Below are positions 1-64,000 of a stretch of 64,000 nt of DNA, piece after piece. The notes below the pieces were generated by a model. That model saw only the letters and a list, made by a program, of their open reading frames with translations. It did no database searches and was not told the origin of the DNA. A program made the position numbers and the translations under genes. Numbering within the stretch: the first letter of the stretch is position 1; every line of letters begins with the position of its first letter. Source of the stretch: Mangrovibacterium lignilyticum (GTDB lineage: Bacteria; Bacteroidota; Bacteroidia; Bacteroidales; Prolixibacteraceae); NCBI RefSeq assembly GCF_010882175.1, contig NZ_WKLH01000002.1, positions 186,001 to 250,000 of the forward strand, written 5' to 3'.

Positions 1-2120
1 GGCCGTTGGTCGGAAATTCGTTGGCCGAGAATAATCTGGGGATGTTGGTGGGCGATGTGAAACAGGCAATTTACCGCTGGCGAAATGGCGATTGGAACCT
101 GCTGGCCAACGAAGTGTCGCAAGCTTTTCCGGCCAATGGGGCGGAGGAGAAGCAGCTGAGCCAAAACTGGCGGAGTTCGGGGACGGTGATCCGTTTCAAT
201 AACCGGATTTTCCAGGTTGTGCCACAGCTTATTCAGCAACATTTCTCGGCTGAGATTGCCGAGGCAGGCTTACCTGATAATTTGTTTGGCGATGCGATTT
301 TGGGAATTTATCAAGAAGCTTTGCAGGAAATCGGGCGAACGGAGACCAAAGATGCCGGATACATTCACATGCGTTTTCTGGAGAAGAAACGGAGTGACGA
401 TGAAGCCAGCAATGAGGAGTTAATTTTGGGAGAATTGGTCGAGTCGATTCGAACGGCACAGAATAAGGGGGTGAAAGCCAGCGACATGGCGATCCTGGTT
501 CGCACCAAAGCTGAAGCAAAAGTGATCGCCGATTGCTTGCTTACTGAAAAAGCTGCCGGTGACGAAACATACAATTTCAACGTTTTGTCGGGCGAGAGTT
601 TGTATGTCAAGAATGCCGATTCGGTGTCGTTTCTTATTTCCATGCTTCGCCTGTTGAAAGATCCGGATGATGATCTGGCGTTGACCTTCGCCAATTACGA
701 GTTTTACGGGACAATTGAGCCCGCATTGGCTGCAATGGACAAACAAGTTGATTGGGTGGTGGAACCCGGTGCAGGACAATTGCAAATGGATTTTACGCCG
801 CCTTATGATCCAGATCTGGCAGAACGTTTTGAAGATTATAAAAAGGATGAAAATAAACTGTTTGAGTTTTTGAAGAGCAGCTATTTCAATCATCAATTGG
901 CCGCTCAAAATTTACAGGAGGTAATTTTCACCCTCAGTAATCGGTTCTTTTTATTTGACTTTCAGGACGAATTGGCTTACCTCCAGGCGTTCATCGATCA
1001 TGTGTCAAACTACATGAAAAACAGAAGTGCTGATTTATCCGGGTTCCTTGCCTGGTGGGACGAGCAGGGACAAAAGAAAACCATTTCGGTTTCCGAGGAA
1101 CTGGATGCTATTCGCATTCAAACCATCCACAAAGCCAAAGGGCTTGAGTACGCTTGCGTGTTTATTCCTTTTTGCGACTGGTCGTTGGGAATTTCGGCCC
1201 AACATGCGCCGGTAATTTGGTGCCAGCCCGCAGTGGCGCCTTTTAACCAATTGGAGCTGGTGCCGGTCAAATACAACAAATCCATGGGATTGTCGCATTT
1301 CTTTCATGAATATTTTAGCGAAATCCGAGCCAACTATATCGATAACCTGAATATGCTGTATGTCGCTTTTACGCGTGCAAAGACAGCGCTGTACACTTGG
1401 TCGGAATACGGAAAGAAGCTTTCTTCGGTCGGTGACTTACTGAAAATGAGTGTGAATACCGAAGAAGGATTTCCGTTTAACGGGCGGGAAGATATCTGTA
1501 CCAAATTAACCGGTAATTACGACGAAAAAAAGCAATTAATGGAGATCGGCACGTTGAGCGCTTCGCCGGTAAAGGAAGTGCAAGCAAACGGAGCGCTGGC
1601 CTTAGATCGGTTTCAGTTTAAAGATTTCAGCGCTTACCTACGTTTGCGGAAGAACCACGAAAATTTCTTCGAACCGGGTGAATCGTACGAGAAGAAAATC
1701 AACCGGGGGCGACTGGTTCACGAGGTGCTGGCTCAGATTGAAACAGCGGATCAGCTGGAACAGGCTTGTGACGAATTGATTTTTAAGGGCATGATGACCG
1801 AAGATGAAGCCGCTGAAATCCGGCCGCAGTTGGAAGAGTTGATTGCTGACCCAGAGGTTGCCTCCTGGTTTGACGGATCGTACAGGGTACTGAACGAGCA
1901 CAATATTATTACCGGTTATGCCGGGGTGAAGCGCCCCGATCGCATTATGCTGTCGGATGATGAAGTGATAGTCGTGGACTATAAATCGGGCGAGCACGAA
2001 TCGGAGAAGTATGTGAAACAGGTGAGGGACTACGTGACTGCGATTGAACAATGCGGCTATCCAAAGGTGAAAGGCTTTATTTGGTACACGCGGATGAATA
2101 AGCGGGTACGGGTTAGCTGA
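1..2120 (+). CDS. AddA/RecB-like UvrD-type helicase-nuclease, C-terminal part (5' end outside window)
   Basis: The frame is open from the first base of the window, so the N-terminus is missing; a TTG at position 6 would only be an internal codon. The visible part begins at the superfamily 1 helicase motif GDVKQAIYRWR, continues through a motif near IQTIHKAKGLEY and LYVAFTRAK (motifs V and VI), and ends with a RecB-type nuclease domain showing GRLVHEVLAQIE and VVDYKSGE, the latter holding the D-x-K catalytic pair. Family knowledge: such proteins resect double-strand breaks for RecA-dependent repair, usually with an AddB-like partner, which would lie upstream of this window. The last codons form one arm of a long hairpin. 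The helicase-nuclease call is secure; the exact AddA versus RecB name is not. Confidence 0.9.
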   Translation, partial: PLVGNSLAENNLGMLVGDVKQAIYRWRNGDWNLLANEVSQAFPANGAEEKQLSQNWRSSGTVIRFNNRIFQVVPQLIQQHFSAEIAEAGLPDNLFGDAILGIYQEALQEIGRTETKDAGYIHMRFLEKKRSDDEASNEELILGELVESIRTAQNKGVKASDMAILVRTKAEAKVIADCLLTEKAAGDETYNFNVLSGESLYVKNADSVSFLISMLRLLKDPDDDLALTFANYEFYGTIEPALAAMDKQVDWVVEPGAGQLQMDFTPPYDPDLAERFEDYKKDENKLFEFLKSSYFNHQLAAQNLQEVIFTLSNRFFLFDFQDELAYLQAFIDHVSNYMKNRSADLSGFLAWWDEQGQKKTISVSEELDAIRIQTIHKAKGLEYACVFIPFCDWSLGISAQHAPVIWCQPAVAPFNQLELVPVKYNKSMGLSHFFHEYFSEIRANYIDNLNMLYVAFTRAKTALYTWSEYGKKLSSVGDLLKMSVNTEEGFPFNGREDICTKLTGNYDEKKQLMEIGTLSASPVKEVQANGALALDRFQFKDFSAYLRLRKNHENFFEPGESYEKKINRGRLVHEVLAQIETADQLEQACDELIFKGMMTEDEAAEIRPQLEELIADPEVASWFDGSYRVLNEHNIITGYAGVKRPDRIMLSDDEVIVVDYKSGEHESEKYVKQVRDYVTAIEQCGYPKVKGFIWYTRMNKRVRVS

Positions 2121-2147
2121 ATTGGCTAACCCGTACCCGCTTATTCA
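2095..2147 (+). terminator. 23-bp perfect inverted repeat spanning the helicase stop codon
   Basis: Positions 2095-2117 and 2125-2147 are exact reverse complements (23 of 23) separated by 7 nt. The left arm is the last coding sequence of the upstream gene and the stop codon lies in the loop. No T-run follows immediately. It would form a very stable RNA hairpin and probably ends or protects the transcript. Confidence 0.75.
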
Positions 2148-2414
2148 GTTAGTGCAATAAAAGCGGGCCTTCTGAGCACTTTTCCCGTTCGTGTCCACTG
2201 GCGGGGCAGTGTAAGCATTTACGGGCATTTTAATTGTAAAGTCTCCAAATCCAATTCGACTTGTATTAGTTTTCCTTTGGTTTCCGATTAAGGTATCATT
2301 GCCAGATTCAGACGTTTTATCGTAAGGTGCGACTAACTTTAATTGAAATTCCTTTGTCCGCAATGTATTTAGGAATCGTTTACAGTTCAAAGGTGCGAGT
2401 GACAAACTACAACA
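2148..2414. other. Intergenic stretch with a weak minus-strand ORF remnant
   Basis: Between the helicase hairpin and the DEAD-box gene lie about 270 bases without a convincing gene. A minus-strand reading frame (2145-2405, 86 codons) has a plausible protein-like patch (FGDFTIKMPVNAY) but no recognisable family, no clear signal peptide and a stop inside the hairpin. It may be the decayed C-terminus of a lost gene or chance. Confidence 0.25.
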
Positions 2415-3770
2415 TCACTTCTTTTTCTTCTTCATATTTTGAATTTTATCACCACGCCTGATTGGTTTTTTGTACCTTTCTTTTAATAGGGTCTGGTAAC
2501 TTTTTCGCTCGACTTTTTCTTTGCTGTTCTTGGCCGATTTTTCATGAAAAGAAGCCCCTGCTTCAGTAACCGGTTTTTTATGGTACATTTCATCAGGGTC
2601 TATCGGTTTGTCCTTCTCTTCAGGAGTAAGCTGGTTCGACACCTGCACTTCTTCAGGCAATTCATTGAACGGAATACTGTAATTCATCAAGCTTTCAATC
2701 GACTCCTTTAAAGCTGTTTCCTTCTCACTGTATAAAAGGATGGCTTTCCCACTCTGTTCGGCCCTGCCGGTTCGCCCAATTCTGTGGATATAGTTTTCAG
2801 GATAGAAAGGAGTATCAAAACTGATTACGGTGGTAATTTTTTCAATATCAATTCCACGGGCAATAACATCGGTCGCGATCAGAATTCTACTTGTGCCGTT
2901 TTCGAACATTTCGATGGATTTCGAACGATGATTTTGTTCTTTACTTGAGTGAATTACCGAAGTTTCAGATTCAAAATTCAATGTTTCAAGTAGTCTGTCG
3001 GCATTCGTTTTTGTAGCTACAAAAATTAATACTTTGCTATATTTTTCCTTATCTCCTAATAAATGGTTTAATAAGTTGGCCTTGGTATAAAAATTAGGAA
3101 CAGCATAAGATTCCTGGCTAATATTTGTCAAAGGTGTACCGCTAATGGAGATGGTTTTCTTAATCGGGTTAACCAGAAAATCATCGATCAATTCATCTAC
3201 ATAGGTAGTCATGGTGGCCGAAAAGAGGATGTTTTGCCGTTTTTCCGGTAGGTGATCGAAGATGTTGTTCAACTGCGTTTTATAGCCAAAATCAAGCATA
3301 ATATCAACTTCGTCAATCACCAGTTTTTTGATCGATTTTAGTCGTAATACATTACTAAGGGCAAGGTCATACAATCGTCTGGGAGTACCGACAATGATAT
3401 CCAACCCTTCGGCAATGGCTTTCTTTTGCGTATTTATGTTATTGGTACCCCCGTAAACTCCTAACACTCTTAAGCTGATGTAGGTCGTTAGTTTTTCGAT
3501 TTGTTCGACTATTTGAATGACCAGTTCTCTGGTGGGAGCCAGGATTAACACCCGGGGGTGTGGTTGATCTGAAAACTTCAAATCCTGCAAGATCGGGAGT
3601 AAATAAGCAATTGTCTTTCCGGTTCCGGTTTGTGCAATCCCCACAAAATCGGAGCCACCAAGAATCGTAGAATAGGACTCTGTCTGAATGGGGGTTGGCT
3701 TTTCAAACCCTAAATCAGCAATGGCATTTTGCAATTGCTTTTTGATCTTGAAATCTTCGAATGTATTCAT
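2415..3770 (-). CDS. DEAD-box ATP-dependent RNA helicase
   Basis: A 451-residue RhlE/CsdA-type RNA helicase, which unwinds RNA duplexes in ribosome assembly or mRNA decay. Motifs occur in order: Q motif PTPIQTESY near residue 26, Walker A AQTGTGKT at 46-53, PTRELV at 79, motif II DEVD at 153-156 (instead of the usual DEAD), SAT at 184-186, TDVIARGID near 300, and HRIGRTGR at 329-336. A basic, charged C-terminal tail ending in a lysine run follows the two RecA-like domains and probably binds RNA. The DEVD variant keeps the essential D-E pair, so activity is expected. The gene is monocistronic, with about 260 bp between it and the upstream peroxidase gene. The exact cellular substrate cannot be told from sequence. 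Confidence 0.93.
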   Translation of the reverse strand: MNTFEDFKIKKQLQNAIADLGFEKPTPIQTESYSTILGGSDFVGIAQTGTGKTIAYLLPILQDLKFSDQPHPRVLILAPTRELVIQIVEQIEKLTTYISLRVLGVYGGTNNINTQKKAIAEGLDIIVGTPRRLYDLALSNVLRLKSIKKLVIDEVDIMLDFGYKTQLNNIFDHLPEKRQNILFSATMTTYVDELIDDFLVNPIKKTISISGTPLTNISQESYAVPNFYTKANLLNHLLGDKEKYSKVLIFVATKTNADRLLETLNFESETSVIHSSKEQNHRSKSIEMFENGTSRILIATDVIARGIDIEKITTVISFDTPFYPENYIHRIGRTGRAEQSGKAILLYSEKETALKESIESLMNYSIPFNELPEEVQVSNQLTPEEKDKPIDPDEMYHKKPVTEAGASFHEKSAKNSKEKVERKSYQTLLKERYKKPIRRGDKIQNMKKKKK

Positions 3771-3955
3771 GCTGCAAAGTAATTGAGAAAAATCTTCTGG
3801 TGAGCGTTTTTATGAGAAAAAAATGGAATTTATCTGCCAATGAGTTCTATCGTAGATCCAAAATGTTTCGCACAAGGTTCAAACTCTTCAAATCTCCATT
3901 ACTATACTAAGCTCTTTTTCGTTAATGGAGAATTACTGTCCCTTTCCGAACAAAA

Positions 3956-3988
3956 AAGGATCCGATCTTTACCCAAGATCGGATCCTT
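3956..3988 (-). terminator. Intrinsic terminator of the exported glutathione peroxidase gene
   Basis: A perfect 14-bp stem (3956-3969 with 3975-3988) has a 5-nt loop. Read on the minus strand it is followed by a run of T (complement of the A-run at 3952-3955). It lies 40 bp beyond the stop codon of the gene at 4029. Confidence 0.85.
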
Positions 3989-4028
3989 CCGTAAAATGAT
4001 TATGAAGTATTAAATCGGTGCCCGCAAC

Positions 4029-4568
4029 TTACTTCCCTTCAATCCAACTCACAATTTTGGCATCGTCTGGTTTCGTTTTAGGGCTGGCCATGTCAACGAG
4101 TTTGCCGTTTTCGTCAATCAGGTATTTCTGGAAGTTCCAGGCAACCGACGAGTCCATGACCCCGTTCTTCGATTTTTCGGTCAGCCAATGGTAAATGGGC
4201 GCCATATCGTCGCCTTTTACCGAAATCTTCGACATCATCGGGAAAGTTACGCCATAATTCTTTTGGCAAAATTCCTCAATTTCTTCATTGGTGCCGGGTT
4301 CCTGGCTCAGAAAGTTATTGGCCGGAAATCCAACAATAACAAACTTGTCGCCGCCATATTTGTCGTACAATTCCTGTAACCCCTCGTACTGAGGAGTTAG
4401 CCCACACTTTGAAGCTGTATTAACGACCAGCACCTTTTTACCTTTCAGGCTGGACAGATCGAAATCATTCCCATCAATATCTTTCACAGTAAAATCGTAA
4501 AACGAATTTTGGCCGAAGCTTAATAAGGCCGCAAAGACGAAAATGATGACTAATTCAAATTTTTTCAT
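4029..4568 (-). CDS. Exported glutathione peroxidase family protein
   Basis: A 179-residue thiol peroxidase of the GPx family that reduces hydroperoxides. I chose the ATG at 4568 because it starts a normal signal peptide (MKKFELVIIF, then a hydrophobic stretch to about residue 19); the longer frame only adds seven residues in front of it. The active-site segment NTASKCGLTPQYEGL has cysteine (C55), not selenocysteine, and WNFQKYLID supplies the catalytic tryptophan and asparagine. The second-cysteine motif of typical members reads GFPANNF here, so the usual cysteine is alanine. This suggests a different recycling route from the cytosolic GPx at 10024. Location is inferred to be periplasmic. 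It has its own terminator. Confidence 0.92.
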   Translation of the reverse strand: MKKFELVIIFVFAALLSFGQNSFYDFTVKDIDGNDFDLSSLKGKKVLVVNTASKCGLTPQYEGLQELYDKYGGDKFVIVGFPANNFLSQEPGTNEEIEEFCQKNYGVTFPMMSKISVKGDDMAPIYHWLTEKSKNGVMDSSVAWNFQKYLIDENGKLVDMASPKTKPDDAKIVSWIEGK

Positions 4569-4747
4569 GGTTTTCAATTTTAATGACAATCATTTATGGT
4601 GAAAAACGCTTGTTTGCACCAGTGGTATTTTTGTTCAGTAAATTTTAGTTTAAAACAGTCGCTTTCAGAAAAAGTTTAGGTTGAAGGATTTACAAAAAAC
4701 GCGCCGCACTGTTAATAAATTCAATCCCGAAAATAGGCTAAAATGTT

Positions 4748-4755
4748 TATCTTTG
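4748..4755 (+). promoter_or_regulatory. Candidate -7 element of dnaX
   Basis: TATCTTTG fits the Bacteroidota -7 consensus TAnnTTTG and lies 19 bp before the dnaX ATG. No clear -33 TTG is seen at the expected distance. Confidence 0.45.
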
Positions 4756-4774
4756 GGTTTTCACAAGGAGATTT

Positions 4775-5878
4775 ATGGAGAATTTTATTGTTTCTGCGCG
4801 CAAATATCGTCCCGATACGTTTCATTCTGTAGTTGGTCAGGCATCAATTACAGCTACGCTAAAAAACGCTATCAAAAACCAACAATTGGCTCATGCATAC
4901 TTGTTTTGCGGGCCTCGCGGTGTTGGGAAAACGACTTGCGCCCGTATTTTCGCAAAAACTATCAATTGCCAAAATCTGACCGCAGAGACTGAGCCTTGTA
5001 ACACTTGTGAATCCTGTCAGGCGTTCAATACTAATCGTTCGTACAATATTCACGAGCTGGATGCGGCATCGAATAACTCGGTGGAAGATATTCGTACCCT
5101 GACTGATCAGGTTCGGATACCCCCACAGATTGGCAAATACAGCATCTATATCATTGATGAAGTCCATATGCTGTCTCAGTCGGCGTTCAATGCCTTTCTG
5201 AAAACTCTGGAAGAGCCGCCCAAACATGCCTTATTTATTTTGGCAACAACCGAGAAGCATAAAATCATTCCAACGATTTTGTCGCGTTGCCAAATCTTCG
5301 ACTTTAACCGGATTAAGATCTCTGATATTTCAGGGCATTTAGGATATGTGGCTAAGAGTGAAGCGGTGGAAATTGAGTCGGAAGCGTTGAATGTAATCGC
5401 TCAAAAGGCAGATGGTGCTATGCGCGATGCTCTTTCTATCTTCGACCAGATTGTTAGTTTCTCGGGTAAAGACATTACTTATAAGCATGTGATTGCCAAC
5501 CTGAATGTGCTGGATTACGATTTCTACTTCCGGTTGATTGATCATTTCCTGAAAAACAATGTTCCGGAAGCCTTGATGCTGTTTAATGAAGTGCTGGATC
5601 ACGGTTTCGACGGACATCATTTTATTACCGGTTTGAGCAGCCATATTCGCGACCTGCTGGTTTGCAAAGACCCGCTGACAGTTCAGTTGCTCGAAGTGGG
5701 AGGCGAAATTAAAGAGAAATATAAGCAGCAGGCTGCTGCGTGCGATCAGGAATTTCTTTTCGAAGCATTGAAAGTCGGCAACGAATGTGATATTCAATAT
5801 AAACAAAGTCAAAACAAACGCTTACTGGTTGAGTTGGCCCTGATTAAAATGGCTCAACTTACCTTAAAAAAAAAATAG
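4775..5878 (+). CDS. dnaX: DNA polymerase III clamp-loader subunit DnaX, short (gamma-like) product
   Basis: A 367-residue clamp-loader ATPase that opens and loads the beta clamp. Walker A GPRGVGKT is at residues 46-53, four zinc-binding cysteines are at 65, 75, 78 and 81, the D-E Walker B (IIDEVHML) is at 128-129, and the SRC sensor 1 region is at 170-172. The zero frame ends at a TAG directly after ten A residues (5866-5875). The product then contains AAA+ domains I-II and the oligomerisation domain III, which matches the gamma form known in E. coli and Thermus. The coding frame continues in the -1 frame at 5875. Alternatively the gene is one long frame broken by a base-count error in the A-run. 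Confidence 0.92.
   Translation: MENFIVSARKYRPDTFHSVVGQASITATLKNAIKNQQLAHAYLFCGPRGVGKTTCARIFAKTINCQNLTAETEPCNTCESCQAFNTNRSYNIHELDAASNNSVEDIRTLTDQVRIPPQIGKYSIYIIDEVHMLSQSAFNAFLKTLEEPPKHALFILATTEKHKIIPTILSRCQIFDFNRIKISDISGHLGYVAKSEAVEIESEALNVIAQKADGAMRDALSIFDQIVSFSGKDITYKHVIANLNVLDYDFYFRLIDHFLKNNVPEALMLFNEVLDHGFDGHHFITGLSSHIRDLLVCKDPLTVQLLEVGGEIKEKYKQQAAACDQEFLFEALKVGNECDIQYKQSQNKRLLVELALIKMAQLTLKKK
5866..5878 (+). other. A10 slippery run plus stop: putative frameshift or slippage site in dnaX
   Basis: Ten consecutive A residues (5866-5875) are followed at once by TAG in the zero frame. A -1 shift on the ribosome, or one extra A put in by RNA polymerase, moves translation into the downstream frame, which stays open to 6555. 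Programmed shifting in dnaX on A-rich sequences is known from E. coli (ribosomal) and Thermus (transcriptional slippage). That it happens here is inference. Confidence 0.65.
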
Positions 5879-6555
5879 CTGACGATACTGAATCGGAGGA
5901 GTTGGCACCTATTTTTGAGCAGTTCGCTACAAAGGCGGCTGCCAATGCACCACGAGCTCAATCCAATCAGGCTGTTGCTCAGCCGTCCGAACAACAACAT
6001 TCGAAGGCACAGAATGAGGTTCAGGAAGAGGCTCCGGCAGCCAAAATAACCACCAAACGGATGATCAAGCGGCGGGGTAGTGGATTTACCCCTTCCATTA
6101 AAGATGCCTTGTCCGGTAAATTTGCTGAAGAGAAAGAGGAAGAAACGGCCATCGACAAGATGAAATATTTCACCGGTGAGCAGTTGAATGAGTCGTTTAC
6201 ACAAGAAGCCTTTGATGAAAAATGGGCGGAGTATCTCCTGCGTTTGAATGGGCGTCCTGCCCTGAAAGCATCAATGAGCCGTACACCTCAGATTTTTGAC
6301 TCATGTAAGCTGAAGCTACAGATCGACAGCAATATTATCGATACTGAAATTAGTAAAATAAAACCGGAATTGGTTTCCTGGCTACGTAAGGAGCTTCGGA
6401 ATACCAGCATTGAACTGATCACAGAGGTTGTTGAATTGGAAGGAACTTCCAACCGCCCTTATTCTGAACGGGAAAAGCTGGCAGAGATGGTCAAAAAAAA
6501 TCCGAATGTGAATTTGCTGAAACAAACCTTCAACCTGGATTTTAGTGACCATTGA
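5875..6555 (+). CDS. dnaX: DnaX tau-specific C-terminal extension (-1 frame)
   Basis: This frame runs without a stop from the A-run to 6555 and would be joined to the preceding frame to give a tau-like protein of about 593 residues. It starts with a low-complexity Ala/Gln/Glu-rich linker (residues after about 370) and then a compact domain near the end (for example SWLRKELRNTSIELITEVVE), which looks like the poorly conserved C-terminal domain of Bacteroidota DnaX that contacts polymerase and helicase. An ATG-less start and no ribosome binding site at the beginning argue against an independent gene. The ferritin gene follows after about 110 bp. Confidence 0.75.
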   Translation: MADDTESEELAPIFEQFATKAAANAPRAQSNQAVAQPSEQQHSKAQNEVQEEAPAAKITTKRMIKRRGSGFTPSIKDALSGKFAEEKEEETAIDKMKYFTGEQLNESFTQEAFDEKWAEYLLRLNGRPALKASMSRTPQIFDSCKLKLQIDSNIIDTEISKIKPELVSWLRKELRNTSIELITEVVELEGTSNRPYSEREKLAEMVKKNPNVNLLKQTFNLDFSDH

Positions 6556-6629
6556 TAAATTTTATTTTAAATCGGTGTGAAAATATGATTAACACTGCCA
6601 CGATCTTCTCAAATCAGATAGAAATTATT

Positions 6630-6637
6630 TATATTTG
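6630..6637 (+). promoter_or_regulatory. Candidate -7 element of the ferritin gene
   Basis: TATATTTG matches TAnnTTTG and stands 26 bp before the ferritin ATG, just after the dnaX stop codon. No good -33 element is seen. Confidence 0.5.
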
Positions 6638-6663
6638 AGAAAAACACAAAAAAATAACTGATT

Positions 6664-7173
6664 ATGCTTAAAGAGACAGTAGAAAAAGCATTAAATGCTC
6701 AAATAAACGCCGAAATGCATTCGGCTTATTTATATCTTTCCATGTCAGCTTGGTTGCAAGACAAAGGGTTACCCGGATTTGCAAACTGGATGAAAATTCA
6801 ATACCAGGAAGAGCTGACTCATGCGATGAAATTCTTCGATTACGTTCACGAGCGCAATGGTCGTGTGTTGTTGGAGCCTATTGCTGCAGTTGACCAGGAG
6901 TTTGATAGCATTATTGATGCTTTTGAGAAGACCTTGGCGCACGAGCAAAAAGTTACTGAATTGATTAACGGATTGGTTGATGTAGCGGTTGCTGCTAGCG
7001 ATCACGCAACCCAAAGCTTCCTGCAATGGTTTGTTGACGAGCAAGTAGAAGAAGAAGCTACCGTCAATGGAATCCTCGATGATCTTCGTTTAATCGATGG
7101 TCAGGGTAATGGTCTGTTCATGTTGAATCGTGAATTGGCGACCCGCACATTTGTAGATAGCACGGCAGTATAA
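6664..7173 (+). CDS. ftnA: Bacterial non-heme ferritin
   Basis: A 169-residue ferritin, the usual length, that oxidises Fe(II) and stores it as mineral inside a 24-subunit cytosolic shell. Ferroxidase-centre ligands are visible: E17 in NAQINAEMHSAYLY, E49/E50 and H53 in IQYQEELTHAMKFF, and a third-helix glutamate in EKTLAHEQKVTELI, with QWFVDEQVEEE in the fourth helix. It has no signal peptide. It is flanked by its own candidate promoter and a terminator, so it is probably monocistronic. Its position beside peroxide-defence genes fits iron sequestration under oxidative stress, although no Fur-type or peroxide operator was recognised. Confidence 0.96.
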   Translation: MLKETVEKALNAQINAEMHSAYLYLSMSAWLQDKGLPGFANWMKIQYQEELTHAMKFFDYVHERNGRVLLEPIAAVDQEFDSIIDAFEKTLAHEQKVTELINGLVDVAVAASDHATQSFLQWFVDEQVEEEATVNGILDDLRLIDGQGNGLFMLNRELATRTFVDSTAV

Positions 7174-7193
7174 GATTTTTTAAAAGAATAGAT

Positions 7194-7222
7194 AAAAAGG
7201 CTGCCGGTTTGGTGGCCTTTTT
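7194..7222 (+). terminator. Ferritin terminator
   Basis: Arms at 7194-7201 and 7215-7222 are perfect 8-bp complements around a 13-nt loop, and the T-rich arm runs on into TTATTTT. It lies 21 bp after the ferritin stop. Confidence 0.75.
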
Positions 7223-7255
7223 TTATTTTCATAGTCCTCTAACCACTGATACAAG

Positions 7256-9445
7256 ATGAATACGAATATAGAACAAGCCTGGTTGAATTTGGAGCAAGCC
7301 TGTAGGGAGAATCTGAATGAAACGGAACGGAAAAAGGTAAGGCGAGCTTTTGACTATGCCTATGATATTTTGGAAGATCGGCAATGGTCGACCGGCGAGA
7401 CAATTATTATTCATTCACTGGAAGTTGCACAGGTGGTTGCGGGGGAAATTAGCTTGGGAGTTGACTCTATAACAGCTGGTTTGTTACACAATGTACCCTA
7501 TGAAGACGTTCCCAAACGTCCCGACTTTAGCGAAATTGAAGAGAACTTCGGCCCGGTTGTGAGAGGCATCCTTGAAGGTATGGCCAAGATTAATTCATTG
7601 GGTACCGATACGGTTGACTTACACTCGGAGAATTATCGCAAACTGATGCTGGCTTTGGCCGGTGATGTCCGCGTGATCCTGGTTAAAATAGCCGACAGGT
7701 TGCACGTGATGCGGCATTTGGATAATTATCCGGCTGATGTTCAGTCGAAGATCTCGGTTGAAACCTCCCATTTATATGCTCCGTTAGCTCACCGTTTGGG
7801 ACTGTATTACGTCAATTCAGAGTTGCTGGATTTATGTCTGAAATTCTTGACACCCGAGGCCTATTATCACGTTTCTGAGCGACTGGCAGAATCTGAAACA
7901 GAGCGTAAAAACTTTGTGGCCGAATTTGTCAAGCCGATTGAGGAAAAATTGAAATCGAGGGGCTTTAAGTTTGAAATGAAGGCCCGGACGAAAGCGATCA
8001 ATTCAATCTGGAAGAAGATGAAGAACCAGGGAGTTCCGTTCGACGAAGTTTATGATATTTTTGCCATTCGAGTGATTTTAGATTCTCTGCCGGAATCTGA
8101 AAAGTCAGACTGTTGGCAGGTGTATTCCATTGTAACCGACGAATATCAGGCAAATCCCGAACGGATGCGGGATTGGATTACTGTACCCAAATCGAACGGA
8201 TACGAGAGCTTGCACGCGACCGTTTTAGGCCCGAACAAGAAATGGGTAGAGATTCAGATTCGGACAGAACGCATGGATGAAATCGCGGAAAAGGGTTTAG
8301 CTGCTCACTGGAAATACAAGGGCGGTTCTGCTTCGGCCGAAATGGAAAAATGGCTGGCCAGTGTCCGCGAAATATTAGAAAATCCCGAGTTGAACGTCGT
8401 TGATTTCATTGACGAGTTCAATACCAATATTTATAACGACGAGATTTTTGTATTCACCCCCAAGGGCGATTTAAGGCGACTTCCGGCCGGAGCGACTTTG
8501 CTTGATTTTGCTTACGAAATACACTCCGGTGTTGGCGATCGTTGTGTTGGAGGAATGGTGGACGGTAAAAAAGTCACGCTTCGCTATAAATTGAAAAACG
8601 GAGAGCAAATTTCGATTGACACTGCCAACAGTCAAAAACCCAAATTGGACTGGCTGGACATCGTAATTACCAGTAAAGCCAAGAGCCGGATCAAATCCAG
8701 TTTGAATGAAGAACGAAAACGGGAGGCCGATAACGGAAAAGAAATCTTAGTTCGTAAGCTGAAAAACTGGAAGATTGACTACAACGATGAGTTGATCAGA
8801 ACCTTGTTGAAGCACTATCAGCTGAAATTGGCGCAGGACCTGTATTACAATATTTCGACTGAAAAAATTGATACGCTCGATATTAAAGAACTGATCACTG
8901 CCAAAGAAGAAACGGCACATTCAGCCAAGCAAAAACTGGAGGATAGCCTGCCGACTGAACAGTTCAAGGACATGGAATTTACGGGGGGCGATGATTACTT
9001 AGTTATCGACAACAACCTCAAAAACGTTAATCACAAGTTAGCGCAATGTTGTAATCCAATCTTTGGCGACGACATCTTTGGTTTTGTGACCATTGGCGAA
9101 GGCATTAAAATTCATCGCCGATCATGTCCGAATGCCAAGCAATTGTTTGAGCGTTACCCTTATCGTATTATTCCTGCCAAATGGCGGGGAAGTGATAAGA
9201 AAAGTTCGTTTCAGGCAACCATAAAGCTGTCAGGTACCGATGATGTTGGTATTGTTAGCCAGATTTCGCACGTTATTTCAAAAGACATCGGAGTATCGAT
9301 GCGTTCAATTAATATTGATACGGCTAACGGCGAATTTGAAGGAACTTTGCGAGTCTATGTTAATAATTTGCAGCACCTCGACTTTTTGATGCGTAAATTG
9401 CAGCATATCAAGGGTATCGTGCATGTTTCACGCGCTGATACCTGA
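7256..9445 (+). CDS. RelA/SpoT-family (p)ppGpp synthetase with degenerate hydrolase motif
   Basis: A 729-residue long RSH protein of the stringent response. Order: HD-like domain (about 30-180), synthetase (about 235-350), TGS (about 395-460), helical region, zinc-finger-like CCNPIFGDDIFGF, and ACT at the end. Synthetase residues are well kept (RMRDWITVPKSNGYESLH from 303; EIQIRTERMDEIAEKG). In the HD domain, H53 and D147 are present, but the central H-D pair reads HN (78-79) and the following E-D is shifted by one residue (HNVPYED instead of HDxxED). Family knowledge says this motif is needed for Mn-dependent hydrolysis, so I infer a synthetase-biased enzyme like RelA. A second, hydrolytic RSH should exist elsewhere in the genome. 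Confidence 0.93.
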   Translation: MNTNIEQAWLNLEQACRENLNETERKKVRRAFDYAYDILEDRQWSTGETIIIHSLEVAQVVAGEISLGVDSITAGLLHNVPYEDVPKRPDFSEIEENFGPVVRGILEGMAKINSLGTDTVDLHSENYRKLMLALAGDVRVILVKIADRLHVMRHLDNYPADVQSKISVETSHLYAPLAHRLGLYYVNSELLDLCLKFLTPEAYYHVSERLAESETERKNFVAEFVKPIEEKLKSRGFKFEMKARTKAINSIWKKMKNQGVPFDEVYDIFAIRVILDSLPESEKSDCWQVYSIVTDEYQANPERMRDWITVPKSNGYESLHATVLGPNKKWVEIQIRTERMDEIAEKGLAAHWKYKGGSASAEMEKWLASVREILENPELNVVDFIDEFNTNIYNDEIFVFTPKGDLRRLPAGATLLDFAYEIHSGVGDRCVGGMVDGKKVTLRYKLKNGEQISIDTANSQKPKLDWLDIVITSKAKSRIKSSLNEERKREADNGKEILVRKLKNWKIDYNDELIRTLLKHYQLKLAQDLYYNISTEKIDTLDIKELITAKEETAHSAKQKLEDSLPTEQFKDMEFTGGDDYLVIDNNLKNVNHKLAQCCNPIFGDDIFGFVTIGEGIKIHRRSCPNAKQLFERYPYRIIPAKWRGSDKKSSFQATIKLSGTDDVGIVSQISHVISKDIGVSMRSINIDTANGEFEGTLRVYVNNLQHLDFLMRKLQHIKGIVHVSRADT

Positions 9446-9504
9446 TTCTTTTCAATATCCAAAAATTTAACATTTATGTGAAAAATGTTAAAACATGTCA
9501 ATAA

Positions 9505-9520
9505 ATATCGTGGACGATAT
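9505..9520 (+). promoter_or_regulatory. Operator-like palindrome 1 upstream of ohr
   Basis: The sequence is a 7-bp inverted repeat with a 2-nt spacer (ATATCGT, GG, ACGATAT). It shares the TATCG-N4-CGATA pattern with a second site whose centre is 31 bp downstream, and lies just upstream of the -7 element. It is probably bound by the MarR/OhrR protein encoded in the operon. Confidence 0.65.
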
Positions 9521-9528
9521 AAAATGAT

Positions 9529-9536
9529 TATATTTG
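9529..9536 (+). promoter_or_regulatory. -7 promoter element of the ohr-gpx-ohrR operon
   Basis: TATATTTG matches the Bacteroidota TAnnTTTG element and sits exactly between the two operator palindromes, so repressor bound at either or both would block RNA polymerase. Confidence 0.7.
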
Positions 9537-9550
9537 TATCGCAAACGATA
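9537..9550 (+). promoter_or_regulatory. Operator-like palindrome 2 upstream of ohr
   Basis: TATCG (9537-9541) and CGATA (9546-9550) with a 4-nt spacer repeat the pattern of palindrome 1. The site begins right after the -7 element and should overlap the transcription start. Confidence 0.6.
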
Positions 9551-9564
9551 TAAATAGAACAGAT

Positions 9565-9996
9565 ATGTACAGGACAACAGTAAAAGCAGATGGCGGCCGT
9601 AATGGTCGTGTAAAGAGAGAAGATGGAATATTGAATTTTACGATCAAGATCCCCAAAGAAATGGGAGGCCCCGGTGGTCAACACACGAACCCGGAACAAT
9701 TGTTTGCTGCGGGTTATGCTGCTTGCTTCGATAGCGCCCTTCAATTAATGATATTAAAAGAAGGTTTAAAGCAGAAAGAATCATCAGTCGAAGCAACAGT
9801 CGGGTTAAACAGAAATGGTTTGGAATTCGATTTGAGCGTTAAATTGAGGGTGGCAATAAAAAATGTAGATCTGGAAACAGCCCGACGACTTGCCGGCCTG
9901 GCTCATGCAACGTGTCCGTATTCGAAAGCAACCAAAGGAAATATTCCGGTGGAGATTGAAATTGTTGAGCCAACTTTAGAAATTCGTAACAACTGA
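9565..9996 (+). CDS. ohr: Organic hydroperoxide resistance protein, OsmC/Ohr family
   Basis: A 143-residue cytosolic peroxidase of usual length that reduces organic (fatty-acid) hydroperoxides with two reactive cysteines. Both are visible: C54 in AAGYAACFDSALQ, and C117 in HATCPYSKATKG. The N-terminal RTTVKADGGRNGRV and GGPGGQHTNPEQLFAAGYAAC are standard Ohr features that distinguish it from OsmC and YhfA. It is the first gene of a three-gene unit with gpx (27 bp downstream) and a MarR-type regulator. Two palindromes flank its promoter, which fits peroxide-released repression. Confidence 0.95.
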   Translation: MYRTTVKADGGRNGRVKREDGILNFTIKIPKEMGGPGGQHTNPEQLFAAGYAACFDSALQLMILKEGLKQKESSVEATVGLNRNGLEFDLSVKLRVAIKNVDLETARRLAGLAHATCPYSKATKGNIPVEIEIVEPTLEIRNN

Positions 9997-10023
9997 TACG
10001 CACGACTAAAAATAGAGAAAGCC

Positions 10024-10500
10024 ATGAAAACAATTTATGATTATACAGCAAAATCGCTGCAAGGGAAAGAAGTTACACTGAATGAATTTAAAGGCAAAGT
10101 TGTTGTGATTGTCAATACGGCCAGTAAGTGTGGTTTTACACCGCAATACGAAGGACTGGAAAAACTTTACCAAAAGTACAAGGATAAGGGATTGGTAGTA
10201 TTAGGCTTCCCTTGTAACCAGTTTGGTAACCAGGAACCCGGCTCAGCTAAAGACATTCAGGAAGGGTGTTTGATTAACTACGGGGTGTCATTCCGGATGT
10301 TTGAGAAAATTGATGTGAACGGAGATCAGGAACACGCATTGTACTCTTTCCTGAAAAAGGAACAAAAGGGACTGCTTAATAGTAAGATCAAATGGAATTT
10401 CACAAAATTCCTCATCGACAGAGATGGTAAACCGGTAAAGCGTTTTGCCCCAATTACGAAGCCCGAAAAAATGGAGGAGGATATACTCCAACTCCTGTAA
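10024..10500 (+). CDS. Cytosolic glutathione peroxidase family protein
   Basis: A 158-residue GPx without signal peptide, normal for bacterial thioredoxin-dependent members. C36 in [15 protein letters not shown] replaces selenocysteine. [13 protein letters not shown] carries the glutamine and the cysteine that the exported paralogue at 4029 lacks, and WNFTKFLID gives the catalytic Trp and Asn. It is co-transcribed with ohr, so it is inferred to belong to the same organic-peroxide response. It and the exported form share the same fold and active site but are clearly diverged. Confidence 0.95.
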
Positions 10501-10553
10501 TACATTTAAATATTGCAGGTGGCTTTTGTGGCTGCCTGCAAAACTTTTTATTT

Positions 10554-10976
10554 ATGGAACAACTGAAACTTGATAACCAACTGTGTTTCCCGTTTTATTC
10601 CGTTTCGAGACTGGTTATTCGAAAATACCAGCCTTATTTAGATAAACTGAGAATTACCTATCCGCAGTATTTGGTACTGTTGGTTTTATGGGAGACTGAT
10701 GATATGCCTGTCAACGATATTGCCAAAAGGTTGATTTTGCAGACCAATACCGTAACTCCTTTGCTAAAACGAATGGAAATTCAGGGCATTATTACCCGTG
10801 GTAAATCGGCAAAAGATGAACGAAAAGTAATTGTTTCGCTCACTGAAAAGGGGAAACAAATGAAACAGCAAGCTTCGGAAATACCATACAAACTGGCAGA
10901 AGGTATGCAGATGTCGCAAGTGGAATTGCAAAATCTGCACCGAACACTTTATCAACTTATCGATCAATTGAAGTAG
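10554..10976 (+). CDS. ohrR: MarR-family peroxide-sensing regulator (OhrR-like)
   Basis: A 140-residue winged-helix regulator. The N-terminal LDNQLCFPFYSVSRL places a cysteine (C11) where OhrR proteins carry their peroxide-reactive residue. The DNA-binding segment follows (DIAKRLILQTNTVTPLLKRM) with wing residues GKSAKDERKV. Position as the last gene of the ohr-gpx unit and the two palindromes at the operon promoter support autoregulated repression relieved by cysteine oxidation. Only one obvious redox cysteine is seen, so it may be of the 1-Cys class. Function as OhrR is inferred from family and context. Confidence 0.9.
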   Translation: MEQLKLDNQLCFPFYSVSRLVIRKYQPYLDKLRITYPQYLVLLVLWETDDMPVNDIAKRLILQTNTVTPLLKRMEIQGIITRGKSAKDERKVIVSLTEKGKQMKQQASEIPYKLAEGMQMSQVELQNLHRTLYQLIDQLK

Positions 10977-11003
10977 GTCAAACTAGTTTTTCTTTGTTTG
11001 ACC
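10976..11003. terminator. Small inverted repeat between convergent stop codons
   Basis: An 8-bp repeat (10976-10983 with 10996-11003) overlaps the ends of both the ohrR gene and the small lipoprotein gene, which are only 6 bp apart. The loop holds a T-run. It may act as a bidirectional terminator; the T-tract is not in the classical place. Confidence 0.4.
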
Positions 11004-11177
11004 GGGCGCATATTTTTTAGCGCTTTTTTTGCCGGTTAGTTTTTTCATTTGCCCTGGTGGAATGTCTCCGTTAGCATTTGTTTTTACGGTTTGATTTTTC
11101 CCTACAAAAATGGTTTTACACGACGAGAATGACAGTAATCCTGCAAAAAGGAGAATGATTACGCTTTTTGACTTCAT
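10983..11177 (-). CDS. Small lipoprotein
   Basis: A 64-residue lipoprotein precursor. The ATG at 11177 is preferred because it starts MKSKSVIILLFAGLLSFSSC, a signal peptide with a lipobox cysteine at residue 20; the longer frame adds eight residues. The mature part is short, basic and glycine-rich (IPPGQMKKLTGKKSAKKYAPGQ). Proteins with this PPGQ...KKxTG...KSAKKYAPGQ pattern are common in Bacteroidota, sometimes named quinol oxidase subunit 4 without evidence. No function can be given. It converges on ohrR. Confidence 0.8.
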   Translation of the reverse strand: MKSKSVIILLFAGLLSFSSCKTIFVGKNQTVKTNANGDIPPGQMKKLTGKKSAKKYAPGQTKKN

Positions 11178-11230
11178 GAATGTTGGTTTTAAAGAACTCA
11201 AATCTAAAATAAAAAGCTCAAGTCAATCTA

Positions 11231-11833
11231 TTATTCCCTGATCCACTCTGTTTTTTCAGCCACAGGAATTCGCATTCGGGGAGGACGTTGAACACTTTCG
11301 TCAGCTTCGCCAAGGATGAAAAAGCCAATCGGTTCATCTTCAGTCCCTAATTCTAAAAAATCTCTCATTTGCTGAGAGTAACATATACCTCCTGTACTTA
11401 AATAACCGGCAATGTCATAAGCTTGCAAACTCAGGTACATGTTTTCTACGGCACAAGCTACCGATGCCACATCTTCCTGCTTCGGAAATCGTTTATATTT
11501 ATCCCGTTGGGCAATCACCGCGATAATATGAGAAACTCGTTCATGTTTCTCCGAATAAGCCTCATATTTAAAATCCATGTACTTATCAGCCGGGGTAATT
11601 TCCTTGTATATTTTTTGCTGAACACTGAAGAAGCGCTTCACAGCGTCTCCGGTAAAAACTTTGAAGTTCCACGCTTGTACCAATCCGTGAGAGGGTGCCC
11701 AGCTGGCATTCTCGAGTAGTTTCTCAACTATGGAGTCGTCAATCTTGCTTCCTTTTTTAAGGCCGTTTACAAAAGTTGATTTCCGGTTTCGAATCCAGTT
11801 CTCAATATTTTCTGCTTTCGTAGTCATAGTCAA
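11231..11833 (-). CDS. Nitroreductase family FMN oxidoreductase
   Basis: A 200-residue nitroreductase-fold flavoprotein, using NAD(P)H to reduce nitro compounds, quinones or similar. NWIRNRKSTFVNGLKKG is the N-terminal phosphate-binding segment (R-x-R-x-S-like), LLENASWAPSHGLVQAWNFKVF is the FMN-contact region, and the C-terminal PIGFFILGEADESVQRPPR is typical. It is close to the YdjA/NfsB-like small single-domain group. It is divergent from the TPR gene at 11946 with 112 bp between. The physiological substrate is unknown. Confidence 0.9.
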   Translation of the reverse strand: MTMTTKAENIENWIRNRKSTFVNGLKKGSKIDDSIVEKLLENASWAPSHGLVQAWNFKVFTGDAVKRFFSVQQKIYKEITPADKYMDFKYEAYSEKHERVSHIIAVIAQRDKYKRFPKQEDVASVACAVENMYLSLQAYDIAGYLSTGGICYSQQMRDFLELGTEDEPIGFFILGEADESVQRPPRMRIPVAEKTEWIRE

Positions 11834-11945
11834 ATTATTTCGAATTTAGAGGAAGAAACAAAATTGGAACAGATAAGTTTGTACCTTTCAACCTGGTTTT
11901 GGACTCAAAACGCCCGAAAACAGTAGATTTTGATGATAGAAGGTT

Positions 11946-12224
11946 ATGGCACAACAAATTGAGCAAATAAGTCAGTTGATAGACGAAAATCGCCTTGATG
12001 AAGCTTCCGGATTGATTGATGAAGGACTGCAGAAAAATAGCAAACTTGCTGAACTGTATTTTCTGAGAGGACAGATTCAGATGAAAAAGGAAGCATGGGG
12101 TAGTGCGATCAATTGTTTTCGGAAGGCACTGGAAATTGATCCTGTTTTTCCGGGTGCACAAAACCGGATAGAAATGGCTCAATCGATTTTAGGCTTCTTC
12201 AACCCGGATTTACTAAATCCCTGA
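11946..12224 (+). CDS. Small tetratricopeptide-repeat protein
   Basis: A 92-residue protein made of two to three TPR units, with LAELYFLRGQIQMKKEAWGSAINCFRKALEIDP as a clear TPR pair near residues 37-70. It has no signal peptide. Its stop codon (12222-12224) directly abuts the stop of the convergent tonB gene with no base between. It is probably a protein-protein interaction module; no specific function can be given. The sequence is clearly coding, with conserved TPR alanine and glycine positions. Confidence 0.85.
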   Translation: MAQQIEQISQLIDENRLDEASGLIDEGLQKNSKLAELYFLRGQIQMKKEAWGSAINCFRKALEIDPVFPGAQNRIEMAQSILGFFNPDLLNP

Positions 12225-13304
12225 TTAATCCAATACAAAGCGATAGGTGATGGTCCCGGATTGAAAGGCTGGAGCATTTGGGTCGGCGTTGAAGCTGGCT
12301 TTGAGCGCCGCCTGACGAGCTGCTTCTAGCAGATTAGCGTTATAGGTATTGGTTCCTTTTACGCCGGGTTTCGCATTGCTTACTTTCCCGTATTTATCCA
12401 CCGTGATGCTCACCACTACAACACCTTCTTCGTTGCCTGGATAATTAGGTTTCGGCAGTCCTGTAGCACTTCTACCATCCAGACTAAATGAAGGTCCTGA
12501 ACCGGAATTACCGCTTCCTGTTCCGCCATCGCCGGTGTTGGTTGAGTTACCACCGTTTGGAGTTCCTTGGTTTCCTCCGGGGTAAGTCGTCCCTTGTCCG
12601 GTGCTTGTCGAGCTAGTGCTTCCGGCTCCCGAGCCTGAGCCAAAGGCATTAGCTGCCCGGTTGTTTATTTGGGCAATTTTTTGTGCTTCAGCTTCTTTGC
12701 GCAAACGTTCTTCCTCTGCAGCTTTTTGCTGGCGTTCCAATTCTGCTTGCTTTTGCCGTTCAATCTCTGCTAAACGTAGTTTCTCAGCTTCAATCTCTTT
12801 TTGTTTTTTTATTTCAGCCTGATGCCTGGCTTCAGCTTTGGCAGTCTCTTTGCGTTGCTGCTCCAGCTCTTGTTGTTTCTTTTGATCAGCGAGTTTTTGC
12901 TGAAGCGCTAATTCTTCCTGCTTCTTTTTAGCAGCTTCTTGTTTTTTCTTTTTTTCCGCTTCCAGAGCTACGGTTTTTTCATAGTCCTGAGTCATCAGTT
13001 CTTCCTTGGCTTGGTCGGACGAAACAGCTGGGACGGCAGATGATGTTGGCGGCGGCGGAGGTGTGCTTGCCTGAACCGGAGTTGAAGTTGCTTCTTGAAC
13101 AGCAGGAGAACTTTGCCGGGAAGCAGGTGCGGGCTCTTCTTTGCCTGCTCCTTGCTGGCTGTTACCAAAGTTTACCAAAACACCTTCTTCGCCCGGTAAG
13201 GGTAATGGTGTAAAGAAACCGAATAAAAACAGCAATATCAGAACAATCGCATGTATGATGATTGTTCCCCAAAATCCTTCCTTATGTTCTCGAAAATAAC
13301 TCAT
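12225..13304 (-). CDS. TonB/TolA-like energy transducer
   Basis: A 359-residue inner-membrane protein that transmits proton-motive force to the outer membrane. Layout: one N-terminal membrane helix (about residues 12-33), a Pro-rich segment (STPPPPPTSS), a long charged TolA-like coiled coil rich in Lys/Glu/Gln/Ala (about 105-225), a Gly/Ser/Thr-rich linker, and a TonB C-terminal domain (GLPKPNYPGNEEGVVVVSIT). The start ATG overlaps the stop of exbD by one base (TAATG), showing translational coupling. The linker resembles TolA more than TonB, so it may serve the Tol-Pal role; the C-terminal fold cannot tell the two apart by eye. Confidence 0.9.
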   Translation of the reverse strand: MSYFREHKEGFWGTIIIHAIVLILLFLFGFFTPLPLPGEEGVLVNFGNSQQGAGKEEPAPASRQSSPAVQEATSTPVQASTPPPPPTSSAVPAVSSDQAKEELMTQDYEKTVALEAEKKKKQEAAKKKQEELALQQKLADQKKQQELEQQRKETAKAEARHQAEIKKQKEIEAEKLRLAEIERQKQAELERQQKAAEEERLRKEAEAQKIAQINNRAANAFGSGSGAGSTSSTSTGQGTTYPGGNQGTPNGGNSTNTGDGGTGSGNSGSGPSFSLDGRSATGLPKPNYPGNEEGVVVVSITVDKYGKVSNAKPGVKGTNTYNANLLEAARQAALKASFNADPNAPAFQSGTITYRFVLD

Positions 13305-13711
13305 TAACGTTCAGGTGCAGTAGCTAAAATCAGTTTGTATTTATTGCGTCTGGCAATATTCATCACTTTTACAACTTGTTCTACCGGAACAGATTTGTCG
13401 GTGTGAAGTGAAACGTATGCTTCCGGATTGTTGCCAATACTTTTTTGAAGTGCCGGTTCAATTTCACTGAAAGCTACACGTCGAACATTCCCGTCGGTAT
13501 TGACATAGTATTTCAGATCAGCGGTGATTGAAACCGTTGTAATGGGTTTGGCCGCCGTTTGATTGTTGCTTTCGGGTAGCAGCAGTTTTAGTGCGTTTGG
13601 AGCGATCAAGGTTGATGTAACCATAAAAAAGATCAACAGCAAAAACACAATGTCAGTCATTGACGACATGCTGAAACTGGCATCTACTTTATTTCTTCGT
13701 TTTAAGGCCAT
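13304..13711 (-). CDS. ExbD/TolR-family biopolymer transport protein
   Basis: A 135-residue single-pass membrane protein with the TM helix at about 18-40 (SMTDIVFLLLIFFMVTSTL). It contains the essential acidic residue of the proton channel (D19-type position in MTDIVFLL). The periplasmic part ends with the usual ExbD fold. It sits between exbB and tonB with a 1-base overlap downstream and 5 bp upstream, forming the energising complex of the operon. Confidence 0.95.
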   Translation of the reverse strand: MALKRRNKVDASFSMSSMTDIVFLLLIFFMVTSTLIAPNALKLLLPESNNQTAAKPITTVSITADLKYYVNTDGNVRRVAFSEIEPALQKSIGNNPEAYVSLHTDKSVPVEQVVKVMNIARRNKYKLILATAPER

Positions 13712-13716
13712 TGTTT

Positions 13717-14421
13717 CTATTTTGCAGGTTCATTCAACAGGTCCAGGAATTCAGACGTAGCAGCTTCCATTTTGAAAACCACTTTCTCGACGCTGGAAAC
13801 TAAAATATTGTAGGCAAAGTAAGCGATAATACCAACGGTCAACCCGGCAACAGTAGTAACCATGGCTTGGTATATACCCGACGACAAGAGTGTCACATCG
13901 ATGTTATTTCCGGCATTAGCCATATCGTAAAATGCCTGGATCATACCAATAACCGTTCCAAGGAATCCAATCATCGGAGCTCCACCGGCAACACTGGCCA
14001 GAACCGGCAAGCCCTTTTCAAGCTTCGAAATTTCGAGGTTACCAACCATTTCAATGGCGGAGTTAACGTCTGACATTGGACGTCCGATACGGGTAATTCC
14101 CTTCTCGATCATGCGGGCAGTAGGAGTGTCCTGCGAACGGGCCAAAGCCAGGGCCGCGTCAATTTTCCCTTGCATAATATAGTCTTTTACCCGCTCCAAA
14201 AGTGATTTATCAACTCTGCCGGCACGCTTAACAGCCAGGTAGCGGTCGATAAATATGAATACTGCGATAAGCGACAAGGCGATGATTGGAATCATGATCC
14301 ATCCACCTTTTAGCGCCAAATCGAAAAAACGGGTTACAATGCCATCTTGAGCAGCCTCAGCCACGGAGTCAACACCTTCAGTTACTGGTGTGCTCACTTG
14401 TAGTAAAACGAAGTTCAACAT
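13717..14421 (-). CDS. MotA/TolQ/ExbB proton channel family protein
   Basis: A 234-residue ExbB/TolQ protein with three membrane helices (near residues 40-62, 140-165 and 185-210). I chose the ATG at 14421; the longer frame to 14550 runs back over the nhaD terminator and its extra 43 residues look non-native. Signature stretches are LEKGLPVLASVAGGAPMIGFLGTVIGMIQAF and VAGLTVGIIAYFAYN. It is first in the exbB-exbD-tonB operon, which probably powers TonB-dependent receptors or Tol-Pal constriction. Confidence 0.95.
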   Translation of the reverse strand: MLNFVLLQVSTPVTEGVDSVAEAAQDGIVTRFFDLALKGGWIMIPIIALSLIAVFIFIDRYLAVKRAGRVDKSLLERVKDYIMQGKIDAALALARSQDTPTARMIEKGITRIGRPMSDVNSAIEMVGNLEISKLEKGLPVLASVAGGAPMIGFLGTVIGMIQAFYDMANAGNNIDVTLLSSGIYQAMVTTVAGLTVGIIAYFAYNILVSSVEKVVFKMEAATSEFLDLLNEPAK

Positions 14422-14458
14422 ATAGTTTTCTGTTTTTTGAAATCCTGTAACAATAAAA

Positions 14459-14487
14459 CGAGGCACACTAAAATAAAGTATGCCTCG
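14459..14487 (-). terminator. nhaD terminator
   Basis: An 11-bp stem with one mismatch (14459-14469 with 14477-14487) lies 29 bp after the nhaD stop. Read on the minus strand it is followed by TTTTATTG. It separates nhaD from the exbB operon on the same strand. Confidence 0.7.
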
Positions 14488-14515
14488 CAAAAATAAGAAT
14501 ATTTTTAAGCTGACC

Positions 14516-15895
14516 TTACAGCATGAACTCAATATAATAGAAAGCTGCACCTGCTAAATAACCAACCAAGGCTAACCAGGAAATTTTCTTCAAATACCAG
14601 ATGAAGTCAATTTTTTCCAACCCCATTGCAGCAACACCGGCCGCTGAACCAATGATCAACATACTACCACCTGTACCGGCAGTGTAAGCCAGGAATTCCC
14701 AGAAAACACCATCCTGAATAAAACTTGCTAAATAGCCGGTCGTTCCTGCATCGGAAATTGGGTACATTCCCATGGCACCGGCTACCAGTGGCACGTTATC
14801 GATAATAGAGGATAAGACACCAATGGCCAAATCGATCAGGAAAACATTTCCGAGGTGTTCGTCCAAGTATTTGGATAGCAGATTCAGATGACCGGCAGAC
14901 TGTAAAGCAGCAACTGCCGATAAGATCCCAAGGAAGAACAGTATCGTAGGTACGTCGACCTTACGCAAAACAGCTGTCACTCTTAGTTTGTGCTTTATTT
15001 CATCGTCTTTGTCTTTGTGTATGATCTCAGAAACCACCCAGATAAAGCCCAATGACAACAACATACCCATGTAAGGAGGTAGGTGAGTGACTGTTTTGAA
15101 AATAGGAACAAACAGCAGACCCGCAATTCCAAGAATGAGTAATAACGTCTGTTCCGACTTCGTTGTCAATTCGATTTCTTCTTCGTTCACTTCAGGACGC
15201 GTAACATTTCCTTTCATCGTAAAACTCAGAATTCCCAACGGTACGACCATACAGATTAAGCTTGGGATAAATACCCCTAAAACAATCTTCGCAGCCGTTA
15301 CCTGACCACCGATCCAAAGCATAATGGTTGTCACATCACCAATAGGAGACCAGGCACCGCCGGCATTGGCAGCCAAGACGACCATACTGGCAAAAAACCA
15401 GCGGGTTTGTTTGTCATCAATCAACTTACGCAGCAGAGCTACCAAAACAATTGTAGTGGTTAGGTTATCTAAGAGCGCTGACATGAAGAACGTCAGAAAA
15501 CTCAGGATCCACAGTAGTTTTACTTTGTTGGTGGTTTTAATACGATCGGTAATTGCCTTGAAACCGTCGTGTTGGTCGACTGTTTCTACAATAGTCATGG
15601 CTCCTAACAGGAAGAATAATATTTCGGCGATTTCACCCAGATGGTGAATGATTTCAAACTCGACAATGAACTCATGTGCAGCTTCTATGGTCAACCACAT
15701 GCCGTGTTCGTGAGAAAATTTTGCCCACGCCGGACTAAAATCCAACGACAATATTTCTTTGGCACCAATGGCGTACACGACCCAACATAGGGTGCCAATT
15801 ATCAGGGCTGAGGCAGCTTTGTCTACTTTTATTGGATGTTCGAGTGCAATCGCCAGATAGCCAAGCACGAACACCACCACCATTAATATAAACAT
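14516..15895 (-). CDS. nhaD: NhaD-type sodium/proton antiporter
   Basis: A 459-residue polytopic membrane protein (roughly 12-13 helices) of the ion-transporter superfamily. It exchanges cytoplasmic Na+ (or Li+) for protons. The motif VLAANAGGAWSPIGDVTTIM is typical, and the second inverted half shows TAGTGGSMLIIGSAAGVAAMG, the matching half-site loop. Length is normal for NhaD. It has its own candidate promoter and terminator. A sodium antiporter fits a marine or saline habitat, but that is inference. Confidence 0.95.
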   Translation of the reverse strand: MFILMVVVFVLGYLAIALEHPIKVDKAASALIIGTLCWVVYAIGAKEILSLDFSPAWAKFSHEHGMWLTIEAAHEFIVEFEIIHHLGEIAEILFFLLGAMTIVETVDQHDGFKAITDRIKTTNKVKLLWILSFLTFFMSALLDNLTTTIVLVALLRKLIDDKQTRWFFASMVVLAANAGGAWSPIGDVTTIMLWIGGQVTAAKIVLGVFIPSLICMVVPLGILSFTMKGNVTRPEVNEEEIELTTKSEQTLLLILGIAGLLFVPIFKTVTHLPPYMGMLLSLGFIWVVSEIIHKDKDDEIKHKLRVTAVLRKVDVPTILFFLGILSAVAALQSAGHLNLLSKYLDEHLGNVFLIDLAIGVLSSIIDNVPLVAGAMGMYPISDAGTTGYLASFIQDGVFWEFLAYTAGTGGSMLIIGSAAGVAAMGLEKIDFIWYLKKISWLALVGYLAGAAFYYIEFML

Positions 15896-15933
15896 AGTTT
15901 TTAAATTAGGTTAATTATTCAGATTTTGATTCC

Positions 15934-15941
15934 CAAAGATA
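15934..15941 (-). promoter_or_regulatory. Candidate -7 element of nhaD
   Basis: Read on the minus strand this is TATCTTTG, a full match to TAnnTTTG, 38 bp before the nhaD ATG. No -33 TTG is at the ideal spacing. Confidence 0.45.
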
Positions 15942-16020
15942 GAAGAACCTTGGTTTTTCGCTAAGATTTTTACTACAAAAAAAGGAAAAAGGTGGAAATT
16001 ATTGAGGAGGTAGGAGGCAA

Positions 16021-19000
16021 TTAGTTGCTTTCCCGTTTTCCGAACAGATGTAAAAATTTTTTCCACAGCTCATCAAAAGTATCGTAGTTTTCGCGGTAGC
16101 TAATTCCGATGCCCTGTTTATAAGGTGAGGTTTCGTAGATGATATTGTTATTGGAATGATTATAGGCTTTCAATTGTAATTTCCCGTTATTGGTGAGCTT
16201 AACGTTGACATCGAAATCGCCTACAAAATTACTGCTGTTGTTGTTAAGCGTTGAACCGGTTTGATTCGCGTTATTGCTGATATTGCCGTTAATTGTAACA
16301 CGATCGTTGAAAAATTGGGTACTTAGTGCCAACTCAATCTCGTCATCCGAAAGTTGATTTCCCGGGCGATAATTAACGCCAATATCAAAATCATTACTGA
16401 TTTGTGACAACCAGTTGCTAAGCTGATTGGAGAACAGTTCGCTGGCAGTTGTTCCCATCAGGTTGGGATTTTGTGCCTGATAGGTGCCTCGAAGATATTC
16501 CGGCGTGTAAAACTTGCCCATCACCAGTAAGGACAGAATCTGTTTATTCAAATCTTCCTCGGTATTCATATATTGTTTGACTTCTTCTCTCACCCGATCT
16601 TCAATGGTTGGTAATTCAATATCGAATCCGATTGTTGGATTGCTAAGCTCATCGTGAAGCTCAATTTTACAGTTAACCGGAACCCGCTGCGAATAATCGT
16701 AGTTTGCGTATGAATTAGCCAGCAAGTCGTTCAGGGAGGCTTTTAGTCGATAGATCGCATTTAGGTTGATAATGGCATCATAGGGATTGCCACTCCACTG
16801 TACCTTTCCTCCCTGTTCAATATCGAATTTTTTATTGATCACATTCTTCAATGTAAACAGGTAATCTCCGCGGTCCACAGTGTATTCGCCGTAAATATCG
16901 ATATTGAATTCAGGGTCAATTTTAATTTGCAGGTTTCCTGTCCCCTGGGCCCTGATCATATCACCAACCTGAGAGTTGTAGACCAACTGAAATCTCGCGT
17001 CAGGTGTCAGGTTTACATTAAAATTCATGAACACCGCTGATTCATTCTTAGGCGCTCTCTTGAAAACCGGTTTTTCCTCGGTGGTGTGGTGACTGATAAA
17101 ACGAATGAAATCGTAAACCTGTGCTTCTTCGTTGTAGTCGAGCGCAATATTTATGGCGGTATGATTTAAAGTTGTCGCAGCTCCATCTATATAAACTTTC
17201 TTGCCGTGGCCCTTAATCGTTACAACTCCATTGGCATAAGCTTTTCCGTAAAAACGTTCATTAATCGTAGGAGTCGTATTGATGACCTGAAGATCTTTGG
17301 AGTTGATGGATAAGTCATAGTCCATATTCGAGAAATTATCATGTCGGATCGATCCGTTGAATATACCCGTATTTCCCTCAAAGTCGTGTATTGTAATATT
17401 ATCGAAAACGATGGAGTCGCCTCTGAATTTCACCAAATCGTTGAAATAATAGCTCACTTGCAAGTAGCTTAGCGCTAATCCCGCATTGGTTCCCATCACA
17501 TCGCCGTACATCAGTATTTTGTCCAGCCCACCTTTAATTTTCACTTCACCGGTGGCATCTCCATGCACATTCTGAAAACTTCCTGCCAAGATTGGTCCCA
17601 GTAGACTTAACGAAAGTCCTTCAGCGTTCAGCGTAAAATCAAGACTGTCTTGCGAGGGGAAATAGCTTCCGTAACCATACAACGTTTGCCTTTTTTCATT
17701 GTCTACAATCAACTCTGACTGGATGGAACTTGATGGATGGTCCCATTTGCTGAGGACACTTAGATTGCCAACTTTGGTGTCGTTGAAGGCGAAATCGTTC
17801 AATTTTACATCTGCGAGGAACAGTGGGCGTTTATAAATATCAATCAAGCTTATTGTCCCATCTAATATCCCTTCCAGTTTGGTTCTCTCGTTAGTAATCA
17901 GGTTCAGGTTTTCAAGCTTGAAGTGGTTGATTCGCAATTCGAGTGCGTCATCCTGGTTCTTGGATACGATTCCGTTCATTGAGATAAACTGATCCTTATT
18001 CGAGATCATAACATTGTCGACTGAAACCCGACTGGAGTCAATTGATATTGCTGAAGGATGCACGGTCCATAAGGTATCGGCGACATAGATTTTGCTGGGT
18101 TCAATCTTTATATCGACATGTGAATCGCCATTTTCCCGTTTACTGAAAAACACGTTACCTTCCAGCTCCCCGCTGTAGGTGAGAACATCGTAGTTATTCC
18201 AAATGAGTCTGGTGCTCATCTTATCCTTGCTGGCCGATGCGAGTAAAGCGAGGTTGTAAAGTCGCTGTTCTACGCCCAAATCCAGCTCTTCGATTCGACT
18301 TTTTAGTTCCAGCTTGTCGTTCGAATGCACAGATATTGAATAGCCTTTTATCAATAGATTATTAAGCTGAATATCGGCAACCTCGGAGTAAAAATCGATT
18401 GTGTTATTCAACTCATCGATTTTCCCCGTTAAATACCCCGGACTTATCCGCAATTGCGGATAGAAAGTATTCAAAACCGGGTTCATATCTTTGATTTCAA
18501 CATTCAGATCGAAATTGTTTGAACGTGGTGTTTCCTGGTATTCTACTTCACTGGAAGGAAGGTACAATAAAATCAGATTCTCAATGGTTTTGCCCAATGT
18601 CGCGAGGTTGTAATGACCTTCAATTTCCGCATCGATAAAATCGGAGTTGAGCTCAAGTTTGTTTTTGTCGCTGCTTGTTGTCCGAATCGTCAGACTATTC
18701 AGCTTTAAAGAATCGTTTTCGTTGACATAGTTGCCGTCATCGAAATTTATAACTCCTTTTACGTCATCGATGTTACTTCCCGTGAAATTAGCGTTCACAT
18801 GCATCGACAATTCAGACTTTTTAAATGTCTTGTCTAATTTCAGCGCAACAAGATCGGCCTTGTCCAATTTTAACTCAAAGTCGAATAACGATGAATCCGG
18901 GTCCAGGTTTAGTTTCCCGTTAAAAGCTCCCTGAAGGTTTTGGTCGTTGATGGTTAATTCTCCCTCGAATTTGTGCTCCTGTATCAATCCATCAAGCACG

Positions 19001-20415
19001 ATATTCTTGTATTTGTAATTGCTGTAGGTAATGCTGTCTACCTTACCGGCAATTTTAGCATCAAGCGTATTTTTGATTTGATCAAACTGCCCGTTGATCT
19101 GTCCGCCAAAGGTTACTTTCCCCAGGTTCTTTGACTTTAGAAGTTTCCCCAGGTTGAAATTGGTTGTTCGGATATGCCCGTCAATGTCCAGTGCTCTGTT
19201 GGAAGCCGGTCGAAAGGACAGGTCGGTTTTGATTCGTCCAAAATTTGAATTAATGGTACCGTAGGCAACAAAATCACTTAAGAACCCGGTAAAGTTACCG
19301 TTATAGCTAATGATTCCGGCATCAGTTAGGGTAGAGGAGATTTTCGGATACCGGGAAGCCGAACTGCCCGGAAGCTTTATTTCTGCAACATCATTGAAGT
19401 CCAATGTCGAATTTTTGAGGTCCAGCTGAATGAATGCTTTTTCCATATCCGGCAATCCGTTCACATAAAAATCACAGTTAATTGCGGTCGATTGTCCTGT
19501 CCTGATTTGAAGATTCCGGGCTTTTAACTCATCAATCCGACCAAAAATGTGACCTGAAATGTTCACTTTCTGATCCATTCCCCTGATTTCAGGAACGACA
19601 GTGGCGATATCCTTCAAATTAATTTCAGAGGCGGTCAATTTCAAATCTAGGTACGTTTTTTTGAAATCCTCCCCATCTTTTAGCTGCGTCTGGTCTAAAA
19701 CGACATCGGCATCGGTAAGCTCCGAATCATTCGTTTTAATGCGGAGATGATGCAGCTTGATGTATTTTTTGTAGGAAACGAACTCGGTACTCAGGTTTTG
19801 AAGCCTGAAATTTTTATGGTCGTCAAGTTGCAACTCATTAATCCGAAAATAAATTGAATCCTTATCAAGAATTAAGTTTGAAACCTCCAGGTGGATATTT
19901 TGAAGATCGATGAAACGATAATCTTCTTGAGCGAAGTAAGAATACCCAACCTGGGCCTGATCGAACAAAAATTTTTCACAGCTGATATTCCAACTGAGAG
20001 TATCTTCTTTCGCTTTCGAATTTCGAAGGCTATCCAACAAAAAGCTATAGTTTGGCAGATGCTGCTCATCTAACGACATGTATACTTTAGTCCGTAACAA
20101 ATTCACAGCCGAAAGATTAACCTCCCGCTTCTTAAAACTTAAATGGCCAATTGTGGCAACCAGGTTGTCGATGTACAAAAGCGTGTCTGCTTTTTGATCT
20201 TCGATGCATACTTCTTTCAATATCAGTTTATTGAAAAAAGATATGTCGACCCGTTTGATGCTAATGTGTGTATTGAATTTATTGCTGAGTTGATTTGTAA
20301 TCTGCCGGACAACAAAAGTTTGAACGACACTGGTTTGAAAAGCCAGATAAATGAGGAGCAGAAGTAGCGCCAATACTCCTGTAAACCAAACCGCTATTTT
20401 GAATGTTTTTTTAAT
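16021..20415 (-). CDS. TamB-family translocation/assembly module protein (AsmA-like, DUF490)
   Basis: A very long envelope protein of about 1450-1464 residues that, by family, forms a beta-taco bridge from inner to outer membrane and moves lipids or outer-membrane proteins. It has one N-terminal membrane helix and a C-terminal DUF490 domain (DFNVKL...YRENYDTFDEL...). The annotated-style TTG at 20373 would cut into the membrane helix. An in-frame ATT at 20413-20415, with AAGGGG eight bases upstream and giving KKTFKIAVWF before the helix, looks like the real start; the next upstream stop is at 20428-20430. I therefore extend the gene to 20415. It is divergent from tsaD (97 bp). Confidence 0.85.
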   Translation of the reverse strand: MKKTFKIAVWFTGVLALLLLLIYLAFQTSVVQTFVVRQITNQLSNKFNTHISIKRVDISFFNKLILKEVCIEDQKADTLLYIDNLVATIGHLSFKKREVNLSAVNLLRTKVYMSLDEQHLPNYSFLLDSLRNSKAKEDTLSWNISCEKFLFDQAQVGYSYFAQEDYRFIDLQNIHLEVSNLILDKDSIYFRINELQLDDHKNFRLQNLSTEFVSYKKYIKLHHLRIKTNDSELTDADVVLDQTQLKDGEDFKKTYLDLKLTASEINLKDIATVVPEIRGMDQKVNISGHIFGRIDELKARNLQIRTGQSTAINCDFYVNGLPDMEKAFIQLDLKNSTLDFNDVAEIKLPGSSASRYPKISSTLTDAGIISYNGNFTGFLSDFVAYGTINSNFGRIKTDLSFRPASNRALDIDGHIRTTNFNLGKLLKSKNLGKVTFGGQINGQFDQIKNTLDAKIAGKVDSITYSNYKYKNIVLDGLIQEHKFEGELTINDQNLQGAFNGKLNLDPDSSLFDFELKLDKADLVALKLDKTFKKSELSMHVNANFTGSNIDDVKGVINFDDGNYVNENDSLKLNSLTIRTTSSDKNKLELNSDFIDAEIEGHYNLATLGKTIENLILLYLPSSEVEYQETPRSNNFDLNVEIKDMNPVLNTFYPQLRISPGYLTGKIDELNNTIDFYSEVADIQLNNLLIKGYSISVHSNDKLELKSRIEELDLGVEQRLYNLALLASASKDKMSTRLIWNNYDVLTYSGELEGNVFFSKRENGDSHVDIKIEPSKIYVADTLWTVHPSAISIDSSRVSVDNVMISNKDQFISMNGIVSKNQDDALELRINHFKLENLNLITNERTKLEGILDGTISLIDIYKRPLFLADVKLNDFAFNDTKVGNLSVLSKWDHPSSSIQSELIVDNEKRQTLYGYGSYFPSQDSLDFTLNAEGLSLSLLGPILAGSFQNVHGDATGEVKIKGGLDKILMYGDVMGTNAGLALSYLQVSYYFNDLVKFRGDSIVFDNITIHDFEGNTGIFNGSIRHDNFSNMDYDLSINSKDLQVINTTPTINERFYGKAYANGVVTIKGHGKKVYIDGAATTLNHTAINIALDYNEEAQVYDFIRFISHHTTEEKPVFKRAPKNESAVFMNFNVNLTPDARFQLVYNSQVGDMIRAQGTGNLQIKIDPEFNIDIYGEYTVDRGDYLFTLKNVINKKFDIEQGGKVQWSGNPYDAIINLNAIYRLKASLNDLLANSYANYDYSQRVPVNCKIELHDELSNPTIGFDIELPTIEDRVREEVKQYMNTEEDLNKQILSLLVMGKFYTPEYLRGTYQAQNPNLMGTTASELFSNQLSNWLSQISNDFDIGVNYRPGNQLSDDEIELALSTQFFNDRVTINGNISNNANQTGSTLNNNSSNFVGDFDVNVKLTNNGKLQLKAYNHSNNNIIYETSPYKQGIGISYRENYDTFDELWKKFLHLFGKRESN

Positions 20416-20511
20416 ACTTTTGTCCCCTTATTAGTCGCAAATTAAGTTAAAATCGATGGATTTCTTTGGACGTTCAACGAAGTTTTTCGTCTAAAAATAT
20501 ACCAAAAAAGC

Positions 20512-21549
20512 ATGGATCAGAAAAAAGATATTATCATTCTTGGAATTGAGTCGTCGTGTGATGATACTTCAGCTGCTGTTTTGAAAAACGGTTATCTGCT
20601 TTCGAATATCATTGCCAGTCAGAAAGTGCACGAAGCTTATGGTGGTGTGGTGCCCGAGTTGGCATCAAGAGCGCACCAGCAAAATATCGTTCCGGTGGTC
20701 GATCAGGCCATTAAACAAGCCGGCATTGATCGCAAAGATATTACAGCTATTGCCTTTACCCGAGGCCCCGGATTGCTCGGATCGTTGTTGGTTGGAACCT
20801 CTTTTGCCAAAGGTTTTGCCTTGGCTGCCGGTATTCCGATGATCGAAATTAACCACTTGCAGGGACACGTTTTGGCGCACTATTTAAAAGAAGATGGGGC
20901 GGAAAACCGCTCTCCAAAATTCCCTCACTTGTGTCTGTTGGTTAGCGGCGGTAATTCGCAAATCATTTTGGTGAAAGATCATTTAAAAATGGAAGTGATC
21001 GGGCAAACCATTGATGATGCAGCCGGTGAAGCTTTCGATAAATGCGCCAAGGTGATGGGAATGCCGTATCCTGGTGGCCCGTTGATCGACAAACTGGCAC
21101 AGCAGGGAAATCCGGATGCTTTTCAATTTGCCAAACCCCGGATTAAAGATTTAGATTACAGTTTCAGTGGTTTAAAAACCAGTTTCCTGTATTTCCTGCG
21201 CGATCGTCTTAAGGAGAATGAAAATTTCATTGAGGAAAATAAAGCGGATCTGTGTGCTTCGCTTCAAAAGACAATCATCGATATTTTGATGGTCAAGCTG
21301 GTGAAGGCATCGAAACAGACCGGAATTCGAGAAGTGACCGTCGGCGGGGGTGTTTCAGCGAATTCAGGTTTGAAAAATGCGTTAATAGCTGAGGCTGAGA
21401 AACGCCATTGGAATGTGTTTATTCCCAAGTTTGCCTTCACGATGGACAATGCAGCGATGATTGCAATGACAGGACATTATAAGTATTTGAACAACGAATT
21501 TGCTGAAATGGATGCTATTCCGTTTGCACGGATGAATATTCAGGAATAA
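20512..21549 (+). CDS. tsaD: tRNA N6-threonylcarbamoyladenosine synthase catalytic subunit TsaD
   Basis: A 345-residue enzyme that transfers threonylcarbamoyl onto A37 of ANN-decoding tRNAs, acting with TsaB and TsaE. ESSCDDTSAAVL at the N-terminus, TRGPGLLGSLLVG near 83, and the metal-ligand histidines H115 and H119 in NHLQGHVLAHYL are all intact, as is the C-terminal NAAMIAMTGHYK. The length is typical. It begins a plus-strand unit facing away from the TamB-like gene. A 21-bp minisatellite fills the space between it and the GTPase downstream. Confidence 0.97.
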   Translation: MDQKKDIIILGIESSCDDTSAAVLKNGYLLSNIIASQKVHEAYGGVVPELASRAHQQNIVPVVDQAIKQAGIDRKDITAIAFTRGPGLLGSLLVGTSFAKGFALAAGIPMIEINHLQGHVLAHYLKEDGAENRSPKFPHLCLLVSGGNSQIILVKDHLKMEVIGQTIDDAAGEAFDKCAKVMGMPYPGGPLIDKLAQQGNPDAFQFAKPRIKDLDYSFSGLKTSFLYFLRDRLKENENFIEENKADLCASLQKTIIDILMVKLVKASKQTGIREVTVGGGVSANSGLKNALIAEAEKRHWNVFIPKFAFTMDNAAMIAMTGHYKYLNNEFAEMDAIPFARMNIQE

Positions 21550-21780
21550 GAGATCGTTGATCGAAAAGTAGTTATTTCTTTTCTGTAATTCGTTATTTAT
21601 TGTCAGAAAAGTCTTATTGCTAGCTAATAAGTAGTTATTGTTGTTTATAAATTGCTCACTACTTTGCAATAATTCGTTATTGCTTGCTAAAAATAGCTTA
21701 TCAATGAGCAATTAATCGTTATATGTTGCTAAAAAGTAGTTGTTTGTGACTAATTTTTGCACATTTCCGACTGCTTTAGT
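21550..21780. repeat. 21-bp degenerate tandem repeat (minisatellite), about 11 units
   Basis: GTTATT-like hexamers recur at exact 21-bp intervals: 21571, 21592, 21613, 21634, (degenerate at 21655), 21676, 21697, 21718, 21739. A working consensus is GTTATTGCTTGCTAAAAAGTA; the units at 21613, 21676 and 21718 each match it at 18 of 21 positions, the others less well. On the minus strand the period gives an Asn-rich heptad in a spurious frame (NNELLQS, NNYLLAS, NNELQKR). It fills almost the whole gap between tsaD and the GTPase gene. Confidence 0.8.
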
Positions 21781-21835
21781 CGAATTGTTCTGAGCGATCG
21801 TTTTACGAACGTTCCAACTATAAAATTCAGCCGTT

Positions 21836-22804
21836 GTGAATACGAATCAAAAAATACGCGTGGTCCTTGTTACCGGTTTTCTGGGAGCCGGGAAAACAAC
21901 CTTCATCAATGAAGTCATTAAAAAGCACCATTATCTAAAATTGGCACTGGTAGAGAATGAGTTTGGAGAAAAATCCATCGATCAGGATTTGATTGTCGGA
22001 ATGCGCGCAGAGAATATTTTCGATTTGAGCAACGGTTGTATCTGCTGCACCATTTCAAATGAGTTTTCGCTGACTTTGCTTGATTTGGCCGACAAAGCTG
22101 GAGAGCTGGATTTCCTGCTGATCGAAACAACCGGGATTGCCGACTTGTCGAATGTGATCCGTCCGTTTTACGATGATGAAGATCTGAAAGAGCGTTTCGA
22201 ACTCCAAGGAAGCATTTGCCTGGTCGACGCGCTGAATTACGAAGAACAGCTTGCCGGAAATGAACAGCAAATGCAGGTCATTCTGAGCGACCTGCTCGTT
22301 ATTAATAAATCGGATGAAATTGACGCGAAGGCCCTGCAAACATTGGAAAGACAGTTATCGGCTTATAATAATTCTGCTTTAGTAGAACATACCAATTTTG
22401 GGCTTTTAGAGGCGTTTGCTCTTGATGATTTTAGTCAAAAGGTACAAGGCAAGATTGAGCAAAAATTACAGCAACCTGTCATGTTTCGGCTGGTTGAATC
22501 GAAGAAATACAGCACTTTCACCCACCAATTCCCGGGTTTTATCAATTTGGAGCGTTTCAAATATTGGTTTGACTACTATGCAGCCATCAATCAACGTGAA
22601 ATTTACCGGGTTAAGGGGATTTTAAATTCGACTGAATCACCTTTTAAAACGATTGTCCAGTCTGTCGGTGGAGCCGTTTCATATGCCGAAGGTTCGTTTG
22701 TCGAACCTGGCGAAGAGCCCGTAAATACGCTGGTTTTTATTGGGAAAGATATTGATCATGAACGTGTAGTGCATGAGTTGAAGCACTACCTGGACGGCAA
22801 TTAG
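21836..22804 (+). CDS. COG0523 (CobW/CobP47K) family GTPase, putative metallochaperone
   Basis: A 322-residue G3E-type P-loop GTPase starting at GTG 21836. Walker A is GFLGAGKTT (14-22), the metal-binding CxCC is C68-I-C70-C71 in SNGCICCTIS, the Walker-like DALNY is near 128, and NKSDEID is the guanine-specificity loop. The CobW C-terminal domain follows. Members insert or store Zn, Co or other metals. No cobalamin genes, zinc-regulon genes or recognisable Zur box are adjacent, so the metal cannot be assigned. It is preceded by the minisatellite and followed by convergent lrgB. Confidence 0.93.
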   Translation: MNTNQKIRVVLVTGFLGAGKTTFINEVIKKHHYLKLALVENEFGEKSIDQDLIVGMRAENIFDLSNGCICCTISNEFSLTLLDLADKAGELDFLLIETTGIADLSNVIRPFYDDEDLKERFELQGSICLVDALNYEEQLAGNEQQMQVILSDLLVINKSDEIDAKALQTLERQLSAYNNSALVEHTNFGLLEAFALDDFSQKVQGKIEQKLQQPVMFRLVESKKYSTFTHQFPGFINLERFKYWFDYYAAINQREIYRVKGILNSTESPFKTIVQSVGGAVSYAEGSFVEPGEEPVNTLVFIGKDIDHERVVHELKHYLDGN

Positions 22805-22859
22805 AACACCGTTTGCAACCTGAATTTATTTCGGGATGACGACTGTATCATTGTCTTGT

Positions 22860-23558
22860 TTAGTACCAACCTAACATCTGCATCAGAATAACGACTAAAA
22901 CAGTCGTTAATGCTGCAACACCGATCGCCAAACTGCTCATTGCCGCTTCAGTTTCACCCATTTCAATCGCTTTTGTCGTTCCCAATGCATGCGAGGAAGT
23001 CCCGATACTCAGGCCCTTCGCAACCGGATGAGTAATTCGTAGCAGCTTTAGCATCATTGGTGCGATAGAGGCTCCCAGTATCCCGGTAATGATAATCGAA
23101 ATAATAGTGATCCCTTCAGTTGCGTGCAACATGTTGCTGACACTGATTCCGATTGGTGTAGTTACGGAGTGGGGGATCAGCGATCTTTCAAGCAGGTCAT
23201 TCAGCCCCAACAAGCGACTTAAAACAACTACTGAAATAATGGCCGAGGCAACACCGGAAATAATCCCTCCGATAATGGCGTATTTGTGCTGAACCAGCAA
23301 CTTGCGCTGCCGATACAGCGGGAGTGCTAAAACAACCGTTACCGGACCAAGAAAAGCGTGAATGACACTTCCGCCTTTCATATAATGATCGTAAGGGATG
23401 TCGCCCAAGATCAAGATGCATATGATAATGATAACAGACAGCAAAAGAGGATTCAGCCAATTTAGCCGCGAACGATGCTTGGCTAAGGTGATCAGGTAAA
23501 AACAGCCGACCGTCAACAGGATGCCAAATAGGTGCGTATTAGTTGTTATGCTTGCCAT
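22860..23558 (-). CDS. LrgB/CidB-like membrane protein
   Basis: A 232-residue multi-pass membrane protein (about six to seven helices) of the LrgB family. HSVTTPIGISVSNMLHATEGI and GTSSHALGTTKAIEMGETEAAMSSLAIG are family signatures. It overlaps the lrgA gene by 20 bp. In Gram-positives the LrgAB/CidAB pair affects murein hydrolase export or pyruvate/acetate uptake; in Bacteroidota the role is unproven. Confidence 0.92.
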   Translation of the reverse strand: MASITTNTHLFGILLTVGCFYLITLAKHRSRLNWLNPLLLSVIIIICILILGDIPYDHYMKGGSVIHAFLGPVTVVLALPLYRQRKLLVQHKYAIIGGIISGVASAIISVVVLSRLLGLNDLLERSLIPHSVTTPIGISVSNMLHATEGITIISIIITGILGASIAPMMLKLLRITHPVAKGLSIGTSSHALGTTKAIEMGETEAAMSSLAIGVAALTTVLVVILMQMLGWY

Positions 23559-23910
23559 TTTTCTTTTCGCTCAGATTAATGAATAACTGGGTTGCAAGTG
23601 CCGTGACTGCTAAAACAAGGATGGTTGAAAGGACTACGACCAGTACGGTTTCAAAATAAAAACCATCCAGAGCATGATAAGATACAATAATGCTGACACC
23701 TGCAGGGATAAAAAAGAACCCCATATTCTGAAGCATGAAATCAGCAGTGTCGCGGATATGGCGTTCTTTAAGCACCCCTGTGAGTAACAGAACCAGCAAA
23801 ATAATCATTCCGGTAATGCTTCCGGGAAGCGGAAGGTTCAGGTAACGACTGACCAATTCTCCAGCCAAATTGATGCCAAGAATAATGAATAACTGTTTGA
23901 AAATCTTCAT
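23539..23910 (-). CDS. LrgA/CidA-like holin family protein
   Basis: A 123-residue protein with about four membrane helices and the CidA/LrgA core LNLPLPGSITGMIILLVLLL. It is upstream of lrgB and overlaps it, so the two are translationally coupled. It probably forms an oligomeric membrane complex with LrgB. The HAD phosphatase gene upstream on the same strand is only 17 bp away, so they may share a transcript. Confidence 0.92.
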   Translation of the reverse strand: MKIFKQLFIILGINLAGELVSRYLNLPLPGSITGMIILLVLLLTGVLKERHIRDTADFMLQNMGFFFIPAGVSIIVSYHALDGFYFETVLVVVLSTILVLAVTALATQLFINLSEKKNGKHNN

Positions 23911-23927
23911 GTCAAAATGCTGATGGT

Positions 23928-24536
23928 TTAGCTTACAGGGCTAAAATTTTCGTAGGTAAACGGGCGTACGTCGATTAGGTACATGCCTGCTGTTTTTGCA
24001 GCTTCCATTCCCAATACACCATCTTCCAAAACCTGGCAGTTTTCTGCTTTCACACCGATTAGTTCGGCACATTTCAAAAATGTTTCCGGTTCTGGCTTGT
24101 GTTTGGTGACGTCGTCTGCCGTAACAATAGCGTCAAAATATTTGGTGATACCCAATTTTTCGAGTTGTACTTCAGCACTTTTGCGACTAGCACCGGTACC
24201 AACAGCCAGCGGAATTTTACCATGATAGCGGTAAACCAATTCCACGACATCTTTGTGGGGCTTTAATAGTGACGCATGATCCCAAAAGGTTTCCTGCTTC
24301 AATTTAACCATTTCATTCGGATCAACGCCTTGTAATCTGTTTTCCGCAATTACCCGCTCAGCAAATGCGATCGTCGGCATGCCAGTCATTTCTTCTATAA
24401 TTTTCTCGTTGAATCGGCAGTTGTAGTGGGCACAGACTTTGTGCCAGGTGGCAATGTGCACCGGAAGCGAATCAGACAACGTTCCATCTAAATCAAAAAT
24501 CAGCGCTTCGGCATTCGGGTGTTTATCTAATACCAT
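23928..24536 (-). CDS. HAD-family phosphatase (beta-phosphoglucomutase/YqaB-like)
   Basis: A 202-residue HAD hydrolase with a helical cap. Motif I is FDLDGTLSDS (nucleophile D and acid D), motif II is in PLAVGTGAS, a lysine is in the conserved RKSAEVQLEKLG stretch, and motif IV is LEDGVLGMEAA. The cap (LPVHIATWHKVCAHY) resembles fructose-1-phosphatase or beta-phosphoglucomutase proteins. A sugar phosphate is the likely substrate. It is the first gene of a probable HAD-lrgA-lrgB transcript. Confidence 0.9.
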   Translation of the reverse strand: MVLDKHPNAEALIFDLDGTLSDSLPVHIATWHKVCAHYNCRFNEKIIEEMTGMPTIAFAERVIAENRLQGVDPNEMVKLKQETFWDHASLLKPHKDVVELVYRYHGKIPLAVGTGASRKSAEVQLEKLGITKYFDAIVTADDVTKHKPEPETFLKCAELIGVKAENCQVLEDGVLGMEAAKTAGMYLIDVRPFTYENFSPVS

Positions 24537-24554
24537 AATGTCTTATTTGTGCGA

Positions 24555-24562
24555 CAAAGGTA
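24555..24562 (-). promoter_or_regulatory. Candidate -7 element for the HAD-lrgAB unit
   Basis: On the minus strand this reads TACCTTTG, fitting TAnnTTTG, 18 bp before the HAD-gene ATG. No good -33 element is visible. Confidence 0.45.
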
Positions 24563-24683
24563 GAAAAGTTCTCGATCTGCATTCATAAAGTGTGTTGTCG
24601 CGTTTCATAAATCGAAAAAGCTTAAAATTTGCTTTAAATGGGGTGCAAATCCGCTAATTGGCACTTTCTTTCGCTTTAAAAGG

Positions 24684-24714
24684 TTTGTTTAAAACTAAAA
24701 TATTCCTAATTTTG
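24684..24714 (+). promoter_or_regulatory. Promoter of the rpsF-rpsR-rplI operon
   Basis: TTTG (24684-24687), a 19-nt spacer and TAATTTTG (24707-24714) form a full Bacteroidota housekeeping promoter. It stands 53 bp before the rpsF ATG. Confidence 0.75.
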
Positions 24715-24717
24715 CGC

Positions 24718-24743
24718 CACCTAAAATATAGGTGTATTTTTTT
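24718..24743 (+). promoter_or_regulatory. Terminator-like hairpin in the rpsF leader
   Basis: A 6-bp stem (24718-24723 with 24729-24734) and 5-nt loop are followed by TATTTTTTT. It lies between promoter and rpsF start, where it could act as an attenuator or autoregulatory site. It does not obviously match the CCG-bulge S6:S18 leader motif. Confidence 0.5.
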
Positions 24744-24767
24744 AATGTTTAATAAATTAGATGTTTT

Positions 24768-25121
24768 ATGAAAAACCAGTATGAAACCGTTTTCATCTCA
24801 ACTCCCGTTTTATCTGACGTTCAGATAAAGGAAGCGGTAAGTAAATTCAAGGGCATCATCACCGAGAACGGTGGAGAGATTGTCAATGAAGAGGACTGGG
24901 GATTACGCAAATTGGCTTATCCCATTCAGAAAAAAAGCACTGGGTTCTATCATTTGTTTGAGTTCACAGCTGAACCTGAACTGATTGAAAAATTAGAGCT
25001 GCAGTATCGTCGCGACGAGCGTATCATTCGTTTCCTGACTTTCAAACAAGGCAAATACGCTGCCGAGTATAGTCAAAAAAGAAGAAATAATTTGAAAGCT
25101 AAAACTGAAAAGGAGAACTAA
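24768..25121 (+). CDS. rpsF: 30S ribosomal protein S6
   Basis: A 117-residue protein of normal length; [23 protein letters not shown] and [26 protein letters not shown] are typical, with the conserved [13 protein letters not shown] at the C-terminal strand. It binds S18 and 16S rRNA in the platform. First gene of the rpsF-rpsR-rplI operon, 3 bp upstream of rpsR. Confidence 0.98.
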
Positions 25122-25124
25122 GCT

Positions 25125-25394
25125 ATGGCAAGTAATCAAGGTGAAATCAGATACCTGACCCCCCCGTCAGTAGAAATTAAAAAGAAAAAGTACTGCCGCT
25201 TCAAAAAGAACAAAATCAAGTATGTGGATTATAAAGATCCTGAATTCTTGAAAAAATTCTTGAATGAGCAAGGTCGTATTCTTCCACGTCGTATTACCGG
25301 TACTTCTTTGAAGTATCAACGTAAAGTGGCTAAAGCTGTGAAAAGAGCTCGCCATTTGGCTTTGCTTCCCTTCGTAACTGATATGATGAAATAA
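25125..25394 (+). CDS. rpsR: 30S ribosomal protein S18
   Basis: An 89-residue platform protein of the small subunit. The core [20 protein letters not shown] and [28 protein letters not shown] are classical S18. A lysine-rich N-terminal extension ([10 protein letters not shown]) is the usual basic tail. It is co-translated with rpsF. Confidence 0.98.
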
Positions 25395-25409
25395 GAAAAA
25401 GAAAGAACA

Positions 25410-25856
25410 ATGGAAATTATTTTATTACAAGATATTAATAATTTGGGGAGCAAAGACGATATCGTTAATGTTAAAGCTGGTTACGGACGTAACTTTCTTA
25501 TTCCTCAAAAAATGGCTATCGTAGCCAACACGTCAACAAAAAAGATTCTTGCTGAAAACATTAAGCAACGTGCACACAAAGAAGCTAAATTGAAAGATGA
25601 AGCTTTGGCATTGGCTGCTCAACTGGAAGGCAAAGAAGTTGTTATTGGCGCTAAAACCAGTACTTCCGGTAAAATCTTCGGATCGGTTAACACCATTCAA
25701 TTGGCTGAAGCTATCAACAAATTAGGCTTCGACATTGAACGCAAACAAATTCGTTTGACTGAAGACAGCATCAAAGAAGTTGGTAAATACACAGCGAAAA
25801 TCAAACTTCACAAAGAAGTATTGATTGACTTCAACTTTGAAGTTGTTTCAGAATAA
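25410..25856 (+). CDS. rplI: 50S ribosomal protein L9
   Basis: A 148-residue L9, typical length. The N-terminal domain has DINNLGSKDDIVNVKAGYGRNFLIPQ, followed by the long connecting helix and the C-terminal rRNA-binding domain. Last gene of the operon, followed by a strong terminator. Confidence 0.98.
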   Translation: MEIILLQDINNLGSKDDIVNVKAGYGRNFLIPQKMAIVANTSTKKILAENIKQRAHKEAKLKDEALALAAQLEGKEVVIGAKTSTSGKIFGSVNTIQLAEAINKLGFDIERKQIRLTEDSIKEVGKYTAKIKLHKEVLIDFNFEVVSE

Positions 25857-25906
25857 TTAATTTTTTCAAACACACACACAAGATTTCAAACGTTTTTCAA
25901 ACAATA

Positions 25907-25940
25907 AAAGCCGTCAGCTTCACACACTGACGGCTTTCTT
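25907..25940 (+). terminator. Intrinsic terminator of the ribosomal-protein operon
   Basis: An 11-bp perfect stem (25907-25917 with 25927-25937) has a 9-nt loop and runs on into a T-rich stretch. It is 50 bp after the rplI stop. Confidence 0.88.
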
Positions 25941-26041
25941 ATTTCTAAGCCCACTATTTTCTGACGATTTTAAGCTAAAAATCGTTTTTCTCTTTTTCAA
26001 TCCGTCTTGCCTTTATTATCTTCGTGATCAAACACGAAGAA

Positions 26042-27088
26042 ATGAGTCAACAAATTCAAACAGCACTGGCTTCGTTCGGTATGTCAGGCATGGTGTTCCA
26101 CGGTCCTTCATTGAAGGTCAATCCAAATTTCAAACTGAGTAAGATATTGGAACGTTCCAAAAATCTTTCTGAAGCCAATTATCCAGATGCAACTACCGTG
26201 CGTACTTACGATGAGATTTTGACTGATGCGGCTATTGACCTGGTGATTGTAAATACGCCTGACTACCTGCATTACGACATGTGCAAACAAGCGTTGGAAG
26301 CCGGTAAACATGTTGTTGTTGAAAAGCCATTTACGCAGACTGTTGAACAAGCCAATGAATTAATAGACTTGGCAAAACAAAAAGGTTTGGTGCTCAGCGT
26401 TTACCAAAACCGGCGTTGGGATGGTGATTTTCTGACTGTCAAAGAGATTCTTGATGAAGGCCTTTTAGGGCGCTTGGTAGAGTTTGAGTCACATTTTGAT
26501 CGTTACCGCAATTTTATTCAACCCAATACCTGGAAAGAAGAGGGGATTGATCGGGTAGGTGTATTGTACAACCTGGGATCACATATGGTTGATCAGGTCA
26601 TCTGTCTATTTGGAATGCCCAAAGGAGTAACTGCTCATATCGATTGTCTGCGGACCGGAGGAAATGTTCCTGATTATTACGATATTCGGTTGCAGTATCC
26701 CGGATTCTCTGCGTTATTGAAGAGCTCCTACCTGGTTCGTGAGCCTGGACCACGCTATTCCGTTCATGGAACTCTGGGCTCGTTTCAGAAATGGGGAATC
26801 GACCCGCAGGAAGAAGCGTTGAAAGCCGGAAAATTGCCTGGCACTATTGGTTGGGGAGAAGAACCAGAGGATGCATGGGGATTTTTGCATACTGAAAAAG
26901 ATGGCATAGTCATTCGCCAGCGTTTAGAAACTGTTCCGGGGAATTATGCTGTGTACTACGAAAATATTGCCGATGCTATTATGAATGGTGCCGAATTGTT
27001 GGTTAAACCGGAAGAAAGCCGCGATTGTTTGCACGTTCTTGAAGCATGCTTGTTGAGTAATTCGGAGAAACGAACTATTCTTTTGTAA
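26042..27088 (+). CDS. Gfo/Idh/MocA-family oxidoreductase
   Basis: A 348-residue NAD(P)-dependent sugar oxidoreductase. The ATG at 26042 is preferred over 26024 because MSQQIQTALASFGMSGMVFHGP aligns with YdgJ-type proteins; the Rossmann glycine motif reads GMSG. EKPFTQT supplies the catalytic lysine region, and the second domain has NLGSHMVDQ with the catalytic histidine. Substrate is unknown. Its end overlaps the convergent DUF6807 gene by 14 bp, so the two genes share their 3' tails on opposite strands. Confidence 0.92.
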   Translation: MSQQIQTALASFGMSGMVFHGPSLKVNPNFKLSKILERSKNLSEANYPDATTVRTYDEILTDAAIDLVIVNTPDYLHYDMCKQALEAGKHVVVEKPFTQTVEQANELIDLAKQKGLVLSVYQNRRWDGDFLTVKEILDEGLLGRLVEFESHFDRYRNFIQPNTWKEEGIDRVGVLYNLGSHMVDQVICLFGMPKGVTAHIDCLRTGGNVPDYYDIRLQYPGFSALLKSSYLVREPGPRYSVHGTLGSFQKWGIDPQEEALKAGKLPGTIGWGEEPEDAWGFLHTEKDGIVIRQRLETVPGNYAVYYENIADAIMNGAELLVKPEESRDCLHVLEACLLSNSEKRTILL

Positions 27089-28019
27089 GCGCTGAATCGT
27101 CCAGCTGAATTTCCTTAAGAACCGTGCGTTCTTTGATGTTCCCGGTAAATAATACCAAGGTGTAATTTAACTCGAGTGGCAGATCTTTTTCCAATTGAAA
27201 TGGATTTTTGCCCGGAAACACGGCATTTTGCATGCTTTTTTGCTCACGCAATATCCAGCTTTGCATGTTCATCGGGTTTTTGGGATCGGCATAAATGATT
27301 ACACCACCCTGACCATTTCCGTTCCTCGCCATCGATCCGATGATTTCAATATAGTCGCCAGCTCTAACGGCGTTATTTTGAGGTGTGATTGGGCCGGCAT
27401 CTGATTTAAAATGAACATCCTCCGGTAGTTTTATCCGGGCCGAGAAACCGCCGTAGCCTTTGTCATCGTCCGAACCTCCTAATTTCAAGTCATCAACCTG
27501 CGAAATTAGACGAATCGTGAAATGAATAATTCGGTAATTGTTCTTTTGCTTGTGAAAAGTATAAGTAGTGATTTCTTTTAAATAGGCTTCTTCTCCGCCT
27601 TTATACAGCGGAGAACTCCAAAAAGCTGTTGTTTGCAACTCTCCGTCACCGCTCATTAGGCGTTTGAATTCAACACTTTTTACAGCAACCAGAAAATCTT
27701 TCATCTCCCAACCATCACCAACCGGCTGGTTGTTAATTAAAATCTGATGCCAGGCCCAAAATATGCCGCGATGATGCGGATGATCATCAGGTGCATTCTC
27801 TGTAATACTTGTTCCGTCGGGAAGCATAACAGGATGCAGAAAATTATTCCGGTTTTCACCGAAGTTAAACCCCATGGGTTCTTTTTGATAGAAGGCAACA
27901 TTTTTACCGCCGTCGGTAATCCAAAAGCCTCCTTGTTCTTTTTTCATGCTGATTTGAGCGGATACAGATCCAACTCCCATGATCAGTAGAAATATTGTAG
28001 TAGTCAGGTTCTTAATCAT
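27075..28019 (-). CDS. DUF6807 (PmoA-like) family exported protein
   Basis: A 314-residue protein with a signal peptide (MIKNLTTTIFLLIMGVGSVSA). The family core PDDHPHHRGIFWAWHQI and DDKGYGGFSARIKLPEDVHF place it in DUF6807, named after methane oxygenase PmoA although nothing links it to methane oxidation. Such proteins are common beside Gfo/Idh/MocA genes in polysaccharide-degrading Bacteroidota, and here one is convergent. Function unknown. It probably acts in the periplasm. Confidence 0.88.
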   Translation of the reverse strand: MIKNLTTTIFLLIMGVGSVSAQISMKKEQGGFWITDGGKNVAFYQKEPMGFNFGENRNNFLHPVMLPDGTSITENAPDDHPHHRGIFWAWHQILINNQPVGDGWEMKDFLVAVKSVEFKRLMSGDGELQTTAFWSSPLYKGGEEAYLKEITTYTFHKQKNNYRIIHFTIRLISQVDDLKLGGSDDDKGYGGFSARIKLPEDVHFKSDAGPITPQNNAVRAGDYIEIIGSMARNGNGQGGVIIYADPKNPMNMQSWILREQKSMQNAVFPGKNPFQLEKDLPLELNYTLVLFTGNIKERTVLKEIQLDDSALTKE

Positions 28020-28040
28020 ATCGGTTTTTGGTCGTCAGTT

Positions 28041-28060
28041 AAGGCTAAAAGCCTTTTGTT
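28041..28060 (+). terminator. Short hairpin with T-run
   Basis: AAGGCT (28041-28046) pairs with AGCCTT (28050-28055) around a 3-nt loop, followed by T-rich sequence on the plus strand. No plus-strand gene ends nearby, so it may just stop read-through from the 26042 gene. Confidence 0.4.
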
Positions 28061-28204
28061 TTTGTCTCTCAAGTATTTGAACAAACTCAAAATGTGATGA
28101 TCAATATACTATCGATATCATTTTAGTGTTAGTAGGGCTTCTAAGATAAAAAATGAATGTTAGATTAGATAAATTTTGATCAATTATTCCACAAAAAAAT
28201 ATGA

Positions 28205-30193
28205 TTACTGTAATCCTTTCTTAAAATTGAAATTGGTTGAAGGTTGAATGGTTTCACCTGAACGATAATTCAGAAACAGCTTCTTGAGCAATTTCGGATT
28301 GGGGGATTGGTGCTTCAAGTCGAACATGAAACGACTAAATCCGGCTTTCAATAATTGGCTCTTATATTGAAACAGGTTAACAGGGCGATCGGGAACGACG
28401 ATGGTAATTCCGTCTTTATTCTGTTTGCTGTAAGTTTTATTGAATTCGTCTTTAATTTGATTCGTCTCGTTTTCGAGCTTGACAGGCATCCGCGAATAAA
28501 ACAACTCCGGAATGCTGTGAAGCAGAACGATTCCCTGTTTATTTTGGAGGTTGTTCAGGTTCTCGAAATCATCCTCCACCGAATAGCAGAAATGCATCAT
28601 TTGCTGTTTTGTCAGGAAATGAGAGGCCGCATCATTATACACATAAACTTGTTCATTGCTGCTAATTCGGCTGGTTTTTGAAATCAGCAGCTTTTGAGAC
28701 AGGTGGCTTATGAAGAAATGACTGATGCCTTTTTCTTCCGCTGTTTTTATCAAGTTACGCCAATCCTCTAATTGGCTTTCTGCGATAAACTTGGGCAGTT
28801 CTATAGCTATTTTTGCTTTGTTTTTCTGAATAAAACCTTGTTCAAAATTTGTCTGTTGCAATTGATGTTTGGTCAAAGTCAGGACTAAACATTCAATCTC
28901 ATCAATCCGGATGAAGGGGAACCAACCGCTTTCGTCAATCCGTAAAAACAGCGATTGGCGGGGATTTGATTTCCCTGAAATTTTCTGTTGATCAATGATC
29001 TTGCTTTTCTGCTGAAAACTCAACCGGACCGGTGGTGCAGGGACCTTGGGCAGTCGGGAAGGGAAGGACTGTTCACGCCTTCCAATCCAATAAACTTCGT
29101 CGCCGGCATTTATTCGTTCTTTGCTTTTATTGGAGAAACTGTATCGGCCGTTTTCTTCCCACAGATCTTCCAGTTTCTGGCTTACTGTTTTGTTGCTTGT
29201 GGTATCACGAAGTCGAATGCGGTCGTCGTTTTTTAATTCATGTGTGCTGAAAAAGGTAATTTCAGATTTTGAGGCCCGAATCACTTGGCCCACCAAAATA
29301 CCGGTGTTCGAGTTGTCGGCAATGGAGTCCGAAACATTTTGATCCAGAAAATAGCCGGTCTTCGCTCGGCCAAAGTCGAGTTGCAGCATGGCTTCTGCCT
29401 CTTGAGTACGATCGGGATGATCCAGTGCTAAACGGTAAGCTGAAGCCACCCGAAAAACATAATCAGCCGATTTCATGCGTCCTTCAACCTTCAGCGAATG
29501 AACGCCTGCTTGATGGAGCTTATCGAGGTTCTCAACTTGTTGGTTATCCTTTAAGTTGAACAGGTATTTTTGTTCTTTTTCATCTTTATAAACCATGCGG
29601 CACGGTTGGCTGCACATCCCGCGGTTAGCACCACGGCCGCCAATGTAGCTGCTGAAAAAGCATTGGCCCGAAAATGAATAACAAAGCGCACCATGGATGA
29701 ACACTTCCAGTTCACAAGCGGGTTTTCGGGCAATTGTGTCCACTTCCGTCAGGGTGAGCTCACGGGCCAAAACCACCCGTTTAATGCCGATGTTCGAAGC
29801 GAAATCCACACCTGCTGAATTGTGTGTGCCCATTTGAGTACTGGCATGAATGGTGAGCCTGGGAAAGAATTGTTTGGTCAAAGCAAATACGCCCCAATCT
29901 TGCACGATGATTGCATCCACGCCGACTTTTTCGAGATAAGCCAGAAAGTCCAGCAGTTTGGGTATTTCCTTATTTTTAATTACTGTATTTAGTGTAATGT
30001 ACACTTTTACACCGTGATTACGGGCTTCCTGCATGATGGCCGGTAACTGATCTTCACTGAAGTTGTTGGCACGAACCCGCGCATTGAACTGTTTTAGTCC
30101 CAGGTAAACGGCATCTGCGCCCCCACGAACAGCAGCCCGAAATGAATCAACACTTCCTGCCGGAACCAATAATTCTGTTTTGCCTTTAGTCAT
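28205..30193 (-). CDS. U32 peptidase-like protein, probable 23S rRNA hydroxylase (RlhA-type)
   Basis: A 662-residue protein of family U32. Four conserved cysteines typical of its iron-sulfur cluster are at 171, 178, 194 and 198 (HGALCYSFSGQC; RGMCSQPC). HASTQMGTHNSAG and RELTLTEV are the usual fold signatures. Length near 650 with a long second half matches RlhA (C2501 hydroxylation of 23S rRNA), whereas TrhP tRNA hydroxylases are around 450. The name is inferred from family and length. The gene is monocistronic between two unrelated units. Confidence 0.85.
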   Translation of the reverse strand: MTKGKTELLVPAGSVDSFRAAVRGGADAVYLGLKQFNARVRANNFSEDQLPAIMQEARNHGVKVYITLNTVIKNKEIPKLLDFLAYLEKVGVDAIIVQDWGVFALTKQFFPRLTIHASTQMGTHNSAGVDFASNIGIKRVVLARELTLTEVDTIARKPACELEVFIHGALCYSFSGQCFFSSYIGGRGANRGMCSQPCRMVYKDEKEQKYLFNLKDNQQVENLDKLHQAGVHSLKVEGRMKSADYVFRVASAYRLALDHPDRTQEAEAMLQLDFGRAKTGYFLDQNVSDSIADNSNTGILVGQVIRASKSEITFFSTHELKNDDRIRLRDTTSNKTVSQKLEDLWEENGRYSFSNKSKERINAGDEVYWIGRREQSFPSRLPKVPAPPVRLSFQQKSKIIDQQKISGKSNPRQSLFLRIDESGWFPFIRIDEIECLVLTLTKHQLQQTNFEQGFIQKNKAKIAIELPKFIAESQLEDWRNLIKTAEEKGISHFFISHLSQKLLISKTSRISSNEQVYVYNDAASHFLTKQQMMHFCYSVEDDFENLNNLQNKQGIVLLHSIPELFYSRMPVKLENETNQIKDEFNKTYSKQNKDGITIVVPDRPVNLFQYKSQLLKAGFSRFMFDLKHQSPNPKLLKKLFLNYRSGETIQPSTNFNFKKGLQ

Positions 30194-30266
30194 TCTCTAA
30201 ATTTGGGCAAAAATAGTAAATCCAAAGCGATCTTAATCTATCGAATTAGCGAGTCTCGGTTTGAGC

Positions 30267-31565
30267 CTATTTTTTCCGAAAGACTACCCTCAGGTTTATG
30301 GTCGATTCGACAGCATTTTCGTTGACTGTTTTAGGGCTCCATTTGGGGCCCTCTCGGACAATTTTACTGGCGACTTCAATTAGCTCTTGATCTGCATTGT
30401 TGATGTATTTTATAGTGCTAATCTCGCCCTTCCATCCAATGGTTAATTCAAGTTTTACCACGACTTTGTTTGCCGAATAGTCGGCCGGAAGAACAGCTTT
30501 TTCTTCCAGGTATTGGTGGTAAGCACGCATGCCATTCGCAGGGCGAGCATTTTGAATGCGATCGGGGGACTCTGATTTTGTTTGAGTGCCATAGCCAATG
30601 GCAACAACCTCTTCCAGTGCCAACTGGTCCGGTTTCATGCTGATGATTAGGCTGGAGTTTCCCGGATAAAATTCTTCTGCTTGCATACCAATGAAGTTGG
30701 CAACCAGCAGACTATCGGCATTATTGCCAAGCAGCAGTTTGAATCTTCCGTCGATATCGGTAATGGTGCCGTTACCGGTGCTTTTATCAACAATGCTAAC
30801 ACCCGGAATGGGAATGCTATCTCCTTCCATTACGACCTGTCCAAGCACCAGACGCGTATGTTCCGGAATGGCATTGGTCAATTGATGAGTTTGAAGACTA
30901 TCTATTTGCTTCCTTTTTGACGGGAGAGAGCTGATTCCGCGAATCCGAATAACGGACTCAGTATTGTTGTTAGCGTGTGTAATAGTTTGGGGCGGATTTA
31001 TTTTAGCGACTTCAATTTTTGCGGCTTTACTTGCTGTGTCATCCTGTATAAAATCCAGTTCAATTTCGTCCTCTTTTTCTACTTGTACTAATTCGTCGCT
31101 ATTCAATTTATTTTGTGTCTGCTTTTCCGGTACAGCAAAAGCACCATTTTTTTCCTCATCACTATTTGCACCCAGGATAATTTCATCCTTATTTTCAGTC
31201 TCCAAAGTATCTACCGGAATTTTTCGTTCCTGCTCCGTTTTCAACTGAGCCATATTGGGAACATCCGGCTTATTTCCGGTTAGATAGAATAAAGTTCCGA
31301 CACCCAACAGTATTAAGATACTTGCCGCAACAGCCCAAAAGCGGAATGGGCCATCAGATTTTTTGCGTTGCAGTTGGTTCTTCAGTTCTTTAAGGTCGTC
31401 TTCAAAGGCATCGGGTGAAATTGATTCGTATCCTTCAAAAGCCTCCGTCAGGAAAGGATCCTTTTGCAATTCCCGTTCAAAAGCATGGCGTTCCTCTTCG
31501 TTCATGCGATTTTCCCGGTAGCGACGAAAGTCTTGCTGGTCGATATGTTTTTTGCCTTTGTTCAT
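30267..31565 (-). CDS. Membrane anti-sigma-like protein with carboxypeptidase-regulatory and TonB-like C-terminal domains
   Basis: A 432-residue single-pass membrane protein. The cytosolic N-terminus (1-73, with NRMNEEERHAFERELQKD) resembles zinc-free anti-sigma domains. One TM helix lies at about 75-97, then a charged linker, a short IRIRGISS motif at 206, a CarboxypepD_reg-like domain (239-310), EEVVAIGYGTQ at 318-328, and a TonB C-terminal domain (about 345-432). Its start overlaps the sigma factor gene by 4 bp, so they are coupled. The SusC-like motifs are shared with the divergent VWA protein. I infer a sigma factor partner that senses the envelope. Confidence 0.85.
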   Translation of the reverse strand: MNKGKKHIDQQDFRRYRENRMNEEERHAFERELQKDPFLTEAFEGYESISPDAFEDDLKELKNQLQRKKSDGPFRFWAVAASILILLGVGTLFYLTGNKPDVPNMAQLKTEQERKIPVDTLETENKDEIILGANSDEEKNGAFAVPEKQTQNKLNSDELVQVEKEDEIELDFIQDDTASKAAKIEVAKINPPQTITHANNNTESVIRIRGISSLPSKRKQIDSLQTHQLTNAIPEHTRLVLGQVVMEGDSIPIPGVSIVDKSTGNGTITDIDGRFKLLLGNNADSLLVANFIGMQAEEFYPGNSSLIISMKPDQLALEEVVAIGYGTQTKSESPDRIQNARPANGMRAYHQYLEEKAVLPADYSANKVVVKLELTIGWKGEISTIKYINNADQELIEVASKIVREGPKWSPKTVNENAVESTINLRVVFRKK

Positions 31566-32149
31566 TCTTTGGTTTCCAAACAGATTTTCAGGTTTCGTTT
31601 GCCGTTCTGAATGTAGCTTTTTACCTTTTTCTCTTCCATGTCAAGCAACGAACAAATTTCGCGATAGCTTTTATTTTCAAAGTAAAACAGCTCAATGCAC
31701 GCCTTTTGTTGTTGCTTCAACTTTTCAATACATCTTTTCAGAGCTTCCTCATTTTGCTCTTCCGGATCTTTATCAATAGGATGCGATTCACTCGCTTTTT
31801 CCATAAAAACTTGCAACTCCTGTTCGTAACCTATTGACCGAACCTGGCCTACTTTAGCTTTACGCATTTCCATGAGGCAATGGTTTTTTGTCACGACATA
31901 CAACCAACTTTTAAAGTTTTGCACTTTGTGTTTGCTTAACAGGGGAATCAGTTTTGCGAAAAGTTCAATAACTGCATCTTTGGCATTTTCGCGCGACTTA
32001 AAATGTTTGAGACACAAGCCATACACTAGATCCATATAGCGCGCATACAATTCTCCCAGAATATCGATATCTCCGGTTTGAAGGTAGTTGTGGAGCAAAT
32101 CTTCGTCTGCGAGTTCCTCTTTTTTTCGGTGAAAAGGATTTAGTTGCAT
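31562..32149 (-). CDS. ECF-type RNA polymerase sigma factor
   Basis: A 195-residue sigma-70-like ECF factor. Region 2 is ELYARYMDLVYGLCLKHFKSRENAKDAV, and region 4 holds the HTH (ACIELFYFENKSYREICSLLDMEEKKVKSYI). It is followed, with a 4-bp overlap, by its likely anti-sigma partner. The VWA gene at 32261 is divergent. A -7-like TATTTTTG (minus strand, 32173-32166) lies just upstream, but the region is AT-rich so this is weak. Confidence 0.93.
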   Translation of the reverse strand: MQLNPFHRKKEELADEDLLHNYLQTGDIDILGELYARYMDLVYGLCLKHFKSRENAKDAVIELFAKLIPLLSKHKVQNFKSWLYVVTKNHCLMEMRKAKVGQVRSIGYEQELQVFMEKASESHPIDKDPEEQNEEALKRCIEKLKQQQKACIELFYFENKSYREICSLLDMEEKKVKSYIQNGKRNLKICLETKE

Positions 32150-32260
32150 GCGCTTGAATTCAAATCAAAAATAATAAAAATGAAGTTTTTAAATTTTTTT
32201 TATGGAATTTATTCGTCTGCGGCATCCCACTGGTGAAATCAAATTTTAAAACCAGTTATT

Positions 32261-34105
32261 ATGAAATGTTTTGTATCCCTATTAATTAGTATTCTGCTGC
32301 TGCCGGGACTGGCAATGGCACGAGAAATATCAGGAATAGTAAGTGACGAATCGGGACAGGCCTTGCCGGGCGTTAATGTCATGGTTGCAAACACGAGTCG
32401 CAGCACCATAACCGATGTTTATGGCTATTACACAATAGAATTTAAGCCGCAAGATCAGGTGTTGATATTCTCTTTCATCGGAATGGATACCGAAAAGGTT
32501 CGGGTTACGGACCAAAATCGGATCGATGTTGTACTGAAAGCTTCTGCAATGGATATGGAAGAATGCGTTGTGATCGGCTATGGATCTCAAAAAAGCTTTC
32601 GGGCAAGCCGTTCATCATCTAATATTCGGATTCGCGGAGTTGCAACAGCGGGAAAGCAGCCGGCAGAATGGAATACTGAAAACTATGCCACGGTTCACGA
32701 AAATGGCTTTAAGGATGTTGGGGTAAATCCGCTTTCAACTTTTTCTATCGATGTAGACAATGCATCCTATACCAATGTGCGTCGCTACTTGAATCAAGGT
32801 CAGCGGCCTCCTAAAGATGCTGTGCGGGTGGAGGAGATGATCAATTATTTCTCCTACGATTATCCCGTGCCGGAAGGTGAGCATCCCTTCAGTGTGAGCA
32901 CTGAACTTGGGAGCTGTCCCTGGAATCCGAGTCATTATCTGATGCAGGTTGGCTTGAAAGGCAAAAGTTTCGACAAAAGCGAGTTGCCGCCTTCAAACCT
33001 GGTTTTCCTGATTGATGTTTCCGGTTCAATGTCGTCAGCCAATAAACTGCCGCTCTTAAAACGTGCTTTTGCGTTGCTGGTGAACGAACTACGTCCGCAA
33101 GACCGGGTCGCCATAGTGGTTTATGCCGGTGCTGCGGGAATCGTGTTGGAGTCGACTCCGGGAAATAAAAAGGAGAAAATAATGGAAACACTGGAAAATT
33201 TGCAGGCCGGCGGTTCTACAGCCGGAGGAGCCGGTTTAAAATTAGCTTACAAGATTGCCCGAGAAAACTACATGCAAAATGGAAACAACCGCATTGTTCT
33301 GGCTACCGACGGCGATTTTAATGTGGGTGTGTCTAGCACCTCGGAGATGGAGCGGCTGGTGGAAATTGAACGGGAAAGTGGCGTTTTTATGTCAGTGCTT
33401 GGCTTTGGAATGGGCAATATTAAAGATGATAAAATGGAAACCATTGCCGATAAAGGAAACGGTAATTATGCCTATATCGACAATATACAGGAAGCACGTA
33501 AAGTGCTGGTGTCAGAGTTTGGAGGAACACTATTCACGATTGCCAAAGACGTGAAGTTTCAATTGGAATTTAACCCGCAGCAAGTGCAGTCGTATCGCTT
33601 GGTTGGGTACGAAAACCGCTTGTTGAACGATGAAGATTTTAATGATGATACCAAAGATGCCGGAGAAATGGGGGCCGGGCACACCGTGACCGCTTTATAC
33701 GAGATTGTTCCTGCTGGGAACATAACAGGAAAGGTTGTCGTTGATCCGTTAAAGTACAGCAAGTCTATTCCATCTACCGGTGATTATGCCGATGAGCTGC
33801 TAACAATTAAATGGCGTTACAAGCAGCCCGATAGTAAAAAAAGTACCTTGATGGAACTGGCTGTTTCGAATGAGTTGGCTGAAGAAAATACCGCCGATTT
33901 CAATTTCGCAGCTGCTGTTGCCTCCTTTGGAATGTGGCTGCGAGGTTCCGAGTTCAAGGGCTGTACAACACCAAATCAAATACTGGAACTGGCGAAAGCA
34001 GGTCGAGGTAAGGACAAAGCAGGTTATCGTTCCGAATTTATCAGGCTGGTCCAGGCTTTCAACGGATTCGGCTTGTATGTAGACGTTGTTACACCGAACG
34101 AATAA
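32261..34105 (+). CDS. Exported von Willebrand factor A protein (YfbK-like)
   Basis: A 614-residue secreted or anchored protein. Signal peptide about 1-20, CarboxypepD_reg-like domain about 22-95, then ECVVIGYGSQKSF (101-113) and IRIRG (122-126), resembling the TonB-box side of a SusC protein. Then a YfbK-type N-terminal domain, and a VWA domain with the metal-site DVSGS (D252, S254, S256), T320 and D350. The C-terminal part matches DUF3520. The VWA proteins bind ligands through a metal site. The gene is divergent from the sigma operon, suggesting that it is a target or part of the same system. Confidence 0.87.
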   Translation: MKCFVSLLISILLLPGLAMAREISGIVSDESGQALPGVNVMVANTSRSTITDVYGYYTIEFKPQDQVLIFSFIGMDTEKVRVTDQNRIDVVLKASAMDMEECVVIGYGSQKSFRASRSSSNIRIRGVATAGKQPAEWNTENYATVHENGFKDVGVNPLSTFSIDVDNASYTNVRRYLNQGQRPPKDAVRVEEMINYFSYDYPVPEGEHPFSVSTELGSCPWNPSHYLMQVGLKGKSFDKSELPPSNLVFLIDVSGSMSSANKLPLLKRAFALLVNELRPQDRVAIVVYAGAAGIVLESTPGNKKEKIMETLENLQAGGSTAGGAGLKLAYKIARENYMQNGNNRIVLATDGDFNVGVSSTSEMERLVEIERESGVFMSVLGFGMGNIKDDKMETIADKGNGNYAYIDNIQEARKVLVSEFGGTLFTIAKDVKFQLEFNPQQVQSYRLVGYENRLLNDEDFNDDTKDAGEMGAGHTVTALYEIVPAGNITGKVVVDPLKYSKSIPSTGDYADELLTIKWRYKQPDSKKSTLMELAVSNELAEENTADFNFAAAVASFGMWLRGSEFKGCTTPNQILELAKAGRGKDKAGYRSEFIRLVQAFNGFGLYVDVVTPNE

Positions 34106-34300
34106 TTTTATTATCTTGAGCTTTATAGATTAAAGTTTGTGGGGAATCGAAGTTGTATGTGTTGACGCGGATTTTAGGGACGAAAGCGCATGTATTCGAA
34201 AAACAATCCGTTAGGTAGGGTGAGTTCACAGACAAACGTAAATTACTGAGCGAATAAAAACTTGATGAAATAAAATGTTTAACCTAAAACCCGAAAGTTT

Positions 34301-34711
34301 ATGATACAGCAGAAAGAAATCAAATTGCCCGCCTTTCGTCGCGGATACCATCTGGTTACAGATCAAATAGAAGCAGAACTGTCTGATTTACCTGATACCG
34401 GACTCTTGCATATTCTGGTAAAGCACACCTCCGCAGGGATTACCCTGAATGAGAATGTTAGCCCAACAGTTCGTCGCGATTTCGAGTCTATCCTGAATAT
34501 CATGATTCCGGAAAACAATAAGATGTATACGCACACCTCAGAGGGGAGTGATGATATGCCTGCTCATGTTAAATCATCAGTGATTGGAGCCGAGCTTACC
34601 ATTCCGATAACACGGGGAAAATTGAATCTGGGAATCTGGCAAGGGATCTACCTTTGTGAGTTTCGCAATCATGGAGGTCCTCGCATGTTGGTGCTGACTG
34701 TTTATTCTTAA
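34301..34711 (+). CDS. YjbQ family protein (UPF0047)
   Basis: A 136-residue single-domain protein of normal length. Motifs HILVKHTSAGITLNENVSP, YTHTSEGSDDMPAH and GIWQGIYLCEFRNHGGPR are classical, with conserved histidines and aspartate. Some members show weak thiamine phosphate synthase activity. It is preceded by nearly 200 bp without a gene. It is probably monocistronic. Confidence 0.94.
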   Translation: MIQQKEIKLPAFRRGYHLVTDQIEAELSDLPDTGLLHILVKHTSAGITLNENVSPTVRRDFESILNIMIPENNKMYTHTSEGSDDMPAHVKSSVIGAELTIPITRGKLNLGIWQGIYLCEFRNHGGPRMLVLTVYS

Positions 34712-34720
34712 TTCGCAAGC

Positions 34721-34781
34721 TATTGCCATTAGTTGGTTGCCGAGCTTCAATCGGAGTCAGGCAAACCACCTGGTGGCAATA
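34721..34781 (+). terminator. Imperfect long hairpin after the YjbQ-type gene
   Basis: An 18-bp near-perfect stem (34721-34738 with 34764-34781), with one mismatch and two G-U pairs, closes a 25-nt loop that itself contains a CCGA/TCGG pair. It sits between convergent genes and may be a bidirectional terminator. Confidence 0.5.
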
Positions 34782-34838
34782 TTATTTCCAAAATTATCTT
34801 CCAGCACGGTAGGCGTCGCAGGCCACAAGGATCCCTAT

Positions 34839-35702
34839 TTATTTTCGAAGTTCACTCGGACTAACGCCGGTTTTACTCTTGAAGATCCGGCTGAAGTAGT
34901 GGATTGATTGAAAGCCTAATTCGAAGCTGATTTCTTTAATGCTTTTGTCGGTTGAAAGCAGTAGCTCTTTGGCGCGCATGATCTTTAATTCCAGGTGATA
35001 TTGGTGCGGCGCAACACCAGTGTAGCTTTTAAACATTTTTCGGAAGTAGGAATACCCAATGTGGTGTTCCTGGGCAATCTGTTCCAGGTCAATCGACTTG
35101 TCAACTTCAGCACGCATCTTAAAACGAGCTTCCTCAATGATGGTTGCAATTCGTTTCCCTTGAAATTCTTTTTGCATTTGGAATGAAAGCAAGTACCCTA
35201 ATAATTTTACAATTAAGCCCGAGGTTATTTGTTGATAGCCGGGCTTTTCTTCCTTCGCTAAATCAAAAATTTTGAGATACGTGTCGAGTATTTCTTCGTG
35301 CATTCCAATTTGTATAACCGGTAACTCAGCCGAAAAAAGGGGATGAGCTAAAAATTGCGCCGCGATTTGACCGTTAAAACCGATGTACTGTTCTTTCCAT
35401 CCTGTCTTTAAAAGTGGTTTGTAACGGTGCCATATATTGGGCGAAATCAGCAAGATACTTCCGGGTTTTATCGGGTATTTACTGTTGTTTATTTCCAAAA
35501 TTCCCTTGCCTTCTGTAATGTAGTTTATTTGGTACTCGCTTAATAAACGTCCTTGTTTCCAATTAAAGTGATAACCTGTCGGGTGGAGTGGTGACGGATA
35601 GATACTATTAGGCTGAACATGAGATGATCCGGCTACATTTAGGTAGATTCCCCAATCTTTATCACGCTCTCCCGGAGTCAGGTATTTTAAAAAATCTGTC
35701 AT
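34839..35702 (-). CDS. AraC-family transcriptional regulator of rhamnose genes
   Basis: A 287-residue regulator. An N-terminal cupin (HFNWKQGRLLSEYQINYIT, ILEINNSKYPIKPGSILLI) binds the inducer, and the C-terminal HTH pair is IDLEQIAQEHHIGYSYFRKMF and IKEISFELGFQSIHYFSRIF. It is divergent from rhaT and hence probably a rhamnose-responsive activator (RhaR/RhaS-like). Exact operator half-sites were not established. Inference from context is strong; a direct rhamnose assignment is not provable here. Confidence 0.88.
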   Translation of the reverse strand: MTDFLKYLTPGERDKDWGIYLNVAGSSHVQPNSIYPSPLHPTGYHFNWKQGRLLSEYQINYITEGKGILEINNSKYPIKPGSILLISPNIWHRYKPLLKTGWKEQYIGFNGQIAAQFLAHPLFSAELPVIQIGMHEEILDTYLKIFDLAKEEKPGYQQITSGLIVKLLGYLLSFQMQKEFQGKRIATIIEEARFKMRAEVDKSIDLEQIAQEHHIGYSYFRKMFKSYTGVAPHQYHLELKIMRAKELLLSTDKSIKEISFELGFQSIHYFSRIFKSKTGVSPSELRK

Positions 35703-35747
35703 TCGATATTAGTGTCAAAATGTGCAAGTGTTTTGCCAATTTGTGTA

Positions 35748-35778
35748 TTGATGAATAGCCTTTGTCCGACTACTTTTG
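35748..35778 (+). promoter_or_regulatory. Promoter of the rhaT-rhaM-rhaA operon
   Basis: TTG (35748-35750), a 20-nt spacer, and TACTTTTG (35771-35778) form a full Bacteroidota promoter. It leaves a leader of about 65 nt before rhaT and lies in the divergent gap after the AraC gene. Confidence 0.75.
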
Positions 35779-35849
35779 TTTCGCACTTATGAATATTATC
35801 AAACCAAATGTATAAATAATCATTTTAAACCTGATTAATCTACTAAACT

Positions 35850-36950
35850 ATGCAAGCTATTTTAGGAATTATTTTTCACTCTCTCGGTGGTGCTTCGTCC
35901 GGAAGCTGGTACATGCCATATGATCTAGTAAAAAAATGGCGCTGGGAGGTCTATTGGATCGTTGGAGGACTTTTTTCGTGGCTGATCATGCCGTTTATCG
36001 CAGTTCTTTTAACAACTCCCGACTGGCAGGGGATTTTGGCAGCAGCTGATTCTTCTGTCGTACGTACAACTTATGTTCTTGGTATTCTTTGGGGGATCGG
36101 CGGATTGACCTATGGCTTAGGTATCCGCTATCTTGGTATGTCGCTCGGTAACTCAGTACTACTGGGAATTACGTCGTTGGTGGGCTCGTTAGGCTTGCCA
36201 ATTCTTCGTAATGTTGGCAATTTAGCTGAAGTTTTACCTGCAGGAGATTCACTGACAGATATGTTGGCAAGCGACAGTGGCCGTGTGATTCTGTTCGGTA
36301 TTCTTGTGCTGATGGTCGGAATTGTCTTTTGCGGGAAGGCCGGTTTGATGAAAGACAAAGACATCGTGGGACATAAAGACGGTGTTAACACCGAATTTAA
36401 ATTAACATTTGGATTAATTATCGCAGCTATATCAGGTGTGCTAAGTGCCTTTTTTAGTTTTGGTATCGATGCCGGTAAACAGATGGGCGAGGCCGTTCGT
36501 GAGGTCGCGGTTTCAAATAATTTCCCGTTTGTTAGCGACGGAACCTACCTGTTTGAGAACAATATCATCTTCTTAGTAATTCTATGGGGCGGTTTAACAA
36601 CCAATTTAATTTGGTCGGTTGCGCTTATCATTAAAAATAAAACCGGTGGCGATTTGGTTGATTCGTCGTCGCCTCTGCTTAAGAACTACCTGTTCTGTGC
36701 ATTAGCCGGTACAACCTGGTTCCTCCAGTTTTTTTTCTACGGAATGGGTGAAACAAAAATTGGTAATGGTGCCAGTTCCTGGATTTTACACATGTCTACG
36801 ATTATTCTTACGGCTAATTTCTGGGGATTTTATCGCAAAGAATGGGCCGATGTTTCCAGTAAGACCAGAACGACCATTTTCCTTGGAATTGGACTGATCC
36901 TTTTATCTATAATAATTATGGGTATTGCTAAAAGTGATTTTTTAAATTAA
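35850..36950 (+). CDS. rhaT: L-rhamnose/proton symporter RhaT
   Basis: A 366-residue polytopic carrier (about ten helices) of the drug/metabolite transporter superfamily that takes up L-rhamnose with H+. SLGGASSGSWYMPYDLVKKWRWEVYWIVGG at the N-terminus and ASSWILHMSTIILTANFWGFYRKEW near the end are characteristic RhaT motifs. It is first in the catabolic operon, followed after 12 bp by rhaM. Confidence 0.95.
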   Translation: MQAILGIIFHSLGGASSGSWYMPYDLVKKWRWEVYWIVGGLFSWLIMPFIAVLLTTPDWQGILAAADSSVVRTTYVLGILWGIGGLTYGLGIRYLGMSLGNSVLLGITSLVGSLGLPILRNVGNLAEVLPAGDSLTDMLASDSGRVILFGILVLMVGIVFCGKAGLMKDKDIVGHKDGVNTEFKLTFGLIIAAISGVLSAFFSFGIDAGKQMGEAVREVAVSNNFPFVSDGTYLFENNIIFLVILWGGLTTNLIWSVALIIKNKTGGDLVDSSSPLLKNYLFCALAGTTWFLQFFFYGMGETKIGNGASSWILHMSTIILTANFWGFYRKEWADVSSKTRTTIFLGIGLILLSIIIMGIAKSDFLN

Positions 36951-36962
36951 AACAAGCGTGTT

Positions 36963-37277
36963 ATGAGCCGTTTAGCATTTAAAATGCACCTGAATGAAGG
37001 GCAAAAAGAAGAATACCGGAAACGGCACAATGAACTTTGGCCGGAACTGAAAAAATTGTTGAAAGACGCCGGTGTGAGCGAATACTCCATCTTTCTGGAC
37101 GAGGAAACAAATACCCTGTTTGCTTTCCAAAAAGTTAGCGGCGAGGGTGGTTCACAGGACTTAGGGCAAACTGAAATTGTGCAAAAATGGTGGGCATTTA
37201 TGGCCGATATCATGAAAACAAACCCCGATAATTCGCCTGTGAGTGTGCAATTGGAAGAAGTGTTTTACATGGCGTAA
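36963..37277 (+). CDS. rhaM: L-rhamnose mutarotase
   Basis: A 104-residue dimeric enzyme that interconverts the alpha and beta anomers of L-rhamnose. SRLAFKMHLNEGQKEEYRKRHNELWPELKKLL has the catalytic histidine region, with WWAFMADIMKTNPDNSPV at the C-terminus. It follows rhaT by 12 bp and precedes rhaA by 98 bp, supplying the anomer used by the isomerase. Confidence 0.95.
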   Translation: MSRLAFKMHLNEGQKEEYRKRHNELWPELKKLLKDAGVSEYSIFLDEETNTLFAFQKVSGEGGSQDLGQTEIVQKWWAFMADIMKTNPDNSPVSVQLEEVFYMA

Positions 37278-37375
37278 AGGTTGGTTGATCAACGTATTTG
37301 ACAACCAAATAGTATTTAAAACGAATACGAAAAGTAACAGATACAAGAATTACAGAATCTAAAAATCAATATAAA

Positions 37376-38641
37376 ATGAGCAAGACTGAATTAATCAAAA
37401 AAGCTTACGAAATAGCAAAAGAGCAATACGCTGCTTTGGGCGTAGATACAGATGCCGCCATGGCAAAAATGAGCGAACTGGCCATTTCATTGCACTGTTG
37501 GCAAACCGACGATGTATCAGGTACTGAGAATCCTGATGGTCAATTGTCTGGTGGTATTCAGGCAACTGGTAATTACCCGGGTAAGGCGCGCAATATTGCA
37601 GAAATCACAACAGACTTAGAAAAAGTAATGGCCATGCTTCCCGGTAAGCAACGTATAAACGTGCACGCATTGTATGGTGATTTTTCAGAGGGTATGGTTG
37701 ATCGTGATACAATCACTGTCAAACAATTCCAAGGTTGGATCGACTGGTGTAAAAAAATGGGAATCGGCATGGACTTTAATGGTTCATTTTTCTCTCACCC
37801 TAAAGCTGACAGTGGCTTTACTTTGTCATCAAAAGATGAAGAAGTTCGTAAGTTTTGGGTTGAGCACTTGAAGCGTTCTCGCGAAATCGCCAACGAAATT
37901 GGGGCGCAACTTGGATCTCCCTGTGTGTTGAATACCTGGATTCCTGATGGATCAAAGGATACACCTATCGATCGTAACGGCATGCGTGCTCAATTAACAA
38001 AATCGTTGGACGAAGGCTTTGCAACTGAGTATCCGAAAGAAAACATGAAAGATGCCGTTGAAAGTAAAGTGTTCGGTATTGGTGCCGAGTCGATGACTGT
38101 AGGTTCTCACGACTACTACCTGGGGTATGCGATCAAGAATAACAAAATGATTTGTTTGGATAATGGTCACTTCCACCCGACAGAAGTTGTTGGTGATAAG
38201 ATTTCGTCTTGCCTTCAGTTTGTTGACGAAGTGTTACTTCACGTAACTCGTCCTATCCGGTGGGATTCTGACCACGTAGTGACTTTGAACGAGGAAATTC
38301 AATTGATCGCGTCTGAGATCGTTCGTAACGATTTTATGGGACGTGTAAATGTTGGTTTGGACTTCTTCGATGCTTCAATCAACCGGATTGGTGCTTACGT
38401 TGTGGGTACACGCGCTGCACAAAAAGCATTCTTGATTGCTATGTTGGAGCCTACTAAATCATTGATTGAACTGGAAGAAGCTGGTCAAAACTTTGAGCGT
38501 CTGGCGATGTTGGAAGAGCTGAAAACAATGCCATTTGCAGCTGTTTGGGATTACTACTGCTTGCAGGAAGGTGTTCCAACAGGATCAGATTACATTGCTG
38601 AAATTCAGCAGTACGAAAAAGAAGTTTTAAGCAAACGATAG
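37376..38641 (+). CDS. rhaA: L-rhamnose isomerase
   Basis: A 421-residue metal-dependent TIM-barrel isomerase that turns L-rhamnose into L-rhamnulose. SLHCWQTDDVSGTENPDG is the conserved N-terminal active-site loop, HALYGDF, NFNGSFFSHPKA-like and NNKMICLDNGHFHPTEVV contain the metal and catalytic residues, and VRRPIRWDSDHVV-type residues are kept (RPIRWDSDHVV). Length agrees with E. coli RhaA (419). The next gene is 146 bp downstream, with hairpins between. Confidence 0.97.
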   Translation: MSKTELIKKAYEIAKEQYAALGVDTDAAMAKMSELAISLHCWQTDDVSGTENPDGQLSGGIQATGNYPGKARNIAEITTDLEKVMAMLPGKQRINVHALYGDFSEGMVDRDTITVKQFQGWIDWCKKMGIGMDFNGSFFSHPKADSGFTLSSKDEEVRKFWVEHLKRSREIANEIGAQLGSPCVLNTWIPDGSKDTPIDRNGMRAQLTKSLDEGFATEYPKENMKDAVESKVFGIGAESMTVGSHDYYLGYAIKNNKMICLDNGHFHPTEVVGDKISSCLQFVDEVLLHVTRPIRWDSDHVVTLNEEIQLIASEIVRNDFMGRVNVGLDFFDASINRIGAYVVGTRAAQKAFLIAMLEPTKSLIELEEAGQNFERLAMLEELKTMPFAAVWDYYCLQEGVPTGSDYIAEIQQYEKEVLSKR

Positions 38642-38669
38642 TTTTTTATTCAAATAATGTGGAAGAGAT

Positions 38670-38717
38670 TTTACCGGCACCGGAAGCGGGATTTAGGAAG
38701 TAAGCTGTGCCGGTAAA
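38670..38717 (+). other. Intercistronic hairpin after rhaA
   Basis: An 11-bp perfect stem (38670-38680 with 38707-38717) with a 26-nt loop, 29 bp after the rhaA stop. No T-tract follows, so it may be an mRNA processing or stability element. Confidence 0.55.
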
Positions 38718-38734
38718 TTCAAATTTTTCTGCAG

Positions 38735-38754
38735 CAACCTAATTTGTTAGGTTG
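38735..38754 (+). other. Second intercistronic hairpin before the kinase gene
   Basis: CAACCTAA (38735-38742) pairs with TTAGGTTG (38747-38754) around a TTTG tetraloop, 34 bp before the kinase start. Confidence 0.5.
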
Positions 38755-38787
38755 ATTAAATAGGTCGATGACCTTTTTTACTGGAAG

Positions 38788-40140
38788 ATGAAAGAAGTTA
38801 TTGCAGTATTCGATATTGGAAAAACCAATAAGAAAGTTCTCCTATTCGACGAGGACATGCAACTGGTTTTTCAACACGAACAAAAATTCCCGGTTTGTGC
38901 AGATGAAGATGGTTTTGAATGTGATGATATTGATCGGATTACCGATTGGATTAAAGTAGAATTAACCAATTTGACTGAAGCCGGTGAATATAATCTCAAG
39001 GCTGTCAATTTTTCAACCTATGGTGCTTCGTTGATGTTCCTGGACGAAAATGGAAAGCGCCTTACCCCAGTATATAACTACCTGAAAGAAGTTCCGGAAA
39101 GTATCGCGACCACTCTTTTTGATCAAAACGGAGGCAAAGATGAATTTTGCCGACGTACAGCAAGCCCGGCTTTGGGTTTATTGCTGAATTCCGGAATTCA
39201 GGCTTTATGGCTCAAACAGGAAAAGCCTGAAGTTTTTGCGAAGAGTCGTTCAATTCTGCATTTCCCGCAATACCTGACATACGCGTTAAGTGGCCAAGTG
39301 GTATCGGAACCAACTTCAATTGGGTGCCACACATTTATGTGGGATTTCGACAAAATGGCTTATCATCCTTGGTTAAAAGATAATGGCATTGAATTGCCAC
39401 AGCCGTTAACCAACGATCAGGTATTTGATGCTTCAATTGGCGACAAAAAAATATTAGTCGGAACCGGAATTCACGACAGTTCATCTTCGCTTGTTCCTTA
39501 TTTGAAAGGGAGCGAAGAACCATTTATTTTGGTTTCAACCGGCACCTGGTGTATAACAATGAATCCGTTCAACAGTGAACCGCTAACAGCGGAACAGCTG
39601 GAACAGGATTGCCTTTGCTTTTTAAGTCCCGATCAACAACAAGTGAAGTCCTCTCGTTTATTCATGGGGCATTTTCACGAAGTGTGGGCCGCCAAACTGG
39701 CCGAACATTTCAAAACGGATGAAAATCACTTTCGCTATGTGAAATGCGATGAGGAGCTAATTGATAGCTTGAATGATCGTTTCAAAAATGAATCGCTCTT
39801 CTTCCCGACAGGAAAAAAAAGCTTTGATGATGGATTGAAACTGGTCGGTCTGACGCAATTCTCAAACTACGAAGAAGCTTATACCAAATTGATGATTGAT
39901 TTGACAGCTTTGTGCATCACATCTATTCATTTGGTGATTCCCGAAAATGATGAAACACGGAAATTGTACATTTCCGGTGGCTTTGCCCGGAACCCGATTT
40001 TTATTCATTTACTGAACCAGCATTTTGTGCAAAAGCAAATTGTGACCTCAGAAATTGATAATGCCAGTGCACTAGGCGCAGCATTGGTTGTAGCCGACCG
40101 AGTAGGTTTTCGCACAACTACAAAACTGACCAAAAATTAA
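38788..40140 (+). CDS. FGGY-family sugar kinase, probable rhamnulokinase
   Basis: A 450-residue FGGY kinase. FDIGKTNKKVLLFD is the N-terminal phosphate-binding loop, VNFSTYGASLMFLDENG lies in the sugar site, GTGIHDSSSSLVPY holds the catalytic aspartate region, and the C-terminal ADP site is KLYISGGFARNPIFIHLL. Its place between rhaA and the aldolase assigns L-rhamnulose as the likely substrate, giving L-rhamnulose 1-phosphate. It is diverged from E. coli RhaB in the N-terminal loop (GKTNKK instead of GASSGR), so the kinase name is inferred from context. Confidence 0.87.
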   Translation: MKEVIAVFDIGKTNKKVLLFDEDMQLVFQHEQKFPVCADEDGFECDDIDRITDWIKVELTNLTEAGEYNLKAVNFSTYGASLMFLDENGKRLTPVYNYLKEVPESIATTLFDQNGGKDEFCRRTASPALGLLLNSGIQALWLKQEKPEVFAKSRSILHFPQYLTYALSGQVVSEPTSIGCHTFMWDFDKMAYHPWLKDNGIELPQPLTNDQVFDASIGDKKILVGTGIHDSSSSLVPYLKGSEEPFILVSTGTWCITMNPFNSEPLTAEQLEQDCLCFLSPDQQQVKSSRLFMGHFHEVWAAKLAEHFKTDENHFRYVKCDEELIDSLNDRFKNESLFFPTGKKSFDDGLKLVGLTQFSNYEEAYTKLMIDLTALCITSIHLVIPENDETRKLYISGGFARNPIFIHLLNQHFVQKQIVTSEIDNASALGAALVVADRVGFRTTTKLTKN

Positions 40141-40177
40141 AAATCAACATAAAATCAACTACAGAAACAATAACAAA

Positions 40178-41332
40178 ATGGAAAGTGCAACAAGAATTTA
40201 TTTGCCCCCTTTAAGCTTGATTGGCCCTAATGCCTTGGCTGAATTGAAGGAGGATCTGAAAAATAGCGCATACAAGCAAGTTTTATTCGTAACCGACCCT
40301 GTTTTAGTTCAAATTGGACTGGCAGCGAAGGTTGAAGATATTTTGAAAGAAGCCGGTTTGAAATATTTGATCTTCGATCAGGTAAAACAAAATCCGACTG
40401 TAAAAAACGTCAACGAAGGGTTGAAAGTATACCAGGATAACAACTGCGACTGTATTATAACGCTCGGTGGTGGATCACCTCAGGATTGTGGAAAAGCAAT
40501 CGCGATTCTGGCAACAAACGGTGGAAAGATTGAAGAATACGAGGGTATTCATAAATCGGCTAAAAAATCGGCTCCGTTAATCGCAATCAATACAACAGCA
40601 GGAACGGCCAGCGAAATTACTATTAACTATGTAATTACCGACGAAGAGCGGAAAGTTAAAATGGTGATGGTTGACAAAAACTGTTTGGTTGATATAGCTG
40701 TTAATGACCCGATACTGATGCTGAACATGCCGAAAAGCCTGACAGCCGCTACCGGTATGGATGCATTAACTCACGCAGTTGAAGCGTATGTTACTGCAGG
40801 TGCTTTTGATTGGTCAGACACCTTGGCATTGAAAGCGATTCAGTTGATTGGCGAAAGTTTGCGGGACGCTGTAAACGACGGTCAAAACCTGGAAGCTCGT
40901 AGCAAAATGGCTTGGGGACAATTTATTGCCGGACAAGCATTTTCGAACTGTGGCTTGGGATATGTACACTCAATGGCTCACCAATTGGGAGCAGTTTACG
41001 ACTTACCACACGGTGTTTGTAACGCAGTGCTACTTCCTTACGTTGAAGAGTTCAATGCACCTGTTTGTGGCGATAAATTCCGAAAAATTGCTGAAGCTTT
41101 GGGAGTTGACACAACGGGTATGTCGACAGAAGAAGCAAATAAAGCAGCAATCGCCGCAATTAAAAAATTGTCGTCCGATGTTGGTATTCCTACAGGATTA
41201 AAAGAACTGGGCGCAAAAGCCGAAGACTTCGAAACCATGGCCAACAAAGCTTTAGCTGATGTTTGTACAGGAGGTAATCCTCGTTCGGTTAATTTAGAAG
41301 AAACGGTGAAAATTTACGAAGCAGCATATTAA
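40178..41332 (+). CDS. Iron-containing alcohol dehydrogenase, probable lactaldehyde reductase
   Basis: A 384-residue group III alcohol dehydrogenase. The NAD(P)-binding motif is ITLGGGSPQDCGKAIAI, and metal ligands lie in DALTHAVEAYV and in SMAHQLGAVYDLPHGVCNAVLLP. In the rhamnose route it should reduce L-lactaldehyde (from the aldolase) to L-1,2-propanediol with NADH. It belongs to the FucO group by context; other small aldehydes are possible substrates. The gene is 37 bp after the kinase. Confidence 0.9.
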   Translation: MESATRIYLPPLSLIGPNALAELKEDLKNSAYKQVLFVTDPVLVQIGLAAKVEDILKEAGLKYLIFDQVKQNPTVKNVNEGLKVYQDNNCDCIITLGGGSPQDCGKAIAILATNGGKIEEYEGIHKSAKKSAPLIAINTTAGTASEITINYVITDEERKVKMVMVDKNCLVDIAVNDPILMLNMPKSLTAATGMDALTHAVEAYVTAGAFDWSDTLALKAIQLIGESLRDAVNDGQNLEARSKMAWGQFIAGQAFSNCGLGYVHSMAHQLGAVYDLPHGVCNAVLLPYVEEFNAPVCGDKFRKIAEALGVDTTGMSTEEANKAAIAAIKKLSSDVGIPTGLKELGAKAEDFETMANKALADVCTGGNPRSVNLEETVKIYEAAY

Positions 41333-41357
41333 ATTCCACAATAAAATTTAGTTAGAA

Positions 41358-42653
41358 ATGAGAAAATTAGACACCAAATTGATGCATCCACGTGACCAGA
41401 TCACGATGATCATTGATAAGATTTACCGAAGCGGTTTGACGACTACTTCAGGAGGTAATATTTCGATTATTGATGAAAATGGAGATATTTGGGTAACCCC
41501 GTCGGCTATCGACAAGGGTACACTTCGGGCTTCAGATATTGTTCGTGTTTGTAAAGACGGAACAATTGATGGTCGTCATAAACCCTCTTCAGAATTTCCT
41601 TTCCACAAGGCTATTTATGAATGTCGTCCTGAAATTAAAGCAGTTATTCACGCTCACCCGCCGGCACTGGTATCACTCAGTATTGTGCGTCAAATCCCGA
41701 ATACCAACATCATTCCTCAGGCAAAGAACATTTGTGGTGATATTGGTTATGCGCCTTATGCACTTCCAGGAAGTGATGATTTAGGTGATGTAATTGCTGA
41801 TGAATTCAAAAAAGGCTTCAGTGGCGTAATCATGGAAAACCACGGTACTGTTGTTGGTGGTACAGACATGATTGATGCCTACCAACGTTTTGAAACCTTG
41901 GAATTCTGCTGTCGCACGATCATCTATGGTAGTCAAATTGGTACGCCAAAATATTTGACTGATGAGCAAATCGAAGAGTTTGAATCTCAAATTCCTCGTT
42001 TATTGCCGGAAATGGAAACAGTTGAACATCCTTCTGATGAACGTGCTATTCGTGAAGATATCAAGAAGATTGTTCACCGTGCCTGCGATCAAGGTTTGAT
42101 GATCAGCTCGTACGGAACAGTTTCTGTCCGTTGGAGAGGCGACGACTTCCTGATCACTCCTCCGCAAGTTTCTCGTTGGGATATGCAGAATGACGATATT
42201 GTGCAAATTAAAGACGGAAAACGTGAACCGGGTAAAGTTCCGAGTCGGTCAACTTGGTTGCACCAGGAAATTTACAAACGCAACCCGAGCATCAACTCTA
42301 TCATTTTAACACAAACGCCTTACTTGATGGCTTATAGTGTTACTGATGAGAAGTTAGATGTACGTACGATCCCTGAAAGCTGGATCTTCTTGCAGGATAT
42401 TCCAAATATGCCGTTTGGTTCGCATTTTGCTGGCGAAGAAGCTATTTTGAATACCATCTCAAACGATACTCCGGCTGTCATCATCAACAACGATTCAGTA
42501 CTTGTAACAGGTGACAAATTGCTGGGAACTTTTGATAAACTGGAAGTAGCTGAGTTTAGCGCTAAGTCGCTTGTTATGGGAGCTTCTTTAGGTAAACTGG
42601 TTCCAATTAACGATGACCAGGTTGAAGACCTGCGGAAGAAATTTTTGAGCTAA
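41358..42653 (+). CDS. Two-domain class II aldolase, probable rhamnulose-1-phosphate aldolase
   Basis: A 431-residue protein of two tandem class II aldolase/adducin domains. The first (about 10-215) has the zinc ligands H98 and H100 (HAHP) and H162 (ENHGT), plus the catalytic E79 (SSEF). The second (about 230-430) keeps the fold, but QTPY replaces HAHP, the acid position reads SRSTW and the ENHG motif reads INNDS, so it cannot bind zinc. I infer the N-terminal half cleaves L-rhamnulose 1-phosphate to dihydroxyacetone phosphate and L-lactaldehyde while the second half is structural. It ends the operon. Confidence 0.87.
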   Translation: MRKLDTKLMHPRDQITMIIDKIYRSGLTTTSGGNISIIDENGDIWVTPSAIDKGTLRASDIVRVCKDGTIDGRHKPSSEFPFHKAIYECRPEIKAVIHAHPPALVSLSIVRQIPNTNIIPQAKNICGDIGYAPYALPGSDDLGDVIADEFKKGFSGVIMENHGTVVGGTDMIDAYQRFETLEFCCRTIIYGSQIGTPKYLTDEQIEEFESQIPRLLPEMETVEHPSDERAIREDIKKIVHRACDQGLMISSYGTVSVRWRGDDFLITPPQVSRWDMQNDDIVQIKDGKREPGKVPSRSTWLHQEIYKRNPSINSIILTQTPYLMAYSVTDEKLDVRTIPESWIFLQDIPNMPFGSHFAGEEAILNTISNDTPAVIINNDSVLVTGDKLLGTFDKLEVAEFSAKSLVMGASLGKLVPINDDQVEDLRKKFLS

Positions 42654-42691
42654 TACGTTTAGGTTAAAATAGGTTTAGAATTATTGGAAGT

Positions 42692-42720
42692 AGGATACCT
42701 TCGGGTATCCTGCTTTTTTT
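42692..42720 (+). terminator. UUCG-tetraloop terminator of the rhamnose operon
   Basis: AGGATACC (42692-42699) and GGTATCCT (42704-42711) form a perfect 8-bp stem with a TTCG loop, followed by GC and seven T. The T-tract overlaps the stop codon of the convergent MFS gene. Confidence 0.9.
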
Positions 42721-43885
42721 ATGCTTGCTCCAAACGCAATTTACGTTCGTAAGTCCGAATATATTGCGTAAAACTGAGTGATGTAATTGCAATTATAGCA
42801 CCTGCTATAAACGGAATTCGCCAATCAATTGTCCATAGTAATCCGCCAACAACAGGTAAAACAACTGCCGAAATGTGATTAATCGTAAAACCGACAGCCA
42901 TTGACGGCGCAATATCTCTCGGTTCGGCATATTTCCTGAAAAAGCTGTTAATGGCAATCGAAAAGCTGAAAAACAGGTTGTCAATCACGTACAGGCCGGT
43001 GGCAAAGTTTCTGTTCTCAACCAAGGCGTATCCCAGAAAAACGAATATCAGGCTGCTGTATTCAATGGTCAACATGGTTCTTTCCCCAAAATGGTTGATC
43101 GCTTTCCCAACGTACGGACTGAGAAAGTAGGTGATAATGTTATTGATAACGAAAAGGGTCGTGATATGACCAATCGAGAAGTGGTACTTTTCAACCAAAA
43201 TAAACACCGCAAAAACTACAAAAATCTGACGGCGGGCTCCACTTAAGAAGTTTAAGACATAAAAGAGCCAGTATTTTTTCTTCAGAATCAATTTTTTTTG
43301 CTGTGCAGGAAGATTTTTATCCACCGGGTTTCGGGTCAAAGCGTAGGTTCCCAGGATAATTACAATTCCTCCGATAATGTAGAAGATGGAATTCAGTTCA
43401 AGATATTTTGAGATGATCCAGATGAAACCACCAACAGCTACATTGGTCAGGGCGCCAAAACTTTTTAGTTTTGCCAGTACCTGGGGCACCCGATTACCCT
43501 CGAAATATTGTAGGGATAAGGATTGATTGCAGGTTTCGAAAAAGTGAAACCCGACCGACATGACAACAATGGTGAATAATAAACCGCGGAAGCTGGGAAA
43601 CAATCCGGTCAGAAAAACACCTATCCCCAACAAAATAACCGAAAACGACGCAAATCTGTGTTCCGCAAAAATCAACAATAGATAAACAACGAAAAAAGTC
43701 AGAAAACCGGGAATTTCACGAACTGACTGGATCATGCCGATTTGTACCGAATTGACGCCAACGACATCAACTGCAAAGTTATTGAACAGCGTCCGCCACC
43801 CCTGAAAACCCATGGCCGAAGCAACTACAAGTAAGATGAGAAAATGGTACATCGGGTTTTCCCGATACGTTTTGTATGGAGTCAT
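42719..43885 (-). CDS. MFS transporter
   Basis: A 388-residue major facilitator with about twelve membrane helices. Loops have the usual positive residues (RNPVDKN, NHFGERTML, RKYAEPRDIAPS). No substrate-specific motif was recognised. Being on the same strand and downstream of the LacI gene, it could transport a sugar or uronate under that regulator, but this is inference from place alone. It converges on the rhamnose operon. Confidence 0.88.
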   Translation of the reverse strand: MTPYKTYRENPMYHFLILLVVASAMGFQGWRTLFNNFAVDVVGVNSVQIGMIQSVREIPGFLTFFVVYLLLIFAEHRFASFSVILLGIGVFLTGLFPSFRGLLFTIVVMSVGFHFFETCNQSLSLQYFEGNRVPQVLAKLKSFGALTNVAVGGFIWIISKYLELNSIFYIIGGIVIILGTYALTRNPVDKNLPAQQKKLILKKKYWLFYVLNFLSGARRQIFVVFAVFILVEKYHFSIGHITTLFVINNIITYFLSPYVGKAINHFGERTMLTIEYSSLIFVFLGYALVENRNFATGLYVIDNLFFSFSIAINSFFRKYAEPRDIAPSMAVGFTINHISAVVLPVVGGLLWTIDWRIPFIAGAIIAITSLSFTQYIRTYERKLRLEQA

Positions 43886-44054
43886 CTTGGATCGTTAATG
43901 AAAGCAAACTTAAGAAAACACCTTCGTGATGCATTCAAAAAAGATCGTTTGCGACCAAAGTTTCATTTTCCGGAAATATTCGGTGGAAGTGTCTCTTTCG
44001 AAGGTCAATATTGAAATCCTAGATCGCGGTAACCCAATTAAAAGCTCAATAAGA

Positions 44055-45083
44055 TTACTTATTGCGAGAAGAGGACTCCCTTTGGATAAGTTCGGTAGGC
44101 ATCGTAATCGTAACGTGCTCTTCCAAACGAACTTTCGATTCGATTTCCTGAATGAGTAGTTCTGCAGCCTTAACACCCATTTCGAAAGCGGGTTGTTCTA
44201 AAGTTGAAATAGACGGTGTAACAACCTCAGAGAACGGTTCATTGCTAAATCCAATCAACCCAAAATCTTCAGGAATGCGTATGCCAACCTTCTTCAAATA
44301 TACCATCATGGCCAAAGCTGAAGTGTCGTTCCCGCAAAATGCCGCATCAGGAGGCTGGGGGAGTGCAAGTAGGGTTTTAATTGCTTCCTGTCCTTCAATC
44401 CTGGTCAGGCGACCATGAATAATCAGGTTATCGTCAATGTTGACGTTGTACTTCTCCAGTGCAGCCCGGTAGCCCGCCATCCGGTCCCGATAGGTATGCA
44501 ATACTGTTGGACCTGCTAAATGAGCGATCCTTTTGTATCCCTGTTTAATGAGATGCTCGGTAGCTTTAAAACCGACCATGAAATCGTCGACAACTATTTT
44601 GTGGGCCTCTAATTCGGGAACAACGCGGTCAAAAAATACAATCGGAATATGCTTCTTCGAGAACAATTGATAATGGTCAAATTCGTTGGTCTGCATACTT
44701 AACGACGCAATCAATCCATCGACTCTGTTTGAGAATAGCGAGTGTACAATCTGCTTTTCTTTTTCCAGTAAGTCATTCGATTGAGAGATAATTACGTTAT
44801 AACCTGATGCGAATGCAACATCTTCAACACCACTGATAAAGGCTGAAAAGAAGTGCCGATTGATTAGCGGAACAACGATACCGATCGTATTGGTTTTCTG
44901 GTTGCGCAAGTTCGAAGCAATCGTGTTGGGTTGATAACCCATTTCCAATGCTTTCGCTTTAATTTTATCCTTTGTAGCCTTGCTGATTCTTGGATTATCA
45001 TTCAGGGCGCGAGAAACCGTTGACGCAGAGATATTTAGTTCTCTTGCGATATCGTGTATTGTAATTGAAGCTTTATTATCCAT
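44055..45083 (-). CDS. LacI-family transcriptional regulator
   Basis: A 342-residue repressor. The N-terminal HTH is clear (TIHDIARELNISASTVSRALNDNPRISKATKDKI), followed by the hinge (YQPNTIASNLR) and a periplasmic-binding-protein-like effector domain (FCGNDTSALAMMVYLKKVG). It is divergent from kduI. A perfect palindrome of LacI type lies 65 bp upstream of its start and overlaps the kduI -33 element, so it probably represses kduI-kduD and itself. The effector is unknown, likely an uronate derivative such as 2-keto-3-deoxygluconate. Confidence 0.93.
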   Translation of the reverse strand: MDNKASITIHDIARELNISASTVSRALNDNPRISKATKDKIKAKALEMGYQPNTIASNLRNQKTNTIGIVVPLINRHFFSAFISGVEDVAFASGYNVIISQSNDLLEKEKQIVHSLFSNRVDGLIASLSMQTNEFDHYQLFSKKHIPIVFFDRVVPELEAHKIVVDDFMVGFKATEHLIKQGYKRIAHLAGPTVLHTYRDRMAGYRAALEKYNVNIDDNLIIHGRLTRIEGQEAIKTLLALPQPPDAAFCGNDTSALAMMVYLKKVGIRIPEDFGLIGFSNEPFSEVVTPSISTLEQPAFEMGVKAAELLIQEIESKVRLEEHVTITMPTELIQRESSSRNK

Positions 45084-45147
45084 AGTTCGAAATTCAGTAC
45101 AAAGATGGCAATATTTTTGAAAATCAAGCTAAAATACAACTTTTTGC

Positions 45148-45159
45148 GCAATCGATTGC
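45148..45159 (+). promoter_or_regulatory. LacI-type operator palindrome
   Basis: GCAATCGATTGC is a perfect 12-bp palindrome with the AANCGNTT core of LacI-family operators. It covers the -33 TTG (45156-45158) of the kduI promoter and is 64 bp from the LacI gene start. It is unique in this window so far as I can see. Confidence 0.75.
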
Positions 45160-45186
45160 ATCTTTCTGTTTTATATTTTATATTTG
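45156..45186 (+). promoter_or_regulatory. Promoter of the kduI-kduD operon
   Basis: TTG (45156-45158), 20-nt spacer, TATATTTG (45179-45186). The leader to the kduI ATG is about 110 nt. The -33 element lies within the LacI-type palindrome. Confidence 0.75.
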
Positions 45187-45302
45187 CACATGAAATACGG
45201 ATCGACATGAAAAAGATTGAACTAATTTCAGCTTTGTTTCGTCTATCTTGTATTACATATTTTCATTTTTACAGATTTATAAATCAAATAAAATAGGACA
45301 TT

Positions 45303-46145
45303 ATGGCTATTACTTTCGAAGAGCGTTACGCTTATAATCCTCAGGACTTTAAATCGTATGATACTGAAAGAATTCGTCAAGAATTTTTGGTGGAAAAACT
45401 GATGGAAGAAGGCAAAATCCACATGGTTTACTCTCATATAGAGCGTTATATTGTTGGCGGTGCTGTTCCAGCTGCTGAAGCTTTAACATTGGAAACTGTT
45501 GATGCCTTAAAATCAGAATATTTCTGTAAACGCCGCGAAGTTGGTATTATCAATGTAGGGAATACCGGTTCGGTTACAGTTGACGGAAAAGAGTATGTTT
45601 TGGACTTTAAAGATGCTTTATACATTGGGAAAGGTGCGAAAGATGTTGTTTTCAGTTCAAAAGATGCTTCGGTTCCTGCTCGTTTCTATTTTAACTCGGC
45701 TCCTGCACATAAAGAGTTTCCAACAAAGCACGTTACTTTGAAAGAAGCCAATGTATTGCATTTGGGAGCATTGGAGACATCAAACGAACGCGATATTAAC
45801 CAATTGTTGATCAATACTGTAGTAGAAACATGTCAGCTGCAGATGGGAATGACTGAGTTGAAACCGGGTAGTGTTTGGAATACGATGCCAGCACATACAC
45901 ACAGCCGTCGTAACGAGGTTTACTTCTACTTTAATGTGCCTGAAGGACAGGCAGTATGCCACTTTATGGGACAACCAAGCGAAACTCGTCACTTGTGGAT
46001 GAAAAACGAACAAGCCGTTATTTCTCCAAGTTGGTCGATTCACTCTGCTGCAGGAACCAGTAATTATATCTTTATCTGGGGTATGGCCGGCGAAAACCTG
46101 GATTATACAGATATGGATGTAATCCAACCAACCGAATTGAAATAA
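45303..46145 (+). CDS. kduI: 5-dehydro-4-deoxy-D-glucuronate isomerase
   Basis: A 280-residue cupin (E. coli KduI has 278) that converts 5-keto-4-deoxyuronate to 2,5-diketo-3-deoxygluconate. The metal-binding site is seen in [15 protein letters not shown] (H-x-H-x4-E), with another histidine in [12 protein letters not shown]. It is an enzyme of pectin, hyaluronan or glycosaminoglycan uronate breakdown, working on unsaturated uronate made by lyases. First gene of the LacI-regulated operon. Confidence 0.96.
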
Positions 46146-46187
46146 GATCACGAAGAATCTATCTAGCTATCATTTAAAGTTTTAATT

Positions 46188-46982
46188 ATGACAGAATTAT
46201 TTGATTTGACGGGCAAAGTTGCCTTGGTTACCGGTGGAACACATGGTATTGGTATGGCTATTGGTAAAACATTAGGCAAAGCCGGTGCTAAAATATGTGT
46301 AAACGACCTTTCAGAAGAAAAACTTGCTGAATGCAAGGAAGAATATAAAAAAGACGGTATCGACGTCTTCACCGTAAAATTTAATGTAACCAGCGAAGAA
46401 GAAGTAGATTTCGGTATTAGCGAAATTGAAAAAAATGTAGGTGATATCGATATTCTGGTAAACAACGCAGGAATCATTAAGCGTATCCCTATTTTGGACA
46501 TGCCTATTGCTGACTACAAACAAGTAATTGATGTTGACTTGGTTGCTCCGTTAATTGTTTCAAAGCGTGTTGCTCCTAAAATGATTGCAAAACGTTATGG
46601 AAAAATCATTAACATGTGTTCAATGATGAGCGTTTACGGTCGTAATTCGGTTTCTGCCTATGCTTCTGCCAAAGGTGGTCTGAAATTGTTGACTGCTAAT
46701 ATGTGTTGTGAGTGGGCTAAATATAATGTTCAAATCAACGGTATCGGACCAGGTTATATTGCAACATCGCAAACTGCCCCGATTCGTGAAGGTGGTCACC
46801 CATTTAACGACTTGGTTATGATGCGTACACCGGCTGCTCGCTGGGGAGAACCGGAAGATATTGGTAATGCCGCTTTGTTCCTGTCTTCAAAAGCTGCCGA
46901 TTTTGTAAACGGCCAGGTGTTGTATGTTGACGGTGGTATTTTGGCCAACTTTGGTTACGTAAAAGGCGAAAACGATTTATAG
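46188..46982 (+). CDS. kduD: 2-deoxy-D-gluconate/2-keto-3-deoxygluconate 3-dehydrogenase (KduD)
   Basis: A 264-residue short-chain dehydrogenase. Cofactor loop TGGTHGIGMAIG is near residue 15, catalytic YASAK lies in SVSAYASAKGGLK, and the C-terminal WGEPEDIGNAALFLSS is SDR-typical. It reduces 2,5-diketo-3-deoxygluconate to KDG with NAD(P)H, the next step after KduI. It follows kduI by 42 bp. Confidence 0.93.
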   Translation: MTELFDLTGKVALVTGGTHGIGMAIGKTLGKAGAKICVNDLSEEKLAECKEEYKKDGIDVFTVKFNVTSEEEVDFGISEIEKNVGDIDILVNNAGIIKRIPILDMPIADYKQVIDVDLVAPLIVSKRVAPKMIAKRYGKIINMCSMMSVYGRNSVSAYASAKGGLKLLTANMCCEWAKYNVQINGIGPGYIATSQTAPIREGGHPFNDLVMMRTPAARWGEPEDIGNAALFLSSKAADFVNGQVLYVDGGILANFGYVKGENDL

Positions 46983-46991
46983 TATTTAGCT

Positions 46992-48263
46992 ATGAAAAGA
47001 AATCTATTCATAGCGTTATCAGCTTTTGCTGTTTTATTCAGTTCGTGTGGTAACGAGAAGCACATTTTTGTTGAAAATCCGATCGATCAGACTCGTGCCG
47101 ATGAGGTGTTGGTTCTGGATCGTCAGCAACTCGATGCTTCTTTTACCGCTCCCAAAGCGGGACTATTACCGGTGATTCTGAATGGAACAGATACTCTGCC
47201 TTCGCAACTTGACGATTTGGACGCCGACGGAGACTGGGATGAGTTGGCCTTTATGGTCAGTTTTCATCCAAATGAAAAGTTGGAATTAAGTGTCGCTTAT
47301 GTAGATACTTATCCTGTTTTTGAGAAGCGAACAAATCTGCGATTGGGAATCGATCAGGGAGATCACACTTACAAAGAAGTTGACTATTACATGGCGCCTT
47401 CTGCAAGTGAGCCTTTCAAAATTATTGCACAGGGAGAAAGTGTGAGCTGGGAAAATGATAAGATGGGTTTTCGAACCTATTTTGACTGCCGGAATGTCAA
47501 GGACCTTTTTGGAAAGTTACAACCTGGTTTGATCATTGACAAAATCCATACGCATGAAATGGGCAGTTATCACGAACTGGCAGACTGGGGGATGGATGTT
47601 CTGCACTGTGGTAATTCGCTTGGTTCCGGTGGATTGGCGATGTTGGAAAACGATTCACTGTATCGTTTAGGCTCAACAGAGACTTACGAATATCAGAAGA
47701 TCACTGAAGGACCTGTTCGTTCCGTTTTCGATCTAAAATATGATGGCTGGGCTGTTGCTGATCAAATGCTTTCTGCTGTTGAACGCATCAGCGTTTACCC
47801 GGGAAAGTATTGGTTCCAGTCTGATGTTACCGTTTCTGGCTTCACTGGGGAGAAGCAGCTGGTTACTGGTATTGTTACCAGTTTTCTGACTACTAAACCA
47901 GAGGAATTCAACGCAAATGCCGATTATGATGTGATTGCAACATTGGATCAGCAGTCGGAGAATCATGATGAACTGGGAATGGCTGTCATGCTAAAGGCTG
48001 ACGAGGTTACAAAAGTTGCCAGATCAACAGATGTGAACTATTTTGACCAGTACCCAACGGTACCGGAAAAGGGCTTTAGCAATGTAATTTCGGAGACATA
48101 TTACGTGGCACAAAAAGTTTCGAACGATATTCCTGCACGGCATTATTTTGCTGCCGTTTGGGGTTTGGAAAATCCGAGGTGGAAGAAAATGGATGGATTC
48201 AAGTCCTATCTTTCTGCCGAGGCTGAAAAATTGAGTAATCCTATTGTTGTTACGATTCAATAA
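46992..48263 (+). CDS. DUF4861 lipoprotein
   Basis: A 423-residue protein with lipoprotein signal (MKRNLFIALSAFAVLFSSC; cysteine at 19) and the DUF4861 core, for example IDKIHTHEMGSYHELADWGMDVLHCG and FDLKYDGWAV. The family is common in pectin and other uronate-degrading loci of Bacteroidota, and this copy is 9 bp after kduD. A carbohydrate-binding or lyase-like role is suspected but not established. Confidence 0.88.
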   Translation: MKRNLFIALSAFAVLFSSCGNEKHIFVENPIDQTRADEVLVLDRQQLDASFTAPKAGLLPVILNGTDTLPSQLDDLDADGDWDELAFMVSFHPNEKLELSVAYVDTYPVFEKRTNLRLGIDQGDHTYKEVDYYMAPSASEPFKIIAQGESVSWENDKMGFRTYFDCRNVKDLFGKLQPGLIIDKIHTHEMGSYHELADWGMDVLHCGNSLGSGGLAMLENDSLYRLGSTETYEYQKITEGPVRSVFDLKYDGWAVADQMLSAVERISVYPGKYWFQSDVTVSGFTGEKQLVTGIVTSFLTTKPEEFNANADYDVIATLDQQSENHDELGMAVMLKADEVTKVARSTDVNYFDQYPTVPEKGFSNVISETYYVAQKVSNDIPARHYFAAVWGLENPRWKKMDGFKSYLSAEAEKLSNPIVVTIQ

Positions 48264-48284
48264 TTACTTTTTTCTTGAAAAATA

Positions 48285-48311
48285 GAAAGGCTGCCCTCGT
48301 GGTGGCCTTTC
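48285..48311 (+). terminator. Terminator of the kdu operon
   Basis: A 7-bp perfect stem (48285-48291 with 48305-48311) with a 13-nt loop lies 22 bp past the DUF4861 stop; a short T-rich tail follows. It resembles the ferritin terminator loop (GCTGCC...GGTGGCC). Confidence 0.65.
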
Positions 48312-48386
48312 TTGTTCGTAGTACGCTTTATTTGTTGTACCATTTTTTGTAGATTCACGGCAACAAAACACGTTACACCCCCTCAT

Positions 48387-49619
48387 ATGGCTTTAAATTA
48401 TATTTGGATCTTCTTTTTTCTGATTGCATTTGTTGTAGGCTTGGTGAAATTGATCGTTTTCGGAGATACCGAAATTTTTTCAACGATGATGAATTCAACC
48501 ATGGATACGGCAAAAACCGGTTTTGAAATCTCGCTGGGCTTGACCGGCGTTTTGACCTTGTGGATGGGGATTATGAAGATTGGTGAAGAAGGGGGAGTGG
48601 TTCGCGTATTTTCAAAGTTGATCGGGCCGTTTTTTCGCAAACTCTTTCCGGAGCTGGGAGACAACCACCCGGCGCATGCTTCTATCATGATGAACATTGC
48701 TGCGAACATGCTAAATTTGGACAACGCGGCAACACCCATGGGACTGAAAGCCATGCAGGAAATGCAGGAGACTAATCCGAAGAAAAATACGGCATCGAAT
48801 GCTCAGATCATGTTTTTGGTACTGAACACTTCCGGCTTGACGCTTTTGCCGATTAGTATCATGGTATACAGGGCTCAGCTCGGTGCGATCAATCCAAGTG
48901 ATATTTTCATCCCCATCATGTTGGCAACGTACTTTTCAACTTTAGCGGGGCTGTTGGCTGTTTCCTATTATCAAAAAATCAATTTGCTCGACAAGACAAT
49001 TCTTTCCTACCTGGGAGGATTGACTGCAATTATTGCCGGGATTATCTGGTACTTCTCTTCCATCGATAAAGATCAGATTACGATGGTTTCGAATGTTGCC
49101 AGTAATTTGATACTTTTCAGCGTTATTGTTTCTTTTATTTTGCTCGGAGTTCGCAGTCGGATAAATGTGTATGAAGCGTTTATCGACGGCGCAAAAGACG
49201 GGTTCAAAGTAGCTGTTAAGATTATCCCGTATTTGGTGGCTATTTTAGTCGCTATCGGCGTTTTTCGTACTTCGGGGGCGATGGATTGGTTTATTGATGG
49301 TATTGCCTGGATTTTAACAAAAATGGGCGTAAATACCGATTTCGTGGAAGCGCTGCCTACAGCGTTGATGAAACCCCTGAGCGGAAGTGGCGCCCGCGGA
49401 ATGATGGTTGATGCGATGACAACTTACGGAGCCGACTCGTTTGTAGGACGGGTCGCGAGTACAGTTCAGGGAGCAACCGACACGACTTTCTATATTTTGG
49501 CGGTGTACTTTGGGTCAGTTGGAATCAAGAAAACCCGCCATGCTTTGGTTTGTGGACTGTTTGCCGATTTTGTCGGCATTGTTGCCGCAATTACTATGGG
49601 CTATTTGTTCTTTCATTAA
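48387..49619 (+). CDS. Fused nucleoside-recognition/spore maturation-like membrane protein (SpmA-SpmB)
   Basis: A 410-residue membrane protein. The ATG at 48387 is preferred; the longer frame from 48312 adds a non-native leader. The N-terminal half matches SpmA (LTLWMGIMKIGEEGGVVRVFSKLIGPFFRKLFPEL; NMLNLDNAATPMGLKAM), the second half SpmB (FRTSGAMDWFIDG; PLSGSGARGMMVDAM). Both are Gate domains. Bacteroidota use this fusion although they do not form spores, so the role is a membrane transport-like one of unknown substrate. Confidence 0.9.
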   Translation: MALNYIWIFFFLIAFVVGLVKLIVFGDTEIFSTMMNSTMDTAKTGFEISLGLTGVLTLWMGIMKIGEEGGVVRVFSKLIGPFFRKLFPELGDNHPAHASIMMNIAANMLNLDNAATPMGLKAMQEMQETNPKKNTASNAQIMFLVLNTSGLTLLPISIMVYRAQLGAINPSDIFIPIMLATYFSTLAGLLAVSYYQKINLLDKTILSYLGGLTAIIAGIIWYFSSIDKDQITMVSNVASNLILFSVIVSFILLGVRSRINVYEAFIDGAKDGFKVAVKIIPYLVAILVAIGVFRTSGAMDWFIDGIAWILTKMGVNTDFVEALPTALMKPLSGSGARGMMVDAMTTYGADSFVGRVASTVQGATDTTFYILAVYFGSVGIKKTRHALVCGLFADFVGIVAAITMGYLFFH

Positions 49620-49624
49620 TTGTC

Positions 49625-49684
49625 AATCGGAAAACAGAAGCATAAAAAATGCAAGAACCGTCTGCTTTTCCGATTCTTGCATTT
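49625..49684. terminator. Two overlapping hairpins between convergent genes
   Basis: Arms 49647-49657 and 49674-49684 are perfect 11-bp complements and, read on the minus strand, are followed by a T-run: a classical kdsA terminator. A second pairing (49625-49638 with 49661-49675, one bulge) overlaps it and cannot form at the same time. Confidence 0.75.
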
Positions 49685-49710
49685 CTCGTTGGTGGCCCCT
49701 CGTTGAAGAA

Positions 49711-50517
49711 CTATAATTCGTCAATCGTTTTTTTCAGTTTAACCAGCTTTGTAAGCAAAGCTTCCAATAGGTCTAATCGGAGCATATTCGCACCGTCTGA
49801 TTTGGCAACAGCCGGATTAGGATGTGTTTCAATAAAGATTCCGTCAGCACCAACAGCAATCGCTGCACGGGCAATGGTTTCAATTAATTCGGGTTTTCCA
49901 CCAGTTACTCCGCTGCTCTGATTTGGCTGCTGCAACGAGTGAGTAATATCCATAATTACGGGGCAATTGTTTGCCTTCATCACTGGTATTCCCCTGTAGT
50001 CAACCACCAAATCCTGGTACCCAAAAGTCGTTCCTCGCTCAGTCAGCATGACCTTATCGTTGCCACTGTCTTTAACTTTATTCACCGCAAACTGCATGGC
50101 CTCTGCCGATAGAAACTGTCCCTTTTTAATGTTGACAACTTTCCCGGTTTCTGCAGCAGCAATCAGCAAATCCGTTTGGCGGCACAGAAAGGCTGGGATC
50201 TGAAGCACATCGACGTATTGAGCAGCCAACGCCGCTTCTTGAGCCGAGTGAATATCCGTAACGGTAGGGATATTGAATTTTTCACCAACGGCTTTCAATA
50301 TACGAAGCGCTTTTTCATCGCCAATTCCCTGAAAGGAGTCTATTCGGCTTCGGTTAGCTTTTCGATACGATCCCTTGAAAACAAAAGGAATATGTAGTTT
50401 CGTCGTTATGTCAAGAATCTTCTCTGCAATTTCAAAAGCCATTTCTTCTCCTTCAATAACACAAGGACCGGCCATCAATATAAAATTCTCTCCGGGGTAA
50501 TTTATTTTTGGAATCAT
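49711..50517 (-). CDS. kdsA: 3-deoxy-8-phosphooctulonate synthase
   Basis: A 268-residue TIM-barrel aldolase condensing PEP and arabinose 5-phosphate to KDO 8-phosphate for lipopolysaccharide. MAGPCVIEGEEMAFEIAE and FKGSYRKANRSRIDSFQGIG mark the active site, and TERGTTFGYQDLVVDYRGI is conserved. Length is normal. It shows that the organism makes KDO-based LPS. It has its own terminator. Confidence 0.96.
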   Translation of the reverse strand: MIPKINYPGENFILMAGPCVIEGEEMAFEIAEKILDITTKLHIPFVFKGSYRKANRSRIDSFQGIGDEKALRILKAVGEKFNIPTVTDIHSAQEAALAAQYVDVLQIPAFLCRQTDLLIAAAETGKVVNIKKGQFLSAEAMQFAVNKVKDSGNDKVMLTERGTTFGYQDLVVDYRGIPVMKANNCPVIMDITHSLQQPNQSSGVTGGKPELIETIARAAIAVGADGIFIETHPNPAVAKSDGANMLRLDLLEALLTKLVKLKKTIDEL

Positions 50518-50909
50518 CTCTGTTTTTTATTTATGCGAATATACAATTTTCGCCGGAAGCTTCCATTCCAAAAATAACTGTCAAAAAACGCTGAGAATAT
50601 TTTGTCTGATGTGTTACAGGAATCAAATCATCTTGCAATTATATCGCTGGCATAACAAGAAGAATTCTATTTCCTCGGTATTTCGTTAACACAACATGAA
50701 TATTGAGTAAAATTATTGCATGTGATAAACTAAAACTGGCAATTAGGGTTTACTTTAGGGAGAAATACAGAACAACGAAACAATAAATTCATTTGCTTCC
50801 TCCAGTGATGGAGGGGGGTAGAAGGCGAAAAAGTACTTGTTCATGAATTAGTATTCTGGATTTATAATTAATTAAGGTACAGGTGGTACATTTGTAAAAG
50901 CACAGTTAG
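50518..50909. other. 392-bp intergenic region
   Basis: No convincing gene is seen. It contains a G-rich patch (around 50808-50820) and, at 50887-50894, TACATTTG (a -7-like match, only 15 bp before the kinase ATG, with no -33 element). Nothing else recognised. Confidence 0.6.
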
Positions 50910-51650
50910 ATGACTTTTAATTTGAAGGATATAAGTGACGATAAAGTTCAGGACTTGGTAAGGGAAGCTGAATTTAAATCAGGAAAGCAAATTATTAGTT
51001 TAATTTCTCATGAAATGAGGACTCCGCTTTCAATTATAAGTTCGAATGTGCAATTATTAAAATCGTTCAGGTTTAACCTGGATGAAAAAATGGTGAACGA
51101 CACATTTTTGCTGTGTGAAGAAGCCATAAGTTCGTTGACAGATTTTATAGAGAATGTATATTTTTTAAACACTGCGTTTAAAGGTGAAGTTAAAGCTCGC
51201 TACAGTCCTGTTGATCTTAATCTATTCATAGATGAGGTGGTTAACAAAGCTGCTGACAGCGAATTTAACAGAAGCCGGATTAAGGTAAAAAAAGAGATTT
51301 TAATGGATCCCTTTTTTACGGACAGAATTCTATTAATGCGCTGTTTGGATAATCTTTTGGTGAATGCATTGAATTTTTCTTCAGAAGATATTCAACTAGA
51401 GGTTTTGTCTCGTGAAAATGAACTGGTAATAACAATTGAAGATCAGGGAATTGGAATTCCTGGCGAAGAAAAGGAATTGGTTTTTGAACCTTTTAAGCGT
51501 TGCAGCAACGTGAAAATGATTTCAGGCTGCGGCATCGGCTTACCAATTGTTAAGATATGTGTAGGATTGTTGGGAGGTAGTATTGATTTTACAAGTAAGT
51601 TAAATCAAGGAACAGAGTTCATTATTAAGATTCGTAACCATGAGTGCTAA
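50910..51650 (+). CDS. Soluble sensor histidine kinase
   Basis: A 246-residue minimal kinase without membrane helices or a recognisable sensor. H-box SLISHEMRTPLSII (H34), dimerisation helix, N-box NALNFSSEDI, and G-boxes EDQGIGIP and GCGIGLPI are all intact. Only a ~20-residue N-terminal piece precedes the H-box, so input probably comes from a partner protein. It overlaps the response-regulator gene by 11 bp, so they form a two-component pair. Confidence 0.92.
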   Translation: MTFNLKDISDDKVQDLVREAEFKSGKQIISLISHEMRTPLSIISSNVQLLKSFRFNLDEKMVNDTFLLCEEAISSLTDFIENVYFLNTAFKGEVKARYSPVDLNLFIDEVVNKAADSEFNRSRIKVKKEILMDPFFTDRILLMRCLDNLLVNALNFSSEDIQLEVLSRENELVITIEDQGIGIPGEEKELVFEPFKRCSNVKMISGCGIGLPIVKICVGLLGGSIDFTSKLNQGTEFIIKIRNHEC

Positions 51651-52725
51651 AAAAGTTTTAATCATAGAAGATGATCAGGGCTTATCCAGAACATTGAAAA
51701 ATGTTTTGACCGTTAACGGCTATGAGGTACAAATTGCTAATACCGGCGCCGAAGGCATTCAAAAAGCCTACGAGTATAGTCCGGATTTGATTTTGTGTGA
51801 TATAAATATGTCACCGATCGATGGCTATCAGGTGTATAATATCTTAAATGATAGCTCGATAACAAACAAAATTCCGTTTATATATATATCGGGAAAGTCA
51901 GATTTGGAAGATATCCGCCTCGGAATGGAGCTAGGTGTTGATGACTATATCGTCAAACCGTTTAGCAATGAGGAACTATTGAAGTCTATCAAAGTACGTT
52001 TGGCGAAGTATGAAAAATTGATGAATGCAGGGAAAAGTGATTACCAGGCACTTGTCGAACTTTCACCGAATGGTATTTTTCTGTTTGACGGAGATACAAT
52101 CTACGAAATTAACCAAGCTTTCTCTGAAATGATTGGAATCGAGTCAAATGACTTGAAAAAAATGAACTTGAAAGATTTGTTGACTGACAGTTCATACGCC
52201 ATAATCCAATCCAAAATCTTCAAATGCTCGAATGGGCTAATTAAGAATTTTGACGAAATCATTGAGGTAACAACAGCCAGACGTTCTTCAGACCAGTTTA
52301 AGCTCTATGTGACTACCAGCCAAAAATACAAGGGATTTACTTTTATGATTGGTTTGCTGGCACCGGTGGAAAACACAAAATCGAAAGAACAGAATGAATA
52401 TGACAGGCTGGTTTCAATTTTATCAGAAGAGAAAGTAGATGTAAGTGGCGAATTGGCTATGAAACTTCAAAAAGCTTTTGATTTTCCGGCTGTTCAATCT
52501 CAATCCTCACAAAAGCTAATGTCGGAAAGCCTATTCTCGAAACGGGAACAGGAAGTTTTAAAGCTTTCCTGCAAAGGATTGCCAATTAAAATTATCGCTG
52601 ATGAACTCTCGATTTCCGATCGTACAGTCGAAAAACATCGGGCCAGCCTAATGGAAAAGACCGGTTCAAAGAATATCGTTGAAGTTATTATCTATGCTCT
52701 AAAAAACGAGTTGGTTGATTTGTAA
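51640..52725 (+). CDS. Response regulator with REC, PAS and LuxR-type HTH domains
   Basis: A 361-residue regulator. REC domain 1-120 with phosphoacceptor D54 (LILCDINMSP) and lysine in DDYIVKPF; a PAS-like domain about 130-240 (ALVELSPNGIFLFDGDTIYEINQAF); and a LuxR HTH about 295-361 (SKREQEVLKLSCKGLPIKIIADELSISDRTVEKH). The PAS domain may sense a ligand directly, a rare addition between REC and HTH. Overlaps its partner kinase by 11 bp. Confidence 0.92.
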   Translation: MSAKKVLIIEDDQGLSRTLKNVLTVNGYEVQIANTGAEGIQKAYEYSPDLILCDINMSPIDGYQVYNILNDSSITNKIPFIYISGKSDLEDIRLGMELGVDDYIVKPFSNEELLKSIKVRLAKYEKLMNAGKSDYQALVELSPNGIFLFDGDTIYEINQAFSEMIGIESNDLKKMNLKDLLTDSSYAIIQSKIFKCSNGLIKNFDEIIEVTTARRSSDQFKLYVTTSQKYKGFTFMIGLLAPVENTKSKEQNEYDRLVSILSEEKVDVSGELAMKLQKAFDFPAVQSQSSQKLMSESLFSKREQEVLKLSCKGLPIKIIADELSISDRTVEKHRASLMEKTGSKNIVEVIIYALKNELVDL

Positions 52726-52759
52726 GCTAATATTGGGATAAATAAGCAAAATAAAATAG

Positions 52760-52795
52760 GGTTGGTCCACATCATGGAGCCAACCTTTTTATTTC
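52760..52795 (+). terminator. Terminator overlapping the 3' end of pdxH
   Basis: GGTTGGTCCA and TGGAGCCAACC pair with one bulge, followed by TTTTTATTT on the plus strand. It ends the two-component transcript and, because the genes converge, also covers the last codons of pdxH. Confidence 0.7.
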
Positions 52796-53407
52796 CCAAA
52801 TACTTTCATTTAATGTATATCGGAACCGATCGTGAAGGCGATTTGGCCGACCTTGCCAGAATTCTATTTCAACAGCTTTCACCAGGTATCCGCCCCATGT
52901 GGCAGGCTTTACAATTTCCTTTCCCTCAAATTGTGCTGTATAGTATTCAAAGTTCTGATCTAACTCTTTTCGTCCGGTAATCTCACGACTTTGAGGCGAC
53001 GACCATGCTCCAATTTGGCTGTCACGGGGGCGTGAGTTAAAGTAGTCTGTTGAGAGTTGCTCAGAAAGTTTTTCTGCGATTCCTTTTACCCTTACCTGTC
53101 GCTCAAGCTTCGGCCAAAAAAAATTCAAGGCTACATGATTATCTTCGCCCAATTGTTTGCCTTTATTACTGAGATAGTTGGTGAAAAATACAAAGCCTGA
53201 AGCGCTTACCTCTTTCAGCAGAACAATTCTGGAATCCGGAAACCCTTTCGAGATCGTGGACAATGTCATGGCAGTTGGCTCTTCCTCTTTCCCTTGTATA
53301 GCGTCATTTAGCCAACTTTGAAATAAATCCAATGGTTCCTGGCTGAGTTTATCTTCCTCCAGGTTATCTCGTTGGTAGTTTTTTCTTATATCCCTTAGCA
53401 TTAACAA
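52772..53407 (-). CDS. pdxH: Pyridoxamine 5'-phosphate oxidase
   Basis: A 211-residue FMN oxidase that makes pyridoxal phosphate from pyridoxine or pyridoxamine phosphate. SRIVLLKEVSASGFVFFTNY binds FMN, FFWPKLERQVRVKGIAEKL and SRPRDSQIGAWSSPQS are typical, and the C-terminus has EFWQGRPNRLHDRFRY. Length normal. Stand-alone gene facing the two-component pair. Confidence 0.96.
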   Translation of the reverse strand: MLMLRDIRKNYQRDNLEEDKLSQEPLDLFQSWLNDAIQGKEEEPTAMTLSTISKGFPDSRIVLLKEVSASGFVFFTNYLSNKGKQLGEDNHVALNFFWPKLERQVRVKGIAEKLSEQLSTDYFNSRPRDSQIGAWSSPQSREITGRKELDQNFEYYTAQFEGKEIVKPATWGGYLVKAVEIEFWQGRPNRLHDRFRYTLNESIWEIKRLAP

Positions 53408-53493
53408 ATTATTTAGAATTTCCTTGAATCATCGGTAAACAATGCTCAAAAAAACGTTGTTGTCAAAAATTATAACCAATACAATTAATATCC

Positions 53494-54096
53494 ATGAAAA
53501 GTTTATTGACAGTTTGCTTTTTGTTTTTGGTTAGCCTTGCAATTGCAGGTGGAAACCAGTTAATGCTCGGTGATAAAGCGAAGCATACAGAAGTAAAGAT
53601 GGCCGACACGTCAGGGAAAGAATATTCTCTTACTGACCTCAAAAAGGAAAATGGAATTGTTGTCATATTTTCTTGTAACACTTGTCCGTTTGTTTTGGCT
53701 TGGGAGGATCGTTACAATGACATCTATGAGTGGGCTAAGAAGAATGATGTGGGAATAGCCGTGCTAGATTCGAATTACATGAAGCGGAGTGGAGATGATT
53801 CGCTGGAAGCCATGAAAGAGCATGCTTTGGAGAAGCATTATAATTTCCCGTACTTGGTTGACAGCGAAAGTTTAATCGCGAATGCTTATGGTGGTCAAAC
53901 GACACCACATGTTTTCCTTTTCGATAAAGACTTCAATTTGGTTTACAAGGGAGCAATCGATGACAACTACAAGAATGCCTCCGATGTTAAAGAAGAATAT
54001 CTAAAAGACGCGATTACCAGTCTGGCCGCGGGTGAAAAGATCGCAGTCGCAGAAACAAAGCCATTAGGCTGTAGCATAAAACGTAAGCTCGATTAA
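53494..54096 (+). CDS. Exported redoxin/thioredoxin-like protein (AhpC-TSA family)
   Basis: A 200-residue thioredoxin-fold protein with a signal peptide (1-19). The active-site CNTCP (FSCNTCPFVLAWEDRY) and cis-proline region QTTPHVFLFDKD are visible, and the C-terminus ends in GCSIKRKLD. Such CxxC-TSA domain proteins act in periplasmic thiol redox or peroxide handling. The function is not further resolved. Confidence 0.92.
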   Translation: MKSLLTVCFLFLVSLAIAGGNQLMLGDKAKHTEVKMADTSGKEYSLTDLKKENGIVVIFSCNTCPFVLAWEDRYNDIYEWAKKNDVGIAVLDSNYMKRSGDDSLEAMKEHALEKHYNFPYLVDSESLIANAYGGQTTPHVFLFDKDFNLVYKGAIDDNYKNASDVKEEYLKDAITSLAAGEKIAVAETKPLGCSIKRKLD

Positions 54097-54101
54097 TCAC
54101 A

Positions 54102-54132
54102 ATACAGGTTTGGTTTTGTGCCAAACCTGTAT
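54102..54132 (+). terminator. Strong hairpin after the redoxin gene
   Basis: A perfect 12-bp stem (54102-54113 with 54121-54132) with a 7-nt loop, 5 bp after the stop. Only a weak T-run follows. Confidence 0.65.
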
Positions 54133-54464
54133 CATTTAAACGAGTACGTTAACAAATCTTTTTTTCTGTCTATATATTCATTTTGAAAAATATGCATATC
54201 TGTTGAATACTAATGCCCTTTTACATTGACAATATTATTTGAAATGCTTATGTTTGTTTCAAAAGAAGCTTAAATTCAAAGGTCGATTCCATTTTAAGGT
54301 TGATTTTTCAAGAGGTTGGGCCGATATATTATTGAAAATAATCATCTTGTTTTTGCTTTTAGAAATTAAAAAAAAAGTTAACTTGTAAATCGAGTTTTAG
54401 CAAATAATATTTCAGTTTGGGAACTCGATTTTTAGTGCATTAGCTAATTTTATGTTTTTCGCGA
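54133..54464. other. AT-rich leader region of the hybrid kinase
   Basis: About 330 bp without a gene. AAATCGAGTT (54387-54396) and AACTCGATTT (54422-54431) are perfect 10-bp inverted repeats 25 nt apart, ending 33 bp before the hybrid kinase start. No clear -7 element was found. Could be a regulatory palindrome or leader hairpin. Confidence 0.5.
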
Positions 54465-56033
54465 ATGGCAGAACAAAAACATTCTCCTACAATTTTAATT
54501 GTTTCTGATACAATGGGGAATACGGATCAATTAAGATCTGTATTAATTAGTCGAGGCTATTTGCCTGTTTGGATGAATAGTACTCAAGCTGCTGTTTTAA
54601 AGTCTACCCGTGAAAAATTTGACCTGATTATCCTGGATGTTGAGATATCGGATAAAAACGGGATTGAGATTAGTCGAAAGATTCAAAAAGAAGTTCAAAC
54701 TCCAGGCGTCCCTCTAATTTTTATTACTCCGGCAAAAGATGAAGACCGCTTGTTAAAAATGTTTCGACCAGGCGAGTTCGACTACGTTCAAAAACCCGTT
54801 AAATATGAAGAGCTCATTATTCGAATTGAGCTCCATTTGGCTTTGCGAAGGGTTCAAAACGAGTTGAAAAAATCGAAGGAAATCGCAGAGAAGGCGGCCA
54901 ATGCGAAATCGTTATTCCTGGCTAATATGTCCCATGAAATTCGCACTCCGTTAAACGGGATTGTCGGCATGGTTGATATCATGAAGCAAACAAAACTGGA
55001 TGACGAACAACGCGAATATCTGGACATCATTGAAATATCGGGGGAAACGTTGTTGATGATCATCAACGATATTCTTGATTTTTCCAAAATTGAAGCTGGT
55101 CAAATTTCGTTTGAAAATATAACCTTTAATATTCGGCACGAGATAGAGAATGTTCGGAAATTGCTGGCCTATAAAATCAAACAAAGCAAACTTGATTTTT
55201 CCGTGTCGGTAAGCGATTCTGTTCCCGTACTGATAACTGGCGATCCACTTCGGCTAAAGCAAATCTTAATTAATTTATTGAACAATGCGATTAAATTCAC
55301 CAATAAAGGATTTGTCAAACTTAATGTAAGTCTCGAAGGGATTATTAATAATAATTATAAGTTACGTTTTGAGGTTGAAGACTCCGGAATTGGCATTTCT
55401 TTGCAAAATCAAAGTAAATTGTTTAAGTCATTCACACAGGCCGATACTTCAACAACACGAAAGTTTGGAGGAACAGGTCTGGGCTTGGCAATATGCAAGC
55501 GATTGACCCATATGATGAAGGGAGAAATAGGGGTCGAAAGCGAGCTCGAAAAAGGCTCGTTGTTTTGGTTTACCGCTGTTTTTGATCCTGTCGTTTCAGG
55601 GAAAAGGCCGGAAAATCCGAACGCTTTTATTTTATCGAGTGAAGAACCGTTGAACATTTTATTGGCGGAAGACAATGAAATTAATGCCAAAGTGTCGATG
55701 TTGTGTATCCGAAAGTTGGGACATAAAACGGTTTTGGCTCGTAATGGAATTGAAGCGGTAGATCTGTTTCAACGAAACAATTTTGACATCATCTTGATGG
55801 ATGTTCAAATGCCAGGCATGGATGGGGTAGAAGCAACTCGCGAAATCAGGCGAATTGAACAACAAAACGGTGTTGAAACACCAATCCCGATTATTGCAAT
55901 GACCGCTAATAAGTACAGCGATGATATTCGATTATTCATGAAAAGTGGCATGAATGATCATCTTGGCAAACCTTTTAAACCAATAGAACTGGATGCTGTT
56001 ATTAAAAGAAACCTTAACTTTAAAGAAGTTTGA
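54465..56033 (+). CDS. Hybrid sensor histidine kinase/response regulator (REC-HisKA-HATPase-REC)
   Basis: A 522-residue cytosolic hybrid. N-terminal REC with D58 (LIILDVEIS); coiled linker 125-150; HisKA with H157 ([19 protein letters not shown]); HATPase_c ([30 protein letters not shown]); C-terminal REC with D446 ([13 protein letters not shown]). No membrane helix or sensor domain other than REC. The front REC probably receives phosphate or a signal. A REC-only protein gene follows after 27 bp, suggesting a phosphorelay. Confidence 0.93.
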
Positions 56034-56060
56034 CTATACTATTCTTAGCTTATTTAACGC

Positions 56061-56447
56061 ATGGTAACAACTGAATTAGATCTTACAGGGAAGAAAATTC
56101 TGATTGTAGAAGATAATGACACGAGCCGTTATTATTATCAGACGGCTTTGGGGCAATGTAACGCAACTAGCTTGTGGGCTAAAAACGGCGTCGAAGCAGT
56201 TTCTGTATTTAAATCAGAACCGGGCATTGAGTTGGTATTGATGGATCTTAATATGCCGGAGATGGATGGTTTTGAGGCAACGAGGCAGATCAAAATAATG
56301 AATCCTGCTATTCCAATCATTGTTCAAAGTGCCTTCATTTTATCTGGTGAAGAATCAAAAAGTTACGAAGCTGGGTGTGACGACTTCATTGCGAAACCTG
56401 TCCGGTTAAGAACCTTAATGAACGCGATCCAAAAGCATTTAAAATAA
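56061..56447 (+). CDS. REC-only response regulator
   Basis: A 128-residue CheY-like protein with phosphoacceptor D62 (LVLMDLNMPEMDG), acidic pocket EDND (17-20) and lysine in FIAKPVRLRTL. No output domain. It probably carries phosphate from the preceding hybrid kinase, or acts by protein contact. Its 3' end overlaps the convergent ATP-grasp-like gene by 9 bp. Confidence 0.9.
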   Translation: MVTTELDLTGKKILIVEDNDTSRYYYQTALGQCNATSLWAKNGVEAVSVFKSEPGIELVLMDLNMPEMDGFEATRQIKIMNPAIPIIVQSAFILSGEESKSYEAGCDDFIAKPVRLRTLMNAIQKHLK

Positions 56448-57656
56448 TTCAGCAAAGGCTCCGAATCTGGTCTCTGAATTGTAAGGGGTCAACGCAATAA
56501 AGCCCTTTTTAACGTAACCGTCAGCTAACAGTGGCGGATTTTTTTTTGCCCTATTTTCAGCAAACTCATTGTAATCTCCTTTGGGGTGAAAAACAATCTT
56601 AAAGACTCCGTGGGCATCCTGATGAATTCTTTGCTCAATCATTTGACTGAAATAACCCATCGTAAATCGCGGATTAATTTCAAGGCACGGATGAAGTTTG
56701 AGTTGGTGATTTTCGTCTAAATAAACGATGGCATCAATGCCTAATATTCCCCGATGGCTTTCGCAAAATGCCGATTTGGCAAGCTCTTCGCCTAGTTTCG
56801 ATCCTGCTTCTTCCAAAATATTCGTTGAGATTGGTGGCTTCTTGTCATTGCTGAAGTTCAAAAAATGACCGGTGTATTGCCCATTACTGTTGCAGGAAAA
56901 AAAACTGGATCCCAAATAGAAAACGTCACCGTTTTGTCTAATCTCAAATTGAAAAGAAAGGTCAGCTTGTTTATTCAACCAAGGTTCTGCACTCAGGTAT
57001 CCCTGCTGTTCCAAAACTCCTTTAATCCATTGTCGGTTCGCTTCATTTAGCTTATCCTTGCGCAGTACGAGTAGTCCCCGCCCCGACGAACTTAAAGGAG
57101 CTTTCACCACGATTGGCCGTTTCTTTATCAGGAGTTCTTCAATTTCCAATTCGGTAGTCACAATCTGAGGAACGATCTCGGTCCCTCCGATTTCTGCAAT
57201 CGTATTTCCTTTCAGAAATTCAGACAAAAATGTGGCTGAAGCCTTTCGTTCAAACAAACCTTTCTGCTTCTCATCCCATCCATTGAGGTCGGAGTTCAAA
57301 AACTTAAATAAATGAGCTGCCACCGGGCTTTTTCCCCATGGCTTGAAATCGAACAGCATCTTTGGATGATCTGAGGCATATTGTTGTACCTCCGCTTTTG
57401 TCATGAAAGTAGGAGCAGATAATCCTGTTTTTCTTAGCTGATCAACAAAGCCAGAACCCGGGATCGTTTCACAAATGACAATATCGCTTTCTTTCGCGAC
57501 GACGAACATTAATGGAGCTAAGTCTGCTTCGAATTTCTGCAGCAAATTAGGCGGGACATAGTAGGGCGAACCATTGGCAATAGCAATTTCGCAGGTGGGA
57601 TTGAAATGAAAAACTGATACCGTATTTGTTGTCACTTTTTGCGGTAAAAATACCAA
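56439..57656 (-). CDS. ATP-grasp-like protein of unknown function
   Basis: A protein of up to 405 residues starting at TTG 57656; an in-frame GTG at 57635 (giving TTNTVSVFHFNPTCE) is an alternative, and ribosome-binding sites do not settle it. The region after about 160 resembles an ATP-grasp fold: a P-loop-like RPIVVKAPLSSSGRGLLVL, LSFQFEIR, and a metal-binding end LHPCLEINPRFTMG. The N-terminal part (HFNPTCEIAIANG, DFKPWGKSPVA) is distinctive. No signal peptide. No adjacent biosynthetic genes tell its substrate. Confidence 0.72.
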   Translation of the reverse strand: MVFLPQKVTTNTVSVFHFNPTCEIAIANGSPYYVPPNLLQKFEADLAPLMFVVAKESDIVICETIPGSGFVDQLRKTGLSAPTFMTKAEVQQYASDHPKMLFDFKPWGKSPVAAHLFKFLNSDLNGWDEKQKGLFERKASATFLSEFLKGNTIAEIGGTEIVPQIVTTELEIEELLIKKRPIVVKAPLSSSGRGLLVLRKDKLNEANRQWIKGVLEQQGYLSAEPWLNKQADLSFQFEIRQNGDVFYLGSSFFSCNSNGQYTGHFLNFSNDKKPPISTNILEEAGSKLGEELAKSAFCESHRGILGIDAIVYLDENHQLKLHPCLEINPRFTMGYFSQMIEQRIHQDAHGVFKIVFHPKGDYNEFAENRAKKNPPLLADGYVKKGFIALTPYNSETRFGAFAELF

Positions 57657-57716
57657 TTCCTGTTGTTTCTATTCATCTTTTTAAACATAAATGGACCAAA
57701 GACAAACACGGTTGTT

Positions 57717-57724
57717 TATATTTG
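57717..57724 (+). promoter_or_regulatory. Candidate -7 element of the OmpA-like gene
   Basis: TATATTTG, matching TAnnTTTG, lies 51 bp before the ATG at 57776. No -33 TTG is seen at the right spacing. Confidence 0.45.
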
Positions 57725-57775
57725 TTGAGTGCATGTGAAATTTTAACCGTGAAAATAGCCCCCCACAAACGAAAC

Positions 57776-59734
57776 ATGAATATTCTCATCAAACTTACTT
57801 GGATAAGTAAAGTTGTTTTGTTGGTGAGTGCGATTTTAATCATTCAGCTTACCGGATTTGCACAGGATAAGAAGGCTCTAAAATTGTTCAATGAAGCAAA
57901 AACCTATTACAGCAACCGGCAAAACCAGAAAGCTTTGGATAAACTGAATGATGCGATTCGGCAGGATCCTAGTTTTGTTGACACCTATTTGCTGGCCGCC
58001 GATATTTATAATGAAATAGATTCCACAGATCTTCAAATTGATGCGCTTCAGCAAGCAATTGCAATAGATTCCTCTAAGTTCCCAAAAGCCTACTACGTAT
58101 TGGGAAATGCTTATTACCGCATTGGTAAATATTCGCAGGCTTCAGAAGCCTATCAAAATTTTTTAACAACTGGTTTGGCTGGGAAACTGGCTTCAAAAAC
58201 AGAAAAACGTAATAGCGACTGTAGATTTGCAGCGGAATTGATGAAAAACGAAGTCCCGTTTCATGCTGAAAATATGGGTGATGCAGTGAATACTGATCTA
58301 GATGAATATTGGCCTTCCTTAACTATCGATGGGAAAACATTGATTTTTACCCGGTTGGTGCCGTGTGGAAATCAAACCAATGAGTTGATGCCACGTTACC
58401 AGGAAGATTTTTATGAATCGGTGCGACAAACCGACGAATGGCTGGAAGCACAGCCGTTATTATCGATTAATACCAATCAGAATGAGGGGGCCCAAAGTGT
58501 TTCTGCCGACGGGAAATTGATCTTTTTCACAGCGTGTAATCAACCTCAGGGATACGGCAGTTGCGATATTTATTTCACCCGGCAGTTAAATGGCTCCTGG
58601 ACAAAACCACAAAACGCAGGAGCTCCGGTAAATAGCGGCGCCTGGGAATCGCAACCTTCAGTTTCTGCAAATGGCGAATACCTCTATTTTGTAAGTAACA
58701 GAAAAGGTGGAAACGGAGGGATGGATATTTGGCGCTGTCGTTTGGACGGTTTCAATTTGCATGGGCATCCGGTTTGGGGAAAGCTTGAAAATCTTGGTGA
58801 TTCAGTGAATACAACAGGCAACGAAATGTCACCTTTTGTACATGCCGATGGCGTTACTTTGTATTTTGCCTCCGATAATTGGCCGGGCCTGGGAGGAAAC
58901 GACCTGTTTATCACCCGACTTAAAAATGACAGCGTTTGGACAACTCCTGTTAACCTAGGCTACCCGATAAATTCCAGTAAAGACGAACAAGGAATGATCG
59001 TGGATGCTGCAGGAAACAATGCTTACTATTCTTCTGACCGTCCAGGTTCAAAAGGCGTTGATATTTATCGCTTTAAGTTGAATGAAGAGGCGCAACCGAC
59101 TCCGGTTTCTTATGTGAAAGGTACTGTGTACGACAAGTTAACGGGAAGAGCGCTGCAAACGGTCGTTGAATTAATTGATTTGGAAAAGGACCAGGTCGTG
59201 TCCCGCACAGAGTCCAATGCCGCGAATGGCGAATTTTTGGTGTGTTTGCCATTGGGCAGGGAATATGCATTCAACGTTTCAAAGACCGGCTATTTATTCT
59301 TTTCAGAGAATTTCTCGTTGAAGGAAGTTCGACAGATAACAGATCCGACTCATCTCGAAATTGGCTTAAATCCGCTCGAAGTTGGGAACTCGACCGTTTT
59401 GCGCAATATTTTCTTTGAAACCGATTCCTATGAATTGCTCAATCAGTCACAAGCAGAACTGAATCAATTGATTGTGTTCATGAAACAAAACCCCAGTGTT
59501 TCAATTGAAATTGGAGGACACACCGACCACGTTGGCGCAGAGGATTATAATTTGATTCTTTCGGAAAACAGAGCCAAAGCAGTTTCTCAGTATTTAATTG
59601 AGGCCGGAATAGATGACTTTCGCCTGGCATATAAAGGTTATGGTTATTCCGTGCCGGTAGCCGGCAATGATACCGCCGAAGGGAGGTCGCAAAACCGCAG
59701 AACCGAGTTCAAAATTATCGGCCTTTCTAAATAA
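57776..59734 (+). CDS. TPR/PD40/OmpA-domain outer-membrane-associated protein
   Basis: A 652-residue exported protein. The ATG at 57776 is preferred because MNILIKLTWISKVVLLVSA begins a signal peptide; the longer frame from 57626 is not plausible. Order: TPR region (about 25-120), WD40-like PD40 blades (about 180-430, with EYLYFVSNRKGGNGGMDIWR and YFASDNWPGLGGNDLF), CarboxypepD_reg-like domain (about 445-530), OmpA C-terminal domain (about 540-650, GGHTDHVGAEDYNLILSENRAKAV and GRSQNRRTEFKI). The OmpA domain should bind peptidoglycan. Confidence 0.92.
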   Translation: MNILIKLTWISKVVLLVSAILIIQLTGFAQDKKALKLFNEAKTYYSNRQNQKALDKLNDAIRQDPSFVDTYLLAADIYNEIDSTDLQIDALQQAIAIDSSKFPKAYYVLGNAYYRIGKYSQASEAYQNFLTTGLAGKLASKTEKRNSDCRFAAELMKNEVPFHAENMGDAVNTDLDEYWPSLTIDGKTLIFTRLVPCGNQTNELMPRYQEDFYESVRQTDEWLEAQPLLSINTNQNEGAQSVSADGKLIFFTACNQPQGYGSCDIYFTRQLNGSWTKPQNAGAPVNSGAWESQPSVSANGEYLYFVSNRKGGNGGMDIWRCRLDGFNLHGHPVWGKLENLGDSVNTTGNEMSPFVHADGVTLYFASDNWPGLGGNDLFITRLKNDSVWTTPVNLGYPINSSKDEQGMIVDAAGNNAYYSSDRPGSKGVDIYRFKLNEEAQPTPVSYVKGTVYDKLTGRALQTVVELIDLEKDQVVSRTESNAANGEFLVCLPLGREYAFNVSKTGYLFFSENFSLKEVRQITDPTHLEIGLNPLEVGNSTVLRNIFFETDSYELLNQSQAELNQLIVFMKQNPSVSIEIGGHTDHVGAEDYNLILSENRAKAVSQYLIEAGIDDFRLAYKGYGYSVPVAGNDTAEGRSQNRRTEFKIIGLSK

Positions 59735-59878
59735 TACCATCCCCTTGAATTGGCTTTTTGGTGCTTTATTTTGCTTGCTGCTAGTTGATTAATGTCAACT
59801 TTGAATTTGTTAATATTTCCAACTATTTAGAAGCTTGTTAAATTAAGCTTCTAATTCTCGAATCTGATCGAGTATTGA

Positions 59879-59886
59879 TAAATTTG
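59879..59886 (+). promoter_or_regulatory. Candidate -7 element of the PQQ-like propeller operon
   Basis: TAAATTTG, matching TAnnTTTG, lies 24 bp before the ATG at 59911. Confidence 0.45.
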
Positions 59887-59910
59887 AGTACCATAAATCA
59901 ACTTAACACG

Positions 59911-61125
59911 ATGAAAAAAAATATTCTTTCTCTGTTTTTAAGCTGCTTTCTATTCGTACATATCTATGCCCAGCAGGCAACGCAATGGAGAGGAGCAAAC
60001 TCTGAAGCAAAATATCCAGCACCTAATTTAATCGCGCAATGGCTGGAAACAGGACCGGAAGTGATTTGGCATTTCGATGAACTCGGCGATGGTTTTTCTT
60101 CTCCGGTTTTTGCAAATGGCAAAATTTATATCGCCGGAATGGCAAACAGTTTGGGGTATATTTCTATTTTGAATGAATCGGGTCAGCTGATCAAGAAAGT
60201 AGAATATGGAACCGAATTCGAAGTGAGCTATCCCGGGTCCCGCGCAACACCAACAATAGTTGGTGATTTGGCATACATTTCTACCGGATACGGAGAATTA
60301 ATCTGTGTCAATTTAGAAACAGGAAAGCGACTTTGGAGCAAGAACTTAAGTGAAGACTTTGGCTCTGAGAACTTACGTTTCGGTTTTACCGAATCGATAG
60401 TTGTTGATGGTGATCAATTGTATTTCACACCGGGTGGAAAGGACTTTAATTTGGTCGCTTTTAACCGCATAAGTGGCGATTTGATTTGGAAAAGTTCAGG
60501 GAATGGCAAGCTTTCAGCTTATTGTACCCCCAAATTGGTTCAAGTTGAAGGCCGACAAATCCTGGTAACTCACATGTCTGATGATATTGTCGCAGTTGAT
60601 ACGAGGGATGGAAAAGTTTTATGGACCTACCCGCATCCGAATCAATATAACATTCATCCCAATACGCCAATCTTACAGGATGGTGATTTGCTCTGTTTTA
60701 GCGGTTACGGGCAAGGATGCGTACGATTGCACTTGAATGCTGATGGCTCAGCCGTGACCAAAGTTTGGAGCACTGAAAAGATGGACAACCAAATGGGAGG
60801 TGCTGAGATCGTCGATGGTTTTATTTACGGATCAGGTCACAAAAGTCGGGGATGGTATTGTCTGGATTGGAAAACCGGTGAAGAGAAATGGCAATCCTCA
60901 GCTTTGGGAAATGGTGTGATCATCATGGCAGGCGATAAATTTATAATCTATTCCGAGCGAGGAGAATTAGCGTTGGTCAATCCAAATCCAAGTGACTTTG
61001 AAATCATTTCAAAAGCAAAAGTTGAATTTGGAACGGCACAACACTGGGCACATCCGGTGGTATACAATGATATTTTATACGTGCGACACGGAAATTCTTT
61101 GATCGCATACAAAATTTCGGTTTAG
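59911..61125 (+). CDS. PQQ-binding-like beta-propeller exported protein
   Basis: A 404-residue protein from ATG 59911 (chosen because it starts the signal peptide MKKNILSLFLSCFLF; the frame from 59875 adds 12 residues). The pattern ATQWRGANSEAKYPAPNLIAQW, GPEVIWHF, LICVNLETGKRLWSKNL and WYCLDWKTGEEKW matches the BamB/PQQ-like propellers known from Bacteroidota and Planctomycetes. PQQ cofactor binding is not shown by the sequence. Two paralogues follow. Confidence 0.88.
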   Translation: MKKNILSLFLSCFLFVHIYAQQATQWRGANSEAKYPAPNLIAQWLETGPEVIWHFDELGDGFSSPVFANGKIYIAGMANSLGYISILNESGQLIKKVEYGTEFEVSYPGSRATPTIVGDLAYISTGYGELICVNLETGKRLWSKNLSEDFGSENLRFGFTESIVVDGDQLYFTPGGKDFNLVAFNRISGDLIWKSSGNGKLSAYCTPKLVQVEGRQILVTHMSDDIVAVDTRDGKVLWTYPHPNQYNIHPNTPILQDGDLLCFSGYGQGCVRLHLNADGSAVTKVWSTEKMDNQMGGAEIVDGFIYGSGHKSRGWYCLDWKTGEEKWQSSALGNGVIIMAGDKFIIYSERGELALVNPNPSDFEIISKAKVEFGTAQHWAHPVVYNDILYVRHGNSLIAYKISV

Positions 61126-61161
61126 ACCGATTTTTAAAACTTAACAAAACTAACTGAATCA

Positions 61162-62403
61162 ATGAGAAAAATAATAGCCCTGTCGTTTTTTGTCGCAACT
61201 TGCTTATTATCAAATGCACAAATTTACCAGTTTCGTGGGCCTTCGCGCGATGGAAAATTCCCGGAAACAGGTTTGATGAAAGCATGGCCGGCTGAAGGAC
61301 CGAAACTATTACTCGAAATGGAAGGAATAGGGAAAGGCTATTCTTCTGTCATTTCAAATGGGAAATATATTTACGCCTCGGGAATGATTGACACCCTGGA
61401 TTGCCTGACCTGTATCGATTTTGACGGTGAACAACAATGGCAGGTCGCCTATGGTGAGTCCTGGAAAAAATCGTTTGCCGACACCCGAAGCACACCGACA
61501 ATTGAAGACGACCGAGTCTATCTGATTAGTGGAATCGGGGAATTAGTCTGTTTGAATGCTGAAACCGGTGAAATTATTTGGAAACAAAACGTTGACCGTG
61601 ACTTTGAAGCCGATTGGCATATTTGGGGAGTGTCAGAATCGCCGCTGATCGTGGGCGATTTGGTAATTTGTACGCCCGGTGGAAAGAAAACCTCTGTCGT
61701 CGCTTTCAATAAACTGACGGGAGAGATGGTTTGGGAAACAGGCAGTATCGGCGGACAGCGTGCCTATGCTTCACCAACGACATTCAATTTAGACGGGCAG
61801 CAATATATTTTGGCTGAAACAGCTACAAATTTACTTGTGATTGATCCGCTGGATGGTACTGTCAAAATGAATTACCAGTACTACGAACATGATAAATGGT
61901 CGGATCAACCGGGGCTGATTTGGACAAATATTCCACTGATTAAAGGTGATGAGATCTTCCTCTCAATGGGGTACGATTACCCGGCTAAGATGCTAAGGGT
62001 AAATGACGACCGGACAGGTTTTGAAGAATTATACACCGACACCATTTTCGACAATCACCATCATGGTCTAATTGAGTTGGATGGTTACATATACGGTTCG
62101 AACTGGGAAAATAACCGCAAAGGGAACTGGTTGTGCAAAAATTGGGAGACCGGTGAAATATCTTATAACGAGCCTTGGAATACCAAAGGAGCCATTGTGT
62201 TTGCCGATAGCATGCTTTACATCTACGAGGAACAACGAGGAACGGTGGCATTGGTAAAACCTGATCCGGAAAAATTTGAGGTCGTAAGCAGTTTTCAGGT
62301 AAAAAAGGGGAGTGGTCCGCATTGGGCTCATCCTTTTATTAACGATGGCAAACTTTTCCTGCGTCACGGCGATGTACTGCAGGTTTATGAAATTAAAGAA
62401 TAG
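61162..62403 (+). CDS. PQQ-binding-like beta-propeller exported protein, paralogue 2
   Basis: A 413-residue exported propeller with a signal peptide ending near residue 20 (LSNAQ). FRGPSRDGKFPETGLMKAW, LVCLNAETGEIIWKQNV and CKNWETGEISY show the repeated blades. It is 37 bp after paralogue 1 and abuts paralogue 3, so the three are co-transcribed. All three share the R-G-x...P segment near the N-terminus. Confidence 0.88.
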   Translation: MRKIIALSFFVATCLLSNAQIYQFRGPSRDGKFPETGLMKAWPAEGPKLLLEMEGIGKGYSSVISNGKYIYASGMIDTLDCLTCIDFDGEQQWQVAYGESWKKSFADTRSTPTIEDDRVYLISGIGELVCLNAETGEIIWKQNVDRDFEADWHIWGVSESPLIVGDLVICTPGGKKTSVVAFNKLTGEMVWETGSIGGQRAYASPTTFNLDGQQYILAETATNLLVIDPLDGTVKMNYQYYEHDKWSDQPGLIWTNIPLIKGDEIFLSMGYDYPAKMLRVNDDRTGFEELYTDTIFDNHHHGLIELDGYIYGSNWENNRKGNWLCKNWETGEISYNEPWNTKGAIVFADSMLYIYEEQRGTVALVKPDPEKFEVVSSFQVKKGSGPHWAHPFINDGKLFLRHGDVLQVYEIKE

Positions 62404-63828
62404 GTGAAAAAGAATCCGGTCCATATAATTCTGTTGTTGGCGATCCTGGTCGGATTGGCAGGTTTTGTGTATTGGTTTACGACCGATCCGGTGAAAGATT
62501 TAGCCGTTAGCGTTCCGGGAAAAGATAACCGGCAAAAAGGCAACCTCATTGAAGAAATCATTAAAATCGGTGAAAAGTTCCAGCTGTTTGGAAAAGCCAG
62601 TGAATCCAGTTTTGTCGGTACATGGCCGCGTTTTCGGGGCGAGAACTTCGATAATATCGTTAGCGAAAAACAGCATTTGAAAGACAATTGGGATGCCGGT
62701 GAGCCGGAGATAAAATGGTCGGTCGAATTAGGCGAAGGGCACGCCGGCGCTGCAATTTACAAAGGTTTGGTTTATGTAATGGACTACGATGAAGAATCCC
62801 GTGAAGATGCGTTACGCTGCTTTTCTCTATTGGATGGAAAGGAAATATGGCGGCGTTCCTACGGCATCCATGTGAAACGGAATCATGGCATGTCACGCAC
62901 CGTTCCGGCCGTTACTGACGATTATGTCGTTACCATCGGTCCTCGCTGTCAGGTCATGTGTGTTGACCGTAAAACCGGCGATTACTTATGGGGAATTGAT
63001 ATGGTGAAAGAATACGGTTCAGTCATTCCGCAGTGGTACACAGCCCAATGTCCCTTGATCGATGGCAACAAGGTCATTCTGGCTCCGGCCGGAAGTAAAC
63101 TGATGATCGCTGTTGATTTGCAGACCGGAGAAAAAATTTGGGAATGCCCGAACGACCTTCAGTATAACATGTCGCATTCGTCGATCATGCCGATGACTTT
63201 AAACGGTGAAAAAATGTATGTGTACAGTGCGAATGGTGGTATTTGTGGCATATCGGCCAGTGGTGACGACGAAGGAACAGTACGTTGGTATTCCAATGAA
63301 TGGCGTTTTTCGGTGGTTGCTCCTTCTCCTTTAATTTTTCCTGATGGTCGGATTTTTCTGACGGCAGGTTATGGTGCAGGAGGGATGATGATCAAAGTAA
63401 TTCCGACAGGAGATAGCTACCAAGTTGATGTTTTAGCGGAGTACAAACCGAAAGACGGACTGGCTTGTGAGCAACAAACGCCGGTGTACTACAACGGTTT
63501 TGTATATGGCATTCTACCCAAGGATGGCGGTGCATACCGGAATCAATTGGTTTGTGTGAGCCCCGATGATGTGCAAAAAATTCGGTGGACTTCAGGGAAG
63601 GTCAGCCGGTTCGGATTGGGACCTTACCTGATTGCTGATGGCAAAATGTACATTTTGAGTGATGATGGAACGCTGACTATGATCAAGCCGGATCCCAATC
63701 AGTACATCCAGTTGGCGCACAAGAAGCTGTTCGATGGGCATGATGCGTGGGCTCCTTTGTCCATCTCAGATGGTTTGCTGCTTTTACGCGATTCGAAAAC
63801 CATGTTTTGTTTGGATATCAGTGAATAG
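62404..63828 (+). CDS. PQQ-binding-like beta-propeller protein, membrane-anchored, paralogue 3
   Basis: A 474-residue protein starting with GTG directly after the TAG of paralogue 2 (TAGGTG), so translation is probably coupled. Here the N-terminus is a membrane helix (VHIILLLAILVGLAGFVYWF) instead of a cleaved signal. WPRFRGENFDNIVSE, LVYVMDYDEESREDALRCF and VMCVDRKTGDYLWGID carry the propeller motifs. It also contains several cysteines (for example GPRCQVMCV). Function unknown. Confidence 0.87.
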   Translation: MKKNPVHIILLLAILVGLAGFVYWFTTDPVKDLAVSVPGKDNRQKGNLIEEIIKIGEKFQLFGKASESSFVGTWPRFRGENFDNIVSEKQHLKDNWDAGEPEIKWSVELGEGHAGAAIYKGLVYVMDYDEESREDALRCFSLLDGKEIWRRSYGIHVKRNHGMSRTVPAVTDDYVVTIGPRCQVMCVDRKTGDYLWGIDMVKEYGSVIPQWYTAQCPLIDGNKVILAPAGSKLMIAVDLQTGEKIWECPNDLQYNMSHSSIMPMTLNGEKMYVYSANGGICGISASGDDEGTVRWYSNEWRFSVVAPSPLIFPDGRIFLTAGYGAGGMMIKVIPTGDSYQVDVLAEYKPKDGLACEQQTPVYYNGFVYGILPKDGGAYRNQLVCVSPDDVQKIRWTSGKVSRFGLGPYLIADGKMYILSDDGTLTMIKPDPNQYIQLAHKKLFDGHDAWAPLSISDGLLLLRDSKTMFCLDISE

Positions 63829-63834
63829 AAGACT

Positions 63835-64000
63835 ATGAAAAAACGAACGTTAATCAATATTATTCTAATCGTTTCAGCGCTGGCCATTGCGTTTATCATT
63901 GGACGAGATTTTGTAGTCAACCGACAGGGAAAGCAGTTGGAAAATCCCTATGAGCTGGATTTGAAACAATTTGCACAGGTTAACCCGGAAGAAATTTTAT
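63835..64000 (+). CDS. Start of a membrane protein, cut by the window end
   Basis: An ATG 6 bp after paralogue 3 opens a frame of 55 codons that continues past the window. It begins MKKRTLINIILIVSALAIAF, a membrane anchor or signal peptide, then a short polar segment. Its position suggests a further gene of the propeller operon. Function cannot be seen. Confidence 0.75.
   Translation, partial: MKKRTLINIILIVSALAIAFIIGRDFVVNRQGKQLENPYELDLKQFAQVNPEEIL

Follow-up and report, generated by a model that had tools for sequence, protein, structure and literature searches.

In E. coli, dnaX is recoded at the ribosome, by a −1 frameshift on A_AAA_AAG with an SD-like stimulator and a downstream hairpin (PMC3711429, PMC5009743). 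In Thermus thermophilus, transcriptional slippage at a run of nine A (A9) has been measured in dnaX (Larsen et al. 2000, as cited in PMC1088944 and PMC5009743), a case described in Baranov et al. 2005 (PMC1088944). A further type, with reversed frame roles, is contained in the data of Antonov et al. 2013 (PMC3711429), who list 17 dnaX genes, spread over 12 genera, in which tau depends on recoding, nine of them with ten A; for the reversed A10 genes, transcriptional realignment as in Thermus was suggested there. The reversed type is also mentioned by Atkins et al. 2016 (PMC5009743), in that account as ribosomal frameshifting, together with the argument that one nucleotide can reverse the frame roles where efficiency is near 50%. 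Outside dnaX, stem-loop-mediated transcriptional slippage is known from the IS630 element of Roseiflexus, on a T5C5 run (Penno 2015, as cited in PMC5009743).

The dnaX gene considered here, from Mangrovibacterium lignilyticum, lies in a window of 64,000 nt, which is the whole stretch of DNA that was analysed. Its zero-frame stop is at a poly-A run and the frame of tau is −1, and like the reversed genes of Antonov et al. 2013 (PMC3711429) it consists of two ORFs, calls for a −1 shift to give tau, and has ten A at the break; it is a well-supported further case of the described type, and its mechanism is not new. What goes beyond that study is that the type is traced across a family and placed as one of the phase states of a run widespread in Bacteroidota. 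With Thermus the gene shares the long uninterrupted A-run and the nearby stops in both other frames, and, in our proposal, the origin of gamma and tau from one gene by slippage, a process which was measured in Thermus and would be expected here; the zero-frame product, however, is gamma in the window and tau in Thermus. Gene and end result are the same as in E. coli, and a slippery heptamer is in frame as well, but A_AAA_AAG is absent from the window, where A_AAA_AAA within A10 takes its place, no SD-like element was seen upstream of the run, the RNA downstream folds ordinarily (z −0.32, −1.12, and −1.32) with no marked stem-loop, and the frame roles are reversed. The original prediction, that the layout copies the E. 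coli and Thermus designs, is supported as to a two-product dnaX but not as to polarity, since tau is the zero-frame product in both of these organisms. A hairpin 5′ of the run, as in the IS630 element, may form in the window, and some of the Flavobacteriaceae-type dnaX genes have one; the runs differ (T5C5 versus an A-run), and the role of the dnaX hairpin is putative.

The dnaX gene of Mangrovibacterium lignilyticum

Direct reading of the gene (Table 1) bore out the earlier claim that ten A and an immediate TAG end a product of 367 residues; the last zero-frame codons are TTA AAA AAA AAA TAG. The first −1-frame codon past A10 is ATA (5875–5877), and this frame stays open until the TGA at 6553–6555, which gives 593 residues for zero frame plus tail, as had been stated, although its length is 226 codons and not 227, a number that would include the stop. 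The stops of the two non-tau frames stand 0 and 2 codons after the run, and the tail can be reached only via a net gain of one A (or loss of two) in the mRNA, or via a −1 ribosomal shift. In a search of the organism's own genome the window gene was the single strong dnaX match, three others being weak (best E 6.1e-9). A second A-run, of eight, is found at 6493–6500 near the end of the tau tail; it is absent from the run lists of the loci L005–L007.

Table 1. Features of dnaX in the window (positions within the 64,000 nt)
Feature	Position	Strand	Basis
Gamma-like zero-frame ORF of dnaX (367 aa) with AAA+ ATPase, lid, and collar domain III	4775..5878	+	ORF list, Pfam, NCBIfam
A10 homopolymer, proposed slippage site	5866..5875	+	read directly; kept in relatives
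TAG directly after A10, zero-frame stop, ends gamma	5876..5878	+	
TGA stop of the third frame (+1), two codons past A10	5880..5882	+	
Tau-specific C-terminal part (tail) in the −1 frame, 226 codons and TGA	5875..6555	+	open frame, PRK14971
Possible RNA hairpin, 3′ end 2 nt before the A-run, role putative	5827..5863	+	folding z

The encoded protein and its tail

By domain models the first ORF belongs to DnaX, the gamma/tau subunit of DNA polymerase III. Pfam identifies DNA_pol3_delta2 (E 8.2e-47) and DNAX_ATPase_lid (E 4.9e-15), while the collar model DNA_pol3_gamma3 (E 4.4e-05, 23.7 bits) remains just below its cut-off of 24.4; among NCBIfam models the ORF matches PRK14971 at model positions 1–365 (E 1.1e-225, 751.2 bits, cut-off 685) and TIGR02397 (E 4e-134, 447.3 bits, cut-off 250). 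The tail alone matches PRK14971 as well (NCBIfam, E 2.7e-19), at model positions 404–613, and both halves of the gene thus match one DnaX model. The tail behaves as protein-coding sequence under purifying selection in the −1 frame, not as debris, because its changes relative to its nearest relatives fall mostly on third codon positions of that frame: compared with locus L005, substitutions at positions 1/2/3 number 55/32/113, with dN 0.218 and dS 3.0, the latter being near saturation.

A structure model of the tail is confident over roughly the last 125 residues, a C-terminal domain, for which comparison with PDB folds gave no match at E ≤ 0.001; the DciA entries 8a3v and 7ykm were among the weak matches, and no inference was drawn from these. 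Searching PDB sequences with a profile of the tails returned nothing significant, and no match of the tail to Pfam exceeded the cut-off. As there is no significant match to a solved structure, it is from homology only that the tail may be supposed to bind the polymerase.

It might be asked whether the tail forms an independent gene that starts on its own, or is translated by re-initiation after the TAG, as there is a TTG at position 5902 of the window with a GGAGG-like stretch just upstream. Among 128 family loci, however, 60 contain no ATG, GTG, or TTG over the first 40 codons of the tail and only 19 contain an ATG there, so that no internal start is conserved; moreover, no model of a free-standing protein (Pfam, NCBIfam) was matched above its cut-off, and what the tail does match is the later part of DnaX. 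An independent tail gene or re-initiation is unsupported by these loci and must be regarded as highly improbable.

The A-run among relatives

The search of the family of the window (Prolixibacteraceae) matched 139 of 140 genomes, most of them with a short open frame; eight genomes gave weak hits only (best E no better than 3.3e-12), and in G092 the match is split over contigs. Of the 130 family loci read, 129 reach the site, the exception (L210) being cut by a contig end before it. All 129 readable loci, which span 22 genus groups, carry an uninterrupted run of nine to eleven A (A10 in 117, A11 in 9, A9 in 3). The frame of tau, labelled in 126 unique family loci, is −1 in 119, zero in four (all A11), and +1 in three (two A9, one A10), and where tau is in −1 the zero-frame stop follows within seven codons of the run. 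This comparison with relatives had been set beforehand; no readable family locus (0/129) has an uninterrupted frame and no A-run. Uninterrupted frames that do contain the run occur in the four family loci with A11 and in 100 labelled loci outside the family.

These data also bear on a base-count or assembly error, which had been named as the main alternative and according to which the true gene would be one uninterrupted frame. Homopolymers are indeed error-prone, and the frame-changing cases among the A9 and A11 variants (L121, L123, L130, L139, L170, L176) may be errors or real. Yet the same break recurs throughout the family, including the genomes listed as a single contig (G001, G036, G068, and G071, all with A10 and TAG next), and codon-position-specific selection continues past the break in the other frame; an error is, therefore, very unlikely. 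Conservation of run and break, the matching of both halves to PRK14971, and purifying selection on the tail together support the gamma-like and tau-like reading of the original prediction, which was right on the sequence and most likely on its meaning too.

Long A-runs are not peculiar to dnaX. The 5.63 Mb genome of the organism contains 41 distinct runs of at least ten A (counted by hand from 63 overlapping hits on both strands), and among the 25 whose coding context was read, three other A10 runs (L324, L328, L346) lie well inside open frames of 404–764 codons. A long A-run within an open frame is thus not unique; its orthologous placement in 129 of 129 loci is beyond chance. The three runs are on contig C8 with A10 on the sense strand, in frames of 404, 683, and 764 codons, respectively, of which the latter two (L328, L346) reach the edge of the stretch or start beyond it; the L346 frame resembles, by eye, a glycoside hydrolase with binding modules. 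Slippage at these runs would shorten the respective products.

Proposed polymerase slippage and the ribosomal alternative

The arrangement is probably that of a programmed dual-product gene, from which gamma and tau would both be made through slippage of RNA polymerase on A10. The polymerase would slip on the run and release mRNAs differing in their number of A. On the unslipped A10 message the ribosome would meet TAG at once, yielding the gamma-like clamp-loader subunit of 367 residues; with one A fewer it would meet the TGA two codons later, leaving a product nearly the same as gamma, and with one A more (or two fewer) it would enter the tail frame of 226 codons and complete a tau-like subunit of 593 residues that includes the C-terminal part. 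We infer that the slip occurs at the polymerase step and that both subunits are made, presumably in a substantial gamma/tau ratio as reported for Thermus.

The closest competitor is −1 ribosomal frameshifting of the E. coli kind, with reversed polarity, on A_AAA_AAA of a faithful mRNA. The heptamer lies in frame just before the stop in the window and likewise has this frame in each of the 275 run loci (129 of the family and 146 others; two duplicates, L034 and L200, are still within this number, and since L200 is the same as L039, one locus tallied as outside is a family member). The E. coli heptamer A_AAA_AAG is in frame at the run end in 11 of the 129 family and 38 of the 146 other loci; reversed dnaX candidates are so described in Atkins et al. 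2016, one of them with E. coli-like stimulators (PMC5009743); and RNA downstream of the run folds slightly more strongly in the family, with a mean z over 50 nt of −0.52 versus a background of −0.10 (the 80-nt mean is −0.84, the background figure being for 50 nt only).

Several observations argue against this. For a ribosomal heptamer seven bases suffice, six A followed by A or G, and the uninterrupted nine to eleven A therefore favour polymerase slippage; G does not occur within the first nine A of the run in any family locus, and at nine conserved Lys columns away from the run AAG is used in 6–47% of 126 family loci. SD-like 5-mers precede the run in only 3 of 129 family loci (11 of 146 others), and the downstream structure in the window is ordinary. 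Further, the two frames that do not encode tau are both closed within six codons in 243 of the 275 loci (126 of 129 in the family, 117 of 146 elsewhere), compared to 13.2% of control positions (5440, taken from the same tails), with a median of 4 codons at the run and 18 at the controls. Mixed mRNAs in all three frames explain this double closure, whereas a −1 ribosomal shift needs one closed frame and has no use for closure of the +1 frame; within the family, conservation of Ile-Ala-Asp in the tau frame could in part account for the TAG/TGA pair past the run. Finally, where tau is in +1, as in the A10 loci L090, L204, and L238, a −1 ribosomal shift is out of reach. Taken by sequence, the evidence favours RNA polymerase slippage; ribosomal frameshifting as the sole route to tau appears unlikely, and shifting at the in-frame heptamer may add to slippage.

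Distribution and polarity in Bacteroidota

Two further sets of genomes were compared. Among the named genomes, for which the best 80 out of 591 relatives were taken, a run of at least nine A was present in 64 loci, or 63 with a narrower search. In the phylum sample, where 145 other genomes matched and 109 were read (each of the 36 in the same class, plus 73 hand-picked from the other 109), it was present in 82 of 109 loci. The run of L060, 86 codons past the expected place, may not be orthologous and is counted in a wider search only. Altogether, 273 of 317 unique loci (L034 and L200 left out) have such a run: A10 in 213, A9 in 39, A11 in 19, and A12 and A13 in one each. To the 44 loci without it the named set contributes 16, the phylum sample 27, and the family the one cut locus; with no run of this length in 43 loci outside the family, the device falls short of universal.

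The predominance of A10 also weighs on a DNA-level explanation, phase variation, in which replication slippage at A10 would switch cells between a gamma-only and a tau state. Run lengths of nine and eleven among relatives would fit such switching, but A10 dominates (213 of the 273 unique run loci), and mixed mRNAs account better for the double frame closure. From what is established for DnaX, lack of tau should be very harmful; this counts against phase variation too and leaves it extremely improbable.

Polarity is far less constant than the run. Outside the family, tau is in the zero frame in 100 labelled loci, in −1 in 43, and in +1 in two. The tau label is weak for L055, L071, and L155, where the contig ends soon after the run. 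On a FastTree tree of the first domains, an approximate gene tree from which L212 and L213 are missing as too short for tree and labels, the frame of tau changed at least 29 times over all 271 labelled loci, and at least 25 times after branches with support below 0.9 were collapsed; with the same collapsing, at least 16 changes remained among the 211 loci of exactly A10. One genus group (g57 of family f16) has, at exact A10, tau in −1 in five loci (L303, L307, L308, L310, L312) and in the zero frame in three (L314, L318, L319). Changes of this kind make most sense where both products remain in good supply, which again favours slippage. We put forward, tentatively and with nearly even chances of being right, that in Bacteroidota slippage on about ten A is so efficient that the frame of tau hardly matters, the run persisting as the tail changes phase back and forth, sometimes inside a single genus group, with run length under selection and polarity near-neutral, and that part of the Flavobacteriaceae have slippage assisted by a hairpin of the nascent RNA.

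No phylum-wide account of the run or of its polarity changes was found in the literature, a weak negative as subscription papers were thinly covered; the scale, with at least 16 phase changes of the long frame among loci of exact A10, seems to be the new part, and it is the phylum-wide pattern that is worth following. Many dnaX genes of Bacteroidota that look broken are suggested to be functional and to encode two products, a layout that automatic annotation may miscall, and the run, which occurs in three phases and either next to a hairpin or not, offers a natural series for the study of slippage efficiency and its control.

Hairpins near the run

In the window, the 60 nt up to the end of the run (5816–5875) fold with a z of −2.74, and one of 200 shuffles was as stable; among synonymous-codon shuffles the hairpin at 5827–5863 ranks at 0.105. 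As a family feature, an upstream hairpin was not upheld: energies of −8 or lower were found in 38% of 128 loci versus 24% of controls, which is not clearly apart, and synonymous-shuffle ranks of 0.05 or lower in 9% versus 10%, and no claim is made for it.

A different picture is seen in Flavobacteriaceae-type dnaX genes, where an 8-bp stem, CTCTATCA (or similar), a loop of 4 nt, and TGATGGAG (or similar) are followed by A10. The stem is found within the 30 nt before the run in L082, L103, L106, L108, L224, L227, L229, L230, L234–L238, and L240, that is, in 14 of 26 printed loci (12 hand-picked named ones and 14 of family f5, which is taken for Flavobacteriaceae by sequence likeness), and it adjoins the 5′ side of the run with a gap of 0–1 nt. 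Two more loci (L097, L112) have the stem with a different loop, and the remaining printed ones a shorter, another, or no such stem. The mean hairpin energy in family f5 is −9.1, versus −2.3 at control positions.

Covariation was analysed in the 21 loci that are in register (L097, L112, L226, L233, and L238 were left out, L226 and L233 being stemless). Pairing amounted to 83.6% of cells versus 79.7% in shuffles, a value reached by none of 500; three stem pairs were changed on both sides, a number reached by 42 of 500 shuffles, and the covariation score of the stem, 0.210, was reached by 12 of 500. These figures are suggestive of a hairpin, short of proof, and the stem may assist slippage. Structures slid along the alignment pair in 32–70%, and the structure slid by +3 scores alike, at 0.211.
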